From Pseudanabaena sp. PCC 7367 (GTDB lineage: Bacteria; Cyanobacteriota; Cyanobacteriia; Pseudanabaenales; Pseudanabaenaceae), in assembly GCF_000317065.1 (NCBI RefSeq), contig NC_019701.1, forward strand, positions 248,001 through 312,000: a DNA stretch of 64,000 bases. Direction: 5' to 3'. Positions within the stretch are counted from its first letter, which is position 1; each line of letters opens with the position of its first letter. Below, in pieces: positions 1 through 64,000 of this stretch. Below the pieces are notes generated by a model, which searched no databases, was not told where the DNA came from, and was given only the letters and a program-made list of their open reading frames with translations. A program made the translations under genes and the position numbers.

Positions 1-117
1 CAAATCGCCACCGACTCTAATAAAATAAGAGCAGTAGCGATCGGGGGGTGGCAGCCATATTCAAGCCAAAAGATATTAGTGAAATAGGCCAAGTAATCAA
101 GAGGAAAGATCGATTAC

Positions 118-804
118 CTAGAGAGCAGGACAGGTCTCATTCTCGGAAGTTTTAAGACCACCCAGGATTGTATCAATATAAATGCAGCCCTTATTGAGAT
201 CGGAACTAGTGCCATCGGGATTACGCATCGCCAATACGATATAGCCCAATTGGCCAAGGGTGCCAGGCTCACCACCATTAGCTAAATTGCCCCTGGGATT
301 AAATTGCACGGCGTAGTAATCGCTATTACCTACATTTTGGAATAATGCACTATCAGGCGGAGTCCCAGCTGAAGTTATATTTACAGTATTAAAATTCAGG
401 GCATTCCAGGTGCCGCCAGATATATTTTCTAGGTTATCCCAGTCTGTGGCAACGGGATTGGGTGGGAAAGTATGCACAAAATAGCCGGTGATTCGATCGG
501 TACCTAGGGTGGCATCGGGGATGGTGCGAAAAGTGACCTGGACATTTACCTTATCCTTCTTGGCTCGGCTTTGAGCTTCGCGGATCGCCCGGTAAATTTC
601 GCCCTGATCCGATCGTAACCGTTGGCGATTGGTGAACCCCAGTAGGCCTGGCGCAGAGATCGCTGTCAAAACACCAATAATCAGCATTACTGCCAAGACT
701 TCCAACAGTGTAAAACCCTGACTATCATGAGCTTGCTCATTCTGGCGATCGAGACACTGAGGTTTAAATAATATCTTTGCTATTAATGACTTCCACAACT
801 GCAT
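118..804 (-). CDS. hpsD: GspH-like pseudopilin, probable HpsD
   Basis: This is a predicted minor pseudopilin of the hormogonium polysaccharide (Hps) export machinery. Residues 26-52 carry a type III prepilin signature: Gly30, then FTLLE with Glu at mature position +5, then about 20 hydrophobic residues. The 30-residue leader is long. The rest looks like a GspH-type globular domain. The ATG is preceded by AGGAG at ten bases spacing. It is the last of four minus-strand genes whose order (large HpsA, then three pseudopilins) matches hpsA-B-C-D known from Nostoc punctiforme. The pseudopilin call is firm; the exact Hps letter is inferred from gene order. Confidence 0.72.
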   Translation of the reverse strand: MQLWKSLIAKILFKPQCLDRQNEQAHDSQGFTLLEVLAVMLIIGVLTAISAPGLLGFTNRQRLRSDQGEIYRAIREAQSRAKKDKVNVQVTFRTIPDATLGTDRITGYFVHTFPPNPVATDWDNLENISGGTWNALNFNTVNITSAGTPPDSALFQNVGNSDYYAVQFNPRGNLANGGEPGTLGQLGYIVLAMRNPDGTSSDLNKGCIYIDTILGGLKTSENETCPAL

Positions 805-1005
805 GTTTCTATTCTCCTGTTACTGCCGCTATTCCCTACTAAATACCTACTCAATTTTTGGTTTAACCTAGTAATTCATTTAAATGATCAGCCTACTGTC
901 TTATTGTGATTTCACGATCGCTCAAAACACTTGGATATTAACTTAGGTTCTGGCGTTTGCTATGTGCCACCTGCATATAACTTAAACAAGCTTTTTAAAT
1001 ATTGA

Positions 1006-2286
1006 CTATATATCGCCAAGCTCACCGCGACCACGAACCTGTACATCTGCGGTGGGAATAAACGCAGTAGCCGTTGACGAAGCGATCGGACTGGTGGCTG
1101 TGGCGGGATTGCCGATTCTGGCAGTACCATCAGCAAATAGGGTGCGTTGGGTAATATCCCGGCGGAGCCTAGCCAGGGCATTGCTGCGCAGAAAGACTCT
1201 GGTGTTATATTCCAATGAATTAACACAGGCATAGAAGCCCGTTACTTGATCCTCAACTGGGATCGTACTGCCATCAGGCAGGGTATCAAATGCTCTTGGT
1301 ACCCGCTGGGCATTAGCTCCGGTTTGACCAAGGTTGGGATTAGCGCAATCATTCCCATTAGCATTCCCATCCAACCCAACCAGAATATCTACATTCGATG
1401 CAGTACCAGGGTCTTCTTGGGCAGCAGCATAGGTTGTGTCATCCACATAATCAATCAGCACCTGCGGTTCTTGGGTAGGGGGGGCGCCAGCTAGATTATA
1501 AGGAGCACTCTGCCAATTGGCCATGCGATCTTTGAGGCTGCCAGCACCAGTGAGGTCAAAGCGACGGAACCCGGAATCAGGCAATACATAATAGAAACCA
1601 AGATCGGTTGGATCTTGAGAACCCCGTTGCGCAGTCAGGCCACAATTTGGTGTAGCCAGAGTGTTCCCTGCAGCAACAGTACAATCGGACTGAATCCCAC
1701 CTCTTAGTTCCCAACGCAACAGTCGAGCAGCACCAGACCAGCCCGTACCCGGATCGTTTTTAGCAACAAAATAGACAACCAGTGAATAGGTGTATTCATC
1801 AGTGCCAATCATATTAGTGTCATTACAGCTAGGGTTGGGATCGCGGAGGCAACCGACCAAAACATCAGCACCGCTGGCCGTTGTTTGGGTCTCGAACCGA
1901 TCGTAAAAAGAGCGCTTCCAGAACGCCAGAATGGGGATTGGATTGTCAACTTCTGTGAAAAATCCTGGCGCAGGTAATTGATTCACGCCAGGTGTGGGCG
2001 AAGCAGGTCCACCCATCAGGGCTTCCAGGCCGTCAGCATCATAGACAAAGATCGATTCCTGCAGGTCATCGGCAATAAAATCCATTGCGGCTTCTTGCTC
2101 TTGCTGGGTGTCAACCTTCGCTTGCTCACGGCGATCGGTTTCTAGGATCTGCACCACAAATGCCATCATGCTAGAGACAATTAATGTGCTGATAAACATC
2201 GCAACCAGCAGCTCGGTGAGGGTAAAACCGCGATCTGCCTTGGTTTTGCGTTTGCCGATCAATCTCAGGATAAGTTTGCCAATCAT
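1006..2286 (-). CDS. hpsC: Prepilin-type N-terminal protein, probable HpsC
   Basis: This is a large pseudopilin of about 426 residues. From the ATG at 2286 the leader ends at Gly20, followed by FTLTE with the +5 Glu and a hydrophobic helix to about residue 45. An upstream TTG at 2373 would lengthen the leader by 29 residues, but the ATG gives a normal prepilin leader. The C-terminal 380 residues form a large, mainly polar domain with several Cys (for example in GCLRDPNPSC), which would be exposed after assembly. It is the third gene of the Hps cluster, 93 bases after hpsB and 201 bases before hpsD. Size and order fit HpsC. The assignment to the Hps system rests on the neighbours. Confidence 0.7.
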   Translation of the reverse strand: MIGKLILRLIGKRKTKADRGFTLTELLVAMFISTLIVSSMMAFVVQILETDRREQAKVDTQQEQEAAMDFIADDLQESIFVYDADGLEALMGGPASPTPGVNQLPAPGFFTEVDNPIPILAFWKRSFYDRFETQTTASGADVLVGCLRDPNPSCNDTNMIGTDEYTYSLVVYFVAKNDPGTGWSGAARLLRWELRGGIQSDCTVAAGNTLATPNCGLTAQRGSQDPTDLGFYYVLPDSGFRRFDLTGAGSLKDRMANWQSAPYNLAGAPPTQEPQVLIDYVDDTTYAAAQEDPGTASNVDILVGLDGNANGNDCANPNLGQTGANAQRVPRAFDTLPDGSTIPVEDQVTGFYACVNSLEYNTRVFLRSNALARLRRDITQRTLFADGTARIGNPATATSPIASSTATAFIPTADVQVRGRGELGDI

Positions 2287-2379
2287 GGTTAAGCTGCCCT
2301 TTCTAACTGGAATAACAAAAAACGATCGTGACTTTTGCAGGATTTGCTTGTATCTAATAACTTTAATCAACAATTAACC

Positions 2380-3057
2380 CTAACAACCACTGAGAACCGC
2401 CTGATAGTCATTACTCGTGGTGGTATCAGTAGTGATATAGGAAGTTTGCACCGCCAAGGGGGCATCAGGACTCCCCAGTGTGCCAATAAAGGAATTTGCA
2501 GTTTGCTCAGTACCTGTAGGAAATGGTGTACTACGGAAAGCATCGGCTCGATAAACTCGCACCAACACTTGATAACCTTGTTGGGCAGGGCATTCTGGTC
2601 CACCTGTGCAGGTAGAAGGGCTCCGAATTGCCTGGATCACTAAATCTTGCACATCTGCTGGACTAAAACCATTGTTGTTGGTATCAACCAGCGTACCAAG
2701 ATCGGTGGGAGGGTAAGAACCCGGTGCGGCCACAGCATCCAAACTACATAGGTCGGCGGCAATATATTCCTGCGGTACTGGTACAGCGGTGGATTTGAGC
2801 TTCTCAATATAGGACTTGGCGCTGCTAGTAGCTAGACCGATCCGCCTTGCTTGCACCCGCGAGGCCACACTGAGGGCGATCATTGGCGCTACCGATGCCA
2901 CCAGAATGCTGACTACAACTACTGCGACCAGTGCCTCAATCAGGGTTACGCCCGATTGTGAGTCAGACCATCGGCGCGATCGCAATAGCATCATTAAAAA
3001 AATAGTGCGCCAGGATTTAACTTTGCCAGATCGATTGGGTTTTAGTGGTGCAAACAT
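2380..3057 (-). CDS. hpsB: Pseudopilin, probable HpsB
   Basis: This is a 225-residue pseudopilin-like protein. The prepilin peptidase site is Gly36 followed by VTLIE (Glu41 at +5), then a Val/Ala-rich transmembrane helix to about residue 65. The leader of 36 residues is long and basic; in-frame ATGs at codons 22 and 23 would give a more typical one. The remainder has no motif I recognise. It lies between the giant HpsA-like gene (249-base gap) and hpsC. HpsB-D proteins are thought to form a pseudopilus-like structure that works with HpsA in polysaccharide export during hormogonium motility. Confidence 0.7.
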   Translation of the reverse strand: MFAPLKPNRSGKVKSWRTIFLMMLLRSRRWSDSQSGVTLIEALVAVVVVSILVASVAPMIALSVASRVQARRIGLATSSAKSYIEKLKSTAVPVPQEYIAADLCSLDAVAAPGSYPPTDLGTLVDTNNNGFSPADVQDLVIQAIRSPSTCTGGPECPAQQGYQVLVRVYRADAFRSTPFPTGTEQTANSFIGTLGSPDAPLAVQTSYITTDTTTSNDYQAVLSGC

Positions 3058-3306
3058 GGTGGATCGCCTTTGGTTTTCTGATAGTGCTGCAATAAATGAT
3101 TTCGTGATTATGCGTAATTATTGATCAAGATTACCCAGGTGGATTATGACTAAATCCCTAATTTGATAAATATCTATACGTCTCTACTAACTATTTTAAT
3201 CTGCAAGTTTGTAGTTCATTGTGTGCTCAACAGACTTGAAAATGACCAATAATCAATAAATTGAGCGCAGGGGATAGACATAATTCCTACCCCCCACTTG
3301 TTTGGC

Positions 3307-6300
3307 TTAGTTAATCACGTAGTTGGGAGGGGTACCCACAGGACAAGTAGCAGGTCTAAATTGTCCTGCGATCGCCGGTTCAACGTAGTCTTGAGCCTCA
3401 GCATCAGGTCCCTGGCCAGTCACAGTATCCACATCGAGGGTACCTGGCTGATAGGCACAGAGCAACGATTGGACAAACGGATCATCACGATCGACTTCCC
3501 TAAAGAACTCGTTTGGATCGGGCACTGCGGTTGAGAACCGTTGCGCAAACAAGTCAGGCGATTGGGTCAGCAGGCCAACATCATAACCCCACAGGCGATT
3601 GGGCGGGTTATAGAACGGAATCCGCTGCGTCGTACGCGACTGATAGAACCGCCAGAAGTTACTCAATGGCCCATTCACGTGGTTGGGATCGGTAAACAAT
3701 GTCTGCATCCCATTGCGGGTAAATAGACCCAACGCATCAGTCGCTGGATAGGGTGCAGTGGCCGAGAATGGCGCAGTGGCAAATCGACTACGGAAGGACT
3801 GAATAAACCCACCATTAATTTGGATGTTGGTATCAGCCCAGTTCTCAATGAACCTGACGAAGTTGTGCAGGCCACCACCGGTTTCACCAGTAGTTGTGAC
3901 TGGCTGTGGGTTACCAAGATCAATCCCAGCGCCCGTATCAATCCCACCGGTGCTATTGCCATCGACTGCATTAACTGGATTCGTAGGATCTAGGTCAGAG
4001 GTTTGGTAGGTAACACCAGCGCGGGATGGGGTATTACCGGAGACAAAGTAGGCATTGACGATCGTGTCGCTGGCCTGCTCTGTCCATCTTCCACCCGTGG
4101 AGTTGATATATTGATCAAACTCCTGGGGCATCCGACTGCCAAGTCCATTATTGGTGGTCGGATTATCCTCTGGTGAATGCAGTTGAGTAACTGGCATCAT
4201 GATCGGTTCATCGGTCGAAGTTACCGCCGTGATCCAGGCATTGAACATTAAATCAGGTATCCCCGCCGGTGGCTGATCGTAGGTACTAAAGCCCAGGAAT
4301 CTGACCCCACGGAAAGAAGTACATCTTACTTCCATCCCTGGTGGTAAATCATCATCGGGGAGCGATGAATCAGCTGGTGCTGGTAGATTTAGACCCAGGG
4401 CCTCAAAGCGATCGCGATTACTTGTCAGGGGATTATTGCCCCCCAACGCAATCGGATAGGAGAGACAGCTACCGGCATTGTCATTGATCAATAGCTCGGT
4501 GGCATTAGCAGGAGTTGAACCGGATTCGATCGGGGTTAAGAAATTCCCCGCCATTACGGTGCCATTGCGAAGTCCTCTAAATTGCAACCTGTATTGTGGA
4601 TCAGTGCCGCTGATCGAGCCAGCAGTCTGCCTTGGCATCAACCAGTAGATATTATTGGGGCTGACCCCATCCAGTTGCATCTGCACACCATCAAAAATGA
4701 CGTTGGAGATATTGAGATTGCCGGCTGGGTTAGCCTGAGGTTCTGGCAACTTGATTACAAAAATGGGATCTTTTTGATCACCAGCTCGCAACGTGATACG
4801 AGCATCCCTAAAGAGCCGACCCTGGGTGATTCTGGCTGCATCCTGCTGTGCCGGCGTTGTAGTTAGTGGGTTCTCGTTTGTAAACGTATTAGGTAGCGTC
4901 AGGACATTTACCTGCCGATCGGCATTGGCAGTCCATTCTCCGACCAGACGGCGTTCTTCATCACCACCGACAAAGAAAGTACGGGTAGGGGCAACTGACC
5001 AGACACCTGTATTAGACAGATTACTCAACTTAGTATAAACATCATTGATTACTGTCCGCGTGCCGTCGGGGCAATTGCCAGACCGCATTTCTTCTTTTTC
5101 GGCCATGTAGTGACGATCTTCACCGTCATAACCACAGAACAGATAGGCCGATGCCGACTGAGAGTCTCTGACAATATTTGTACCACCGCCAGCACCAGCA
5201 TTTTCAGTCACTGGCAGGTTCAGATTGACTTGATTGGCAGGAATAGTAGGCGTAGTGCCATAGCCAAATGCAGTGTCTATGTCTGGGCAGGCAGATTTGA
5301 GCACATCATTACCAGAGATGACCATGCATTCGGCGCGCGGTAGCACATAACGATCGGGGCTGGATGGGCGATCGTTACGGTTCGTAGCGCCAGTGGTGAA
5401 GGCTTCAAATATGAATGGATGATTAGCAGGGTTATATCTAGCCATCCAGGAGCGACCCAGCCACATGTCAGTACTTTGAGTAGTGGTGGTATACCACAGA
5501 TTTCGAGGCTGGGGATTTGGTTCATTTTCTGAATCCCGATCCAAATCGTAGATCATCACCGTGTTACCACGACCATCACCTTGATTGCCAGCGAATAGGC
5601 CAGTGGGCGGTACGATCGGGAAGTTAGGTGCTCGATGTATCACCAAGTTAAGAGAATTAGGCGCTGCCTGCTCTTGCCAGGACTCGGTGTCATTATCATT
5701 AGAACCATTGGTTGGGTTGGGATCGAATTCCTCATTCGCATCAAACTGCCAAGGGTATGCTGCGGCAATCCGACTCGACAATTGAGTATTGAGTGGTGGC
5801 GCTACCATAGCGATCGGCATCCCATTGAACCCAGCCTGAGCCACGGTTGGGTATTCCACTGCACCGACTCCAATGTCTGGTGTTGGTGTTGGTGCCGGGG
5901 TTGGCGTTGGCGTTGGTGCTGGCGTTGGTGCCGGGGTTGGTGTTGGTGCCGGGGTTGGTGTTGGTGCCGGGGTTGGTGTTGGTGCCGGGGTTGGTGTTGG
6001 TGCCGGGGTTGGTGTTGGTGCCGGGGTTGGCGTTGGCGTTGGCGTTGGCGTTGGATTAGTGGTCTGACACAACGAACCTACATTGTCAAATGGTGGTTGT
6101 GTAGATACATCAGCATACCTATTCGAATTACCCGTAGTTAAAGGCGAATCAGGATTTGCCTGTCTGCCTCGGCTCAGGATTTTACCTCTGCGTCTGCCAG
6201 CACCACCTGTTCTAATCACAGGCACAGATGAAGGATTGTCAGAACTACCATCCTTCATTACCATCCAGAAATATTCATCATACTCACATAACCGATCTTT

Positions 6301-9300
6301 ATAGATCTGAACATTAATAGATATTGTGTTGTTGTAATTACTCTTTTGGTAAGCAGGATTGCTTGCATACGTAGCCGCATTAGGCCCCCATGCCAAGTAT
6401 TGACCATTAGGTGGATCAACTGGGAAGCTGGGGACTGGGGTGATTTCTGGCAAGGCAATAAAGTCTTGTGGTCCTTCCAGTTCGTGCACATTTACAGGAT
6501 CACCTGCTAATGCGGTCAATGGTGCAGCCGCAGGTTCATTATCAACTAGGTTGGTATAAGGAACAGTACCAGGTTTAGGATTACCTAACTGTGTGTCATA
6601 TGGAGGAATACTTTCACCAGGGCTAGCACCACCAGGACGATTACCTACACCATAGCCAGATGGGCAGGGCGAAAATAGTGCAAGAGCATCCTCAAAGGCA
6701 CATGTGAATGGTTGCACATAGTATGTTGTCCCTGGTGTAGTTTGCCCTCTCAAACGAATTTTAAACTGGATAGTGCGGTATAGCCCATCACTACCATAGT
6801 CTGTACCTTCAGTATCGGCGCGAGAATCGCCGCCCCTAAACTCAAAGTAAGGACGTTCGCGTGGTGGGCAGGGCACTGTGCCATAGGCGTTCCGGTAGTT
6901 ACCATCCTGGTGGAATGGAGCCTCGCGGGAAATCCCAAACACATTAGGATAGGTACGGCCACCGGCACCGGCACCATTGACGACCCCCAGGGCGATCGGG
7001 AACATTTGCCAATCTTCCGTGTTGCCGCCCTCACCCTGGTATAGATGATTCTGGCCAGAGAGATCGCCATCACTGTCGCAACGAGCCACAAATAGCAGCG
7101 ACTCATTCCCATCGTGGTAAATGTCGTCATAGCGCAAGAACGAGAATCTTCTGGCAAACCGTTGATCCTGCTCATCGATCCATCGGGGGGCAGCGACATT
7201 AGTACCTGCTTCCCTCATACCAGTGGTGCCAGCATAGTCCTTGACCCAGTCCTGGGGTTCGCATTCTGAAACCGGCAGCTTGCGGCAGATTTCCATGCCG
7301 TATTCATGCACGTTCTCACGGCGCTGGATCGGTGTGACACCATTGGCATTAAAGGTGCTGCGATTGTTGCCTGGGTATTCGTCGGCTACATCAACCCAAT
7401 TGGCACTGGTGACAAAGTTGTTATTGAAGAAGCCATTCTTGAGCCTTGCCTTGGCAGCAGGACTGAGAATTTCTCGATCGAAACTACTGCCAGGTGAGTA
7501 GGGATCGCTCTGGTCATTATAAACAGAGGTGTCCTGGTTATTACGTAGGTCAAAGTCACCATCACTACGGAAGCCGTCATTGGAGGCCGCCGAAACGATC
7601 GACACCGCATCAGAGATGATCGTGGCCGGTCGCCATTCATCACCATTAGTACAGTTAACATTTGAACCAGGGCGGCAGGCAAAGTCAGGATTCAGGCCGT
7701 AATCTGGCGGGGTGCCATTATTACGGGTATAGAAGTTGCCCCAGTCTGCGGCCAGCGCAGTATTAAATTCCTCTTGGGTATGCAGGTTGAAGTCGCCCTT
7801 AACGTATAGCGGCAAGTTAGAGACCATGATCAGCCCTTTCTCACCCTCCGTGGCAGTAGTCACCGCAGGTTGACCAGTACCAGTACCACGCCACAAGCGT
7901 TGACCATCAACCAGGCGAATACCATTGGGACGACGGGTCGGGTCTAAGAGGAAGTCAGTTGGACTGAGCGCTTCGCGGGTAGCCTGAATCGTATTAGTAT
8001 CGCTGAGATCCCTGAGTGCATCATCACGAGTGGCATAGACAATGCCACTGTAGGGTAATAAATATTCAGTGGCGACCCCACTATTATTACCACCAGCTAC
8101 AGTCTGTCCCCGCAGCAGGTTCATATCGATGTCGGTAACCCGAATCTCCAACGGTTGGCGCTGTTCGATCTCAAGGTCATAATTCACCGAGTCAAGCTCA
8201 GCTAATGATTCACGGCGATTGATTGCCTTGATTTCTCTACCATCGAGGAATGCAGCTTCCTTGAATGTGCCGTGGGGAACAGCCGCATTAGTCGGCGCAA
8301 TCGCACCACTGAGAATTTGCAGTGAACAAATCGTAGAATCGATCGCGCTTTGGTTAGCCAGGGATAGATTCACGCCGTTGGCAGCATTGGCTAGAGCCTG
8401 GCGCAAAGGCTCATTCACTAAGCGGCCATTGGGGAATACCAGATTAGCCTGGAAATAAAGCTGATTGAGAATACTACCACCACCTGGTGCTGCTGCTGTC
8501 GTTGGTGAGAACAAGCCATCCGCATCAGGAGCAGTTACTGCACCGAGCGCAGCGGCAGTGGTAGTGGGCGGGCCATAGCTAATCCCGTTATTAGATCGAC
8601 CTTGAGCAGATGAGCCAGGACCAGGATTGGTGCCGTCGTAGGTGGGCAGGCCAGTTTGGTTCTGGGCTGTCTCTGGAGTTGAGTTGTCGTAGTAAGCACT
8701 GACACAGGCGATCGGTGCCTGATAGGTGCCAGGGATCGCTGGATCATAGGCGCTATTTTTGTAGTGGTAAACCGCGATCGCCCGCATTTGGAAATGGCCA
8801 TTGCGCTGATCGCCAGTAGCAGGATCATTAACCGCGTTATTGGCACCTAATAGTGCACCGCCATCCGTAGCAGCAGCCCAGCGGCCATTGCGATCTAATC
8901 GACCATTACCATTAATATCTTCACCGGGATCAAGAACCCCATTAGGATTTGTATCTTCAGTCAAGATACGATCGGGAGCCCCTGGATCAAACAATAAATA
9001 AGGCCGCCATGCCGATCCATCCCAGCGCACTGCACCGGTCATTGGCATCGTGTCAGGCCAGACTACCGTAAATGCACTTTCATTGATATTCGGTGTAACA
9101 GGACTATTAAGTACATTTGGTGCCTGCGGCAGGAAGGTGTCAGCCGGATTTGGATCATAAACACCAGCGCTGGTGACTACCCGTAGACCACCAGTGACTG
9201 GGAAGGACTGGGGATTAGTATCAGTTGCTTCGCCAGGGCCTGCGCTGGGATCATCAGCCGCATTACGTTCCCAGAAACCACTTCGACCAGGGTCACCCAA

Positions 9301-11424
9301 GTCAACCAGGGTACTGATCTGGGTGGTGCGATAGCGTTCTCGTTTTTCGGGAATACCACCAAATTCATCCCACTCGATCGAGCCAACTGTAGCACCCACA
9401 AAGTTGCGAGCACCAGAAGTGCCTGTACCACCGACGAATTCAGGATTACCACCACCATCCAGACGGTACCATAGACCAGGCAGGTTATTTCCAGCCACAA
9501 TCCGATCGCCCAGGAATTCTTCAGTGCCAGCGCCATTTTGAACCGTTGGCTCGGTGGCCGGCAGATTAACTAATGCGCCCGTACCATTAATGGTGAGGCC
9601 ATTACCATCAGCGGGTAAACCATAGGCGATTGTGGGATCATAGGGGCTATAGCTACCAGCCGTGGCCGGTGGCAGCACCCAGTCCAATGGTGGTGAGAGG
9701 AAGGTAGCGCTATTGGGGAAAGCACTGAGGATATTAGCAACCGTACATTCGTTGCCAGCGCAATTACTGCTATAGAAAACACTGGCAGTATTAAGGGTGC
9801 CATCACCAAAGGGTACTTCTGCAAAAGGCACTTTGCGAGTACGGTTGCGGAAATAGCGATCGTACTCAATTTGATAGGCATCGGGAATACTGAGGCTAGG
9901 ATCTTCCGTTTGCAGAGCGGCAACGGCATCAATTAGTTCCTGGGGATCGGAGTTAGAGCCTAGCGGCGTAACTGGTGCTCCAGCCGCATAATTCCAGCGG
10001 GAGGGGGCAAAAGCAGCCTGCACCAGCATATTAAGTCGCTGATTATAGGCACCATCATTGAAACCAGCCTCTGCACCAGGATTAGTCACAGTTTGGTCAG
10101 TGCCAGTAAAAGGAATTACCCCACCGGCAGTAGCAAGGGGATTGATGCCAGCACCCTTAAACAGGTGGAAGCTGGCTCCTTGAAGCGAAGTCAAATCAGG
10201 AGTTAGTGCATCACCATTGATTACATTCCCTGCCACCAGCACCTTAGCATTATCTTCTTCGTAATAGCAGGAGCGGGGGTCACTAACCTGATAGATATCG
10301 ATCGGGTTGGTGGCGTTGGCAGCACCGATCATCAGGTTACTGTTGGTAAACACGCGACCATTGAGCCGGAAAGCTCTGGGTCTGGCTAGTTCTAGATCAC
10401 TCTCAAACCATACCGCGTTGTTGTTCAATGGGGTACGCGATCGGTCTTGTTGCAGTTCCAGAGCCGAGATCGAGGAATTACCCTGGATCACCTCATACTG
10501 ATTAACATCAAAAGCATCAGAATTGAAAGCTGGATCGCCGCTGACCGTTGGGGCATCCACCAGGTTGGTAAGTTGACCGGGCGTAATATCAGAGGTAATC
10601 GGGATTGTGGTGGCAAAGATAAAGAAGCTTTTCTTCAAACGGTTACCCGCAGCTTCCCAACCACCACCAGCGGCACCGGTTCCAGCGGCAGCAGCCTGGG
10701 CACAGATGTTTGAGTTGGCACTTTCATCCATCGGTGGTGTTCTGGATTCCAGCACACTGACCGGGCGGCCTGCTTGTCTGGCCAGGGCAGGCGATCGAAA
10801 CTGAATCGAATAGATGCCAAATGTATCGAATCGGCCATTACCATCGGTGTCAACCGGGAAGCGCCAGACCGAGTTTAAAATTTCCTCTGTCCCTTGGTCA
10901 GCACTAAAGCCATCACCTAGATCGATTTGGGTATCACCGTCAAGACTAGCTACAGTTTGGAGGCGTGTTTCATCGGCAAAAGTATATCGCCTATTTTCGA
11001 GAGTAGTACCAAGTGCGCCATCGCTGGGTAAGCCGCGACCGAGGATAGGGTCATTCAACAACTGCTCAATTTTTGCCCTGGCCCGATCGACGATCGGCGT
11101 AGCCGCATTTCTAAACGCATCTTCAACCCGTTGATTAGCGGCAGTTGTGGCTCGTTGGGTGGCTCTACCGACCATCACCACCACTAACAGGGTGACAACG
11201 GTAGTGACCATTACCGTAACTGGCAACACAAACCCCCTCTGCCTGCCCGATCGCGGCACATTAGTACGACTCTGACTCAGCAAAGTACGCACAAACCGAC
11301 GACTCAGGCGTAGGGGGCTGCCAGTACGATTCAGCCAATCCCTGAGTTTGGCAATCAACTGCGCAAAGAATTGTTGGATCTTCCTACGAGTATTTTCAGT
11401 GTCTCTCCGGCGCTGCTTGGACAT
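3307..11424 (-). CDS. hpsA: Giant HpsA-like hormogonium polysaccharide protein
   Basis: This 2705-residue protein begins with a basic cytoplasmic segment and then one membrane helix at residues 65-88, preceded by RQRG and FVLPVTV. That is a prepilin-like start without the +5 Glu, followed by an Ala-rich heptad stretch containing RAKAKIEQLL; this N-terminus is what I associate with HpsA. The exterior part is Asn/Gly/Asp-rich with Ca-binding-like acidic loops (near residues 190 and 825-845, the latter [18 protein letters not shown]) and a Pro-Thr-Ala linker at about 1788-1850. The ATG has a GAGGGG ribosome binding site. It heads the cluster with hpsB, C and D. The protein seems longer than HpsA proteins I know. 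HpsA is required for polysaccharide secretion and motility in Nostoc; the biochemical role is unknown. Confidence 0.72.
5927..6034 (-). repeat. 18-bp tandem repeat coding for Pro-Thr-Ala linker
   Basis: Six consecutive 18-bp units start at 5927, 5945, 5963, 5981, 5999 and 6017, with degenerate copies on both sides (about 5870-6053). In the HpsA-like gene they encode a PTPAPT-type hexapeptide, about 60 residues of stiff extracellular linker in all. The unit is a whole number of codons, so copy-number change would keep the frame. The opposite strand reads as Gly-Val repeats, which gives false open frames. Confidence 0.9.
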
Positions 11425-11813
11425 GATCCCCTCAAATTAACCTATAGCGAGTATCTGTGGATTAAGGAACTTAAAAGTTGTGACTAGAATGGATTCTACC
11501 CATACCTGTTCTAAAAATTAACTAGGTAAGACTACTGATCTAGAATTTTTTTCGATCGGCATTAAAACTTTTTGCTTTACTTTTGCCCTGGTTTTGCTCT
11601 GGTTTTGCTCTGAAAGCCTAAGCATTTTGGCTGATCTATGGCTCACTGCTAACGGTTCATGGCGATCACAAGAAATTATCTGCAATTATTTTTAGCCCCA
11701 AATAATTGTTGTTTTAATTAAATTAATTGAACAATGCAAAGCCTCTCTGTTTAGGGAATGACCAGTAGGCTTATACTTCCCAGCATTTTAGTTAAGCTTT
11801 TTGCAACTAATTT
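11425..11813. other. Intergenic region upstream of hpsA
   Basis: This 389-base AT-rich spacer must hold the promoter of the hps cluster (leftward) and the 3' end of the membrane-protein gene. I see an 11-bp tandem repeat (GGTTTTGCTCT, 2.3 copies, about 11581-11612) and a small inverted repeat TAGAAT-GG-ATTCTA near 11490. I found no convincing sigma-70 promoter and no clear match to the hormogonium SigJ box. Confidence 0.4.
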
Positions 11814-12467
11814 CTAAGCTAGCCATGACAAAACGGCAAACCGATAGGTGATTAAACCATGAAGCAGGCCAATTAGAAAGCCGCCGCCTGTGGTCATCCC
11901 CATTAGCTTGAGCCGATCGCTAGCTGGTAGACCCAAATCGCGGATTTGTGGGCCAGCTACCACAATCGCCCCACCGATTAAGCCAATTAAAACTGTGGCC
12001 AGGGGTGCGGCAAACTGATGCAGGGTGGAAAGGGTCAGGGCGATCGTCAAAAGTAACATTAGGGCAACGCCAATATATTCATACCAATGGATTGGGGCGA
12101 GCACTGCTTGTTCATCTTCAGAATCAGTTTCACGCAACCCCAACCACATCACTACGATCGTGACTATTGCAGCCAGCAACGCCAATCCCCACCCCACCCG
12201 CACAAAAATAATTGCCAAGGCGGCGATCGCAGCGATGATGCCACCCAAGCCCACCGGAATTGCCAATGTGCCCAAAGTTAACACCCCCAGCCAGATCAAA
12301 AGTGCTTGCCATAGGTCAAAGATGCGATCTCGAAATAGATCGGCCAGGGTATGCCCCAGAATTGCATAGCCAATGGCGATCGCCAGCAGGGGGAGCCAGA
12401 GTTGGGGCGATCGGGACAATATTTGCTGCATAGCCTCGAAATTAATATTAATTGAGGGTTTAGGCAT
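11814..12467 (-). CDS. Hypothetical multi-pass membrane protein
   Basis: This 217-residue protein is mostly hydrophobic, with about five or six predicted membrane helices (roughly 22-42, 52-72, 75-108 as one long or two helices, 130-150, 155-175 and 190-215). A short acidic hydrophilic loop (ETDSEDEQ) lies near residue 115. I recognise no catalytic or transport motif. It is divergent from the secreted pentapeptide protein gene and separated from hpsA by 389 bases, so it is probably its own transcription unit. Codon and HIP1 content match the surrounding genome. Confidence 0.7.
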   Translation of the reverse strand: MPKPSININFEAMQQILSRSPQLWLPLLAIAIGYAILGHTLADLFRDRIFDLWQALLIWLGVLTLGTLAIPVGLGGIIAAIAALAIIFVRVGWGLALLAAIVTIVVMWLGLRETDSEDEQAVLAPIHWYEYIGVALMLLLTIALTLSTLHQFAAPLATVLIGLIGGAIVVAGPQIRDLGLPASDRLKLMGMTTGGGFLIGLLHGLITYRFAVLSWLA

Positions 12468-12789
12468 ATTTAAGGATTAGATCGACATTCAGGTAGATTA
12501 AATCAGCAACCAACAATCTTGCGATCGAAATATCGAAATCACGACCAGTATTTACAAAAGTTTTCACAAAAGTTCGCCCTAACCTGCCAACAAAAGAGTG
12601 CGATTTACCCAGATGTCTGCTAAATTGCTGCCATACTGTGACCTGATCTGTGATCCAGTTTGCGATCGCGGTTAAGGCAATTAATTATTTATAAGTATCC
12701 CCGCCCAAAATTTTAAAGATCAAAAAAGATCAAATATGTCAGCGTTTCTCACTCAATCTCAGAATTATCAGAATTAATCGATATCGATC
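12468..12789. other. Divergent intergenic region
   Basis: These 322 bases separate a leftward membrane protein gene from a rightward pentapeptide-protein gene, so they should contain two promoters. A TATAAG at 12690-12695 is a possible -10 element for the rightward gene, without a good -35. There is one full HIP1 site (around 12662) and no recognisable gene. Confidence 0.35.
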
Positions 12790-13641
12790 ATGAAACTAAA
12801 AAAATATATAGCAGGATTTCTGCCAGCGGTTGTGGTTGCCGCTGCTGCTGGTTCAGTTAGTTTAAGTGTGGCGATCGCCGCCCAAGCAGAAGACATTCAA
12901 GATCTCAGCAAGCTATTTAATATGCGCGAATGCTTGAACTGTGATCTAAGTGGATCGGGGTTAGTATTTTCTGACTTTGCCCGATTTAATCTCAGTGGCA
13001 CAGACTTTAGCGATGCCAATTTATCCCGTTCTGATTTACGTGGTGCCAACTTGAGTGGTGCTAATTTAGCGCGAGCTTCATTATTGGGAGCAAAGTTAAA
13101 CGGTGCAGACCTTAGCAATGCCAACCTGAGCGGTGCTGATTTGAATGGCGTAGACTTGAGCAATGCCAATCTCAAGGGCGCTAATTTACGGGGCGCAGAT
13201 CTCAGGGGTGCTTATCTGGTGAATGCGGATCTAGATGGCGCAAATATGGAGGGGGTCTATCTCAGAGGCGCGATCGGCATCCCCACCAGTGCTGCGACGG
13301 CAAGCGAGTTTTATACCTGGGGGGTAATGGAAGCCCAGGGTGGAGCCCACAAACAGGCGATCGCCTATTTCAATCAATCGTTGGAAGTTGATCCAGATTT
13401 TGCCTTTTCCTACTTAGGTCGGGCGATCTCGCGGCGGTTTCTGGGTGATTGGCCAGGGGCGATCGAAGACTCGAAACGAGCGGAAGAACTATTCACCGCG
13501 ATCGAGCATTCGGAGGGCGTAGAGGTATCTAGTGCCCTGACCGATGCCTTGGAAAATCCACCAAAACCGGGCAAGTCCAATAGTGAGTTTGGCGCGATCG
13601 TCAATACGATTGGCTCAATGCTGTTGCAGTTCTTGCTTTAG
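12790..13641 (+). CDS. Secreted pentapeptide-repeat protein with TPR-like C-terminus
   Basis: The protein (283 residues) starts with a Sec signal peptide (basic n-region, Ala/Val-rich core, likely cleavage near AAQA at about residue 32). Residues 50-165 are A(D/N)LxG-type pentapeptide repeats, which fold as a right-handed quadrilateral beta-helix. Residues 175-240 resemble one or two tetratricopeptide repeats (YFNQSLEVDPDFAFSYLGRA). It is therefore probably a periplasmic or lumenal protein-interaction module with no visible catalytic residues. A strong stem-loop begins immediately after the stop codon. Similar repeat-only proteins are common in cyanobacteria and their functions are mostly unknown. 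Confidence 0.85.
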   Translation: MKLKKYIAGFLPAVVVAAAAGSVSLSVAIAAQAEDIQDLSKLFNMRECLNCDLSGSGLVFSDFARFNLSGTDFSDANLSRSDLRGANLSGANLARASLLGAKLNGADLSNANLSGADLNGVDLSNANLKGANLRGADLRGAYLVNADLDGANMEGVYLRGAIGIPTSAATASEFYTWGVMEAQGGAHKQAIAYFNQSLEVDPDFAFSYLGRAISRRFLGDWPGAIEDSKRAEELFTAIEHSEGVEVSSALTDALENPPKPGKSNSEFGAIVNTIGSMLLQFLL

Positions 13642-13642
13642 G

Positions 13643-13671
13643 CTATAGCCTCGATTCGAGTGAAGCTATAG
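13643..13671 (+). terminator. Stem-loop directly after a stop codon
   Basis: CTATAGC at 13643-13649 pairs with GCTATAG at 13665-13671. The loop contains a near-palindrome, CTCGATTCGAG. It starts two bases after the TAG of the pentapeptide gene. No T-run follows, so it may be an RNA 3'-end stabiliser or a weak terminator. Confidence 0.4.
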
Positions 13672-13891
13672 ATCCGGCTTACTCAAAATAGTTATTAATA
13701 TAGATGGCAAATTTGCGATCGCAGTTTAACTCTGGTTATTTCAATCAGGGTGATTTTGAGTTGCAAAAAAAACCTGATCAACTAAATCAATCCACTGGAG
13801 CAAGCAATTTTGGGCACATTCTCCAAACCAGCGATCGCTGATCTAAACCTAATCGATCGTTGAACTGATCACAATAACAAAATAAATCATC

Positions 13892-13928
13892 AAAAAAATA
13901 CAACCTGACAATTTCGATCGCCAGGCTG
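13892..13928 (-). terminator. Rho-independent terminator of the BtuR-like gene
   Basis: Read on the minus strand, CAGCCTG (13928-13922) pairs with CAGGTTG (13907-13901), with one G-U pair, and is followed by a run of seven T residues (13898-13892). It lies 64 bases after the stop of the minus-strand gene at 13992. The plus strand has a shorter T4 run, so it may act in both directions. Confidence 0.65.
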
Positions 13929-13991
13929 TTTTGAGACTATCAAATTAAATTTTTTTCTTTGCCCTGTAGATATTGCCAAGCGCAAAATAAT

Positions 13992-14540
13992 TTAGCTACG
14001 GCGCTTAGTTACCTGGTCGGCGATCTCCAACAAGCTGTCTGGCATATTTGCACCAGTGAGGATCACATCGACATGATCGGGACGATTGGAAATTGTTGCA
14101 ATAATTTCTGCCTCATCGATCACCCCCAGCGGGATTGCCATATTTAGCTCATCGAGCAGTATCAGACCATGTTCACCATTGGCGATCGCGGTTTTGACAA
14201 ATTGCCACAGGTTTTGAACTGCTTCTATCTCTGGCTTAGTTAGTTCGGTCGTGGGATCGATGTTACGAGCAAGATCGCAGCGCAACCAATCCAAGGTTTG
14301 GGCAAGCTGGCGGGGCGATTGGGTTCCCTGCCGGATGCCGCCCTGGAACATTTGGGCGATCAGCACTTTGGTGCCATGTCCAGCATGGTTGAGTGCCTGG
14401 GCAACTACTTTGCCGTAGAAGCGGGTTTGCGGCGCGGTGAAGATTTGGATGGTGCCTTTCTGCGGCACGACGGTGAGAGTCACTTTTCTGGTTTTCTGGG
14501 ATTTTTTGCTGGGCTGGGTGTTTTTGATTTCGGCGACCAT
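13992..14540 (-). CDS. CobA/CobO/BtuR-family protein lacking the P-loop
   Basis: This 182-residue protein aligns by eye with ATP:corrinoid adenosyltransferases. It keeps the switch segment around HGTKVLIAQMFQGG, then LILLDELNMAI, then the HVDVILTGANMPDSLLEIAD block that corresponds to the conserved TGR/ELAD region of the family. The nucleotide-binding GxGKGKTT loop, expected near residues 33-41, reads TAPQTRFYGK instead, so the lysine-rich P-loop is gone. The C-terminus stops right after the ELAD-like block, shorter than typical BtuR. An ordinary adenosyltransferase reaction is therefore doubtful, and a regulatory or corrinoid/nucleotide-sensing role is possible. A terminator follows. No other cobalamin gene is nearby. 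Confidence 0.7.
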   Translation of the reverse strand: MVAEIKNTQPSKKSQKTRKVTLTVVPQKGTIQIFTAPQTRFYGKVVAQALNHAGHGTKVLIAQMFQGGIRQGTQSPRQLAQTLDWLRCDLARNIDPTTELTKPEIEAVQNLWQFVKTAIANGEHGLILLDELNMAIPLGVIDEAEIIATISNRPDHVDVILTGANMPDSLLEIADQVTKRRS

Positions 14541-14728
14541 AACAAGTCTAGTGCTGGTTGTTGGGAGTGATATCTATCAAACACTAGATGTAGGAATAAG
14601 TCAATGATGATGTTATCTTATGTATTTATAATATTTGGCAAGATTTAACAACATAGGTTGACTTAATCAAAGTTATTGGTTCCTATTTTGTTAATTGAGG
14701 GTTTTAGCTGTTAGGTAGGGCGCAAATC

Positions 14729-15622
14729 ATGACTTCATTTTCAGAGAGATTAGGCATAGAACCAGTTGATAGAACGATACAGATAGAAGGTGTTAACAAA
14801 AAATTAAAGACAGATTTATGGAATGCCTTTGCAGAATTTTACTGGTCGGGGGCACGGATACATAGCAAGATTAATCTTTATGATGCCTATAAAGAATTTC
14901 ATCAAAACTATGAAACTGATTATGGAAATTATCTTTTTGTAGTGTTTGAGTTATGGACTAACTTCTTTATGAATGCCGTTGACGATGGTCCATTAAAAGT
15001 GGGTGATTGGAGCAAAAAAATATACAAGCTTTACGATAATCTAGAGTGGAATGAGGTTTTCGATTTCATAGAATTTATTCCTCGTCATGATAGAGATTTA
15101 GAGCGTGGCAAAGAATTTCGTGATTACTGTAATGTGATTTTAGATAGAGGATTTTCAGCCTATAGATTTGTAGGAGATATAGTAGCCCCGATTACTTTTG
15201 AACAAAATAGTAAAGAAATTGAGATGGCAATGGGCTATTCAGAGGCACTCCAGCCCGTATCAAACCATGTTGAGCGCGCATTGAAATTCACGTCGGATCG
15301 AAAATCTCCGGATTTTGCAAATTCAATTAAAGAATCTATAAGTGCTGTGGAAGCTATTTGCAGGAGGATTGCTGGCAGAGAAGATCTAACACTAGGCAAT
15401 GCTCTAATAAAAGCTATGGATATTCTAGATTTAGATCCTAATTTAGCTGAAAGCATCAAAAAAGCTTATAAATATACCTGTAATTCTGGGGGGATACGTC
15501 ATGCAGAAAAGGAAGGCGATAATATCCCAGAGTTTGAAGATGCCCAATTCATGCTGGTATTTTGTTCATCGATTGTCAATTATCTGACAGAAAAGGCACG
15601 CAAAGCAGGGATTGAATTATAG
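14729..15622 (+). CDS. AbiJ-like abortive-infection protein
   Basis: The protein has 297 residues. The first 130 or so resemble the AbiJ N-terminal domain type 4 fold class (aromatic-rich, LWNAFAEFYW). The C-terminal 100 residues strongly recall the conserved AbiJ C-terminus: IKESISAVEAICRRI, then LGNAL, then SGGIRHAEKEG, then DAQFMLVFCSSIVNYL. AbiJ-type proteins act in phage abortive infection, and their C-terminal domain is HEPN-like; I do not see a textbook RxxxxxH motif, only RH. The gene is AT-rich with no CGATCG site, unlike both neighbours. It sits alone 38 bases before argH. It is probably a horizontally acquired defence gene; its mechanism is unknown. Confidence 0.68.
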   Translation: MTSFSERLGIEPVDRTIQIEGVNKKLKTDLWNAFAEFYWSGARIHSKINLYDAYKEFHQNYETDYGNYLFVVFELWTNFFMNAVDDGPLKVGDWSKKIYKLYDNLEWNEVFDFIEFIPRHDRDLERGKEFRDYCNVILDRGFSAYRFVGDIVAPITFEQNSKEIEMAMGYSEALQPVSNHVERALKFTSDRKSPDFANSIKESISAVEAICRRIAGREDLTLGNALIKAMDILDLDPNLAESIKKAYKYTCNSGGIRHAEKEGDNIPEFEDAQFMLVFCSSIVNYLTEKARKAGIEL

Positions 15623-15660
15623 TGATTACTGATTCTAAATAACTGCGCTGAGATTAAAGA

Positions 15661-17058
15661 ATGAGCCAAACACCCCAACAGCCCTGGAGCCAGAGATTCG
15701 AGACCGCCCTGCACCCCACGATCGTGCTATTCAATGCCAGCATCGGTTTTGACATCAACCTAATCGAATACGACCTAACCGGCTCCCAGGCACATGCCCA
15801 GATGCTCGCCAAAACCGGCATCATCAGCACCGAGGAAGGGGAAGCCCTGGTAAATGGCCTAGAGCAAATCCGCCAGGAATATCGAGAGGGTAAATTTACC
15901 CCCGGCGTGGAGTTTGAGGATGTTCACTTCGCCGTGGAGCGCAGGCTCACCGATCTGGTGGGTGATACGGGTAAAAAACTGCATACCGCCCGATCGCGCA
16001 ATGATCAGGTTGCTACCGATGTGCGGCTCTATTTACGCGATCAAATTAAGCAAATTCAAACCCTGGTGCGGGAATTCCAAACCGCTCTGGTCACCAAAGC
16101 CGATCAATATGTCGATGCCCTGATCCCTGGCTATACCCATCTGCAACGGGCACAGCCGATCTCCCTGGCACATCACCTGTTGGCCTATTTTGAAATGTGC
16201 CAGCGGGATTGGGAGCGATTGGGTGATGTTTATAAGCGCACTAATATTTGTCCGCTTGGTTCAGGGGCGCTGGCTGGGACTCCCCACCCGATCGATCGGG
16301 CGCTCAGTGCCAAACTGCTTAACTTTGACTCCGTCGGTCGCAACAGCTTAGATGGTGTATCCGATCGGGACTTTGCGATCGAATTTCTTACCGCCAGCAG
16401 CCTGATCATGGCGCACCTGAGTCGATTGTCCGAGGAGATTATCCTCTGGTCATCCCAGGAATTTGGGTTTGTTTCCCTCAGCGACAAGGTTAGCACTGGC
16501 TCTAGCATTATGCCCCAGAAGAAAAATCCCGATGTACCGGAACTGGTACGCGGTAAAACTGGGCGGGTGTTTGGGCATCTGCAAGCATTGCTCACCCTGA
16601 TTAAGGGTTTGCCCCTGGCCTATAACAAAGATATGCAAGAGGACAAGGAAGCGATCTTTGATGCCGTAATCACCACCAAGAGCTGCTTGCAGGCCATGAC
16701 AATTATGATCGCCGAGGGGATCGAGTTCAAAGTGCCCCGCCTCGCTGCCGCCGTAGCCGAAGACTTCTCCAATGCTACCGACGTGGCCGATTATCTGGCC
16801 GCCAAAAATGTGCCCTTCCGCGAAGCCTATAACCTAGTGGGTAAGCTAGTCAAAACCTGCACCAGTGAGAGGATTTTGCTCAAAGATTTATCCCTGGAAC
16901 GCTGGCAAGAATTCCATCCCCTATTTGGAGAGGATATTTACGCGGCGATCGCCCCTCAGCAAGTGGTGGCAGTGCGTAATAGCTATGGTGGTACAGGGTT
17001 TGAGCAGGTACGCCAACAGGTGGCAGCAGCCAAAGAGATTTTGAAAGCAGAGGTCTGA
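15661..17058 (+). CDS. argH: Argininosuccinate lyase
   Basis: This enzyme cleaves argininosuccinate to arginine and fumarate, the last step of arginine synthesis. The 465-residue length is normal. The fumarase/aspartase-superfamily signature [12 protein letters not shown] is intact near residue 280 and contains the flexible catalytic-serine loop. The TARSRNDQV substrate-binding motif is near residue 112 and [13 protein letters not shown] near 160. It starts 38 bases after the AbiJ-like gene and ends 17 bases before the convergent beta-helix gene. The start ATG has no strong Shine-Dalgarno. Confidence 0.97.
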
Positions 17059-17075
17059 GCTATAACGCTTACCAA

Positions 17076-18620
17076 TTAAAGGTTTTCTAGCGTTGGCCTG
17101 AACCCCGCTTGCGAGAGCAGTTGCAGTCGTTGTTCGGCTACCTGACGCTGGGCAAATGCTCCTGCCTGGATTACGGTGCGACCATTTTTATTACTGCGGA
17201 AGGCATCCGGCACAACCTTACGAACTGAGGCTAGGTTGGAATTTCCACCCATCGGCACCACCACCCGATAACGCAATGTAGCTGGGGCTGTAGGCGATAG
17301 GGCGATCGGGCGATTGCCAGGATTACTTGGTTCTCGCTCGATCAAAATTTCAGTGGGGAAGTCGTAGTTATAGTTATTATTTGGATTACTTGGATTGGTT
17401 GGTAATGGCAATGCATTATTAGTCGGTCGGGGGCTAGGCAGAGATGCAATGGTAGTAGGCGATCGCCGATCCAGATCAGAGGGCACATTGGCCACCGTAT
17501 CAAGCGCACCGGCAATTTTGTTGCGATCGAATTGATTCCCCGCCGCAATTACCGATACGCCAGAAACATTATTAATATCTTTCTCACCATTGCTCCGAAA
17601 CACGTTCCGACCAGGGTTGCTTGCAGTGCCAAGATCGGGGCTGGGTTGGCGATTGCGATCTTTGAGCACCACCAGGCCATTACGGCGATTGTTGGCGATC
17701 GTATTGCCGCGCAGGGCAGGAGTCGCCACATTGGAAATTATCACCCCATCCATGTTATTAACAATCTGATTATCACGCAGCACCACCCGCGATCGCTGTC
17801 CGATCGAAAGGCCAAAGCCAGTGTTATCAAAGGTGTTACCGCGAATTTCACCATTGCTATCACCCACCGCCGAGATGCCACTACCGCGATTGCGCGTAAA
17901 AATATTCTCACTAACTAGAACATTAGCCTTACCAGTGAGGAACACGCCATCATGACTGGTATTGGTAAAGGTATTATTGGCGATCGTGACGTTGTTGCGC
18001 CCCTCCACCCACAGGCCATAGCCCCTGGTATTGGGATTTGAAATCGTGATGCCGCCAATGTGCGAATTATTTGCCGCCAGGATCGTAATATTTTGACCGC
18101 CAAAGGTAGGACTAACAAACCTACCGCCGCCTTGGATGATAATGTCGCGGCCTTTGGTATTACCATTCCCCCGTAGTTGTACGCCAGGACTGAGCTTGAG
18201 CGGGAAATTTTCGCCCGTATTGGTGCTATAGGTGCCAGGGGCAAGCCGAATTACCGTACCTGGTTGGGGATTGGTAGCCAGGGCAGCGGTGATGGTGCGA
18301 AAGGGTTGCGATTGCGATCCATTACCATAGGTATCATTGCCATTGGGATCGACAAAAATAGTCACCTGGCCAATATAATTTTGGGCGATCAGCGATCGAT
18401 TAGCTAGATTCTGGCTGGCAACATCATTACTTGAATTAGAATTAGCCAAATTTAAGTTAGAATTAGCCGAATTTAATTTAGAATTAGCCGAATTTAATTT
18501 AGAATTAGCCGAATTTAAGTTAGAATTAGCCGAATTTAAGTTATAAGTATGAGCTAAGGCTATTTGAGGCGATAACAAAGCCATACTAATTGCTAGTCCG
18601 ATCGTCTGAAGCTTGGGCAT
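17076..18620 (-). CDS. Secreted right-handed beta-helix protein (DUF1565-like) with SPOR-like end
   Basis: A signal peptide (residues 1-23, ending near ALA) is followed by a run of heptad repeats NLNSANS (about 27-65). Next comes a DUF1565-type start (VDPNGNDTYGNGSQSQPFRTI) and roughly eight parallel beta-helix coils with typical N-N-T-F and G-I/V turns (residues 90-370). A Pro/Asn-rich linker leads to a C-terminal domain with R-VIQAGAFAQRQVAEQRLQ, which looks like a SPOR peptidoglycan-binding domain (about 480-514). The family is found in cyanobacteria as exported proteins, and pectate-lyase-like folds may bind or cleave polysaccharide. No catalytic residues can be assigned. It is convergent with argH. 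Confidence 0.8.
   Translation of the reverse strand: MPKLQTIGLAISMALLSPQIALAHTYNLNSANSNLNSANSKLNSANSKLNSANSNLNLANSNSSNDVASQNLANRSLIAQNYIGQVTIFVDPNGNDTYGNGSQSQPFRTITAALATNPQPGTVIRLAPGTYSTNTGENFPLKLSPGVQLRGNGNTKGRDIIIQGGGRFVSPTFGGQNITILAANNSHIGGITISNPNTRGYGLWVEGRNNVTIANNTFTNTSHDGVFLTGKANVLVSENIFTRNRGSGISAVGDSNGEIRGNTFDNTGFGLSIGQRSRVVLRDNQIVNNMDGVIISNVATPALRGNTIANNRRNGLVVLKDRNRQPSPDLGTASNPGRNVFRSNGEKDINNVSGVSVIAAGNQFDRNKIAGALDTVANVPSDLDRRSPTTIASLPSPRPTNNALPLPTNPSNPNNNYNYDFPTEILIEREPSNPGNRPIALSPTAPATLRYRVVVPMGGNSNLASVRKVVPDAFRSNKNGRTVIQAGAFAQRQVAEQRLQLLSQAGFRPTLENL
18439..18543 (-). repeat. 21-bp tandem repeat coding for heptads
   Basis: Five 21-bp units (18439, 18460, 18481, 18502, 18523) of GAATTAGCCGAATTTAAGTT plus one base encode the heptad NLNSANS directly after the signal peptide of the beta-helix protein. 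Units differ at two or three bases only, which suggests recent expansion. Whole-codon unit length preserves the frame. Confidence 0.9.
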
Positions 18621-18810
18621 AATTGATAATTCCTGGTGAGTAGGTATTAATCAGAGCTTCTGCCAGGACAAACTAACCACAAGCGCATAAGCATCTCAGC
18701 GGCAATTCACAGATTTAAACAGAAGTCTATTAATGAGAACTGTTAGATATTGACCAATTGGGCGCGAATTTGTTTCGATCGCGCAGCTTTTTCTGCTTCA
18801 GCATTTAGGC

Positions 18811-19710
18811 TTAAGGATTTTGCTTGACTGACATATCGATAACCTGCGATCGCTCTACTAATTCCCAGATCTCTTGGGCATATTTACTACCCGCCAGCTC
18901 AGCCGTATTACCATGATCGGCATTGGGGACAAGCACTAGTGCTTTTGGCTCTGGGGCTACTTCATAAAGCTTCTCGCTCATATAAGTAGGGATAATTTCA
19001 TCTTCTGTGCCATGAAAAAATAAAACTGGCATGTCCAGATTAGGGATTTTGGCGATCGAATCAAATCGCTCCGTTAGCAATAGGTTGATGGGAATCCAAC
19101 TTGGCGCATTAAACGAAGCCATATCCAGCATTGAAGTAAACCCACCTTCCACCACTAAACCGCCCAGATCTGGATTTTTTGCCGCCAGATCGATCGCCAC
19201 TGCTCCTCCCAAAGAATAGCCATAGGCCAGGATATCCGTAGGTGGGATTTGCTTCTTTTCAATCAAATAATTCAAGGCTGTCTGGGCATCTTCATAAATG
19301 TTCGCTTCCTGGGGAAAATCACCACCACTACAACCATAGCCACGATAATTGATGATCAATACCGAAAAACCAGCTTTATGCAATCGCTCGGTCACATAAA
19401 CATACTCACTCAGATTGCCACCATTACCATGAAAGTAAATGATTACCTTAGATGGCTTCTGCTGTTTTAAATCATTTGGCACCCACCAGGCATGGATGCG
19501 ATCGCTTTCATTTTCCCTGAGCCATACTTCTTCGTAGTCAATACCCAGATCAGTTGGGACTTTAGCTGGATAGTCACTAGTTTGCCCACAGCCCCAGGGG
19601 AAATAGATCATCTTTCGTTGCCCCAAGCCAAAATAGGCACAAATGCCGCCATAGCCAAGCACAGCTAGACTAATCAGGCCGATCGCAATTTTTTTTAAAT
19701 GTTTTTTCAT
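18811..19710 (-). CDS. Membrane-anchored alpha/beta hydrolase
   Basis: This is a BEM46/serine-aminopeptidase-like alpha/beta hydrolase of about 299 residues. An N-terminal membrane anchor (residues 8-28) precedes the fold. The oxyanion region is HGNGGN (94-99), the nucleophile elbow is GYSLGG with Ser166, the acid is the Asp in HGTEDEIIP and the base is the His in NADHGN. I chose the ATG at 19710 because it gives a compact signal anchor; the alternative GTG at 19764 adds 18 residues and has no ribosome binding site. The substrate is unknown. The gene is divergent from the MscS channel gene. Confidence 0.85.
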   Translation of the reverse strand: MKKHLKKIAIGLISLAVLGYGGICAYFGLGQRKMIYFPWGCGQTSDYPAKVPTDLGIDYEEVWLRENESDRIHAWWVPNDLKQQKPSKVIIYFHGNGGNLSEYVYVTERLHKAGFSVLIINYRGYGCSGGDFPQEANIYEDAQTALNYLIEKKQIPPTDILAYGYSLGGAVAIDLAAKNPDLGGLVVEGGFTSMLDMASFNAPSWIPINLLLTERFDSIAKIPNLDMPVLFFHGTEDEIIPTYMSEKLYEVAPEPKALVLVPNADHGNTAELAGSKYAQEIWELVERSQVIDMSVKQNP

Positions 19711-20217
19711 CAGACTTCTAATGCTTAAATAATGGCTGAGATTGTGATTCCCTGATTGCTGCACTGGACTTTTACAAGAGTTCTATCAACTTAGCCAGCG
19801 GATTAGTAATATTAAGATGATTTAGATTGAATATAGTTGGCTGGCAATAGTAGCCAGGTTTTTAATTGTCTAATTTACCGGGTTTAACTGGATTGAAGCT
19901 GAGCAGAGAACCAGCATCATTAGAACAAGTGAAGCAAGTTATTAGATAGGTCAATCCTGGCGTGGAGCATACCCAATGTCTTGAATTTTGATTAATGTAG
20001 TTGAGGAAATGAAATAAAACTATAGAGCCCTGACTAACTGATCCGCTGCAATCATAATTACACTGGTGAATCTAGTATTTTTAATATTTTTAATATTAAA
20101 GTGTATGAGCCTGCCGGATTAAATTTAATTGTTAGGCCAGCAGTGCAGAGGATCTTTGCAGAATTGCAATTAATTTGAATTTAATTAAGGTAGTCAAGTA
20201 GAAGTAGCAATTCAAGC
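19711..20217. other. Divergent intergenic region
   Basis: About 500 AT-rich bases lie between the hydrolase (leftward) and MscS (rightward) genes. I see a weak CTGGC-N7-GCCAG inverted repeat near 19842 and a TTTTTAATA duplication near 20080. There is no coding signal and no confident promoter. Confidence 0.35.
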
Positions 20218-21336
20218 ATGGAATTTTTAAATCAAATAATTGCCCATCCCCAGGTGCAAAAATGGGGTGACACGATTCTGGCTGAAGCACCTACCTGGAT
20301 TACCTTTGTGGTGTTTATCTTAGTCTCAATCCTGGTGGGTAAATATACACCCAACCTGGTCAAAGCCCTGGTAGAAAAGTTTGCTCCCGATCGCTTAGTG
20401 GCTCCCTTTGAAAAGCTGATCGAGCCCCTCAAAGAGCTATTTGTGATCACTGGCACTTTTATTCTGGTTTCCATGTCCCTGGTTTGGATTCGTTCCTATG
20501 AACCGCTCTATAGTCTACTGAAGCCATTTGCTGATCTTGCCGTAATCGCTAGCATTGCCTGGTTGGTGTCGCGCTTTATTAAGCAGTTGCTGCGGGTCTA
20601 TGGCATTGACATTGTGCGGCGAATGGGGCTGGAAGTTGACGAGCTATTGTTGGTGTTTGAAGCTTTTATTAATTTCCTGATTGGGTTTGTGGCCATTTTG
20701 GCATTTGCCCGATCGCAAAATTACGATCTGCTGGGCGTGGTGGCCAGTGTGGGCTTGGTGGGGATTGCGATCGCCTTTGCGGCCAAACAAATCCTGGAGC
20801 AATTACTAAGTACGATCGTGTTGTATTTGGATCGTCCCTTTGTGCCCGGTGACTATATTCGCCTCAATAGTGGTCAATTGGGGCGGGTGGAATCAATCGG
20901 GTTGCGATCGACCAAAATCCGTACCCTGGCCAAAAGCACCGTGGTGATTGTGCCAAATTCGACGCTGGTGGGGATGGACATTGAGAATGTGACGATGGCC
21001 AAGAAGGTGATGGTAATGCTTTATCTTGATTTCGATCGCCATCTGGAAGACAAGGAACATGCACTGGTGCAACAGGTAGTTAGAGACAGCACCAATTCAC
21101 TATTTGGTATTGATCCTGGCAGTACCCGAATCACAATCATGAAACATGATCACCTGGAGACAAGCCGCGCCAGGGTTACTTTCTTTATCCTCGGTTCCAA
21201 TGAAAATTCGCTCGAACTAAGAAAGCGTTTGCTGGAGCTGGCCAACGAGAGTATGACTGCAGAGCTGAGAACCTATGGGATTGAATTTGCAATGCAAGAT
21301 CCGACTATCTATGTGGAATCGCCTGTGACTATTTAG
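20218..21336 (+). CDS. MscS-family mechanosensitive ion channel
   Basis: This 372-residue inner-membrane protein has four hydrophobic segments (about 23-42, 78-98, 105-125 and 145-165). These are followed by the pore-lining TM3 with the small-residue pattern GVVASVGLVGIAIAFAAKQ (175-195) and the MscS beta-domain (LDRPFVPGDYIRL, then RSTKIRTLAKSTVVIVPNS), which is diagnostic. The C-terminal domain ends at 372. It would release solutes on hypo-osmotic shock. It is convergent with the kinase gene, with a gap of only 37 bases and no clear terminator between them. Confidence 0.92.
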   Translation: MEFLNQIIAHPQVQKWGDTILAEAPTWITFVVFILVSILVGKYTPNLVKALVEKFAPDRLVAPFEKLIEPLKELFVITGTFILVSMSLVWIRSYEPLYSLLKPFADLAVIASIAWLVSRFIKQLLRVYGIDIVRRMGLEVDELLLVFEAFINFLIGFVAILAFARSQNYDLLGVVASVGLVGIAIAFAAKQILEQLLSTIVLYLDRPFVPGDYIRLNSGQLGRVESIGLRSTKIRTLAKSTVVIVPNSTLVGMDIENVTMAKKVMVMLYLDFDRHLEDKEHALVQQVVRDSTNSLFGIDPGSTRITIMKHDHLETSRARVTFFILGSNENSLELRKRLLELANESMTAELRTYGIEFAMQDPTIYVESPVTI

Positions 21337-21373
21337 GTGATTTACCAGGGGCGATCGTCTAGCGCTATTAATA

Positions 21374-23404
21374 TTAATTGGGACAATCGAGCGTTGCCCT
21401 GGTAGCCCTGCGTTGCTCTGGAGATTCCGCAAAAGTTTGTCCCGCTGCAATTTTACAAAAATAAGTTTTGCTAGTATCCGCTAAATTCACCACATCCGTA
21501 AAATCAGCCCCATCAATACTCGCTAGCTGATTCACATCCGTACCGCGTAAATTGGCTCCACTCAAATTTGCCCCAATTAAATTCGCCTGGGTCAAGTCCG
21601 CTGAGCTTAAATCCACCTCTCGCAAGTCGGCATAGTTGAGATTCGCTAATTTTAAATTTGCCGATCGTAAGTCGGCCAGCAATAGTACCGCTGCTTCCAG
21701 TTGGGCATTCTCTAGCTCTGCTGCACTTAAATTACTTTCCTGCAAATTTGCCTTCAATAAATTGGCATCATTCAAATTAGCCAGCAACAAATTAGCCGCA
21801 CTGAGATCGGCCAACGAAAGATCGGTTTGGCTCAGATCCGCCCGCATCAATTCTGCACCGCGCAACACCGCAAAATTAAGATCGGCCTGTTTCAAATTAG
21901 CCCGCAATAGCCGCGCCCCGGTTAAATTCACCTCCGACATGATTGCATTGGTCAGGTTGGCTTCGGTTAGGTCGGCACCGGAAAAATCCACACCGCGTAA
22001 ATCTGCGCCTGTTGCGATCGCCCCAGTTAAGTTCGCGCCGCCCAATCTGGCATCACTGAAGTCAGTTTCGGAGAGCAGGGCATTTTGCAAGTTAATCTCG
22101 TTTAACTCTGCGCCGCTGAGAATTTCACCGCTGAGATCGACATTGGCAAAGTCTCGTTCGCCCTCTGCATAGGCACTCAACAATTCGGCGGCGGTGATTG
22201 GTGCTAATACAATTTCTGGATCATTATTTGCATTTGGGCTGGGAGCGGGATTAGATGTGGCAGTCGAATCGGTTGCGTCAGGATTAGTCTCGCTATTAGT
22301 GGGCTGGCCAGGACTGGGTTGAGTAGGGATCGAACCACGATTACTAACGCGATTACTCAGCGTACTGATCACGATCGTAGCCATCAGGGCACTGAGCCCC
22401 AGGGTTAAACCCACCACCGCAGTGAGCATCAACCATTGCGATCGCGGTAGGCTTGCGCTGCCAGTTTTAAGCGTTTGCAAGTAATGGCCTGATTTGAGGC
22501 GTTGCCATAGTCCAGGTGGCTCCACCACGATCATATCGCCCCGACAGCGGCGGATCAGTTGCGATCGTAATTTTTTGGTGGCCGGGTCTTCGATCGTAGC
22601 GATCGATTGAAATACCGGTGATGATTCCGGCTCTTTGAAGTCATCCTGCCGAAAAATCAGGTTCTTATTGTCTTCGTGGAACGATTGCCAGAGTTGCGGT
22701 TGCTGCGCCAGGGCATGGAGCGAGAGGGAAATTACATCAAAGGAAAACTCATCCACCGATTCATCAAAGTCATGGGGCGATCGGGCGGGTGCTTGATAGT
22801 TGGGGTGTCCGGTTTCGATCGGTGGGTTGCCCCTCAGCGCTGGCACATACATGCCGTCATAATCAACCAGCTTTAATTCACCACCATTGGTGACCATAAT
22901 GTTGCCATGCTGCAAATCACCGTGGCCAATCCCGGCCGATCGCAGGTCTGATTTTAATTGCTTAAGCTTTTGATCCAGGCTTAGTAACTCTTTGGCATCA
23001 TTAATATGCTCACCAATATAGAGATCTAATTCCTGGCCGTCGATCCAATCCATTTTCAAAATTGGATACCATTGCCCCTGCACCAGAATGCCATGATCAA
23101 TAAATTCAAAATCCACCAGATAGGGCAAATTAGACTGCCGCAGATGATCGCCAATTCTGGCATAGCGCTCTTGCACATCAAACTGGGGTGCCCTGGTGAA
23201 GCACCGCACCGCCCATGATTGCTCTTGATTGCAAAGTTTATAAACCGTGGCAAAGTTACCCGACCACAGCAACATGCGGCCGCGCTGGTTTTTGGCCGGA
23301 TGCGATCGCCGCAACTGTTCGTCTTGAAAACAGATCTGCGGATTTTGCACCGCCGCGGTGAAATCAATGTTGAGGGGCCAACTTTCGGAAATCATGACCT
23401 TCAT
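21374..23404 (-). CDS. YegI-type protein kinase fused to TM and pentapeptide repeats
   Basis: Residues 45-290 are a divergent Ser/Thr kinase: the Gly loop is SGNFATVYK, the beta-3 strand is WAVRCF (Arg where most kinases have Lys, as in this family), the catalytic loop is HGDLQHGN (161-168) and the metal loop is VDYDG (180-184). This HGDLQHGN/DYDGMYVPAL pattern is typical of TerY-P/YegI-associated kinases. A single membrane helix at 324-347 and a Pro/Ser/Asn linker lead to about 40 pentapeptide repeats (415-635) and a short Cys-containing tail, predicted outside the membrane. The gene starts 15 bases after the PP2C phosphatase gene and is surely co-transcribed with it. Catalytic Asp and Asn are present, so activity is plausible. 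The pentapeptide fusion is the unusual feature. Confidence 0.87.
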   Translation of the reverse strand: MKVMISESWPLNIDFTAAVQNPQICFQDEQLRRSHPAKNQRGRMLLWSGNFATVYKLCNQEQSWAVRCFTRAPQFDVQERYARIGDHLRQSNLPYLVDFEFIDHGILVQGQWYPILKMDWIDGQELDLYIGEHINDAKELLSLDQKLKQLKSDLRSAGIGHGDLQHGNIMVTNGGELKLVDYDGMYVPALRGNPPIETGHPNYQAPARSPHDFDESVDEFSFDVISLSLHALAQQPQLWQSFHEDNKNLIFRQDDFKEPESSPVFQSIATIEDPATKKLRSQLIRRCRGDMIVVEPPGLWQRLKSGHYLQTLKTGSASLPRSQWLMLTAVVGLTLGLSALMATIVISTLSNRVSNRGSIPTQPSPGQPTNSETNPDATDSTATSNPAPSPNANNDPEIVLAPITAAELLSAYAEGERDFANVDLSGEILSGAELNEINLQNALLSETDFSDARLGGANLTGAIATGADLRGVDFSGADLTEANLTNAIMSEVNLTGARLLRANLKQADLNFAVLRGAELMRADLSQTDLSLADLSAANLLLANLNDANLLKANLQESNLSAAELENAQLEAAVLLLADLRSANLKLANLNYADLREVDLSSADLTQANLIGANLSGANLRGTDVNQLASIDGADFTDVVNLADTSKTYFCKIAAGQTFAESPEQRRATRATLDCPN

Positions 23405-23419
23405 AACGTTAAGACAACC

Positions 23420-24727
23420 TTAGGTTACGCTAAGGTGCAGCATGGTGGTGTCGTCATTTTGCAACAGGTGCCGATCGCGCAAATGCTCGACCCAATCGCC
23501 AAAGGCATGGCGATCGCTAAATTTATTTAATTCCTGCCAGGGATTGGCATTCGCCTCAATTTGCCTCAAGATCCAACTGGCTAAGGCATCGGTGACTAGA
23601 TAAAATTCGTCGCCCACCACGGCGCGATCGCAGAGATGTTTAATGGTGGGCAGGGTCTCGGCATTTAGCAATGAGCCAACCAGACTGGAACGGTGGCTAA
23701 ATTGACTAGCATGATCGATCGGAAAGCTGTGCAAAAGTTGACCATCTCTGACCACAAACAGACAAGAATCACCGATCGCCATGGCGCGCCAATAATTGTT
23801 TGCGTCTATTTCTAATCCTAGCAAAGTAGCGAACGTGCCTGCTTCAGCCTTGCGCTTAGCATACCAGACCAGCTCTTGTGCGAGAATCCATTTTGCCCAG
23901 TTTAGTTGCAGCGGCATCAACCAGTTACTTAGATTACTTAGATTATTTAGATTATTTAGATTATTTAGTTGCTGATGATTTTTACCCATCGGCTCAGTTG
24001 AGTCAGTCAGTTCGCCATTGTGATTCACTAATTGATCGCTTTGATCGGCATTAACAAAATCCAAAAAACTTGATGGCTGCAAATCAGGCCGATCGCCATT
24101 ATTAAGATCAACAGCATTATTTGCCCCCAAGATTTCGCCAGAATCAATCCCCCTTTCACGATCAGGCCAAATTGGTACATCTACAAACCTGGTCACCAAA
24201 TCCTGTGCCCATTTTTGCGCGAATGATGATTCCGTCGCGCCATCGGCGATCGCAAAACAACTCGATCGTTCATTCTGTTGCCAGGCATAGGCATCTTCGC
24301 ATTCAGACCTTGTATTCCCAGCCTTAGCCACGCTATAGCAACTAACTAAGCGGATGTTGCTGGCGATCGGCAGATTATTAGTAGTGTCTGGGGCGATCGC
24401 CTGGGTGGGCATGTTGCTTTGGTCTTTAGTTTGAGAGTTATTGAAGTTGATTTGGTTGGGATGGGGATCGATCGCTAAAGAGCCTAACACAGTTGATTGA
24501 TTGGGGCTAGCGGTGTTTTTTGCTTCACCTTTCTTAGCAATTGAATCACTTCCAAAATTACTAGCTTGATTTCCTTGCTGGTTCTGCTCATTAATTCGAG
24601 CAATAGTTTGCTGGTTAGGGCTATACAAAGAAGACCGCCCCGGTGCAGCATTGTTCCCATCAGCATTGGCGGAGCGATCGCCACCCCCCAAACGACCATA
24701 GATATAGTCAAATAGACTCTTAAACAT
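23420..24727 (-). CDS. PP2C-like phosphatase of the vWA/PP2C/kinase triad
   Basis: The N-terminal 125 residues are polar low-complexity sequence. The PP2C core follows (about 128-430): CEDAYAW, then FAIADGATESSFAQKWA (158-174) matching the DGA metal motif, IGDSCLFVVRDG, and GDEFYLVTDALASW carrying a further metal-binding Asp. An insert at about 205-275 is rich in Asn/Asp/Leu and includes the NNLNNLNNLSNLSN repeat. It belongs to the YegK/PphC type that pairs with a vWA protein and a kinase. It would reverse phosphorylation by the downstream kinase. The gene is 15 bases upstream of the kinase and 402 bases downstream of the vWA gene. Confidence 0.85.
   Translation of the reverse strand: MFKSLFDYIYGRLGGGDRSANADGNNAAPGRSSLYSPNQQTIARINEQNQQGNQASNFGSDSIAKKGEAKNTASPNQSTVLGSLAIDPHPNQINFNNSQTKDQSNMPTQAIAPDTTNNLPIASNIRLVSCYSVAKAGNTRSECEDAYAWQQNERSSCFAIADGATESSFAQKWAQDLVTRFVDVPIWPDRERGIDSGEILGANNAVDLNNGDRPDLQPSSFLDFVNADQSDQLVNHNGELTDSTEPMGKNHQQLNNLNNLNNLSNLSNWLMPLQLNWAKWILAQELVWYAKRKAEAGTFATLLGLEIDANNYWRAMAIGDSCLFVVRDGQLLHSFPIDHASQFSHRSSLVGSLLNAETLPTIKHLCDRAVVGDEFYLVTDALASWILRQIEANANPWQELNKFSDRHAFGDWVEHLRDRHLLQNDDTTMLHLSVT
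23927..23971 (-). repeat. 9-bp tandem repeat inside the phosphatase gene
   Basis: Five 9-bp units of A(C/T)TTAGATT, the last one imperfect, encode a tripeptide (Asn-Leu-Asn/Ser) repeat within the low-complexity insert of the PP2C protein. The frame is maintained in every unit. Confidence 0.85.
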
Positions 24728-25129
24728 CAGCTAACCCTATCCACCAAACCGATCGCCAGCTATTTAATATCCCCCGCCGATCTCCTGCTTACTTTGCTGA
24801 CTGATTAAATCATGAGCTAAATCACGATCGGAGACTTTGGCGCTGATCCTACCTCAATTTCTAATTAGCTGTTAGCTTAATTCAAACCTAAGCCGATCAG
24901 CCGACTGATACTGCTGGTTATCCAGTTTGAGATTGCGTCTGGCTCAAACAGCAGCCCAACAATCCAAGATGTTGTTGTTAGAAGGGTGAAGGCTGATCGC
25001 TCTTGTAAGCAATATTAAATTCCCTCGATCGTCCATCTCCCATAGCCACAATGCAATAAGCGGGTCAATCACTTGGAGCAGGATTATTTAACTGAACTAT
25101 ATAACTGCAGCAAAATGCGACAGCCAACA
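24728..25129. other. Spacer between vWA and PP2C genes
   Basis: This is a 402-base gap inside an otherwise functional triad. It contains a compound inverted repeat at 24911-24954: CTGCTG and CAGCAG at the ends, CTGG-TTAT-CCAG and TTTGAG/CTCAAA inside. It could be a transcript processing site or part of a separate promoter for the PP2C-kinase pair. I see no open frame that looks coding. Confidence 0.35.
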
Positions 25130-25972
25130 TTAGCGCAAATTATCTACTCTTGTACCAATATCCAGAAACTGAATCAACTTGACTGGATCGGCATTAAACA
25201 TAAAGGCGCGGGAATCGGCCGACACCTTGTAGCTCTCATTCTCAGCCGCTTTCTGGGCAGAACTGGGCAGAATACTAGAAAGCTCATACATTAACTTGGC
25301 ATAGGGATCATTTAGCACTTCTGCATGATTAGGGAAGCAAACCGGAGCCGCATACTCAGAGGAAAGATGGATGTTGTAGAGCAGCACATTGCCATCATTG
25401 GTATGTAGTTGCTTGAGGTTTTCAGCTTCTTCGCGGGGATCGCCATCGGTGGACTCGCCATCAGTAATATTAATTACCGTCGGTGGATAGCTATTGGGGT
25501 GTTGATCGACCCATTCCGCCAGAATCGTGTGGGCAAAATCAAATACACCACACATCGCCGTACCGCCATGGGCCATTGGCTTGAACCAAACCGGAAAATC
25601 ATTGGCAACTTCGATCATCCCGCCCATACCGTCTGGCACTTCATGAATGCGATTTTCTAGCTCAGATGGGTTTTCGTAAATTGTACTAATCGGGGCGATC
25701 GTCCGGCCAGAGAGCGCACCATTAAAAGCAGGACTCACGTCGCTACTATAGCCAATTACCCCCACATCAAAATAATCATAGATCTCATTGCCCTTCACAC
25801 AACGCTGACCAAGGGAGTCGATCAAACGATTTACAGCATCAGCCACTGCCTGTGCCTTTTGGGTCTCAGGGCTGCCCTGCCCGCTAAAACTGTCAGCCAT
25901 CGATCCAGAACGATCGATCAAGAACAGAAAGCAACTTGGATTGCGGCGGCTAATTTCGGCGGTATAGGGCAT
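25130..25972 (-). CDS. von Willebrand factor A protein (YegL/TerY-like)
   Basis: This is a 280-residue single-domain vWA protein without signal peptide. The MIDAS metal site is complete: Asp20-Arg-Ser22-Gly-Ser24, Thr138 (HGGT) and Asp171 (NITDGEST). Proteins of this type (YegL in E. coli, TerY relatives) occur with a PP2C phosphatase and a YegI-like kinase and are proposed to act as adaptor or chaperone in a phosphorylation circuit. Here both partners follow downstream on the same strand. The domain is cytoplasmic. Family membership is very clear; the role is inferred from context. Confidence 0.88.
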   Translation of the reverse strand: MPYTAEISRRNPSCFLFLIDRSGSMADSFSGQGSPETQKAQAVADAVNRLIDSLGQRCVKGNEIYDYFDVGVIGYSSDVSPAFNGALSGRTIAPISTIYENPSELENRIHEVPDGMGGMIEVANDFPVWFKPMAHGGTAMCGVFDFAHTILAEWVDQHPNSYPPTVINITDGESTDGDPREEAENLKQLHTNDGNVLLYNIHLSSEYAAPVCFPNHAEVLNDPYAKLMYELSSILPSSAQKAAENESYKVSADSRAFMFNADPVKLIQFLDIGTRVDNLR

Positions 25973-26152
25973 ATGCGGATTAACCAGATCTTGGATAAAT
26001 TGGGCTTATTTGTCACATAGTCTATCAAAGCTAAACTGACCCTTGCTACGGCCATTTGTCTTTGCTTGTGCTACGCGCGATCGCCTAGGCTCTGCTTAGT
26101 TACACTAAGATTAATTTAATTCTGGAGTAATTCAATTCAATAACTAAACATC

Positions 26153-26506
26153 ATGACCGATCTATTTGCCAGTCTGCTTGACAATGCCCTCAAAAAAGAA
26201 AACCTGTTTGCGCTGTCGCTATTTCCCTACCTGGCTTTTCTATGGTTTATCACCAAGTCCAAGCTCATGCCCAGAGTGGCGCTATTTGGCTTCTATGGCA
26301 CGCTGGTATTTGTGGGCGTAACGATTCCGGTGGGCATTTATGCTGAAAAAACCTATGGCACTTCGCTGGCCAATGTGGATTTTTTGCATGGTGGCGCGGA
26401 GGTGTTTTTAACCTTGGCAAATATTCTGGTGGCGGTGGGGTTCAAGATTGCGATCGATCGGTTTAAGGAGCAGCAATCAGATCAACCGGAATCACCCCAA
26501 AATTAG
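26153..26506 (+). CDS. Small DUF3593-like membrane protein
   Basis: This protein has 117 residues and three predicted helices (about 18-35, 42-63 and 82-103). The pattern FALSLFPYLAFLWFITKS, then ALFGFYGTLVFVGVTIPVGIYA, then LANVDFLHGGAEVFLTLANIL resembles the DUF3593 family, which I recall as restricted to cyanobacteria and plastid-bearing eukaryotes, function unknown. It is divergent from the vWA gene with 180 bases between. Its acidic/Gln-rich tail is soluble. Confidence 0.72.
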   Translation: MTDLFASLLDNALKKENLFALSLFPYLAFLWFITKSKLMPRVALFGFYGTLVFVGVTIPVGIYAEKTYGTSLANVDFLHGGAEVFLTLANILVAVGFKIAIDRFKEQQSDQPESPQN

Positions 26507-26856
26507 TTTTAATTTTGGCTATACCAAGCGCAAGACTTATGCTATTAACTAGCATGGTGAGATTATCAATTTGAGACGTTGATTTTCCAGTAAATAATTT
26601 GTTGATCGATGATGATGCTAAACCCGATCGGTGCTAATCGGTAAGCATAATTTAGTCAATGATCTAATGAACGAATCATTTAGAATCTTGCCTGATTGTG
26701 GTTTGACCTGGGTGGCTGAGGCTTGTGATTTTGATATTTTTGCAGAGGCTAAAAAGGCTATGTGGAGCTTTTTTGGATGCTCTGGCAATTATTAAAAAAT
26801 CGGTGTTATTGGGTTAAAGCTTCGGAGATTCTGCAGGGATTTAGGTATGAGGGGAT
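26507..26856. other. Intergenic region
   Basis: These 350 bases lie between two rightward genes. There is a 42-codon ATG frame at 26667-26795 with reasonable residue composition but no ribosome binding site, so I do not call it. No strong hairpin is visible. Confidence 0.3.
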
Positions 26857-28638
26857 ATGAAATTAAATAACTTGGCTAGTAATGGTAACTGGTTGGTTCA
26901 TTCTTTTAGGATTAAGAGTCTAGGGCGATTTGGTACTGCGATCGCTACCTTGTTAATTCCTTTATTGCCAACAGCGATCGCCTCTGCCCAGGTGGATCAC
27001 GTGGATCACAAAGATCAGCAACCGATTGTCAGTAATTCTGCCGCCGCAAAACTGGAATTACTCGCCCAATCAGAGCCAGATGCCAAGCCGATCGAGCAAC
27101 CCTCCAGTGCTGAATTCTGGGCACAGGTCGAACCGATCGTCCAAAACCAGGTCAAGTTAGTTGAGACCCTCTATCAGGCCAGCCAGACCCAAGATCCAGC
27201 GATCGTGCGCAAGGTACGCAATCAATTGATCTTGCATGTAAGCGACATTGAGCGATTGCTGCGTCGCTATCCCTATACGGGCGATTGCCCTGATTTTGCT
27301 AGTCCTGTTAGTAATAGTCCTGCCGTTAATGCCTTTGCCAAGCTTTCCTCTGGCAATCTCACCCCGTCTGAGGCCTATTGCGGCTTGCAGCTCACCCGCG
27401 CCGAACTTTTGCCCCTGTTCCATCGCCTAGCATTTCGGAACCTGATTTTGCAGCGGGAAGGCTTGGAGCTAGAGCCAGTTTTGCTGGTGGATGGCAGTGA
27501 GCCCTATTTCGATCCGTTTGAGGATTGGTATTTTCAGAGTACCCGCTTTCCCCGTGAGCGCTACTATGCCAGGCTGCGGGCACAACGCTTGCCACCCCTG
27601 GAAATCCCTGAAACCAAGCCCATAAATAAATCTGCGATCGCACCCCATGTGGTGATCAGCACCAAGACAGCGATCGGCTATACCCAACCAGAATTATTTG
27701 CGATTACGCCCCCCTCATTGGCGCCCGATAGTTTCATTGGTCAGAGTGCTTTGCTGGCGTTGCGATCGCCCCTGCGCCGCGAGCCCTACGTTTACCGCGA
27801 CACGATGCAGGTATATTTCCAGGCGATCGATGTCCAGGATTATGCTGACTTTTTAGATACCTATACTGGTACTGGCTTTGCCCTGTTGCAGCCGGAACCG
27901 GACGACATCTATACCTTTGCGGTGCAATCTGAGTCATATATTCCACCATTACTAGCAGCCGCACCGACGCTGCCTTCTGGGGGCAAGATCGATCGCCTAG
28001 CGATTTCCACCCTCAGCAATCCCTATCAGGGTAATCCCGAAGATTTATTTGAGCCTACTCAAGCCTTGCAAATTGAGCGCGGTGAATTTGAGTTGGCGGG
28101 GACAATGCGACCTTTCAATGATTCGCCGTTGATGCTGACGCTGGATGGAGAGCAACTGATTATTAATGGCTATGACCTGGATTATGGCTTTATCCAGAAG
28201 TTGGGAGATGTGCCCTTAGATGCGATCGATCTTGATGCCGAGCAAGCGCCGGAAACGGTCAATCCAGCGCTATGGAATTATTTCTGGCGCTATCAACCAC
28301 CCACCCTGGTCAGTGCATTGAAGTCCCAAAAGCGGCTCTATGCCACAGAAAAATTAACGATTGGCAATGCGGCGATCGTCAGTCAGTTGCCGATCGAGCT
28401 GGAGCAAACCTATTTACTGCGATCGGTGGCCTATGATTTACCAGAAGCAGTCACCAATCCGCGTTTATCGATTAGTCGCAATTTTCCCTATCTAGAAATT
28501 GCCAACAGTAGCGATGTGTTGATTGCGCTGCGGCCGATCCGCGATCGAAATGGCAGCTATACTATATTATGGCGAATCCTAAAGCGATTCCCCTCGCCAC
28601 AGATCGAAGACCTGGAACAATATGCACGTATTCGCTAG
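26857..28638 (+). CDS. Hypothetical secreted protein
   Basis: This 593-residue protein has a signal peptide (basic start, hydrophobic core about 25-43, cleavage near ASA at 43). Two Cys in the mature N-terminal part (in GDCPDF and EAYCGLQ) could form a disulfide. The middle and C-terminal regions look beta-rich, with no enzyme motif I recognise. The last 17 bases overlap the start of the SLH lipoprotein gene, which indicates translational coupling and suggests the two act together in the envelope. Composition fits the genome. Confidence 0.78.
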   Translation: MKLNNLASNGNWLVHSFRIKSLGRFGTAIATLLIPLLPTAIASAQVDHVDHKDQQPIVSNSAAAKLELLAQSEPDAKPIEQPSSAEFWAQVEPIVQNQVKLVETLYQASQTQDPAIVRKVRNQLILHVSDIERLLRRYPYTGDCPDFASPVSNSPAVNAFAKLSSGNLTPSEAYCGLQLTRAELLPLFHRLAFRNLILQREGLELEPVLLVDGSEPYFDPFEDWYFQSTRFPRERYYARLRAQRLPPLEIPETKPINKSAIAPHVVISTKTAIGYTQPELFAITPPSLAPDSFIGQSALLALRSPLRREPYVYRDTMQVYFQAIDVQDYADFLDTYTGTGFALLQPEPDDIYTFAVQSESYIPPLLAAAPTLPSGGKIDRLAISTLSNPYQGNPEDLFEPTQALQIERGEFELAGTMRPFNDSPLMLTLDGEQLIINGYDLDYGFIQKLGDVPLDAIDLDAEQAPETVNPALWNYFWRYQPPTLVSALKSQKRLYATEKLTIGNAAIVSQLPIELEQTYLLRSVAYDLPEAVTNPRLSISRNFPYLEIANSSDVLIALRPIRDRNGSYTILWRILKRFPSPQIEDLEQYARIR

Positions 28639-30223
28639 AACGGCAAAGCTGGGTAAGACTCGTAAAAACAAACGATCGCCGCAACGGTTTTCAATTGCGA
28701 TCGCTGGTTGTGCGCTGATTTCCTTGCTAGCTGGTTGTAGCGGTACTGATTGGGGAAACCTTGTCGAACGCCGGGTTAGTCCCATTAACAGCGAGATCGA
28801 GGTAATCGAATTGCCAACCGATTTCCCCAGCACTGTGCCAATCTATGAGACGGCGCAGCTAGTTGAACTAAAGCGATCGCCCCAGCCAGAGTTCCCCACC
28901 TCGGAAAGTTTGGCGGAGCAAGCTAATCGCACCAGTCAGGTATTCACCCAGTGGCAAACTAATGATTCCTTTAACGAGGTAGCTGGTTTCTATCGCGGTG
29001 CTTTTAGTCGCAATGGCTGGCGGACTATCTTAATTCCTGGTTTGGAATTACCAGAGGGCGATCGCCTGAATAATTCATCCAATTCGATCGATTCTACTGC
29101 TCCCTCTAACTCAACTGCTCAGCCCGATGATTCAAGCAATCCTACAACTCCAACCGAGCAAATCGAGCAAATTGAGCAAACCGAGCAAATAGATCAAACT
29201 AATTCACCAACTACAAATACTGCTTCATTCTTGGCACAGAAAGATGATTTACTGGTCACCGTTTCGATCGTGGCCGATGGCGATCGCAATGAGACCAAAA
29301 TCCTCTTGCAATATGTCCAGAACAATAATTTAAGCAACAATCTCGCTGGTATAACGGCTGGTAACGCCTTACCCAAACCGCCAGGATCATCTGAGCAAGA
29401 TCAAGATTCAGAGCGATCGCCGCAAGATCAGCAAAGCGATCAATCAACTAAAAATGAGACGGACAATCCCATTGCCGATCAAGATCCGGACGATCGCCCG
29501 ATTAAATCAGCCGCCAATAACTCCAGCCCCACTGAACCGATCAGCCCCACAAAATTAAGCGATCTCAATACTGTCCCGGCCGCATTACAAACCTTTGTCA
29601 AAGATATGGCTAAGCTGGGTGCGATCGATCCTGCCCAGGGCGATCGGCTGCAACCCAATGGCGAAATCAAACGCCGTGACTATGCCAGGTGGCTGGTGCT
29701 GGCCAACAATCGCATACATCAAAGCAACCCCAGCCGCCAGATTCGCTTGGCGCTCACGTCAGATAAACCCGCCTTCGCAGATGTAAAATCTGGCGATCCT
29801 GATTTTCTTTATATCCAAGCCCTGGCCAATGCGGGATTGATTGGCAATGCCAGCGGTGGGAACCAGAATTTGTTTAGACCCGATGCACCGCTGAGCCGCG
29901 AGGAGATGATTGCCTGGAAAGTGCCGCTAGATCTGCGCGATGGCTTACCCAATTCAGCCACGGTGGCAACAGTACAGCAAGCTTGGAATTTTCAAGATAG
30001 CGATCGGATTGCACCGGGTGCATTGGTGGCGATCTTGGGCGATGATCAATTGGGCGATCTGTCGAATATTCGCCGCAGCTTTGGCTATACCACCATTTTG
30101 CAACCAAAAAAACCCGTCACTCGCGCAGAGGCAGCGGCAGCCCTATGGCATTTTGGCACTGCCACCGATGGCATCTCGGCCAGGGATATTTTGCAAGCCA
30201 GTTCAGTAAATCCATCCAATTAA
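28622..30223 (+). CDS. SLH-domain lipoprotein
   Basis: This 533-residue protein has a lipobox LLAGC (Cys39) after a hydrophobic segment, so it is probably lipidated. Residues 140-295 are low-complexity (Asn/Ser/Thr/Gln/Asp, including EQIEQIEQTEQIDQ), interrupted by a short conserved strand pair (FLAQKDDLLVTVSIVADGD). The C-terminal 200 residues look like S-layer homology modules (KRRDYARWLVLANN, FADV, YIQALANAGLI, FRPDAPLSREEMIAW, VTRAEAAAALWHFG). SLH domains bind secondary cell-wall polymers or peptidoglycan. Its start lies inside the upstream gene, a 17-base overlap. Confidence 0.82.
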   Translation: MHVFARTAKLGKTRKNKRSPQRFSIAIAGCALISLLAGCSGTDWGNLVERRVSPINSEIEVIELPTDFPSTVPIYETAQLVELKRSPQPEFPTSESLAEQANRTSQVFTQWQTNDSFNEVAGFYRGAFSRNGWRTILIPGLELPEGDRLNNSSNSIDSTAPSNSTAQPDDSSNPTTPTEQIEQIEQTEQIDQTNSPTTNTASFLAQKDDLLVTVSIVADGDRNETKILLQYVQNNNLSNNLAGITAGNALPKPPGSSEQDQDSERSPQDQQSDQSTKNETDNPIADQDPDDRPIKSAANNSSPTEPISPTKLSDLNTVPAALQTFVKDMAKLGAIDPAQGDRLQPNGEIKRRDYARWLVLANNRIHQSNPSRQIRLALTSDKPAFADVKSGDPDFLYIQALANAGLIGNASGGNQNLFRPDAPLSREEMIAWKVPLDLRDGLPNSATVATVQQAWNFQDSDRIAPGALVAILGDDQLGDLSNIRRSFGYTTILQPKKPVTRAEAAAALWHFGTATDGISARDILQASSVNPSN

Positions 30224-30320
30224 AATCAGGATATACACTTTCTGAACCATTTCCTTTTCAAATTCAACATTAGAATGTAACTTTAATAAAGACAGTAGAG
30301 AATATTAAAGGTAAAAAGGA

Positions 30321-32330
30321 ATGAGTAGTTGGGAGCGTGGTGCAGGGCTAGTGCTTGCTTCTGTTGTTATAGCAGCATTTATCGTTTTTATTTTTTTTCC
30401 ACCTGAATTAAGCGGAGCAACCCTTGCTGTAATTAGATTTCTTGCTGCAATTTCAGCAGCATTATCTGCTTATCTATTTGTCGGGGACTTTTATGCGGAG
30501 GGAAAATTACCTTTCTCTAAACTACAAGTGAGGGCTACAGGTGCATTTGCTGCATTTGTTTTAGTGCTTTTACTCTTTTATTACTCTTTAGACCCAAGTG
30601 AAGAGAAACCTACAGCCCCAATAACTTCTAAGCAATATACTGCTAGTAATGATTATCTTTTATCCGTTTTATCTGTAATAAAACCTAGCTTCGAAAATCC
30701 CTTAGTAAAAAAAACTTTGAATGAAGCTTTAGAGGTTGATAGTATTCCTTACGTTTATGCAGCAAGTCCTGTCTTTAAGACTGTTGAACAATTCGTACTT
30801 GAAACCGGAAATAAGGAAAATCTTGATAGTTATCTAAATAATGCCGTGGTTGTTTACGATAGGAGGTATAGCTCAAGTAAAACAAGTGAAGGTAAAATTT
30901 ACAATAATTACGAAAGTGGCAAAACAGAGGTGACAAAAGTAGATGTTAACGAAAGTGAGGATGAATTTTTTAATAGAAAGCGGTTCAGTGGTCATAATGA
31001 TGCAGGGTTCTACTTTGCACCGGTAATATCGAATATTCAAACCTCGTTAGAGGATAGTAAATATACTACTTTCTTATCTTACCTGGATTCAGAGAGACGA
31101 ACTCATGGTTTAAGCGGAGAAATATTCCAGTTCCCAAAACTTGGGAGTATTAGTGATTTAGATTTAACTGATAGTTATTGGAGCAAAAGGTTAGGTTGGA
31201 TTAAAGGCATTATAAGCAACAATCCAGATGTTCGTGGATTTCTGTCTTTCTCTCATCCATACACTTTAGAATTAACAAATTTCTATAGAGGCTGCAACTT
31301 AGAAACATATCGTATTACAAAACAAACACCACTACCTTATATTAAGTTTGTAGATATAACTAATAAACGTCAAAGAACAGTCAAAATAGAAGAGATAAGA
31401 TACAAGCAGATTGAAGCAATACCTCATAAATTAACTCCTGTAGAGAATAGGGTAGTATTATTTGATGGTTTACCAGAACTAACAAATGAGATAAATTTCA
31501 ATCTTGAACCTGGTAAGCATTTTTGGATTCCTATTGAGTTTGGATTTGATACACAGTCTCATTTAGTCGAATTAAAAGATTCATATTCCAAAGGCTTAGA
31601 GAGTGCTAGTCAAGAGGATTTAGGAAACCTCATTTCAAACAGAGTCTTTATTTCAAGAAAAGTGCAAGATAGTGTCAGAATCTCTCTTGGCCGTGGTAGT
31701 GCACCATTAACAAGTGAAGAAGCTCAAGAATTAAGCAACAGCTTATTCAAAGAAGTTTACTTTGATAAAGAGTTTGTAAATCAGACGCAGTCTAGAGACG
31801 AGTTGCTAGATTCAATCCCTAAGAGGTTTGCGGTTGGATCAATTTTAGACATAAGTACATTAAAAGTAGATGGAAAAAAAATCAAGATAGATCCCCCTGC
31901 AAATGAACCTCCTGTATATATTTCACAGCTTTTCAGGGGTGGAAGCTGCCCTTTTTTAGTCACCTTTAACCATAAGGCTCAAAAGCTTGAGTTGGGAACG
32001 GTTTTGTATGGTTTAAAAGACAAATCACTACAAAAGACAGAACTACACTCACTAGGTAGAGGTGTCTCGAGATTTAGAATTGAAGAAAGAGAACCCGAAA
32101 TTTCCTATATAGATTCCCTCTCTGTCATTTATACAGAGCCTGCAACGGGTGATTCACTAGAAAAGGTTTACCCTCTTCCAGAATTAGAAAGTATTGATGA
32201 GCAGTACCTAGTGCTTAAACAGGGTGAGTCATTTGAAGTTGATATCGACAGTCTAATACCTAAAAATGCAACTGAGCTTCAACTAAAAATAAATGGCTAC
32301 TACGAGGTTTTGGGGCAAAACAATGACTGA
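30321..32330 (+). CDS. Unknown membrane protein, probably acquired
   Basis: This is a 669-residue protein with three N-terminal hydrophobic segments (about 7-27, 33-55 and 72-90); the rest is soluble. The motif AISAALSAYLFVGDFYAEGKLP followed by VRATGAFAAFVLVLLLF recalls small membrane modules found in front of varied effector or signalling domains, but I cannot name the soluble part. A Gly-Cys pair in RGCNLETYRI and another Cys in GGSCPF are present. The gene is AT-rich and free of CGATCG over about 2 kb, unlike its neighbours. An AAGGA precedes the ATG directly. It stands alone. Confidence 0.75.
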   Translation: MSSWERGAGLVLASVVIAAFIVFIFFPPELSGATLAVIRFLAAISAALSAYLFVGDFYAEGKLPFSKLQVRATGAFAAFVLVLLLFYYSLDPSEEKPTAPITSKQYTASNDYLLSVLSVIKPSFENPLVKKTLNEALEVDSIPYVYAASPVFKTVEQFVLETGNKENLDSYLNNAVVVYDRRYSSSKTSEGKIYNNYESGKTEVTKVDVNESEDEFFNRKRFSGHNDAGFYFAPVISNIQTSLEDSKYTTFLSYLDSERRTHGLSGEIFQFPKLGSISDLDLTDSYWSKRLGWIKGIISNNPDVRGFLSFSHPYTLELTNFYRGCNLETYRITKQTPLPYIKFVDITNKRQRTVKIEEIRYKQIEAIPHKLTPVENRVVLFDGLPELTNEINFNLEPGKHFWIPIEFGFDTQSHLVELKDSYSKGLESASQEDLGNLISNRVFISRKVQDSVRISLGRGSAPLTSEEAQELSNSLFKEVYFDKEFVNQTQSRDELLDSIPKRFAVGSILDISTLKVDGKKIKIDPPANEPPVYISQLFRGGSCPFLVTFNHKAQKLELGTVLYGLKDKSLQKTELHSLGRGVSRFRIEEREPEISYIDSLSVIYTEPATGDSLEKVYPLPELESIDEQYLVLKQGESFEVDIDSLIPKNATELQLKINGYYEVLGQNND

Positions 32331-33058
32331 TTTAAGCTATTTTGCTGATACAGCTCTCTGCGATAAATAAGTTAAATTTAAATTAGTGAGTACGCTAAAA
32401 ATTTAGCTGAGCCAATAATTCAACAAATTCAGTTGAGGGGAATAGGCTCTTGAGTTCGGTGGACAAGCTGGACTCCAGGTTGAAAAGCGGTTGTTTTTTG
32501 CTTAAGCAATTTAAGTAATCAGTTTGTTTATTGATCAGCGCTAAGTAAACATCAGAAAAGTATTTGGGCACGGGCATAATTACGGCATAACTTAAGTTGA
32601 CATAGGATTGGCTTTAGTTAATTAAAGACCACAAAACCGATCGATTAGTTGGGGTAGCGATCGCTAACCTTTTTACTCCTAGCTTGTAAACCTGGCTTAG
32701 GCGATCAACACGTTGGCATGGGCTAATTTCAAGTCATATATTTATTTATAGACTTTTGTGATGTATTTTTTGCACGGCCCTTCTAAGGACAGGTAGAGGC
32801 AGGTTTAAAAATACGCCAGGGTTTTAGGAATCTAGTCAGACAGGCTAGAACTATAGCCAGGATGGTTAATTAATTTACAGTCAGTCAGTCAGTCAGCCAG
32901 CCAGTGCAAGATTCTCGGTCTGATCAATTAACTGCATCATTTTTATGAAGAGAAGAACTAGAGCCTGTGGGCATTTAGTTCCGGGTGGCTAAGACCGGTT
33001 TGGGCGATCGATAGAGCCTGAATCAATCAGTTTAGTACCGCAAATTCAGGAAGGGAAC
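32331..33058. other. Long intergenic region
   Basis: These 728 bases hold a possible 60-codon minus-strand gene (listed separately), one HIP1 site near 32659 and a GTCA/GCCA tetranucleotide run (CAGTCAGTCAGTCAGTCAGC, near 32880-32906). The switch from the HIP1-free gene at 30.3-32.3 kb back to HIP1-containing sequence occurs here. No transposase remnant is visible. Confidence 0.4.
32395..32577 (-). CDS. Possible small protein of 60 residues
   Basis: The frame encodes a 60-residue, soluble-looking peptide with a balanced composition (starts MPVPKYFSDVYLALINKQ). It has no clear ribosome binding site and no relative I recognise. It could be a remnant of a longer gene at the edge of the acquired segment. 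Low confidence. Confidence 0.3.
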   Translation of the reverse strand: MPVPKYFSDVYLALINKQTDYLNCLSKKQPLFNLESSLSTELKSLFPSTEFVELLAQLNF

Positions 33059-33595
33059 ATGACATCACAGCAACAGCTCTTGGATCAAATCGATCGCGTT
33101 TTGAGCACCAAACTACGTCAAACACCAGCGATCGTGGCCGACAGTAGGTATTTGATGATGCTGGCTAAAACCTGGCCTTCGACTAAGTTTTCGGTTTCAA
33201 TCCATGACAACGATAGCGCGTTGACGAAAACCGATAATTCGCTGCAACTGGTGAAAGAAAATTTACAAAAGCTACGCCAGCAATTAGTAAAAACTAATGG
33301 TAGTGAGCTTGATCCCAGTGCTGGGCAAGAAGCGCAGGAGATTAATAATCAGTCTGAATTTAATTCTGGGCGATCGCAGATGCCGCCGTTGGAGAGCATT
33401 TTACAGGTGGTGTTGTCTTACTATGGCCTGGAAAAGACCATAGACGGGTTAGCAAAGCTGGTGGAAAAAGATGCCAAAGCAGCGTTAAAATTACCAACCC
33501 CGAATAAATATTTAGTCAGGCGTTGCCTGTCCCAGAGTTTGCGAATGGCTCATGCTAATTCAATGCTGGTGGGTTCACTTGTCGATACTGAGTAG
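33059..33595 (+). CDS. Hypothetical protein
   Basis: This 178-residue soluble protein has no signal or membrane segment. The N-terminal 85 residues and C-terminal 60 residues look helical. In between is a polar stretch (about 85-115) rich in Asn, Ser, Gln and Glu, similar to the low-complexity inserts of other genes here. An AGGGAAC lies just ahead of the ATG, consistent with a ribosome binding site. I do not recognise the family. It is convergent with menF. Confidence 0.65.
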   Translation: MTSQQQLLDQIDRVLSTKLRQTPAIVADSRYLMMLAKTWPSTKFSVSIHDNDSALTKTDNSLQLVKENLQKLRQQLVKTNGSELDPSAGQEAQEINNQSEFNSGRSQMPPLESILQVVLSYYGLEKTIDGLAKLVEKDAKAALKLPTPNKYLVRRCLSQSLRMAHANSMLVGSLVDTE

Positions 33596-33672
33596 GTCTG
33601 TCGTTGGCTGATCAAGTTCGAGCAGTTTTGCACAGTAAGGATGCTGTCAATAGAATCATCCAAACATAAACG

Positions 33673-35481
33673 CTAATTCTCAATGCCCAAGGCCTTAAAC
33701 AGGGCATCAAACTTAATTTTGGTTTCGCCCAATTCCGCATCAAACTTAGAATCAGCCACGATCCCTGCCCCCGCATATAGCCGCGCCTGGTTGCCATCTA
33801 GATAGCCAGACCTGATCCCAACTGCAAATGCGCCTTCACCATCACCATTAACCCAGCCGATCGGTGCGGCATACCAACCCCGATCGCACTTTTCCAGCGA
33901 TTGCATCACCTCGATCGCCACCTGCCGAGGTTCACCGCCCACCGCCGCCGTGGGGTGTAATTGCCCCAAGATATCAAATGCCACGAACCAATCATCCACA
34001 TTCAATTTGGCCGCGATCGGTGTATGTAGATGCTGCACATTAGAGAGCTTTAGCAATTGCGGCGATCGAATTGGTTCAAGCTCGGCTCCCAGATGACCCA
34101 GGCGATCGCAAATCGATTTAACTACAATCCGGTGCTCACTCAGGTCTTTACTACTACGAAGGAGCCGATCGCCCATTTCTTGATCTTGGTCTGGAGAGTT
34201 ACTCCGCCCGGTTGAACCAGCCACCGCGCCACTTTTGAGCTGCAACTGCTCTTCTTCATGCTCAAATTGCAATAACAATTCGGGCGTAGCCCCCAGGAAA
34301 GTGGCTTGACCACCAAAATTAATCGCAAAGTTAATACATTCAGGATAGCTTTGGCGCAACGAATCCAGCACTAAATTTGGCTCAAATTGATCGGCTACCC
34401 TCAGCTCCAATGCGCGAGTTAGCACCACCTTATCCAGCTTTCCGGCCTTAATTTCACCTACTGCTTGTTTAACTGCATCAGTCCAGGGGCGATCGCCATT
34501 AATCTCATTAATTTCCAGTAGCTTGGGGGAATGGCGGCGATTCTGTTCTATGTTTTGAGCTAGAATTTGATCTTGAGATAGAATTTGATCCTGAGCTAAA
34601 GTCTGATCTTGAGCTAAAGTCTGATGAAGACTGCCGATCGCAGGATTAAATTTGGAGCTATTATCTCGACTCTTCTGATCTCGACCAGAGCGATTGAATT
34701 GAACTGGTTGAACCGATTGAGCTGGTGGAGTTCCTTGGTTGCTTGCTGGTGCTGGGAATAATTCAACCTGGGTAACCTGGGAGGCAGTATTGCGATCGAT
34801 TAATCGCATTGGTGGTTCTAGATTCGCTGGGCGATCGCCTGTTAAATCCTGAGCTTGATTGCCAATCACCTCTTTTTTTAGAACATTATAAACATCAGTC
34901 AGTTCAGCCTCAATTTGCTGCGGTTGGTCATTGGCGCAAATGCAAGAATTGATCGCCAGGGTACAAAGATTTGCGGTTTTGCGAAGTAGCCACCGGGGCA
35001 CAAATAATCTAGCGGTGGGGAAATCTGGCCAGGTTTGGTGCATGGGGCGATCGTAGAAGCTAAATCCACCCACAATATATGGCTTGAGGGGCTGACAATT
35101 GGGCTGGCCGCCCACCACTGCATCGCTGAGCCACTGTCTGCTCCATTCCCTCGATCGCCTAAAACGATCATGATCATGCTCCTGCTCAGTCGTTAGATCT
35201 GGCTCAGCCGCTGCGGTTGATATCACCTGTGGCAAGACTAAAATCATGCCACCCGCTGCGATCGCCAAATTTTGCTGCGGTTGCTCCCAATAAAATCGAT
35301 ACTGACCGGCTTGGCATTTTTGACCAAGGAAAAATAATGGATCAACTTCCTGCCAAGCATAGGAATAAGAGAGTATTAGCGACCGTCCAAGATTCTGGGC
35401 TTTGGCGATCGCACCCTCGATCAAATCTTGCAAGGAAGGAGAATTAGTCTTAAGGTCGGCATTTCTGAGCTCTAGATGCAT
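33673..35481 (-). CDS. menF: Isochorismate synthase
   Basis: This enzyme converts chorismate to isochorismate, the first committed step of phylloquinone synthesis in cyanobacteria. The C-terminal 270 residues form the chorismate-binding fold: KLDKVVLTRAL, FLGATPELLL, LKSGAVAGSTGRS, HRIVVKSICDRL, then LHPTAAVGGEPR and GWYAAPIGWVNGDGEGAFAVGIRS near the end. The N-terminal half contains a low-complexity region (about 215-325) including four QDQ(T/I)LA hexapeptides, which makes the protein (602 residues) longer than usual for MenF. No other men gene is in the window. Confidence 0.92.
   Translation of the reverse strand: MHLELRNADLKTNSPSLQDLIEGAIAKAQNLGRSLILSYSYAWQEVDPLFFLGQKCQAGQYRFYWEQPQQNLAIAAGGMILVLPQVISTAAAEPDLTTEQEHDHDRFRRSREWSRQWLSDAVVGGQPNCQPLKPYIVGGFSFYDRPMHQTWPDFPTARLFVPRWLLRKTANLCTLAINSCICANDQPQQIEAELTDVYNVLKKEVIGNQAQDLTGDRPANLEPPMRLIDRNTASQVTQVELFPAPASNQGTPPAQSVQPVQFNRSGRDQKSRDNSSKFNPAIGSLHQTLAQDQTLAQDQILSQDQILAQNIEQNRRHSPKLLEINEINGDRPWTDAVKQAVGEIKAGKLDKVVLTRALELRVADQFEPNLVLDSLRQSYPECINFAINFGGQATFLGATPELLLQFEHEEEQLQLKSGAVAGSTGRSNSPDQDQEMGDRLLRSSKDLSEHRIVVKSICDRLGHLGAELEPIRSPQLLKLSNVQHLHTPIAAKLNVDDWFVAFDILGQLHPTAAVGGEPRQVAIEVMQSLEKCDRGWYAAPIGWVNGDGEGAFAVGIRSGYLDGNQARLYAGAGIVADSKFDAELGETKIKFDALFKALGIEN
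34555..34626 (-). repeat. 18-bp tandem repeat in menF
   Basis: Four 18-bp units (34555, 34573, 34591, 34609) encode the hexapeptide pattern QDQ-T/I-L-A/S in the linker between the two halves of MenF. Units 1-2 and 3-4 form pairs, which suggests stepwise duplication. Confidence 0.88.
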
Positions 35482-35734
35482 AACTTATATTCTAATAGCT
35501 CAGCGCGAATCATTGCCGTTTATCTCTATAGGTTTATATTTCCGTTTATTTCCTGATCCTGGTGCTGCCAAACCTATGTTCAAAAGATCTTGGCAATGCT
35601 TAATTCACTGTAAATGGCGATCGCTTAAGTACCCTAATTGCAACCTAAGCGATTACTTTTCAAACGATTACTTTTCATCAAACAGGCATTATATATTGAC
35701 ATAGCATTTATTCAGCAGACTAAGGTTACTGCGG

Positions 35735-36358
35735 CTATTTTGCTTGCCAATACTGACGATAGGCTAATTCCAGCGCATTGCCTGCCCGCCTAAATATTTT
35801 TACCTGGCCAGCATGTAAAGCCATAAACAAACGTTGGAAAGCCAGGGTAAAGATCGCTACTACTAAGCCCGTAGCTGTAGAGACTAAAGCCTGACCAATT
35901 CCCTGGGTTAAGTTTTGGGTTTGGCTATTGCTGACGATCTCTCCCAGTTGAATCGAGCTAAAGGATTGAATCAGCCCCAGCACAGTACCCAACAATCCCA
36001 GCAATGGTGATAGAGCCACCACTGATTCCAATAGCTTTTCATAGCGCAACATGGCTGATAATTCTTGGTCAGCAGCACTCTCAAGCGCCAATTGGAACAA
36101 ATCTGGTTCCGGTTTAATTAGAGCCAGCGGGGCATAGAGAAATCGTCCGATCGCTGAGTTGGTGGCAGACTTGGCAATTTCAGCAGCAGCGGGGAAGTCC
36201 TTGGCCGCGATCGCTAATATCTCAGTGACAATCTGCTGCTCTTGGCGCAATAAATTAGCCCAGAACCAACAACGCTGGACGATCGCCGCCGCCGCCATAG
36301 CCGAAAGTGCCATCAGCGGCCACATCACTGCACCACCAGCCAGAAATAGCTCTTGCAT
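35735..36358 (-). CDS. MotA/TolQ/ExbB proton-channel family protein
   Basis: This is an inner-membrane protein of about 207 residues, started at the ATG at 36358; a GTG three codons upstream is the alternative. It has the family layout: first helix (about 8-26), a cytoplasmic domain with SAMLRYEKLLESVVALSPLLGLLGTVLGLIQSF (second helix, about 115-140) and a third helix (LVSTATGLVVAIFTLAFQRL). The P-L-L-G-L-L-G-T-V and T-A-T-G-L patterns are hallmark. ExbB/TolQ proteins need an ExbD/TolR partner to couple the proton gradient to an outer-membrane receptor; none is adjacent here. Confidence 0.88.
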   Translation of the reverse strand: MQELFLAGGAVMWPLMALSAMAAAAIVQRCWFWANLLRQEQQIVTEILAIAAKDFPAAAEIAKSATNSAIGRFLYAPLALIKPEPDLFQLALESAADQELSAMLRYEKLLESVVALSPLLGLLGTVLGLIQSFSSIQLGEIVSNSQTQNLTQGIGQALVSTATGLVVAIFTLAFQRLFMALHAGQVKIFRRAGNALELAYRQYWQAK

Positions 36359-37299
36359 CCTAATCACTTATCCCCACTTAGCAGCGAACGCTAATATTTT
36401 AGCCTTTTCAGTTTTAGGCAAAGTTTTTATATAAGCGTTAAATTCGATTGCCAGAAATTGTAGATAGATACTAATATTTGTAGGTAGTGGGTACTTAAAA
36501 CAATCAACTTTTCTAGATGCAAGCCATAAGGCTTAAGCCAAAAGTCTATCTAGTTGTCTTAGTTTCTTTCCTATGTTGCTAAGGACTGCAAGGGGGGCGA
36601 GAGCCTATTTTAGTTAGTTCTTAAATATTCGATTATCAACCATAAATTTGATTCATAGCTAAGTGATGGGAGTTCCCAGATCTATTTCAAATCTTAGTGT
36701 TGAGCCTGAATCTAATTAGGGCGGGATTTAAGCAAACAGGAATCTTAGATATATAGATATCGTAAGTATCTAAACTTACTGAATTCTCATGTTCTGTAGA
36801 TGGGATTATATCAATTTATGTTTTATGTTTAAATTTTGCCATCGAGATGGGGGCGATCGTTGGTAGATATGGTCTACATGAGTCCAATCGGGGAATCAAA
36901 ATTAATTACACATCCGAATAATTCATTGCTTTAGTAGTTTTGCTCAAAACCTTTGGGCACCTAAAGCTACCATGTGTGGCGGATATTTTAGCCCCTTAGC
37001 GGGTTAGGCCAATTAGCGTTTGGAATATTCGTGATGCTTAGAACCTTAATTGCGTCTTGCGTTCGATCGCCCTGAATTATCCCCACAACCGCTTGTAGTT
37101 GATCACAAAGTTAATGGCCAAGGGCTAATGCGATCGAAGCCTATTATGTCAAATCTAAATATCTCACCAAGCCTAGATTTAAATAGCTAAGCGATTTAGT
37201 AAGCGCTAATTGCTTGGTTGTAAACCTGGCGTATTGAGAACCAAAACAAAAACTAATTACTAAATAATCACAAATTATTGAGGAGTGAAATAGGAGCAG
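36359..37299. other. Long divergent intergenic region
   Basis: About 940 bases carry no gene I can support. They contain several inverted repeats: AAGCC-ATAA-GGCTT (36521-36534) overlapping the palindrome GGCTTAAGCC (36530-36539), GTAAGT-N6-ACTTAC (36762-36779) and GTAGA-N5-TCTAC (36863-36877). Two HIP1-like CGATCG sites lie between 36850 and 37140. The 3' end carries two purine-rich stretches (GAGGAG and AGGAG) before the ATG at 37300. A non-coding RNA or a long 5' leader is possible. Confidence 0.4.
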
Positions 37300-38688
37300 A
37301 TGGCAGTAAATTTTTTCTTGAATAAAGAAGGTGAGATCGATCCAGGTGTTAGCCAGCGATCGGTCGTTCCCGGTGATTTAGTCACATACAACATCGGGGT
37401 GATCAATACCGGTGACATGGATGCAACCAATGTTACCATTTCCGATATTTTCCCGACAGAGCTAACCAATATCACGCCCCAGGCATCCAGTACAGTGCTT
37501 GGTTTGACTCCGATCGGCGATCTTGATTTTGGCTCTGCGGTCGGGAACACGTTTGCGGATGATGGTTTAACCCTGAGTCCAGGCGCGGGGATTTTCTATG
37601 TAATCGAAGCCACGGTGGCTGACTCTGCCTCGGTTGGGGCAACCATTTTTAACACGGTCAGCGTAGAGGCTGATATGGCTGAGCCGGCAACGTCAACCGA
37701 TGATAACTTTTTGGTGTCTGCCCCTGTAGATGGGGCTAGCCTGATGGTTAATAAATCTGCTGTTGACGGTGGCACCGTTCTACCCGGTGAGTTTGTAGAC
37801 TATACGATCGAAGTTGCTAACCTTGGCACTCAGGATACCAATAATGTCAGTATTTTTGATGACCTGCCACCGGAACTGCTAAATGCCCAGTGGACTATTT
37901 TTGGCGATGAGGGTGTGGAGCTGGCTAGTGGCACGGGCGATATTGATGTTACTGGGCTAACGATCACGGCTGGTGATACCATCACGGCCACGCTCTCGGC
38001 TCAGGTCGATTGTGATCTATCCAGTGGCACTATTCATAATACGGCCACTGCCTTTGATGCGGTCATCAGTGATACGAACCCAAGCAATAATACCGACGAT
38101 GACAGTAACTTCTCGATCGCTAGCACTTCACCGACCGTCAACCAATTCGGTAACTCATTCTTTGGCTCATTTAATCCTGATCTGATTATCGGCACCATGG
38201 CCAATGAGATTATGAATGGTAATGCTGGCGATGATAGTATTTTTGGCAGTGGCGGCATAGACAGGATCAATGGCAATCAAGGCGATGACTTCCTTAATGG
38301 TGGTTCAGGCAATGATGTCCTCAATGGTGGCGCAGGCAATGACACGCTCGAGGGTACTTGTACCTCTCTGGGAGTTGGCGAGATCGATCGCTTGACTGGT
38401 GGCGGTGGCGCTGGCGCAGATGTATTTGTGCTTGGATCTGAAGTAGGTGCTTACTATGTGGGCAATGGTGATGCAGACTTTGCCTACGTCTCTGATTTCC
38501 AATCTGGTGTAGATACGATCGTACTGAATGGGATGTTGGCAGACTATACCTTCATGCAAACCACTGCAAACAACATCAGTGGACAAGGGATCTTCAGGGA
38601 TGATGACCTGGTGGCGATCGTGCAACAGGGCATGGCAACCCCAGCTGACATCATGTTTGTGGGTGGTGACATGATGATGATTTTATAG
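37300..38688 (+). CDS. DUF11/RTX-repeat secreted protein
   Basis: This 462-residue acidic protein has no Sec signal peptide. Residues 10-135 and 145-275 are two DUF11-type beta domains (GDLVTYNIGVINTG, then GEFVDYTIEVANLGTQDTNNV). Residues 300-355 are hemolysin-type calcium-binding nonapeptides (NAGDDSIFG, NQGDDFLNGGSGNDVLNGGAGND). The C-terminus (GADVFVLGS, then DFQSGVDTIVLNG) is the usual type I secretion end of RTX proteins. It is probably exported by an ABC/HlyD/TolC machine and surface bound with Ca2+. Its own transporter is not nearby. Confidence 0.87.
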   Translation: MAVNFFLNKEGEIDPGVSQRSVVPGDLVTYNIGVINTGDMDATNVTISDIFPTELTNITPQASSTVLGLTPIGDLDFGSAVGNTFADDGLTLSPGAGIFYVIEATVADSASVGATIFNTVSVEADMAEPATSTDDNFLVSAPVDGASLMVNKSAVDGGTVLPGEFVDYTIEVANLGTQDTNNVSIFDDLPPELLNAQWTIFGDEGVELASGTGDIDVTGLTITAGDTITATLSAQVDCDLSSGTIHNTATAFDAVISDTNPSNNTDDDSNFSIASTSPTVNQFGNSFFGSFNPDLIIGTMANEIMNGNAGDDSIFGSGGIDRINGNQGDDFLNGGSGNDVLNGGAGNDTLEGTCTSLGVGEIDRLTGGGGAGADVFVLGSEVGAYYVGNGDADFAYVSDFQSGVDTIVLNGMLADYTFMQTTANNISGQGIFRDDDLVAIVQQGMATPADIMFVGGDMMMIL

Positions 38689-38855
38689 AACCCTGCGATC
38701 GAATCTGTCTAAACATCAACCTGGCAAATTTGTTTTTTTGCCCATAAGTTAATCTTCAATATTCTTCGATCAAAGCTTCTTGTCTTTATGGCAGGGGGCT
38801 TTTGTCGTGATCGCAGCATAATAATAGAAAATCATGATCAAAATATATCAATTAC

Positions 38856-39521
38856 TTACCATTTACGTGGTGGCGGGATATCAAAAAACTTGAGATAGAA
38901 AGCGCCCACAAAAAAGCCGCTAATATGCGCCAGATATGCCACCCCTGGCTGTCCCACGTCAGCCATAAAATGCAGCAAAACCTGCAAGGCGATCCAATAG
39001 CCCAGAAAAAAGATCGCCGGAATCCGCACCGTGGTAAAAAAGATCACGATCGGAATCAAGGTTACAATCTTGGCGCGGGGAAAGCGCACCACATAGGCTC
39101 CCATCACCCCAGCGATCGCCCCACTTGCCCCCACCACCGGAATTTCAGAACCTGGCCCGATCGCCGCCTGTGCCAGTCCCGCCACCAAACCACATACCAA
39201 GTAAAAACACAGAAAGCGGATATGGCCAAGTTGTTCTTCGACATTATTACCAAAAATCCACAGAAACCAGACATTGCCAAGCAGGTGTAAAACACCGCCA
39301 TGCAGAAACTGCGAACTGACCAGAGTGATCGCCTCAGCGGTTGGTCGCTTAAATAATTGCTGTGGGATTACCGCCCAATCGTCAAAGAATCTGATGACTA
39401 CCTCTGGTGCAGTTTGAAACAGATAAAATTCATAGCCAAAAATCAACACATTGGCCAGAATTAAGCCCCAGACAACCAAAGGCTTAGTTCGGGTGGGATT
39501 TTCATCATAAAGAGGGATCAT
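38856..39521 (-). CDS. Rhomboid-family intramembrane serine protease
   Basis: This is a 221-residue six-helix protein. The catalytic dyad is visible: Ser133 in GASGAIAG and His199 in YLAHISGF. The LHLLGNVWFLWIFG helix (78-91) carries the conserved His-x-x-x-Asn. A rhomboid would cleave membrane proteins within the bilayer; substrates are unknown. It is divergent from secA, 464 bases away. A GCATCCAGC duplication lies 10 bases upstream of the start. Confidence 0.92.
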   Translation of the reverse strand: MIPLYDENPTRTKPLVVWGLILANVLIFGYEFYLFQTAPEVVIRFFDDWAVIPQQLFKRPTAEAITLVSSQFLHGGVLHLLGNVWFLWIFGNNVEEQLGHIRFLCFYLVCGLVAGLAQAAIGPGSEIPVVGASGAIAGVMGAYVVRFPRAKIVTLIPIVIFFTTVRIPAIFFLGYWIALQVLLHFMADVGQPGVAYLAHISGFFVGAFYLKFFDIPPPRKW

Positions 39522-39985
39522 GGGGGCAGTGCATCCAGCGCATCCAGCGTATTAGTTGGGTAGATATAAATAGATTGAATAGGAAAGTAGTAAAAACCGT
39601 TACAAATTACTAACCAATCTAACCTCAGGTACTATAGAAATAGGGCTAAAGTCAGATTAAATAGTACATATCAATATTTTATTAAAATAATAATTAAAAG
39701 TTGACGTGAGATTAAATTCGAGTCAAGTGCGCGAGTAAGCATAGATTCTATTAAAATAGCCTCTGGTCGATCTGCATGTATGCTCGATCTGTACGATCCG
39801 TACGATATTGTACAAAGTTATTTATCAAGTGAGTTATTAAAACTGTCGTGCCAAGCCCCTGAACAAGTTGATTCGATCGCTTGTTGCAGTATTTGGACAA
39901 TCTCGATCCTAATCCGCACAATGCTCAACTATCTCCTCATTATTAATTAATATCCTAGGCTGTTAGCAAATACCTTTGACCACAT
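39522..39985. promoter_or_regulatory. Regulatory region upstream of secA with operator-like repeats
   Basis: The 464-base divergent spacer contains direct repeats TCGATCTG at 39767 and 39784 (17 bp apart) followed by GTACGAT at 39791 and 39800 and a GTAC at 39810. This clustering looks like a regulator-binding region about 180 bases ahead of secA, but no factor can be named. No clear -35/-10 pair is seen. Confidence 0.35.
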
Positions 39986-42784
39986 ATGTTAAACCTGAAA
40001 GCTATATTTGGCGATCCCAACAAACGCAAATTAGATAAGTTTCGTCCTGACGTGGCTTTGATCAACTCTTTGGAAGAGGAGATGCATGCCCTTAGCGATG
40101 AAGAGTTGCAAGCCAAGACTAACGAGTTTAGAGAACGGATCGAAAAAGGCGAGGATCTCGATGAAATCCTGCCGGAGGCTTTTGCTGTGGTCAGAGAAGC
40201 AGGGATCAGGGTATTGGGAATGCGGCACTACGATGTGCAGCTAATCGGCGGCATGGTGTTACACAAAGGTGAGATCGCTGAGATGAGAACCGGTGAAGGA
40301 AAAACACTGGTATCAACTTTGCCCAGCTACCTCAATGCGGTCTCTGGTAAAGGCGTTCACATCGTTACGGTGAATGACTATCTGGCTCGTCGGGATGCGG
40401 AATGGATGGGACAAATCCATCGGTTTATGGGCTTGAGCGTGGGGCTAATTCAACAGGGCATGGATCCGGCCGAGCGTCAGCGTAACTATGCTTGCGATAT
40501 TACCTATGCCACTAACAGCGAATTAGGGTTTGATTATCTGCGCGACAATATGGCGACCGCGATGCAAGATGTGGTGCAGCGTCCCTTTAACTATTGTGTG
40601 ATCGATGAAGTTGATTCGGTGCTGATCGATGAAGCCCGCACACCGTTAATTATTTCTGGTCAGGTTGAGCGCCCCACGGAAAAATATATTGGTGCGGCGG
40701 AAATTGCCAAGCAACTGGAGGCGGAAAAACATTATGAGGTGGACGAAAAAGATCGCAATGTGATCCTGACCGATGAGGGATTTGAAGAGTCTGAGCAACT
40801 TTTGGGTGTAACCGATCTCTACGATCAAGATGATCCCTGGGCGCATTATGTATTTAATGCAATCAAAGCAAAAGAGTTGTTCAAGAAAGACGTTAACTAC
40901 ATTGTGCGCGATGGTGAAGTGACGATCGTGGATGAATTCACCGGGCGGGTGATGCCAGGTCGGCGCTGGAGTGATGGCTTGCACCAGGCGATCGAAGCTA
41001 AAGAGGGCGCAAAAATCGAAAATGAAACCCAAACCCTCGCTTCCATTACCTATCAAAACTTCTTCCTGCTCTATCCCAAGCTGGCGGGCATGACCGGGAC
41101 AGCCAAGACCGAAGAAGCGGAGTTGGGCAAAATCTATAATCTGGAAGTAACCGCGATCGACACCAATCGTCCCACGCGGCGGGTTGATATTGCCGATGCG
41201 GTCTATAAAACTGAAGCAGCTAAATGGCGCGCCGTAGCTGGTAATTGCCAGGAAATGTATGAGCTGGGTCGCCCCGTACTGGTGGGGACTACCAGTGTGG
41301 AAAAATCTGAGGTGCTATCCAGGCTGTTGCAGCAAGCAGAGATTCCCCATAATTTGCTCAATGCCAAGCCGGAGAATGTGGAACGGGAAGCGGAAATCGT
41401 GGCTCAAGCGGGACGTAAGGGCTCAGTTACGATCGCTACTAACATGGCCGGTCGCGGTACTGACATTATTCTGGGTGGCAATGCCGACTATATGGCAAGG
41501 CTGAAAATGCGTGAGTATTTCATGCCCCAGATTGTGCGCCCCGAAGATGATAGCTTGATGGCCAGAGGTCGTGGCGCGATGCCCACCAGACAGCAGGGCG
41601 GCCAGGGCTTTAGTGGTGAAGCGGAGCCAAAGAAAAGCTGGAAGGCGGCCACCGATCGACTTTTCCCCACTGAGCTATCCGACGAATCTAAAAATACACT
41701 CAAAGCGGCAGTTAATCTTGGTGTTGAGACCTTAGGGTCACAGAGCATTACGGAGCTGGAAGCCGAAGAAATGTTGGCGATCGCTTCTGAAAAAGGGCCG
41801 ATCGATGATCCAGTAGTGATCAAGCTGCGCGAGGCTTTTAATCTAATTCGGAAAGAATATTCCAACTACACTGATGCAGAGCACGATGAAGTAATTGAGC
41901 TGGGCGGATTGCATGTGATTGGCACCGAACGCCATGAATCGCGCCGGATTGATAACCAGTTGCGCGGTCGTTGTGGTAGGCAAGGTGACCCTGGTTCAAC
42001 CTTATTTTTCTTGAGCCTGGAAGATAACCTGATGCGCATCTTTGCTGGCGATCGAGTCAAGGCTTTGATGAATGCATTCCGGGTAGAAGAGGATTTACCA
42101 ATCAGTTCTGGCTTACTCACCCGCAGCCTGGAAACGGCTCAGAAGAAGGTGGAGACCCATTACTACGACATGCGCAAACGTGTGTTTGAGTATGATGAGG
42201 TGATGAATAATCAACGCCGGGCGATCTATGCGGAGCGCCGCCGCGTGCTAGAAGGTGAGGATCTGCGTGGGCGGGTGATTGAATATGCGGAGCGCACCAT
42301 GGATGACATTGTCGAAGCCTATGTCAATCCCGATCTACCACCGGAAGAGTGGGATATTACCAGCATGACCAATAAGGTAAAAGAATTTGTGAACCTGTTG
42401 CAAGATCTTGAGCCAGAACACCTTGATGATATGTTTATGCCAGAAATAAAAGCTTTTCTGCGCGAAGAGGTACGCCGCGTCTATGAGATCAAAGAAGCCA
42501 AGATTGATTCAATTCAGCCAGGTTTAATGCGGCGGGTGGAGCGATTCTTTATTTTGCAGCAGATTGATATGCTGTGGCGTGAGCACCTGCAGGCGATGGA
42601 AGCATTACGAGAGGCGATCTCCCTGCGTGGCTATGGCCAAAAAGACCCATTGGTGGAATATAAAAGTGAAGGCTATGAGGTCTTTTTAGACATGATGACC
42701 AATATTCGCCGCAATGTGGTTTATTCGATCTTTGAGTACGATCCACAACCACAACCGCAGCAAATCACGGCTGAATTTGTCTAG
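39986..42784 (+). CDS. secA: Preprotein translocase ATPase SecA
   Basis: This is the 932-residue motor of the Sec translocon in plasma and thylakoid membranes. Walker A is MRTGEGKT (about 100-107), the DEVDS Walker B is near 208, [13 protein letters not shown] follows, and [23 protein letters not shown] is in the second motor domain. The preprotein cross-linking and helical scaffold regions are complete. There is no C-terminal Cys-rich zinc-binding tail, as usual in cyanobacteria and plastids. An insert around residues 510-560 with [17 protein letters not shown] resembles other cyanobacterial SecA proteins. Confidence 0.98.
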
Positions 42785-42879
42785 TTTTGGCCTGGTTACT
42801 TGTAAGCAATAAGAAGCTATTGAATTATATTCAAGCAGCGCAAATCTAGGCTGAACCGCGTAAAACGGAACAACTAAAA

Positions 42880-43605
42880 ATGTTTATTGGTCAGAGAGCT
42901 TGTGCATCATCACAGGCTCTCATGTTTTTTATTAATCACCGTCAATTTCAATCGAATCCTAGAAAAAAATCTAAACATAATACGATCGACCAGGCTTTAG
43001 ATCGATCGCCATACCTCTATCTCATCTGTAATCCGTTAGTCCGTTTGGTTAAATTCCCTCAGCCAATACAACGAGCTATAAAAATAGCGATCGCCGCATG
43101 TCTATGGCTTGCCCTACCAATCAAACCAAGTATGGCCAATGATTATTCATATCTACCCCGCAGTTATATTGGCACTTCCGAGTTACTCACCGCCGAAGAT
43201 TCACCCCTGGCGATCGGCGATACATTTAAATCCTTTAGCGAGCTAAGTGATTATGGCGATCGAGTCATGCCAAATATTACTGGCCGTTTGAAAATGGGTA
43301 GCTTTTCGTTGCGCACTTCACTTTTAGTAAACGAAACCCAAACCGCATTGGTGCCAGCCCTCTCCTTTGATCTACCCGTAGGCCAATTCACCAATGTTTA
43401 TGTGGGCGCGGGGGGATTAATCCGCAAGGAAACCACCACCACCGGCGATCGGCACAGCCGCGATTTTGCGCTGCAACCGGGTGCAGAAATGAGCCTGAAT
43501 CGAAATTTATTGTTATATGGCAATCTGGTGATCCCCTTCGATCGGCAATGGCAAGTCGATCAAACCCGCACTTCAATCCAGGGTGGAATCGGGATTCAGT
43601 TTTAG
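42880..43605 (+). CDS. Predicted outer-membrane beta-barrel-like protein
   Basis: The mature part (about 150 residues) shows alternating beta-strands ending in an aromatic residue (IQGGIGIQF), typical of small outer-membrane barrels. The hydrophobic core of a signal peptide is at about 67-85 with cleavage after SMA (about residue 86). The 65-residue extension before it is odd; a downstream in-frame TTG near codon 57 would give a normal signal peptide, so the true start is uncertain. It lies 95 bases after secA on the same strand. The exact family is not recognised. Confidence 0.65.
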   Translation: MFIGQRACASSQALMFFINHRQFQSNPRKKSKHNTIDQALDRSPYLYLICNPLVRLVKFPQPIQRAIKIAIAACLWLALPIKPSMANDYSYLPRSYIGTSELLTAEDSPLAIGDTFKSFSELSDYGDRVMPNITGRLKMGSFSLRTSLLVNETQTALVPALSFDLPVGQFTNVYVGAGGLIRKETTTTGDRHSRDFALQPGAEMSLNRNLLLYGNLVIPFDRQWQVDQTRTSIQGGIGIQF

Positions 43606-43767
43606 CTAACTAAATTCTTAAAATTGCGATGGCATCCCCTAAATTAACTTATATAAAAGCAAGCGTGCTCCATAAAGACGGCAAATGCTATGATTTAGAC
43701 GCTTATCGGAGCGGATAGAAAAGCCTGATAATAGGGTTTACTAGAGGTTAATAAGGATTAGGTAGTA

Positions 43768-44898
43768 GTGGCACAGACAAAAACACTCAGCGATCGTGAC
43801 TATGCACCTTTGTTCAACTTAGCCAACCAAAATAACCAGCGGTATAAATTACATGAACATGCTGGTAAGGTGGTGGTGCTGTTTTTCTATGCCAGCGATC
43901 GCCTGCCTGCCTGTCAAAAGATTGCCCAATCGTTTCAGGCCAAAATCGAGCAATTCCACAAGCTAGGCGTTGAAGTAGCATCGATCGCCCCTGATTCAGT
44001 ATCTGAACGAGCCGAATTTGCCCAATCCCAGGGCATCTCGTTCCCTCTACTAGCAGATCAAAATGCCAAAATATGCAAAGAATATGGCATCTTGCATGAA
44101 CAGCAAGCCGAGGGCAGAACTGATTATGTTTTCCATCGCGCCATATTTTTGATCAATCCCAATTTGCGCATCTTTAAAATTTATAATGCCGCTAGTCTGG
44201 CTGATCCTGCCGCTGCTGTCTTGAGCGATATTACAGAAATGTTCCCGTCCCAGGTGCCCCAACATTTGGTAAATCATGCACCGGTATTATTAATCCCCAA
44301 TGTGATTTCGCCGGAATTCTGTCAGGAGCTAATTGATGTCTGGCATACCAGGGGCAATCAGGATTCTGGGTTTATGCGCTCTGAGGGTGAAAAGACAGTG
44401 GGTTATCTGGACTATGAACATAAAATTCGCCGCGATCATTTCGTGCGGGAAGGACAACTGCGCGATCGAATCGATCGGATCATGAATCGTCGGGTTTTCC
44501 CAGAAATAAAAAAAGCTTTTTGCTATGAAGTGACCCGCCGCGAAGCCTATAAGATCGCCTGCTATAACTCGGCATCCGGCGGCTATTTTCGACCCCACCG
44601 CGATAATTTAACCGGCGGCACTGCCCACCGTAAGTTTGCCATGACCCTCAATCTCAATGTGGAGGAATATGAGGGAGGGTATTTGAAATTTGCGGAATAT
44701 GGCCCCCATTTATATAAACCAACCACTGGAAGCGCGGTGATCTTTAGTTGCTCATTGCTCCATGAGGCCACTGATGTGACTGCTGGCATTAGGTTTGCAT
44801 TGCTTAGTTTCTTTTATAGCGACAATGAGGCGCAGCACCGGACTGAATATGAAACCAAGGCAAAAAATGATTACGCTCAGGTTGTGGTTAAGCATTAG
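43768..44898 (+). CDS. Peroxiredoxin-like / 2OG-Fe(II) oxygenase fusion
   Basis: The start is GTG. Residues 5-160 form a thioredoxin-like peroxiredoxin fold (KVVVLFFYASDRLPAC) with a single Cys49 at the peroxidatic position, but without the usual Thr/Pro context. Residues 170-352 are a prolyl-4-hydroxylase-type double-stranded beta-helix: His277-x-Asp279 (FRPHRDN), His332 (LLHEA) and Arg342 for 2-oxoglutarate, all present. It is predicted to couple peroxide sensing or reduction with hydroxylation of a protein. It is convergent with psbC across a terminator. Confidence 0.88.
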   Translation: MAQTKTLSDRDYAPLFNLANQNNQRYKLHEHAGKVVVLFFYASDRLPACQKIAQSFQAKIEQFHKLGVEVASIAPDSVSERAEFAQSQGISFPLLADQNAKICKEYGILHEQQAEGRTDYVFHRAIFLINPNLRIFKIYNAASLADPAAAVLSDITEMFPSQVPQHLVNHAPVLLIPNVISPEFCQELIDVWHTRGNQDSGFMRSEGEKTVGYLDYEHKIRRDHFVREGQLRDRIDRIMNRRVFPEIKKAFCYEVTRREAYKIACYNSASGGYFRPHRDNLTGGTAHRKFAMTLNLNVEEYEGGYLKFAEYGPHLYKPTTGSAVIFSCSLLHEATDVTAGIRFALLSFFYSDNEAQHRTEYETKAKNDYAQVVVKH

Positions 44899-44969
44899 AG
44901 CTTTGGCACTAAAGTAAATACCCTTCTTATACTTGCGATCGGTCAAAAAACCCGAAATCACATAAAAGC

Positions 44970-44997
44970 AAAGCCCCCGATCATGTTCAGGGGCTTT
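44970..44997. terminator. Bidirectional terminator between convergent genes
   Basis: AAAGCCCC (44970-44977) pairs perfectly with GGGGCTTT (44990-44997), with a 12-base loop. It lies between the 2OG-oxygenase fusion (rightward) and psbC (leftward), about 70 and 95 bases from their stops. Flanking T-runs are short in both directions (TTT). Confidence 0.75.
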
Positions 44998-45093
44998 AAC
45001 TATTTAATTAGTAGGTTAATTAGTAGGGCAAACCTCAGTTAGAAATTAAATTAGACTATTTTACTAGCTCAATTCCAACTTGATTTAAATAAC

Positions 45094-46485
45094 CTACTTA
45101 TCCAATGCCGGCATTTCCAATACAGCTTCAGTCTCACGGGTAATACCTTTCTCGAACCCAGCTACGGCAGCACGGGCACGACCAGCATGCCAGAGGTGAC
45201 CAACCAGGAACATGAAAGATAGCACGAAGTGAGAAGTAGACAACCAGGAACGGGGCGAAACAAAGTTCACCGCGTTGATTTCGGTAATAACACCACCAAC
45301 TGAGTTCAAGGAACCCAAAGGAGCATGGGTCATATATTCAGCGGCACGACGAATCTGCCAGGGCTGAATGTCATTTTGCAGCTTGTCGATATCCAAGCCA
45401 TTAGGACCACGTAGGGGCTCCAACCAGGGAGCACGCAAATCCCAGAAACGCATTGTTTCACCACCAAAGATAACTTCTCCAGTAGGCGATCGCATCAAAT
45501 ACTTACCCAAACCAGTCGGGCCTTGCGAAGTACCAATGTTAGCACCTAGCTTTTGGTCGCGAACAATAAAGGTAAATGCTTGCGATTGTGAGGCTTCAGC
45601 ACTAGTTGGGCCATAGAATTCACTAGGATATACGGTGTTGTTAAACCAAACAAAGCAAGTAGCGATAAATGCCATCAAAGACAGGGCACCAAGGCTGTAG
45701 GAAAGATAAGCTTCACCGGACCAGATCGAAGCACGACGAGACCAGCCAAAGGGCTTGGTCAAAATATGCCAGATACCGCCACCGATGCAGATTAAACCAA
45801 TCCAAATATGACCGCCAACCACATCTTCCAGGTTATTCACACCAACCATGTTACCTTTGCCGCCAAAGGGAGAAGCAAGCACATAGCCAAAGATTTTAAC
45901 CGGGTTGAGGGTGGGGTTAGTGATGATTCTGACATCACCACCACCAGGAGCCCAGGTATCATAAAGACCACCAACGAACATAGCCTTGATTACTAGCAAG
46001 AGCGCACCACAACCAAGCAGGATCAGGTGGAAACCGATGATCGAAGTCATCTTATCCTTGTCCTTCCAGTCATAGCCAAAAAAGTCGGAATAGCTCTCTA
46101 GGGCTTCAGGGCCACGTAGGGCATGGTAAATACCACCTAAGCCAAGTACGGCAGATGAGATCAGGTGTAAAACCCCTACTACAAAGTATGGAAAAGTATT
46201 GATAACTTCACCACCAGGGCCAACACCCCAGCCTTGAGCAGCCAGGTGAGGCAAAAGAATCAAGCCCTGCTCATACATGGGCTTTTCGGGCACAAAGTGA
46301 GATACCTCAAACAAGGTCATCGCCCCTGCCCAGAATACAATCAGGCCAGCATGGGCGACATGGGCACCCAGCAGTTTGCCAGATAAGTTGATCAGGCGAG
46401 CATTCCCAGACCACCATGCAAATCCAGTGGTGTCTTGGGTACGGCCGCCAACTCCCAATTCATTAAAATTGATAGTTGTTGTCAC
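45094..46485 (-). CDS. psbC: Photosystem II CP43 chlorophyll protein
   Basis: This is the core antenna of photosystem II, 463 residues with six membrane helices. The GGETMRFWD motif in the large lumenal loop provides the Glu and Arg that contact the Mn4CaO5 cluster. The N-terminus shows [20 protein letters not shown] and the C-terminus [18 protein letters not shown]. The start is GTG, as widely conserved for psbC, with GAGGAG nine bases upstream. Unlike the usual arrangement, it does not overlap psbD but follows it after 268 bases. Confidence 0.98.
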
Positions 46486-46494
46486 GAAGGATTT

Positions 46495-46500
46495 CTCCTC
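46495..46500 (-). promoter_or_regulatory. psbC ribosome binding site
   Basis: GAGGAG on the minus strand ends nine bases before the GTG at 46485. It fixes the start of psbC and suggests translation independent of psbD. Confidence 0.8.
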
Positions 46501-46657
46501 TACTACTCTCTATCTAAAACAAGAAAACAAAAAACGAACATTTAGCAATTATTTATGATTGCTGATTAAACATTAGAGCCTAGGAATTAGGGTATCTAGC
46601 TAGTTGATTTTGATTCACTACTAAATACAATAATTCATTTTTAGTAACTTTTAGAAC

Positions 46658-46703
46658 CAGTGGCCAGTCGCTACATGCACATCGGCTGAACAACTGACCA
46701 CTG
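46658..46703 (-). promoter_or_regulatory. Stem-loop in the psbD-psbC spacer
   Basis: In the sense RNA (minus strand) CAGTGGTCAGT (46703-46693) pairs with ACTGGCCACTG (46668-46658) over 11 bp, with one G-U pair and a 24-base loop. It starts about 50 bases after the psbD stop. No U-run follows, so I read it as an mRNA processing or stability element, or a leaky terminator. Confidence 0.55.
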
Positions 46704-46753
46704 CAATACTAACCTTAACGCGGTACTAGCCGAATTTGACCAAATCACCAAAG

Positions 46754-47815
46754 TTATAGGGCGTTACCACGAGGTAGAACTTCTTCAGGGAAGACAAACC
46801 CACGACCAATTTGATCTTGGGGAGCCATCCAAGCACGAATACCATCGTTTAGCAGCAAGTTCTTGGTGTAGAAAGTTTCAAATTCAGGGTCTTCCGCTGC
46901 GCGAATTTCCTGGGAAACAAAGTCATAGGCACGCAAGTTGACAGCCACACCAACGATCCCAATGCTAGCCATCCACAAGCCCATGACTGGTACAAATAGC
47001 ATAAAGAAGTGCAACCAGCGCTTGTTGGAGAAAGCAATACCAAAGATTTGGCTCCAGAACCGGTTAGCAGTAACCATGGAGTAGGTTTCTTCAGCTTGGG
47101 TTGGGGTGAACTGTACAAACGTGTTTGCACCCTCACCATCTTGATACAGGGTGTTTTCAACCGTTGCACCATGAATCGCACAAAGTAATGCTCCACCCAG
47201 GATACCAGCCACGCCCATCATGTGGAATGGATTGAGAGTCCAGTTGTGGAAACCTTGGAAGAATAGGATGAAACGGAAGATACCGGCTACACCGAAACTA
47301 GGTGCAAAGAACCAACCAGCTTGACCCAAAGGATATAGCAAGAACACCGAGGTGAATACGGCGATCGGGCCAGAAAATGCGATCGCATTATATGGACGGA
47401 TACCGACCAAGCGAGCAATTTCAAACTGACGCAGCATAAAGCCAATTAAGGCAAATGCACCATGCAGGGCAACGAAGGTCCAGAGACCACCGATTTGACA
47501 CCAGCGGGTAAAGTCACCTTGGGCTTCAGGCCCCCACAGGAATAAGAGAGAGTGGCCAAAGCTGAGTGCAGGTGTAGAAACAGCTACAGTCAAGAAGTTG
47601 GCACCCTCTAGATAGCTAGAAGCAAGTCCGTGGGTATACCAAGAAGTAACAAAAGTAGTACCAGTCAACCAGCCACCCAGAGATAGGAAAGCGGTTGGGA
47701 ATAGCAACAAGCCACTCCAGCCTACGAATACAAAACGGTCTTTTTTAAGCCAATCGTCGAGGACATCAAACCATCCTCTTCCGGCTTGTTGAGACCGACC
47801 AATTGCGATGGTCAT
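46754..47815 (-). CDS. psbD: Photosystem II D2 protein
   Basis: This is the 353-residue D2 subunit of the photosystem II reaction centre, with five membrane helices. The YD tyrosine lies in [13 protein letters not shown], the special-pair His in [16 protein letters not shown], and the iron-binding His residues in [14 protein letters not shown] and [10 protein letters not shown]. The C-terminus [11 protein letters not shown] is typical. The 5' leader has GAGGGG about ten bases before the ATG. The gene is followed by a 268-base spacer and then psbC. Confidence 0.98.
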
Positions 47816-48355
47816 AGATACAAACCCCTCTAAATCTTTTCCTCAATTGATATAATTACAGAATTTTTTATTCCGCTTTCTAATACTCGATATTTCGCAA
47901 AACACAGCAGTAAATTGCCGATCTGCAAGGGAGTTAGTAGTATTTGCAATCTAAAAAAAATAGATTTACAAGTCTAAAAATATAGATAGATATTTATATA
48001 GGCAGTTGCTAAATACAACTATACTAACTTTAACCTAAGCATAGGTACAATAATCACCGCTGGATATGCGATTTTCAAGTCAGAGTGCGGGTAGCAGATA
48101 TGGGCAGAACTTAAAATTCATGCCAAGCCATGCACTGCCATGCTAAGGGAGAAACTAAATCCCTCAAATATTGAGTGTTAGAGATATACGAGTATCTTAA
48201 CACAACTTTACTTTCAGCCCAAAAACCTTTACATAGTTACTTTTTAGCGATCGCATACCAACCTTATAAGCACTCAATCAATTGCAGGGCAAGCATCCTA
48301 GTACTTTGGCTGTATAGACAAATACTTCGCAACACTTCGCAAAGTTTACATTTTC
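47816..48355. promoter_or_regulatory. psbD upstream region
   Basis: This 540-base AT-rich region must contain the psbD promoter and leader. I see AATCTA-N7-TAGATT at 47948-47966 and an A/T-rich track (47955-48000). A TATAGT on the minus strand near 48020 could be a -10, without a well-spaced -35. The distal part also carries the 3' flank of the TVP38/TMEM64 gene. No separate gene is supported here. Confidence 0.4.
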
Positions 48356-49138
48356 TTAATCTTTTTTTGGTGCTGTTTGATAAGAATCACCTGGTTTCGG
48401 GGTATTATTATAGGTATTATTACCCAATTTATTCCTTGCCGATCGCCACAGAATTGGTAGGATTGCCAAAATGGTTAGAAATAATAGGGCAAAAAACAGC
48501 GATCGGCCATCATGACTATGCATTGCCTCGTTTCCTGATGCCCCTAGCCAGGTGTAGGCAAATGTACCAGGAATAATCCCAATAAAAGTACCAATGCTAT
48601 AGGGCCAGATATTCACTGGCGTAAGACCAAACAAAAAGTTAATGATGTTAAAGGGGGCGATCGGCGAGAACCGAACTGCAATCACTACATTAATCTGTTG
48701 TTTTTCAATACATATACAGATATTGTTCAACAGGCAATACTGCCCTAGCCACTTCTCTATGCGGTTATTGAGGAAGTAACGCGCCAACAGAAAAGCACCG
48801 ATCGCGCCAAGGGTTGCGCCGATCGCCGACCAAACAGTCCCCCAGAACACGCCAAATACCACACCACCGGCCAGGGTTGGCACTAGGCCAGGCATACCCA
48901 CCATCGTGATCAGAGCGTAAACCAGAACAAACAAAACCGGTGCCCAAAAACCCAGCATTTCCAGGTACATCACTAGTGCATCCTGATCAAATATTTTCTT
49001 CAGGGGGGTAACGCTAAATATTAAAACAATTAAGATTAGCCAGAGCGATCCCCTTACGCCACGTTTTAGCCAGCGTCGCCATCTGTATTGACGGGCAGCA
49101 TGGGCATATTTGCTGGTTTGGCGATCGCAGTTAGGCAT
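48356..49138 (-). CDS. TVP38/TMEM64 (VTT/DedA-like) membrane protein
   Basis: This inner-membrane protein of about 260 residues carries the VTT domain: GFWAPVLFVLVYALITMVGMPGLVPTLAGGVVFG, then AIGATLGAIGAFLLARYF, then VVIAVRFSPIAPFNIINFLFGLTPVNIWPYSIGTFIGIIPGTFAYTWLG. The ATG at 49138 is preferred over a TTG at 49234 that would overlap the upstream gene by 80 bases. It lies 16 bases after the ArsS-type radical SAM gene, so the two form an operon. Relatives have been linked to lipid scrambling and metal tolerance; the role here is open. Confidence 0.88.
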   Translation of the reverse strand: MPNCDRQTSKYAHAARQYRWRRWLKRGVRGSLWLILIVLIFSVTPLKKIFDQDALVMYLEMLGFWAPVLFVLVYALITMVGMPGLVPTLAGGVVFGVFWGTVWSAIGATLGAIGAFLLARYFLNNRIEKWLGQYCLLNNICICIEKQQINVVIAVRFSPIAPFNIINFLFGLTPVNIWPYSIGTFIGIIPGTFAYTWLGASGNEAMHSHDGRSLFFALLFLTILAILPILWRSARNKLGNNTYNNTPKPGDSYQTAPKKD

Positions 49139-49154
49139 AATTAGGCATAAATCC

Positions 49155-50162
49155 TTACAACAGTGCACCGCCGCAACTAGAGCCACTGCCAGCCGTACAG
49201 CCGTAGCAAAAATTAGCAGTGCGAATTCGTTCAATTAAGTCCAGTTTCCCCACCGCCAACAACTTAGCCACAGTTAGCTTTTCCCCTTGACCAGAACAGG
49301 CTGGCAAGTCTTCCATCTGGTTAAAATCGCAATCGAAAACATTGCCCAGATAGTCGATCGACAATTGATTGCGGCACATCAGACCAGGGATTGTATCAGC
49401 GTTGTAACTGGTTTCCAGAAACTTGGTATAGGGCTGGGCTAACTTCAATCGCTCTAGATGAAACTTGGTGCGCCCCACAGGCAGGTTGGTAATCGTAAAC
49501 AAGTTGTTGAACACAATGCCAAAATGCGCTTGCAGAAAAGCTTTATAATCCTGTTCTAGTCTGGCTTGCTGCGGTGGCAAGGAAAATTTTTCACTAATCG
49601 GCAGGGCTGGATTATAAACCAGGTCTAAAATTAAGTCAGCATCTTGGCCATAGCCCAATTGATTGAGAATCTGGATCGCCTTAATCGATTCATCATAAAC
49701 GCCTTTGCCCCGCATTTTATCCACATTATCTTCTAAATAGCAGGGCAACGAAGCTACAATTCGCAAACCCAAACTAGCGCAATATTCTGGCAGGTCTTCA
49801 TAACCGGGCTCAAAGTAAATGGTCAGATTCGATCGCACAATTACTTCTTTGCCCTTGGCACGTGCTGCTTCGGCGATCGCCCGAAACCCATAATTCATCT
49901 CCGGTGCGCCACCAGTAAGATCAACTGTTTCGATTTGATCGAAGGTTTGGATTACCTCAATTAATTGCTCACAAACTTCCGGCGAAAGCTCCTCGGTGCG
50001 CTTAGGGCCAGCTTCAACATGACAATGGCTGCAGGCCAGATTGCAACGTTTGCCCAAATTTATTTGCAAAACCGTGATTTCTTGCTTAGTGAGTGGCTCA
50101 CCCAGTTTTTGGGTGAATGGAGTGACTTTGTCAGCGCTAGTTGCGATCGCCTTTGTTTGCAT
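49155..50162 (-). CDS. arsS: ArsS-type radical SAM protein
   Basis: This 335-residue radical SAM enzyme has the CxxxCxxC cluster motif at Cys40, Cys44 and Cys47 (RCNLACSHCH), the VDLTGGAPEMN SAM-binding segment, and a C-terminal domain ending in CYGCTAGSGSSCGGALL. That pattern matches proteins annotated as arsenosugar-biosynthesis radical SAM protein ArsS, which attaches the deoxyadenosyl group to dimethylarsinous acid. Adjacent TVP38/TMEM64 genes are a known neighbourhood as I recall. No ArsM methyltransferase or ArsR regulator is visible nearby, so arsenic as substrate is inferred. Confidence 0.85.
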   Translation of the reverse strand: MQTKAIATSADKVTPFTQKLGEPLTKQEITVLQINLGKRCNLACSHCHVEAGPKRTEELSPEVCEQLIEVIQTFDQIETVDLTGGAPEMNYGFRAIAEAARAKGKEVIVRSNLTIYFEPGYEDLPEYCASLGLRIVASLPCYLEDNVDKMRGKGVYDESIKAIQILNQLGYGQDADLILDLVYNPALPISEKFSLPPQQARLEQDYKAFLQAHFGIVFNNLFTITNLPVGRTKFHLERLKLAQPYTKFLETSYNADTIPGLMCRNQLSIDYLGNVFDCDFNQMEDLPACSGQGEKLTVAKLLAVGKLDLIERIRTANFCYGCTAGSGSSCGGALL

Positions 50163-50544
50163 AAGCTTTCCTTAATCTAGTTTTGTTAGTGATATGCATC
50201 ATACCTAACTAAACTGAGATACGGCTTAGGAATGGACTTGGATTTCGGTTTTAACCAGATTTAATCAACACCAGCCCGATCAACCGTGGCTATATCTCCC
50301 AAGCTCAAGCCTGGTTTTATTAAAGTTATTTAAGCAAAGGCTGCAACTATTAAGCTTTACCTACGAGCAAGATGCTGGCATTGCTGCCCCTGGATTAGCC
50401 TAAAAAAAATCTGCCTACTATGCCAAACCCCTAAAACTAGAGAGTTGGCAATGGTAGACAACTAAGTTGATTCAAATGAGTTGATTCAAATGAGTTGATT
50501 CAAATGAGTTGATTCAAAATATTTGATTTTTTAGCGCTAGCGCT
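50163..50544. other. Intergenic region with tandem repeat
   Basis: These 382 bases lie between the GNAT gene 3' end and the start of arsS; both read leftward. They hold the 14-bp tandem repeat given separately and one short A-run near 50403. No coding signal is seen. Confidence 0.4.
50465..50519. repeat. 14-bp tandem repeat, four copies
   Basis: AGTTGATTCAAATG is repeated at 50465, 50479, 50493 and 50507, the last copy being one base short of perfect. It sits 25-80 bases beyond the stop codon of the GNAT gene. The unit is not a multiple of three and is intergenic. Confidence 0.9.
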
Positions 50545-51684
50545 CTAGCCCAGATCTTCCGGCGGATTGGGCGGCATCATATCAATCCTGCCCGGTACTG
50601 GTTTTTGATTGGGCTGTAAACCCGATAGCATTTGAGACAGTTGGAAAGAATCTAAAGCGCTTCTAGTCTCGCGTACCTTATGCCACACCGATCGCGCCAT
50701 CATCAAAGAATAGCGCACTGGCTTGGCCTTGACTTGTTCTAGGTATGCTTCCCGCTCTGGCTGATAGTCCGCCGAAGAAACTAACAAGCCGATCGCTTCT
50801 TCTGAGTCAGCTATTTTTTGCTGGGTCAAAATTTGCGCCACCTTGGTAATTAGCTCTGGATAGAGCCAGGTATGTGCTGGATGCACCGTCAGTTGGCATT
50901 TATGACCATTATTACCATTGGCTTGACCAGGCTGCAATAAGAAATAGCCGATCGCCGCCTTGCGCTGGGGCTCATATACATATGCCTTGATTTCTGTAGC
51001 AGTGTTGAGCATCTGTTGGGCATAATCGAGCAGCCCCTCGACCAGATTCTGGCGAAAATCATTGGGGCCAAGGTCATACACCTGTCTGATTTGAGGCGGC
51101 ATTGAGGCTGTATCTAGTTGATAGAGCAAACTGGCATCGGCGTTGTTCACCGACATCAAATTGGGCAATGCAGCTTGATTTTGAGCTAGTTCAGTGAGTA
51201 GCTCCGCCGAAATTTCCCACTCGGTAAGTTGCGCCAACGGTTGGAAGCCATTCTGGCGATAGAGGGCGATCGCATCCTTTTCATTCACATCTGCTTCGGC
51301 CACCCAGGTGCGTGCCTCCCAGCAAGAATCGAGGCAACAACGAATTAACTGGGTACCAACTTTTTGCATCGAAGCACTAGCAACCGTAGCGATTCGCTCA
51401 ATCTGCCAGGTACTATGGCTACTGTTGATCGGTGCTACCTTAATAAAACCTACTACCTGTCCATTTTGTTCAGCCACATGTAACCTGAACATATGTTGCC
51501 AGGGAATCGGTAGCCAGCTAGTTAATTTAGTCAGGCCAAACAAGTCATCAGCACGATCGAAATCAGCATGATCGGGCAAGGCAAAATCGTTGAGTTGCCC
51601 ATCTCGTTGCAATCGTTCAATCGTTTCTAGGTCACCGTAATGGGCAGGGCGAATATTGATAGAAGCGGATGGAAAGGTTGACAT
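50545..51684 (-). CDS. GNAT-family N-acetyltransferase
   Basis: This is a 379-residue soluble protein. Residues 10-160 show the acetyltransferase fold: NIRPAHYGDLETIERL, a beta-bulge strand VVGFIKVAPIN, then IATVASASMQKVGTQLIRCCLDSCWEARTWVAEADVNEKDAIALYRQNGF, i.e. the pyrophosphate-binding helix and ALYRQNGF end. The C-terminal 210 residues look like a second, divergent GNAT-like half. A HIP1 octamer overlaps the ribosome binding site region (GAGGCGATCGCT) before the ATG. Substrate unknown. Confidence 0.85.
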   Translation of the reverse strand: MSTFPSASINIRPAHYGDLETIERLQRDGQLNDFALPDHADFDRADDLFGLTKLTSWLPIPWQHMFRLHVAEQNGQVVGFIKVAPINSSHSTWQIERIATVASASMQKVGTQLIRCCLDSCWEARTWVAEADVNEKDAIALYRQNGFQPLAQLTEWEISAELLTELAQNQAALPNLMSVNNADASLLYQLDTASMPPQIRQVYDLGPNDFRQNLVEGLLDYAQQMLNTATEIKAYVYEPQRKAAIGYFLLQPGQANGNNGHKCQLTVHPAHTWLYPELITKVAQILTQQKIADSEEAIGLLVSSADYQPEREAYLEQVKAKPVRYSLMMARSVWHKVRETRSALDSFQLSQMLSGLQPNQKPVPGRIDMMPPNPPEDLG

Positions 51685-52162
51685 AGCGATCGCCTCATAA
51701 TTGCAGGCTAGGTTTGATGATTGAATTGCAATTGTTTATGTTTATTTTGAGCTGCTTAACCCACGATGGTGAAGGCATGCTTGCTCTTTTGAGAGCTCTA
51801 GGAACTTAACTAGTTGTAACCTTAGCCGTCAATATAGCCTAATTTTTACCAAGCCAGTCTTTAAATGTTTACGAGCTTGTCAAGATTAGATGGACTAAGA
51901 TCTACAACCTGTTCCCGTTACCTTTCTAGATCTGGTTTTAGATCTAGTCTAATATTTTATTTGTCAAGTTTGACTTGAGCGGGTAATAACCCTGAATAGA
52001 TTTCTTACTTTGCAAGTATTAGCAAACAAAGCTCCTTATTTTTTTTAAATATCTTGACGAAATACTAATTTAAGTATAGCAGTCAGCCAGTGGGTGTATT
52101 TAGGCTGAGTTAAGCAGGCTGGTTGACTGAAAAAGTTGCCAGCATAATTGAGCTTAAATCAT
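51685..52162. other. Intergenic region rich in inverted repeats
   Basis: These 478 bases lie between the EgtB-like gene end and the GNAT start. There is a perfect 8-bp inverted repeat CTAGATCT-GGTTTT-AGATCTAG (51926-51947), part of a longer imperfect one that begins near 51886 (TTAGA, ACTA, GATCT), and TCAAGT-TTG-ACTTGA (51964-51978). They could be regulator sites for the GNAT gene or terminators. No gene seen. Confidence 0.4.
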
Positions 52163-53929
52163 CTATTCGCCATAAGCACAACGGAATCCAGCTAGAATCT
52201 CCCTCACATAGGCGTAATACCAATTGCGGGTAGACGATCGCAACAGCCAAGGCCGACTCGCCCAGCTCCCCCCCTTCAAGACATAGTGCAAGCGATCGAA
52301 ATAAGCACCAGAGTAGCCCTGGTAGGGGAAAGAAGCAAAATCTGGATAGGCATAAAAACTGGTCGCCGTCCATTCCCATACATTTCCCAACATGTCATCA
52401 CAACCAGCGGGGCTCTGACTGTCGGGATAGGCATCCACAGGGGTAGTTGAATGGCGATCGCTATTACAATTGCAATGGGCTGCTATTTCAGTGATATCAA
52501 GCATTGCCGCCAGCTCTAACTCGTTTTTTTGCTCGATCGGATTTTTTGCGCTAGCGCTAATCCCAAGACCAGATTCACGCCGCCAGGGATAGGTGAGTTT
52601 TTGGCCCTGATCACGCTCTTGATCTCGCTCTTGATTATGATTACCCGATCGCCAAGCGGCGGCTTTTTCCCATTCCGATTCGGTGGGTAGACGTTTCCCC
52701 GCATATCGAGCATAGGCATTAGCCTCATACCAGCTCACCCCACAAACCGGATGATTGTCGTCAACCTGCCATGAATGCCAATAGAGAGGGCGATCGATCG
52801 GCTCAGTTTGGCTCTGCAACCACTGCCACCCAGACTGCGACCACAAGGCACGATCTTGATAGCCACCTGCATCCATAAATTCCTGAAACTGCCCGCGCGT
52901 GACGGGATAGCGATCGATCCAGAAATCATCCACAAACACCAGATGCGCCGATCGCTCATTGTCAAAGGCGGCGATCTCATTGCTGCCCTGCCAAAAGTTA
53001 CTTGCTGCTATCTGCACCATGTTTGCAAAATCTGGTTTTTGGCCTGGTTGAATTGGCGAATCAAGTAAGTCATGGGTATATTGTTGGGCATATTTTTGGG
53101 CAGATTGATCGTGGGGCTGATTAAGTTGCAGTAGCGATCGAACTTGCCCATTCAGAACCGATTGAGGTGTATCTTGAGATAGATCAGATGCGTTCCGATC
53201 GCCATTCCGATCGCCGTTCCGATCATGATCTAAACCTAAACCATTGCCAGACCTGTTACTAGGATTACCAGGAGTGGATGAACTATCGGTTGAACGCTGC
53301 TTAGCTCCATTTAAAGAACTAGATAGACTACTATTTCCTAATCGGTCAAAACAACCAAGGCGATCGCTAGGATCTAGTTGATCTGAATGCTCCAGGTGAT
53401 TTGAGAAAACAATAGATTCTGACTCGTTGCTGGTTACCCCCAATTGTAAATAATGCATTTGCACCACAAAAGCAATCGTTTCGCTGTGGTAGCTTTCATG
53501 CTGAGTCAGCCATAACCACAGCCTTGCTTGTTCTTGAATTGGGGCGATCGCCAGATATTCCCACGCCTGGTTCCTAACCTGCTCTAACCATGCACAGGTT
53601 TCAGTAAAGGTGGGCAAATTCACCCGATCGTTCTTGGGCATTCCATCTGCCGCATAAAGCTGATGGTGTTCTGGTTCCAAAACTTTCAAGCCAGCGCAGT
53701 TTTGCAGAATCCAGATCGATTCTACATAAGCAATGTGGCCAAGATGCCAACCAATTGGGCTAAATTCAGGATGCGACTGCTGGAAAAATAATCGATCGAA
53801 AAGCTGGCGATCGCCATGCGTAACCCTGGTAATATTAGTAAACAAATCCATTGTGCCCTGACGGCATTGTTGTAAATCCAGGATTAGCCTGGAGCGCAGT
53901 TGTGAAGAATCGCAATCTGTAGCTTGCAT
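52163..53929 (-). CDS. EgtB-like sulfoxide synthase (SUMF1/EgtB/PvdO family)
   Basis: This non-heme iron enzyme has about 588 residues; I chose the ATG at 53929 because the earlier frame (to 54109) codes for an atypical N-terminus. The DinB-like half carries the metal ligands: His62/His65 in GWHLGHIAYVE and His144/His148 in QHESYHSET. The formylglycine-generating-enzyme half follows (FWIDRYPVTRGQFQEFMDAGGY, PVCGVSWYEANAYARYAGKRLPTESEWEKAA, DMLGNVWEWT, LKGGSWASRPWLLRSSTRNWY). EgtB oxidatively joins a thiol to hercynine in ergothioneine synthesis. Low-complexity inserts lie at about 170-280 and near 460. An EgtC-like gene is 1 kb away, but EgtD is not in the window. Confidence 0.85.
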   Translation of the reverse strand: MQATDCDSSQLRSRLILDLQQCRQGTMDLFTNITRVTHGDRQLFDRLFFQQSHPEFSPIGWHLGHIAYVESIWILQNCAGLKVLEPEHHQLYAADGMPKNDRVNLPTFTETCAWLEQVRNQAWEYLAIAPIQEQARLWLWLTQHESYHSETIAFVVQMHYLQLGVTSNESESIVFSNHLEHSDQLDPSDRLGCFDRLGNSSLSSSLNGAKQRSTDSSSTPGNPSNRSGNGLGLDHDRNGDRNGDRNASDLSQDTPQSVLNGQVRSLLQLNQPHDQSAQKYAQQYTHDLLDSPIQPGQKPDFANMVQIAASNFWQGSNEIAAFDNERSAHLVFVDDFWIDRYPVTRGQFQEFMDAGGYQDRALWSQSGWQWLQSQTEPIDRPLYWHSWQVDDNHPVCGVSWYEANAYARYAGKRLPTESEWEKAAAWRSGNHNQERDQERDQGQKLTYPWRRESGLGISASAKNPIEQKNELELAAMLDITEIAAHCNCNSDRHSTTPVDAYPDSQSPAGCDDMLGNVWEWTATSFYAYPDFASFPYQGYSGAYFDRLHYVLKGGSWASRPWLLRSSTRNWYYAYVREILAGFRCAYGE

Positions 53930-54473
53930 AGCAAAAATTGAGAAAAGAAAAGCAATAGTAGAGCTTGGCCGAGCTAAATCATAGCAATCGGAGCTTAGGG
54001 CTAGATTAACAGCATTTTTGCCTGGTCTATATCCCCCGCCAAGGCGAACTAGGCTCAAATCGATCGAATTTGGCTCCTTGGGTATATGCGCAGCTAGATG
54101 GAATTTCAAAGTTTGCTAAATATCTCAATATCTCAGCGCCTTGAGCACCGATGGACTGATTAAAGTCCTTGCTGTCTGGTGGTTTAATAGCATTCTCGAT
54201 TGCAGGATGTCCAGAGAATTACCAAGAACCGCATTTCTACCTCAGTGTTTTTGCTGAGGAACCCAGCCCAAGGAACTTCTGTCAATTTATAAAGCAAAGT
54301 GAAGATAAGAAACAGGTGCGATCGCCTTTGTCGATCTAGTTACCCTAGCTTTAATTTACTTTCACCAAAAAGATTGGCTGACTCATTCAATTTCAATAAA
54401 CGTATTGAGTGAATGTATTTAAATTAACTAATGTAACAATAGCCCGCAAAATCTTACTATTCCCACCAACTCT

Positions 54474-54511
54474 CCCACCCAAGCCCACCGCGCAATGTGG
54501 GAATTTGTGGG
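54474..54511 (+). promoter_or_regulatory. Symmetric double stem-loop
   Basis: CCCAC (54474), five bases, CCCAC (54484), eight-base loop, GTGGG (54497), five bases, GTGGG (54507): two 5-bp stems separated by a symmetrical 5 x 5 internal loop. It lies about 80 bases before the ATG of the 65-residue gene and could be an RNA leader structure or a protein-binding site with two half-sites. Confidence 0.5.
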
Positions 54512-54519
54512 TAATCTTG

Positions 54520-54537
54520 ATATAGATAAATCTATAT
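54520..54537 (+). promoter_or_regulatory. Perfect 8-bp inverted repeat near the start of the small gene
   Basis: ATATAGAT-AA-ATCTATAT is an 18-bp palindrome ending about 52 bases before the ATG at 54590. Its position suits an operator overlapping the promoter. No factor is known to me for this sequence. Confidence 0.45.
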
Positions 54538-54589
54538 ATATTAAGCACGCATAAATATCAAAACATCATAAATATCAATAATATCAATC

Positions 54590-54787
54590 ATGTCTCGTAG
54601 AATACATCCGGGCACTTTCTTAAGAATGCTGCGGGAGCGGGGGGTCACGAGAGAGATATTAGATGAGGCGATTAGTATTGCGGCTAAAGTTAGTAATGAT
54701 CAAAAATTAACTGGTTATGAACGACAGTTCTTAGACCGGATGAAGAAGCTACTGGATCTACCGCCAGAAACGGAAATCTTACCTTAA
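54590..54787 (+). CDS. Small hypothetical protein, 65 residues
   Basis: This is a basic, helix-rich small protein (MSRRIHPGTFLRMLRERG start, then EILDEAISIAAKVSNDQKL and YERQFLDRMKKLLDLPPE). There is no Cys and no membrane segment. The two amphipathic helices could form a small alpha-helical bundle. The frame and composition look real, but I do not recognise the family. It is alone between the EgtB-like gene (divergent) and the EgtC-like gene (convergent), behind an unusually structured upstream region. Confidence 0.6.
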   Translation: MSRRIHPGTFLRMLRERGVTREILDEAISIAAKVSNDQKLTGYERQFLDRMKKLLDLPPETEILP

Positions 54788-54978
54788 GATATGCCGTAGC
54801 TTTGTGTTTGCGATCGCCTAACCGATGGCACGCTAATTAGTCTAATCTAAATGCGACGGATCTTGGTAATCCCTAACTTGTGACTACTTGAGATCACCTA
54901 AAAAACCCTATTGCGACTTTAGCAAGCATTTTTCCTTGAACTGACGTTAATCTTAGTAATACTAAACGCCAACGCAGT

Positions 54979-55857
54979 TTAATATAAATAAACATCCAGA
55001 TCCAGATTGGCCTGCACGGTCAAAATGCTGTGTTCTGGAAAAGTTGCCCAGCCAAAATCATCGAACATTGGTTCAGAAGCCACGATCACTGCCCCTGGGA
55101 AGCGATCGCTATCTTTGAGCCAGTAAAGCGAAGGAGCCGGGGAATTGGTGGCACTGCGACAGGCCACGAGCTTATCGCCATCACCAATCACCATGTTTAA
55201 TGAAGCGCTCACGCTACTTTGCTTTGCCCAAGCCAATACCTGCATCAGGGTTTTTTCAACTGCTTGCGTTAAATCCGCCTCAGTCCGTTTGAGGTTGTTG
55301 AGCAGCAGCGCAAAAATATGCTCTGAATCAGTGTGGCCATCAATACTAGTATAGAACTCATCATCGAGGTGATCGCGGATTGGCCGATAGAGCGATTGGC
55401 GAAAGTTTTCGATATAGCCATTGTGAATCGCAGTAATTTGGCCAAAACAGAAGGGTTGACAATTGGCTAAATCTACTGCCAATCCTGGCGTAGCGCTGCG
55501 TACATTGGCCAGAATGCAATCTGATTTCACATAGCGATTGAGATGGGGCAGGTTCACATCGCTCCAGATCGGCAGCGTATTGCGATAGCGAAAGGGTTCG
55601 ATCGCTAGCTGGTTTGAATCTGAGCGCTCTAAGCGATCTAACTGTCCTGCTTGTCCAGACTGGCCAGCTTGATTAGATTGATATATTTGATTGGATCGAT
55701 CAACGTGATACCAACCAATGCCAAACCCGTCTGCATTCAACAGCCCTGCTGTCATCTCCTGGGGCTGATAACTTTGCACAATCAAAGAATGCTTAGGCTC
55801 CGCCAAAATTTGGCCTAGCTGAATCGGCGCACCAAAATAACCAAGTAAACGACACAT
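54979..55857 (-). CDS. EgtC-like class II glutamine amidotransferase
   Basis: The 292-residue protein begins with Met-Cys-Arg (Cys2 is the N-terminal nucleophile once Met is removed) followed by LLGYFG. Class II glutaminase signatures are NADGFGIGWYH, LANVRSATPG, CQPFCFGQITAIHNGYIENFR and TDSEHIFALLL. Family members called EgtC hydrolyse the gamma-glutamyl bond of an ergothioneine intermediate. A polar insert at about 57-82 (QSNQAGQSGQAGQLDRLERS) is extra. It has no ribosome binding site of note and lies near the EgtB-like gene on the same strand but 1 kb upstream. Confidence 0.82.
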   Translation of the reverse strand: MCRLLGYFGAPIQLGQILAEPKHSLIVQSYQPQEMTAGLLNADGFGIGWYHVDRSNQIYQSNQAGQSGQAGQLDRLERSDSNQLAIEPFRYRNTLPIWSDVNLPHLNRYVKSDCILANVRSATPGLAVDLANCQPFCFGQITAIHNGYIENFRQSLYRPIRDHLDDEFYTSIDGHTDSEHIFALLLNNLKRTEADLTQAVEKTLMQVLAWAKQSSVSASLNMVIGDGDKLVACRSATNSPAPSLYWLKDSDRFPGAVIVASEPMFDDFGWATFPEHSILTVQANLDLDVYLY

Positions 55858-56197
55858 GGGCGATAGGAGAAGAGATTTGTACTAAAGGATAAGGATAGGG
55901 ATACTTGCCAAGGGGCTCTGAGCAAGTTAGCTTGTTGTAAGCATCAAGTATCAGCGATCGGGCTAAATTCAAAATTCTAAATCACCTGGATTTACGGTGC
56001 TAAAAGGTACTACAAACTGATGGGATGCTGTGGCTATTAGCATTCTGGCAAACTAATCCTGGATATCTGTTGGATATTTATGGTGCTAATCTCTAATTCC
56101 CTGAATAATGCAATGCCAAATTTGTTAATGTTAATTGACTTTACTTGATTAGAAGCAACTTTGCATTACAATCAATCCTCCCAGGGCTAAAGCAAGC
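55858..56197. other. Divergent intergenic region
   Basis: These 340 bases lie between the EgtC-like gene (leftward) and the SGNH hydrolase gene (rightward). The rightward promoter is given separately. The leftward side shows purine-rich sequence but no clear promoter. Confidence 0.4.
56145..56172 (+). promoter_or_regulatory. Sigma-70-like promoter of the SGNH hydrolase gene
   Basis: TTGATT (56145-56150), a 16-base spacer and TACAAT (56167-56172) match the -35/-10 consensus well; an ATG follows 25 bases later at 56198. A second TTGACT lies at 56135 but is too far away. Confidence 0.5.
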
Positions 56198-57061
56198 ATG
56201 TTTGAGCCAAACCAGTCTCAACCTAGACCACCACACCGCAACAAGTCAAAGCGATCGAAACAAGGGGGGCGAAAAGTTGTGCCAATAGTTGGCGTACTTG
56301 CAATTATAACGATCGTGGCGATCGTCTACTTGACTGTTACTTATCAGTTGATGAGTGACTATGCTTATAAAAAATCTCCCACTGAGGTGTTCAAGCCTGG
56401 GGCACAGTTCACGATCGCTAGCCCAGAGCCGAATTCAACAGCAAACGATCGGCCAGTAGCTAACCCGTTCCGATTGGTGGTAATTGGCGATAGCACTAGT
56501 TTAGGTCAAGGAGCCCATAACCAAAAAGGTAGCTATAGCTATCAATATGCTAAATCTACGCTGAGCCAGAAACACAGCCCAATTAAACTATATAACCTGG
56601 CAGTAAGTGGTGCGACCTCGGCAGATGTAATGCGCCAACAGGTGGATGCGGCGATCGCCCTGAAGCCAGATTTAATCATGCTGTCGGTGGGGGCAAATGA
56701 TGTGATGAAGCTGGTGGGGAATGGCCAGTTTAAGCTTAATTATGCGCTGATCGTGCAGAAACTTACCAGTATTGATACCCATCTGGCATTGCTGAATATT
56801 CCGGCCTTTTTTACAATCCCGCTATTAGTGCAACCATACCGCGCGATCACTGACTATCGGGTACGGCAATTAAACAAAGTGATCGCCAGGGTGGTAGCGA
56901 GCGAACCCGATGATTCACTCATAACTCTGGTGGATATTTACAATGGCACCAAGGATGAGTTCAAACGCTATCCAGATCGCACTTTTTCTAAGGACAAGTT
57001 TCACCCTTCGACCTATGGCTATAGTGTGTGGGCCAGGGTGATCGCGGAAACACTGAATTAA
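56198..57061 (+). CDS. Membrane-anchored SGNH/GDSL hydrolase
   Basis: This protein has 287 residues. A very basic N-terminus and one membrane helix (about 28-50) anchor it with the catalytic domain outside. Block I is VVIGDSTSLG with Ser99, block II the Gly in NLAVSGATS, block III is SVGANDV (Asn), and block V is DKFHPSTYGY with the Asp/His pair. These are esterase/lipase hallmarks; the substrate might be a polysaccharide acyl group or lipid. A decayed transporter fragment follows directly. Confidence 0.88.
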   Translation: MFEPNQSQPRPPHRNKSKRSKQGGRKVVPIVGVLAIITIVAIVYLTVTYQLMSDYAYKKSPTEVFKPGAQFTIASPEPNSTANDRPVANPFRLVVIGDSTSLGQGAHNQKGSYSYQYAKSTLSQKHSPIKLYNLAVSGATSADVMRQQVDAAIALKPDLIMLSVGANDVMKLVGNGQFKLNYALIVQKLTSIDTHLALLNIPAFFTIPLLVQPYRAITDYRVRQLNKVIARVVASEPDDSLITLVDIYNGTKDEFKRYPDRTFSKDKFHPSTYGYSVWARVIAETLN

Positions 57062-57176
57062 CTTAGATCACTATGGGGCGATCGGCTTAACCAAGTATGC
57101 GGCCAGCCCCACCCGGATTGCCGGAGCTTTATTTGTAATTCTGGGTGTTTCGTTGGTTGCCTATGTTAAACGCTAA
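57057..57176 (+). pseudogene. Remnant of a DMT/YdcZ-type transporter C-terminus
   Basis: An open frame of 39 codons without a normal start (preceded by TGA) ends in TAA at 57174-57176. The peptide contains NLDHYGAIGL, then SPTRIAGALFVILGVSLVAY, i.e. the last membrane helix and preceding loop of small drug/metabolite transporters (compare the DHFG... and RxxGAxLxxAGV patterns of the YdcZ/DUF606 family). Nothing upstream in the same frame is left because the SGNH gene occupies it. I interpret it as a truncated relic. Confidence 0.45.
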
Positions 57177-57187
57177 TTGGGGGCTAG

Positions 57188-59131
57188 TTAATCAGCCCAG
57201 CGATCCTTCCATTTCATCGTGCCACTTTTGGCCAGAATCCAGCGCCGTGCCACCGAGCCTTCTTCATATACGGGCATTTGTCCTGGTCGCCGCACCGCAT
57301 ACTTATAGGTGATCGCATTACCCACACTTTGCTCAAAGCCCAGTTCACCAAACCAGGTATTGGCATTGATATATTCCAAGCCATAGGCTTTGTCGATGTC
57401 CCAATTGCCTAGCTCTGGGCAATCGCCTACTACCACCACCTGTTCGCCCGGTTGCGTTGAAATGTCATTGAGCTGCACCCGCACGATCGTTTTTCCCTTG
57501 ACGCGAGCACCAATATAACTGAGCACCAGCATTTCCTTATGATCTAGAAATAAATCCGCCAACTTGCCATCCTGAACCTGAAACTGGCGTTTGGTTAACA
57601 TACAAATATATTCGCCTTTTTCCAACCCAGTATTTTCCACTGTGATTGCAGTTGGGCCGCCCTTATTGAGCGCCACAAAGCAACGGTGATCGCGGTAGCG
57701 GCGCAGATAGCAGAAAATATCATCGCTAACATATTTTTGTTCCTGCGATCCCAACGACACGGCAGGATTGACACGGCGCAGCTTCGAGAACATATTAATT
57801 GCTTCATACAGCGGTGCATTTTGATCCCATTTGTCCATCATTGGCCGATTGTAGGGATCATCGCCGCCATTGGTGTCATTGTGTAAATATTGCTCAGTGC
57901 CGTAATAAATGCAGGGGATGCCACGACAGGTCATTACCAGGCCAAGTGCTAAATGTAATAGCCCAGGATCGCCATTGAGGCTCATGAAGCGGGGCATGTC
58001 GTGGTTGTCAATGAATGTAATCAGTTCCGAAGCGCTGTCATAGAGATAATCGAGGTCAAAGATTTCCTGTACCTTGTGGAAGCCGCCGGGGGCATGTTGG
58101 GCGATCGCCGCTCGCAACGATTCACACAGGCCAAAATCTAGGATCGACATGCCAGATCGATTGGCAAAATTTACTGAGCTTTTTTCCCAGGGTTTACTAA
58201 AGCCCCATTCCCCAAACGAAAATAGTGATGGCTTGTGGGTTTGCAGGTCGGTATTGAATTCCTGCCAGAACCACATCGGCATATGCTTAACCGTATCGAT
58301 GCGCAGCGCATCCACACCCCGATCGAGCCACATCTTGATTGCCGATTTCATATAATTGCGATATTCAATATTGCTCTCATTAAAGGTGGCCAGTCCAGCC
58401 ATCTCGCCATAATAGAGCTGCCATTGATCTTCCCAATCGGTGATTTCGGGGTTGTGATGGTACCAGTTATTAGTGTCGTTATAAAAGTCGGCGATCAGCG
58501 TGCCATTGTCATAGAGCTTGCCCTTTTCACCATTTACATCGGGGCTGCTGTGGTTACAAACAATATCCAGCACTAGTTTCATGCCGCGCTTGTGCATCTC
58601 AGAAATTAGCCGATCGAAGGAACTACAGCTATAGAGTGAGTTGTCTTCTGTTTTGGGCAAGAATCTGGGATTGATCCGCTTAAAATCCTTCGTCCAATAG
58701 CCATGCATGGCGGCGCGATCGAACTGTAATTCTTCCACCTGCTCAAATAATGGCGACACCCAGATCGCGGTCACGCCCAGATCTTTGAGGTAATCCAGCT
58801 TTTCGATAATGCCTTCAATATCCCCACCCCAATATTTACCCCAAGCCTGTCTGGTCGGGTCATATAGCTCTGGGTTTGGTCCTGGATTATTGTTCTTGTT
58901 GCCATCGTGGAAGCGATCGACAATTAGAAAGTAGATGGTTTCTTGGCGAAATTCGATCGCCCTGGTGAACATGAACTCAAAATCAGCATCACGTTCCTGA
59001 TAGAGCTGATCGGCATAGCAACCGGCAGCGGCTCTGATTGCGGTTGACTCACCATCAAGCATGTTCGCCACATTGGGCAGATTTGGTTCCGATGGAGATG
59101 CGGGAGTTGGATTGGGGGGATTACTGACCAT
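57188..59131 (-). CDS. GH13 alpha-amylase/CGTase-like enzyme with C-terminal CBM20
   Basis: This 647-residue protein lacks a signal peptide, so it is predicted cytoplasmic and acts on glycogen-type glucans. The GH13 motifs are LDIVCNH (188-194), ALRIDTVKHM with the nucleophile Asp279, FGEWGF with the acid Glu308, and FIDNHDMPRF with Asp378. Residues from about 552 form a starch-binding CBM20 (VVVVGDCPELGNWD, then Tyr/Trp near YINANTWFGEL). AGGAAG lies a few bases before the ATG. Domain layout is closer to cyclodextrin glucanotransferase-type enzymes than to plain alpha-amylase; specificity is undecided. Confidence 0.9.
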   Translation of the reverse strand: MVSNPPNPTPASPSEPNLPNVANMLDGESTAIRAAAGCYADQLYQERDADFEFMFTRAIEFRQETIYFLIVDRFHDGNKNNNPGPNPELYDPTRQAWGKYWGGDIEGIIEKLDYLKDLGVTAIWVSPLFEQVEELQFDRAAMHGYWTKDFKRINPRFLPKTEDNSLYSCSSFDRLISEMHKRGMKLVLDIVCNHSSPDVNGEKGKLYDNGTLIADFYNDTNNWYHHNPEITDWEDQWQLYYGEMAGLATFNESNIEYRNYMKSAIKMWLDRGVDALRIDTVKHMPMWFWQEFNTDLQTHKPSLFSFGEWGFSKPWEKSSVNFANRSGMSILDFGLCESLRAAIAQHAPGGFHKVQEIFDLDYLYDSASELITFIDNHDMPRFMSLNGDPGLLHLALGLVMTCRGIPCIYYGTEQYLHNDTNGGDDPYNRPMMDKWDQNAPLYEAINMFSKLRRVNPAVSLGSQEQKYVSDDIFCYLRRYRDHRCFVALNKGGPTAITVENTGLEKGEYICMLTKRQFQVQDGKLADLFLDHKEMLVLSYIGARVKGKTIVRVQLNDISTQPGEQVVVVGDCPELGNWDIDKAYGLEYINANTWFGELGFEQSVGNAITYKYAVRRPGQMPVYEEGSVARRWILAKSGTMKWKDRWAD

Positions 59132-59729
59132 AGAACTTCCTGGTTTAAAAACTAGCGCTTTTAATACTGCAAGACATTAGCTACCCATCAATATAAACTC
59201 GCACGGTACGAATAGGCTATTGGGATTACTTAGATTTAAATTAATTAACTTGAGGTGTGGTGTAACTTTGTTTTAACTATACGATCTGATCTAAGCGCTG
59301 ATCTAAACGCAAGTTCAAGCAATCAGCCGTAGTAACAAGTATGGCAAACATCATGACTACATTTTTTTGATTATGGCGATTTAATCGCACTTCCGCCGTG
59401 CTTAAAAATCATTACCGCAATACCGCTACCCAATTAGGATCGGATTGGAAAACCCAACTCCCTAACTCATAATCTTATCAGCGAGATATTGTGCAGGATC
59501 AATATAGCTAGCGATCGGTACGCGATCGGTAATTGCACCTGAGTAAACGCTATTCTGGCCAAAGAGATATTTAGATTTAGAAATTGCCCTAAGTGCCTAA
59601 GTGCCTAAGTGCCTAATGCATCTTCAAAAGACTTCTTTTGCATGAATACCTCATAGAGCAAAGCATTCAGGTTTCTACTTACACAACATCTCACTTGAAA
59701 TAGCACTAAGTAAATGTATTTATTGAAGC
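59132..59729. other. Intergenic region with short repeats
   Basis: The 598-base divergent spacer contains ATATTG-N8-CAATAT (59486-59505), a doubled GCGATCGGTA (59511-59531) and the 8-bp tandem repeat listed separately. No gene or clear promoter. Confidence 0.4.
59588..59619. repeat. 8-bp tandem repeat
   Basis: CCTAAGTG repeats four times, the last copy changed (CCTAATGC), about 110 bases upstream of the PatD-like gene. It is non-coding. Confidence 0.85.
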
Positions 59730-60125
59730 ATGACCCATCAACCTGACAAATATCAAGCCTTTAAGGCAAAATTGGCAGCGCTCAAAGATGAAATTGCGAT
59801 CGTGGATACGGCCTATCCAGAAAGTGCCCGATCGGCCAGATCACATCTAAAAACCCATGCGGCACTGCAAAACTTCTTTCGCACCGAAATATTAAATCAG
59901 CAAGATCAGCCAGACCAGGGCGATCGCCCCCATGAGCAACAACTCAACGAACAAATCCTGGTGGCGCAATATGTGGAAGTTAATAAACAATTGCGATTAC
60001 TAGGCGCGGATCTAAATATGCTCCAGGCTGCCCGTAATCCAGCTACCTTTCAGCAGCGCAAAATGCAAATTAGCGATCGGCTCAATACCCTGATTGGCAT
60101 GTGCAACGCACTGATGCAAATTTAG
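59730..60125 (+). CDS. PatD-like protein
   Basis: This is a 131-residue, mostly helical soluble protein. The C-terminal half, with VNKQLRLLGADLNMLQAARNPATF then QISDRLNTLIGMC, closely resembles what I recall of PatD, a heterocyst-frequency regulator in Anabaena reported to act through FtsZ. A short Gln/Asp-rich insert (about 57-70) is extra. In a genome where I see no heterocyst genes the protein presumably has a more general, division-related role. Family call by eye only. Confidence 0.6.
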   Translation: MTHQPDKYQAFKAKLAALKDEIAIVDTAYPESARSARSHLKTHAALQNFFRTEILNQQDQPDQGDRPHEQQLNEQILVAQYVEVNKQLRLLGADLNMLQAARNPATFQQRKMQISDRLNTLIGMCNALMQI

Positions 60126-60210
60126 CGCCATATGTCTATTTCTATTACAGATCATGCTAAGGACTTTACCTTTACTTCTGGCTCACAAGCAATAAACCCT
60201 ATACCTGCTT

Positions 60211-60942
60211 CTAAGTCCAGATTACGCCCGTAAAATTGGTCTGCTCGGTTTTGGCATTGTCTAAGTTCACATCAATCAAATTCGCCTTACTAAAATTCGC
60301 CATATATAAATTAGAAGAACTTAAATCAGCACCATTCAAAAAAGCATTACTCATATTTGCCTCACTGAGATCGGCGTTGCGCAACAAAACCCCATACAGC
60401 TTGGCTCCGGTCAAATCCGCTTCGCTCAGATTGGTATAGCTGAGGTTAGCACCACTGAGGATCGCGCGGCTTAAATCGGTGCGGTGTAAATTGGCTTCAC
60501 TCAAATTCACACCATACATCCTGGCTTCGATTACAACGGCATCCGAGAGATCGGACTTTGTTAATTTACAATTGCTCAGGTTCGCACCATGCATTTTCGA
60601 TCGCTGCAATTTGGCCTTGCTCAAGTTGGCATCCGATAAATTTGCACCATATAATTTGGCCTCGCTCAAATTCGCCTCACTGAGATCGACTGTGCCCAAA
60701 TCCGTACCACACAAATTAGTGCCAATCAAGGTGGCGCGATAAAGCTTGGCACCACTAAGATCAGATCCATCCAGATTTGCCTTGGTCAGATCAGCACCAT
60801 ATAAACTGGCCTCGCTCAAATTTGACCCGCTTAAGTTAGCACCGCTGAGATCGGCTCCATTTAAATCCACCTTACTCAAATTCAAGGCAGAAAAATTTCT
60901 CCGCCCCATTTTGTATTGTTGAATTAGATCGGCGATCTCCAT
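60211..60942 (-). CDS. Pentapeptide-repeat protein
   Basis: This 243-residue protein is built almost entirely of A(D/N)LSxx pentapeptides (about 45 repeats from residue 18 on), preceded by a short helix (MEIADLIQQYKMGRRNF). There is no signal peptide or membrane segment, so it is cytoplasmic, unlike the secreted and membrane-tethered pentapeptide proteins at 12.8 and 21.4 kb. It folds as a beta-helix rod; the function is unknown. Its repeats create long open frames on the other strand that are not genes. Confidence 0.9.
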   Translation of the reverse strand: MEIADLIQQYKMGRRNFSALNLSKVDLNGADLSGANLSGSNLSEASLYGADLTKANLDGSDLSGAKLYRATLIGTNLCGTDLGTVDLSEANLSEAKLYGANLSDANLSKAKLQRSKMHGANLSNCKLTKSDLSDAVVIEARMYGVNLSEANLHRTDLSRAILSGANLSYTNLSEADLTGAKLYGVLLRNADLSEANMSNAFLNGADLSSSNLYMANFSKANLIDVNLDNAKTEQTNFTGVIWT

Positions 60943-61522
60943 GGCTTATTTCCCTTGCGTGGTTACCTGATCAATTAATAATCATAATCACCCATAATCA
61001 CTAACTATTTATTCATTTATCCACTTATGCACTACCTTGTCATTGGCCTAAACCTTTAACAACTGCCAATTGAATCTGCATCTCTAGATTGGCCAGGTAG
61101 CAAAACCTTGATCTTGGATTAGTTGCGATCGGCTAATGAAATGTGGGCGATGCGGTTGGCGATTTTTTAGGTGGTGATTGATTACTAGCAATTATCTAGC
61201 AATTATTAAAAAACTATTTTTAAGCCCTGGATTTAAATTAGATGGGTTGTTGGGCGATTACTTTTTCCGCCATGTTTAATTAGCTTTATGCTAGCCAGAT
61301 TGACGAAAAATCTATCAAAATAAGCCCACAGCAATAACAAGAGCCTGATCATCTGATTCAGGATTGATTCGAATTTTAAAGCTCTAAGAATTTAAATCCA
61401 TACTTTACATGTTTGAATTTGGATTATCGAAATTATCCAGGATTATTTAGCCATCCAAAATTATGCGGCTCCCTCCCCTATGCCCATATAAGAGCTAATT
61501 GAGCTAACTAGATGATTATTCG
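60943..61522. other. Intergenic region
   Basis: These 580 AT-rich bases sit upstream of the pentapeptide gene and downstream of the GvpG-like gene. A direct repeat TAGCAATTAT occurs twice near 61186-61205. There are ATAATCA-like direct repeats near 60978. No gene or promoter that I can support. Confidence 0.35.
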
Positions 61523-61768
61523 CTATGTTTGCTCTTCGTCCTGTTCTTGTTCTGCGATTATTTGCGCTTCGATCGCTTCGAGCAACTCTTCTTCTTTGGC
61601 CATAAACTCGTCTTCTTCAATTTCCCCCAGGTCAAATTTAATTTGTAAAGTAGTCAGTTGCTTTTGCAAGCTCTCTTTATGATCAAGCTCTTGGGTTGCG
61701 CGATCTTCTACTTGTTCTGCGATCCAAACTAAGCCTTCGAGTGGCCAGGTGAGTAGTTGCCAAACCAT
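61523..61768 (-). CDS. GvpG-like gas vesicle protein without a gas vesicle cluster
   Basis: This small protein of about 81 residues starts at the ATG at 61768, which has GAGGGG 11 bases upstream; the TTG six codons earlier overlaps that site. The sequence MVWQLLTWPLEGLVWIAEQ, then SLQKQLTTLQIKFDLGEIEEDEFMAKEEELLEAI, then a Glu/Gln tail has the layout of GvpG: hydrophobic start, IxEQ motif, long acidic helix. GvpG is a minor, essential gas-vesicle assembly protein. No gvpA, N, F or other gvp gene is visible nearby, so it may serve another role or a distant cluster. Confidence 0.72.
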   Translation of the reverse strand: MVWQLLTWPLEGLVWIAEQVEDRATQELDHKESLQKQLTTLQIKFDLGEIEEDEFMAKEEELLEAIEAQIIAEQEQDEEQT

Positions 61769-61866
61769 AATTGCTGTTCCCCTCAATGCGGGAATGTTAC
61801 CGTTTATGCTGTTGTTAATACTTTAGCTATTTAATCGTTAATTCTCTAGGGGCAGCAGGTCAATTT

Positions 61867-62982
61867 TTGATGCTTAATCAAATATATAAACATGGTTTAC
61901 GAAATCTATTGTTTACGATCGAGCCCGAACAGGCACATCGACTGGTGATGAATCTGGCCAGGCAGGTAGATCAAAATGCACCAATGCGATCGCTAGTAAC
62001 CAATCTTTGCACCTATGGCGATCGGCGGCTAGGGCAAAAACTATGGGGTTTAGATTTTTCCAATCCGGTGGGCTTGGCGGCGGGATTTGATAAAAATGCA
62101 GAAGCAGCGGCAGCCTGGGCTAGCTTTGGGTTTGGGTTCGCAGAGCTGGGTACAATTACGGCCTTGGCGCAAGCGGGTAATCCCCAACCGCGATTGTTTC
62201 GATTGCCCAATGACCAGGCGCTCCTGAATCGGATGGGGTTTAATAACCTGGGCTCTGAGGCTGTGGCTCACCAACTAGAACAATATTTAGCTGCCCATCC
62301 ACCCACCATGCCGATCGGCATTAACCTGGGCAAGTCCAAAGTCACCGCTTTAGAAAATGCCAGTGATGATTATTTGACTAGTTTTCGGCGGTTTCAAGCG
62401 CTAGGTGATTATTTTGTGGTTAACGTTTCTTCGCCCAATACACCGGGACTGAGGGATTTGCAGGCGATCGATTCGTTGGCCAAAATCATTACTACGCTGC
62501 AGCAAGCCAATCAAGCCAATAAACCAATCCTGGTCAAGATTGCCCCTGATCTTAGTGATGCAGACATTCGCCAAGTGGTGCAACTGAGTATGTCAGAGCA
62601 GATCGCGGGGATTATTGCCACCAATACCACGATCCGCCGCGATAACCTGAGCACGCGCAAGCTAGGGGCAACGGGTAAATCAATTACCGACGAAACAGGC
62701 GGCATTAGTGGAATGCCCTTGAGATCTCGATCGACTGAGGTGATTAAATTAATCTGGCAAGAAACCCATGGCCAGCTACCGATCATTGGCGTGGGTGGCA
62801 TTTTCACTGGCACGGATGCCTGGGAGAAGATTACCGCTGGAGCCACAATGGTGCAGCTATATACGGGTTGGGTCTATGGTGGCCCTGGCGTGATTCGATC
62901 GATTCTGCAAGATCTGGTGCAACGGCTTGAAACGGCTGGATTGAGTAATATTTCTGAGGCGGTGGGATTGGCACACAAATGA
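61867..62982 (+). CDS. pyrD: Dihydroorotate dehydrogenase (quinone), class 2
   Basis: This is a 371-residue flavoenzyme of pyrimidine synthesis that oxidises dihydroorotate to orotate with quinone as acceptor at the membrane. The N-terminal amphipathic extension is followed by the FMN barrel: GLDFSNPVGLAAGFDKNAEA, GINLGKSK, and the catalytic Ser region NVSSPNTPGLRDLQ, PILVKIAPDL, ATNTT, GVGGI and GATMVQLYTGW. The length is normal. It is divergent from the GvpG-like gene. Confidence 0.97.
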   Translation: MMLNQIYKHGLRNLLFTIEPEQAHRLVMNLARQVDQNAPMRSLVTNLCTYGDRRLGQKLWGLDFSNPVGLAAGFDKNAEAAAAWASFGFGFAELGTITALAQAGNPQPRLFRLPNDQALLNRMGFNNLGSEAVAHQLEQYLAAHPPTMPIGINLGKSKVTALENASDDYLTSFRRFQALGDYFVVNVSSPNTPGLRDLQAIDSLAKIITTLQQANQANKPILVKIAPDLSDADIRQVVQLSMSEQIAGIIATNTTIRRDNLSTRKLGATGKSITDETGGISGMPLRSRSTEVIKLIWQETHGQLPIIGVGGIFTGTDAWEKITAGATMVQLYTGWVYGGPGVIRSILQDLVQRLETAGLSNISEAVGLAHK

Positions 62983-63089
62983 TTTTTGAGTTTTAGATAA
63001 ATGAGATTTCAACCAATTCCCAAAGGGATTTGCGGCGAGGTAGAAATGATTACTATGCAGAAATTAAAGTCTTTCAGCAATCTACCGTA

Positions 63090-63224
63090 ATGGCAAATTT
63101 GGTTACTGAGATCCAATCAACTCAAGGTGTCAAAGTATTATTAACTCATACCCTTGATGCCCAGGAAAATGATAATGATGAGTCAGGGATGGGGCAACAG
63201 ATTAACCCACAACTTGTTTTTTAA
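63090..63224 (+). CDS. Possible small protein, 44 residues
   Basis: An open frame begins ATG GCA AAT and encodes MANLVTEIQSTQGVKVLLTH followed by an acidic tail ending NPQLVF. A TTG at 63030 would add 20 residues. Its 3' end overlaps the recN stop region by 23 bases in convergent orientation. There is no ribosome binding site and no known relative; it could be a decayed gene. Low confidence. Confidence 0.25.
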   Translation: MANLVTEIQSTQGVKVLLTHTLDAQENDNDESGMGQQINPQLVF

Positions 63225-64000
63225 GGATATCGGCTTGGCGCAGCAAAGACTCAGCAAAGGCGATCGCACTATCTGGGGTGGTTTCCGTTGCCGTCACTAG
63301 CTCGGTAGCAGCAGTATTTGATTTGGATTTAGTCGCAGACTTGCTATTGCTTTTCCCCCTGGGCTTTTTGCGGGTGGTGGTACTACTGGTGTTAGTGACC
63401 GTAAAACTCACGCCACCAGCCAGTTGAGCCAATTCTTGTTTGCGCTGATCTTGCTGCAATAACTGCACTTTGACGATCGTGCGCTCTTGCTGGTTGGCCT
63501 GATTAGCTTTGGTGGTTGATTTAGATTTAGTAGATTGAATCGAGGTTTGCTCAGGCTGATGATTATTAGCAGTGGATTTGGCCGCGTCAGACTTGCTATT
63601 TTTAAGCTGATTGGATTTATCAGACTGACTAGAATTAGCTGTTTTACGTTTGCCATTAACATTAGTAGATCCAGCAGTTGAGCTAGTCCTATTGACACCA
63701 TTAGCACCAGGATCAGCAGTTTCCGCTTGAACATGCTTAGAAACATGGAAATGCCGATCGGCGATCGCGGCAATAATTGGCTGGTGAGTAACGCAAAGTA
63801 CCTGGTGGGAGCGGCTAAGCTGAAAAAGTTGCAGGGCGATCGCCTGGGATACCCGACCAGAAACGCCAGTATCGATCTCATCAAAAATCATCGTACCCAC
63901 TGGATCGCTTTCCGCAAAGCTGGTCTTAAGCGCTAATAAAAAGCGGCTGATCTCACCACCGGAGCCAATTTGATCTAGTGGTTGCAATGGTTCGCCAGGG
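63202..64000 (-). CDS. recN: DNA repair protein RecN, C-terminal part (runs off the window)
   Basis: This is an incomplete gene. The upstream part lies beyond the window edge. The visible part starts within the head domain: PGEPLQPLDQIGSGGEISRF (ABC signature), then MIFDEIDTGVSGR (Walker B) and QVLCVTHQPIIAAIADRHF (H-loop). Between the H-loop and the last conserved block (TIVKVQLL, then ELAQLAGG) is a polar insert of about 85 residues rich in Ser, Asn, Lys, Thr and Gln, absent from typical RecN. A second Ser/Thr/Lys insert (TNTSSTTTRKKPRGKSNSKS) precedes the C-terminus. RecN is an SMC-like double-strand-break repair protein. Confidence 0.93.
   Translation of the reverse strand, partial: PGEPLQPLDQIGSGGEISRFLLALKTSFAESDPVGTMIFDEIDTGVSGRVSQAIALQLFQLSRSHQVLCVTHQPIIAAIADRHFHVSKHVQAETADPGANGVNRTSSTAGSTNVNGKRKTANSSQSDKSNQLKNSKSDAAKSTANNHQPEQTSIQSTKSKSTTKANQANQQERTIVKVQLLQQDQRKQELAQLAGGVSFTVTNTSSTTTRKKPRGKSNSKSATKSKSNTAATELVTATETTPDSAIAFAESLLRQADILKKQVVG

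Follow-up and report, generated by a model that had tools for sequence, protein, structure and literature searches.

In Pseudanabaena sp. PCC 7367, a TerY-P triad, a gene set whose function is, to our knowledge, poorly understood, contains a kinase that is anchored in the membrane and continues into a pentapeptide-repeat rod, an architecture that represents a novel form of an otherwise known triad. The three genes lie on the minus strand of the window, that is, the whole 64,000-nucleotide stretch of DNA analyzed here (positions 248001-312000 of contig C2 in the 4.89 Mb genome). The sequence-only reading that we followed up had named a vWA protein, a PP2C phosphatase, and a kinase at this locus, and the coordinates, Pfam, and the PADLOC models agree on all three. 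We assign a probability of about 0.5 to the interpretation that this triad operates as a receptor-like TerY-P phospho-switch, with the extracytoplasmic rod as its input.

The features of the locus, in window coordinates, are:
25130-25972, minus strand: TerY-type vWA protein, 280 aa (Pfam VWA, E 6e-7)
24728-25129, no strand: intergenic gap of 402 bp between the TerY and PP2C genes, TerY being upstream
23420-24727, minus strand: PP2C phosphatase, 435 aa (Pfam PP2C_2, E 8e-8)
21374-23404, minus strand: kinase-TM-pentapeptide fusion, 676 aa (Pfam Pentapeptide, E 4e-50; Pkinase, E 9e-8)
22535-23380, minus strand: kinase domain of the fusion, residues 9-290, with the HGDLQHGN catalytic loop and the DYDG metal site
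22349-22444, minus strand: membrane helix, residues 321-352 in the model (hydropathy and AlphaFold2)
22208-22348, minus strand: disordered Pro/Ser/Asn/Thr-rich linker, residues 353-399 (pLDDT ~30), unconserved
21485-22207, minus strand: pentapeptide-repeat beta-helix, residues 400-640, ~10 coils (Pfam and AlphaFold2)
21377-21484, minus strand: two-helix C-terminal cap with Cys650 and Cys674, Rfr32/At2g44920 type (structure and sequence match)

Components of the triad and the question of defence

Judged by its predicted components, a vWA protein with a MIDAS, a PP2C, and a kinase of the TerY-P type, the locus is a TerY-P triad, and this earlier assignment stands given that each of the three proteins matches its PADLOC TerY-P model. 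The vWA protein matches the TerY model over the whole model length (E 4e-100), and its MIDAS residues (D20-x-S22-x-S24, T138, and D171) occupy positions that are 98-100% conserved in 47 relatives. The PP2C protein, whose N-terminus carries an additional low-complexity segment and whose interior contains an insert, matches the TerY-P PP2C model (E 2e-30) and retains the metal-binding residues D145, D162-G163, D380, and D425/D426, the respective Asp positions being conserved, nearly invariantly, in 64 relatives. The kinase matches STK_OB (E 4e-72) at model positions 9-284 of 562 only; the other half of the model, positions 285-562, has no counterpart, and the TM-pentapeptide part stands in its place. 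The OB-fold or zinc-ribbon tail that is usual for TerY-P kinases was found in the PCC 7367 protein neither with the PADLOC model nor in the AlphaFold2 model. The PP2C and kinase genes are 15 bp apart and are therefore probably co-transcribed as a single transcript. The 402-bp gap between the TerY and PP2C genes contains no open reading frame of 90 aa or more and no convincing promoter, its promoter-like matches being fewer than those in shuffled sequence.

The PADLOC matches of all three proteins raise the question of antivirus function, given that TerY-P modules with OB-fold kinases are reported as stand-alone phage defence (PMC11090510). We consider it unlikely that the PCC 7367 triad is an anti-phage system of this kind: the kinase lacks the OB tail; the gene set is present in most genomes of the family, and in Pseudanabaena, the location of the PP2C-kinase pair is fixed and belongs to the core genome; and no widely shared extra partner gene recurs near the related triads. 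Membership in a defence island was considered and rejected, with 1 of 10 flanking proteins matching a candidate defence model, and no more. That protein is encoded at 14729-15622 of the window (PADLOC model PDC-S32, E 2e-88). Elsewhere in the window, positions 3307-11424 of the minus strand encompass an open reading frame of 2705 aa.

Membrane crossing, rod, and cap

The fusion protein contains a single hydrophobic segment (around residue 328, with a mean hydropathy of 2.1, the runner-up reaching 1.06), in agreement with the one membrane helix originally proposed, and the estimate of about 40 pentapeptide repeats was accurate as well: there are 41 uninterrupted pentapeptides, with L, F, M, or A at the centre, in residues 419-619. 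In the AlphaFold2 model, built on 21 orthologues, the rod has a pLDDT of ~95, and helices are predicted at residues 321-352 and, in the cap, at 643-654 and 662-672. Under VIA-align, the rod model superimposes on HetL with Z 34 (rmsd 1.0 over 224), and the last coils together with the cap (residues 536-674 of the model) superimpose on Rfr32 (2g0y) with Z 20.4 and an rmsd of 1.3 A over 128 residues. The cap sequence aligns with 3n90, the Arabidopsis thylakoid lumenal protein At2g44920, both Cys residues included. A disulfide holds the cap together in both 3n90 and Rfr32 (PMC8145042), and by analogy, we infer a Cys650-Cys674 disulfide in the kinase fusion. Downstream of the junction between kinase and TM, nearly all intact fusions have two Cys residues, which lie in the cap; a few have one more, within the TM. 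Rod length, register, and cap are kept in most of the family. Two stand-alone pentapeptide-repeat proteins of PCC 7367 have the same two-Cys cap, one with a signal peptide (C2:3653930-3654100) and one without an evident signal peptide (C2:23445-23630).

Summed over 21 orthologues, the 30 residues next to the TM contain 130 Lys and Arg on the kinase side vs 55 on the rod side, and the prediction is therefore a cytosolic kinase and a rod that is either outside or lumenal. All 21 family members have a single TM, with a membrane segment of at most 32 aa. Among related kinases, 30 of 53 have a longer hydrophobic stretch, mostly 45-50 aa, which suggests the hairpin expected to return the tail to the cytosol, and in most related triads, the single TM is replaced by such a hairpin-like anchor, or the tail is soluble. 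The far side of the membrane, which the sequence-only reading had predicted for the repeats, is supported as the place of the rod (periplasm or thylakoid lumen) by the charge bias, by a cap like that of Rfr32, and by a short TM that crosses once, although these features fall short of proof; in particular, the capped PCC 7367 protein that has no evident signal peptide implies that the cap alone is no proof of export.

Conservation in Pseudanabaenaceae and beyond

Because the fusion recurs in relatives across the family, a sequencing error or mis-fusion is rejected, and the stop codon between the kinase and the repeats that the earlier reading had named as a refuting finding is absent both in the window and in the relatives. 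Of the 38 Pseudanabaenaceae genomes, 32 encode the kinase. The TM-pentapeptide tail is present in all copies that were examined as far as the end, save one that is cut by an insertion sequence. In that fusion (G023:C1:3900000-3915000, locus L074), the rod is truncated, and the inserted sequence resembles an IS630-type transposase. Two other kinase copies run off contig ends. In the kinase clade of the fusions, the two entries that lack repeats stop where their contigs stop. TerY is found in 31 of the 38 genomes, namely, in 31 of the 32 that encode the kinase and in 0 of the 6 that do not, the sole mismatch being a draft genome of 750 contigs; the six genomes without the kinase lack PP2C as well. 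Thus, the earlier suggestion that co-occurrence of the fusion with vWA and PP2C genes be examined in relatives has been followed, and the genes do co-occur, but adjacency, which that reading had also implied, is not required. The three genes adjoin in PCC 7367 and in one other genome (G007); in Pseudanabaena (g4), PP2C and kinase are paired, and TerY is elsewhere in the genome, whereas in genera g6 and g7, the triad genes are on separate contigs. In most family genomes, TerY is not linked to the other two genes, which counts against the interpretation we favour. The genome counts overstate the co-occurrence if the genomes are taken as independent: on the rpoB tree, about 3 gains or losses, with weak support, explain the presence and absence of the set, which therefore seems to have been lost or gained together.

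In about 11 Pseudanabaena genomes, the PP2C-kinase pair is fixed between psbD-psbC and grpE-dnaK (gene names from reading the sequences). The triad with the fusion appears to be a core-genome, vertically inherited feature of the family and exemplifies a TerY-P module that has its permanent place in the core genome instead of a defence island. Among 386 genomes spanning the phylum, with at most 6 candidates scored per genome, at least 8 pass the kinase threshold of E 1e-20, and at least 4 of these belong to Pseudanabaenaceae. Next to TerY in Pseudanabaena, there are conserved genes for a GAF-cyclase, a response regulator, a vWA protein, and a zinc-ribbon-FHA protein (L026:10082-14347). We considered this FHA/vWA/cyclase cluster as an output module of the triad and rejected it for want of specific evidence, the FHA gene being present in 38 of 38 genomes, those without the triad included.

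Outside the family, among the best 80 of 571 loci, the vWA-PP2C-kinase order is also found in Planctomycetota, Chloroflexota, Bacillota, Myxococcota, and others (GTDB), and in the kinase tree of the same loci, the PCC 7367 kinase groups with kinases of such triads from many phyla. All pentapeptide tails among these 80 loci fall into one kinase clade together with Pseudanabaenaceae (99/91), and by this sequence-based computation, the kinase-pentapeptide fusions share one origin. The tails of the related kinases in these best 80 loci vary and include WD40, Sel1, zinc-ribbon-like CxxC, and a hairpin TM with an additional unknown domain. The nearest kinase outside the family within this set, from Microcoleus (L170), belongs to an intact triad and consists of a kinase, a single TM, and a short two-Cys domain; the latter gave no Pfam match and no credible PDB sequence match. 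Pseudanabaena SR411 has a second complete vWA-PP2C-kinase triad, in which the kinase is fused to a WD40 propeller (L040/L214, G015:C17). To judge from these sequences, the C-terminal feature of TerY-P kinases, be it a zinc ribbon or an OB fold, looks variable; tails are swapped among relatives, so that the kinase can be regarded as a plug for exchangeable C-terminal modules, the predicted module of PCC 7367 being a rod of the exported type.

Proposed working and known systems

In the kinase domain, the HGDLQHGN and DYDG motifs are intact, and compared to known structures with VIA-align, the N-terminal part of the model finds kinase folds, including GCN2 and WNK, at Z 12-14. However, the position of the beta-3 (VAIK) Lys is occupied by Arg67, and Arg is found at this site in 23 of 23 family members and in 50 of 64 outside relatives, an observation that counts against a signalling kinase and favours the alternative of a catalytically dead protein that would bind ATP and serve PP2C and TerY as a scaffold. 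We regard this alternative as a long shot. The catalytic residues Asp163, Asn168, and Asp181 are retained in all family members; Lys is present at the beta-3 site in the remaining 14 of the 64 outside relatives; and Lys117, invariant in all 87 sequences from within and outside the family, might substitute. WNK kinases, in which the equivalent of the beta-3 lysine is placed elsewhere, are among the best PDB sequence matches. In addition, E. coli YegI, a membrane kinase without conserved motifs, is reported to autophosphorylate (PMC13232886). Catalysis by the predicted kinase domain is plausible.

Under the receptor-like scenario, the N-terminal kinase would reside in the cytosol, one helix would cross the membrane, and the flexible linker would carry the capped, right-handed beta-helix rod of ~10 coils into the periplasm or the thylakoid lumen. 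When the rod touches a partner on the far side, or when the state of the envelope or lumen changes, the kinase could respond by altering its activity or oligomeric state, with PP2C reversing the phosphorylation as a reset and the MIDAS-bearing TerY acting as a metal-dependent adaptor or substrate, so that the kinase, phosphatase, and vWA proteins would make up a closed set for phosphorylation. The fusion, the single crossing, and the triad on which the sequence-only reading had built its transmembrane switch all hold up; the switch itself is still conjecture. Between relatives, only the C-terminal module is exchanged, whereas kinase, PP2C, and TerY are constant, which favours the rod as an input or address over an effector.

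The rod could, conceivably, be an anchor rather than a sensor, that is, a passive far-side scaffold by which the kinase is positioned at a region of the membrane or at a complex, with the signal entering on the cytosolic side via TerY and PP2C. Such a role is possible, even if we are inclined against it: pentapeptide rods are rigid and have few known ligands, the long, disordered linker seems a poor conductor of signals, and between orthologues, the repeats are less conserved (45-52% identity in most) than the kinase (61-72%), but the maintenance of rod length, register, and cap, and the C-terminus being the very part that changes between related triads, are what would be expected of an input module. 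A more specific possibility, which we rate as improbable, is a receptor kinase of the thylakoid lumen. Its rod would respond to a lumenal state, such as redox sensed via the disulfide of the cap or an assembly partner of a photosystem, and the signal would pass through the thylakoid membrane to TerY and PP2C. If this is true, the lumen has a Ser/Thr receptor kinase, and the Rfr32-type pentapeptide fold gains a function.

The phospho-switch with the rod as input can be set against several known systems. The TerY-P triads known from PMC11090510 have kinases with zinc ribbons or OB folds; they comprise the same three proteins (PADLOC TerY, PP2C, and STK_OB), the likeness of the kinases being confined to the kinase half, whereas the PCC 7367 protein has a TM, a linker, 41 pentapeptides, and a helical cap, and the Pseudanabaenaceae set is core-genome and apparently vertical. 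E. coli yegL-pphC-yegI (vWA, PP2C, and membrane Ser/Thr kinase) matches the triad in composition, in gene order, and in having all genes on one strand, and YegI, as described in PMC13232886, is a membrane-bound kinase paired with a PP2C, PphC, which is reported to dephosphorylate it. Nevertheless, YegI has two adjacent TM segments (393 and 417) that would return its tail to the cytosol; YegL matches the triad vWA profile weakly (E 6e-8), and neither YegI nor PphC matches the triad kinase or PP2C profiles. The kinases compare with an hhalign probability of 8.7% and a weak local alignment only; direct kinship with YegI was not demonstrated by these comparisons, the putative relationship is distant at best, and the label "YegI-type" previously given to the kinase is loose. 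The E. coli yegI gene adjoins the HSP70-family yegD, and the Pseudanabaena pair is near grpE-dnaK, possibly by coincidence.

In the literature searched, the founding TerY-P paper being outside that scope, we found no family-conserved TerY-P kinase that combines a single TM with a capped rod of pentapeptides. The cyanobacterial kinases of the SpkB group (slr1697, cbSTKII) likewise join a Ser/Thr kinase to C-terminal pentapeptides (PMC2176072); these are listed as STKs that pass a catalytic-motif filter and have mostly 2 Pfam pentapeptide units, and TerY and PP2C are unmentioned there. The lumenal proteins Rfr32 (2g0y/2f3l) and At2g44920 (3n90) share the beta-helix and the two-helix, two-Cys cap with the kinase rod but are free proteins, whereas a kinase is attached to the PCC 7367 rod. 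Almost nothing is known about what cyanobacterial pentapeptide proteins do (PMC8145042); by joining them to the TerY-P triad, the family-wide fusion connects two poorly understood entities and makes both testable.
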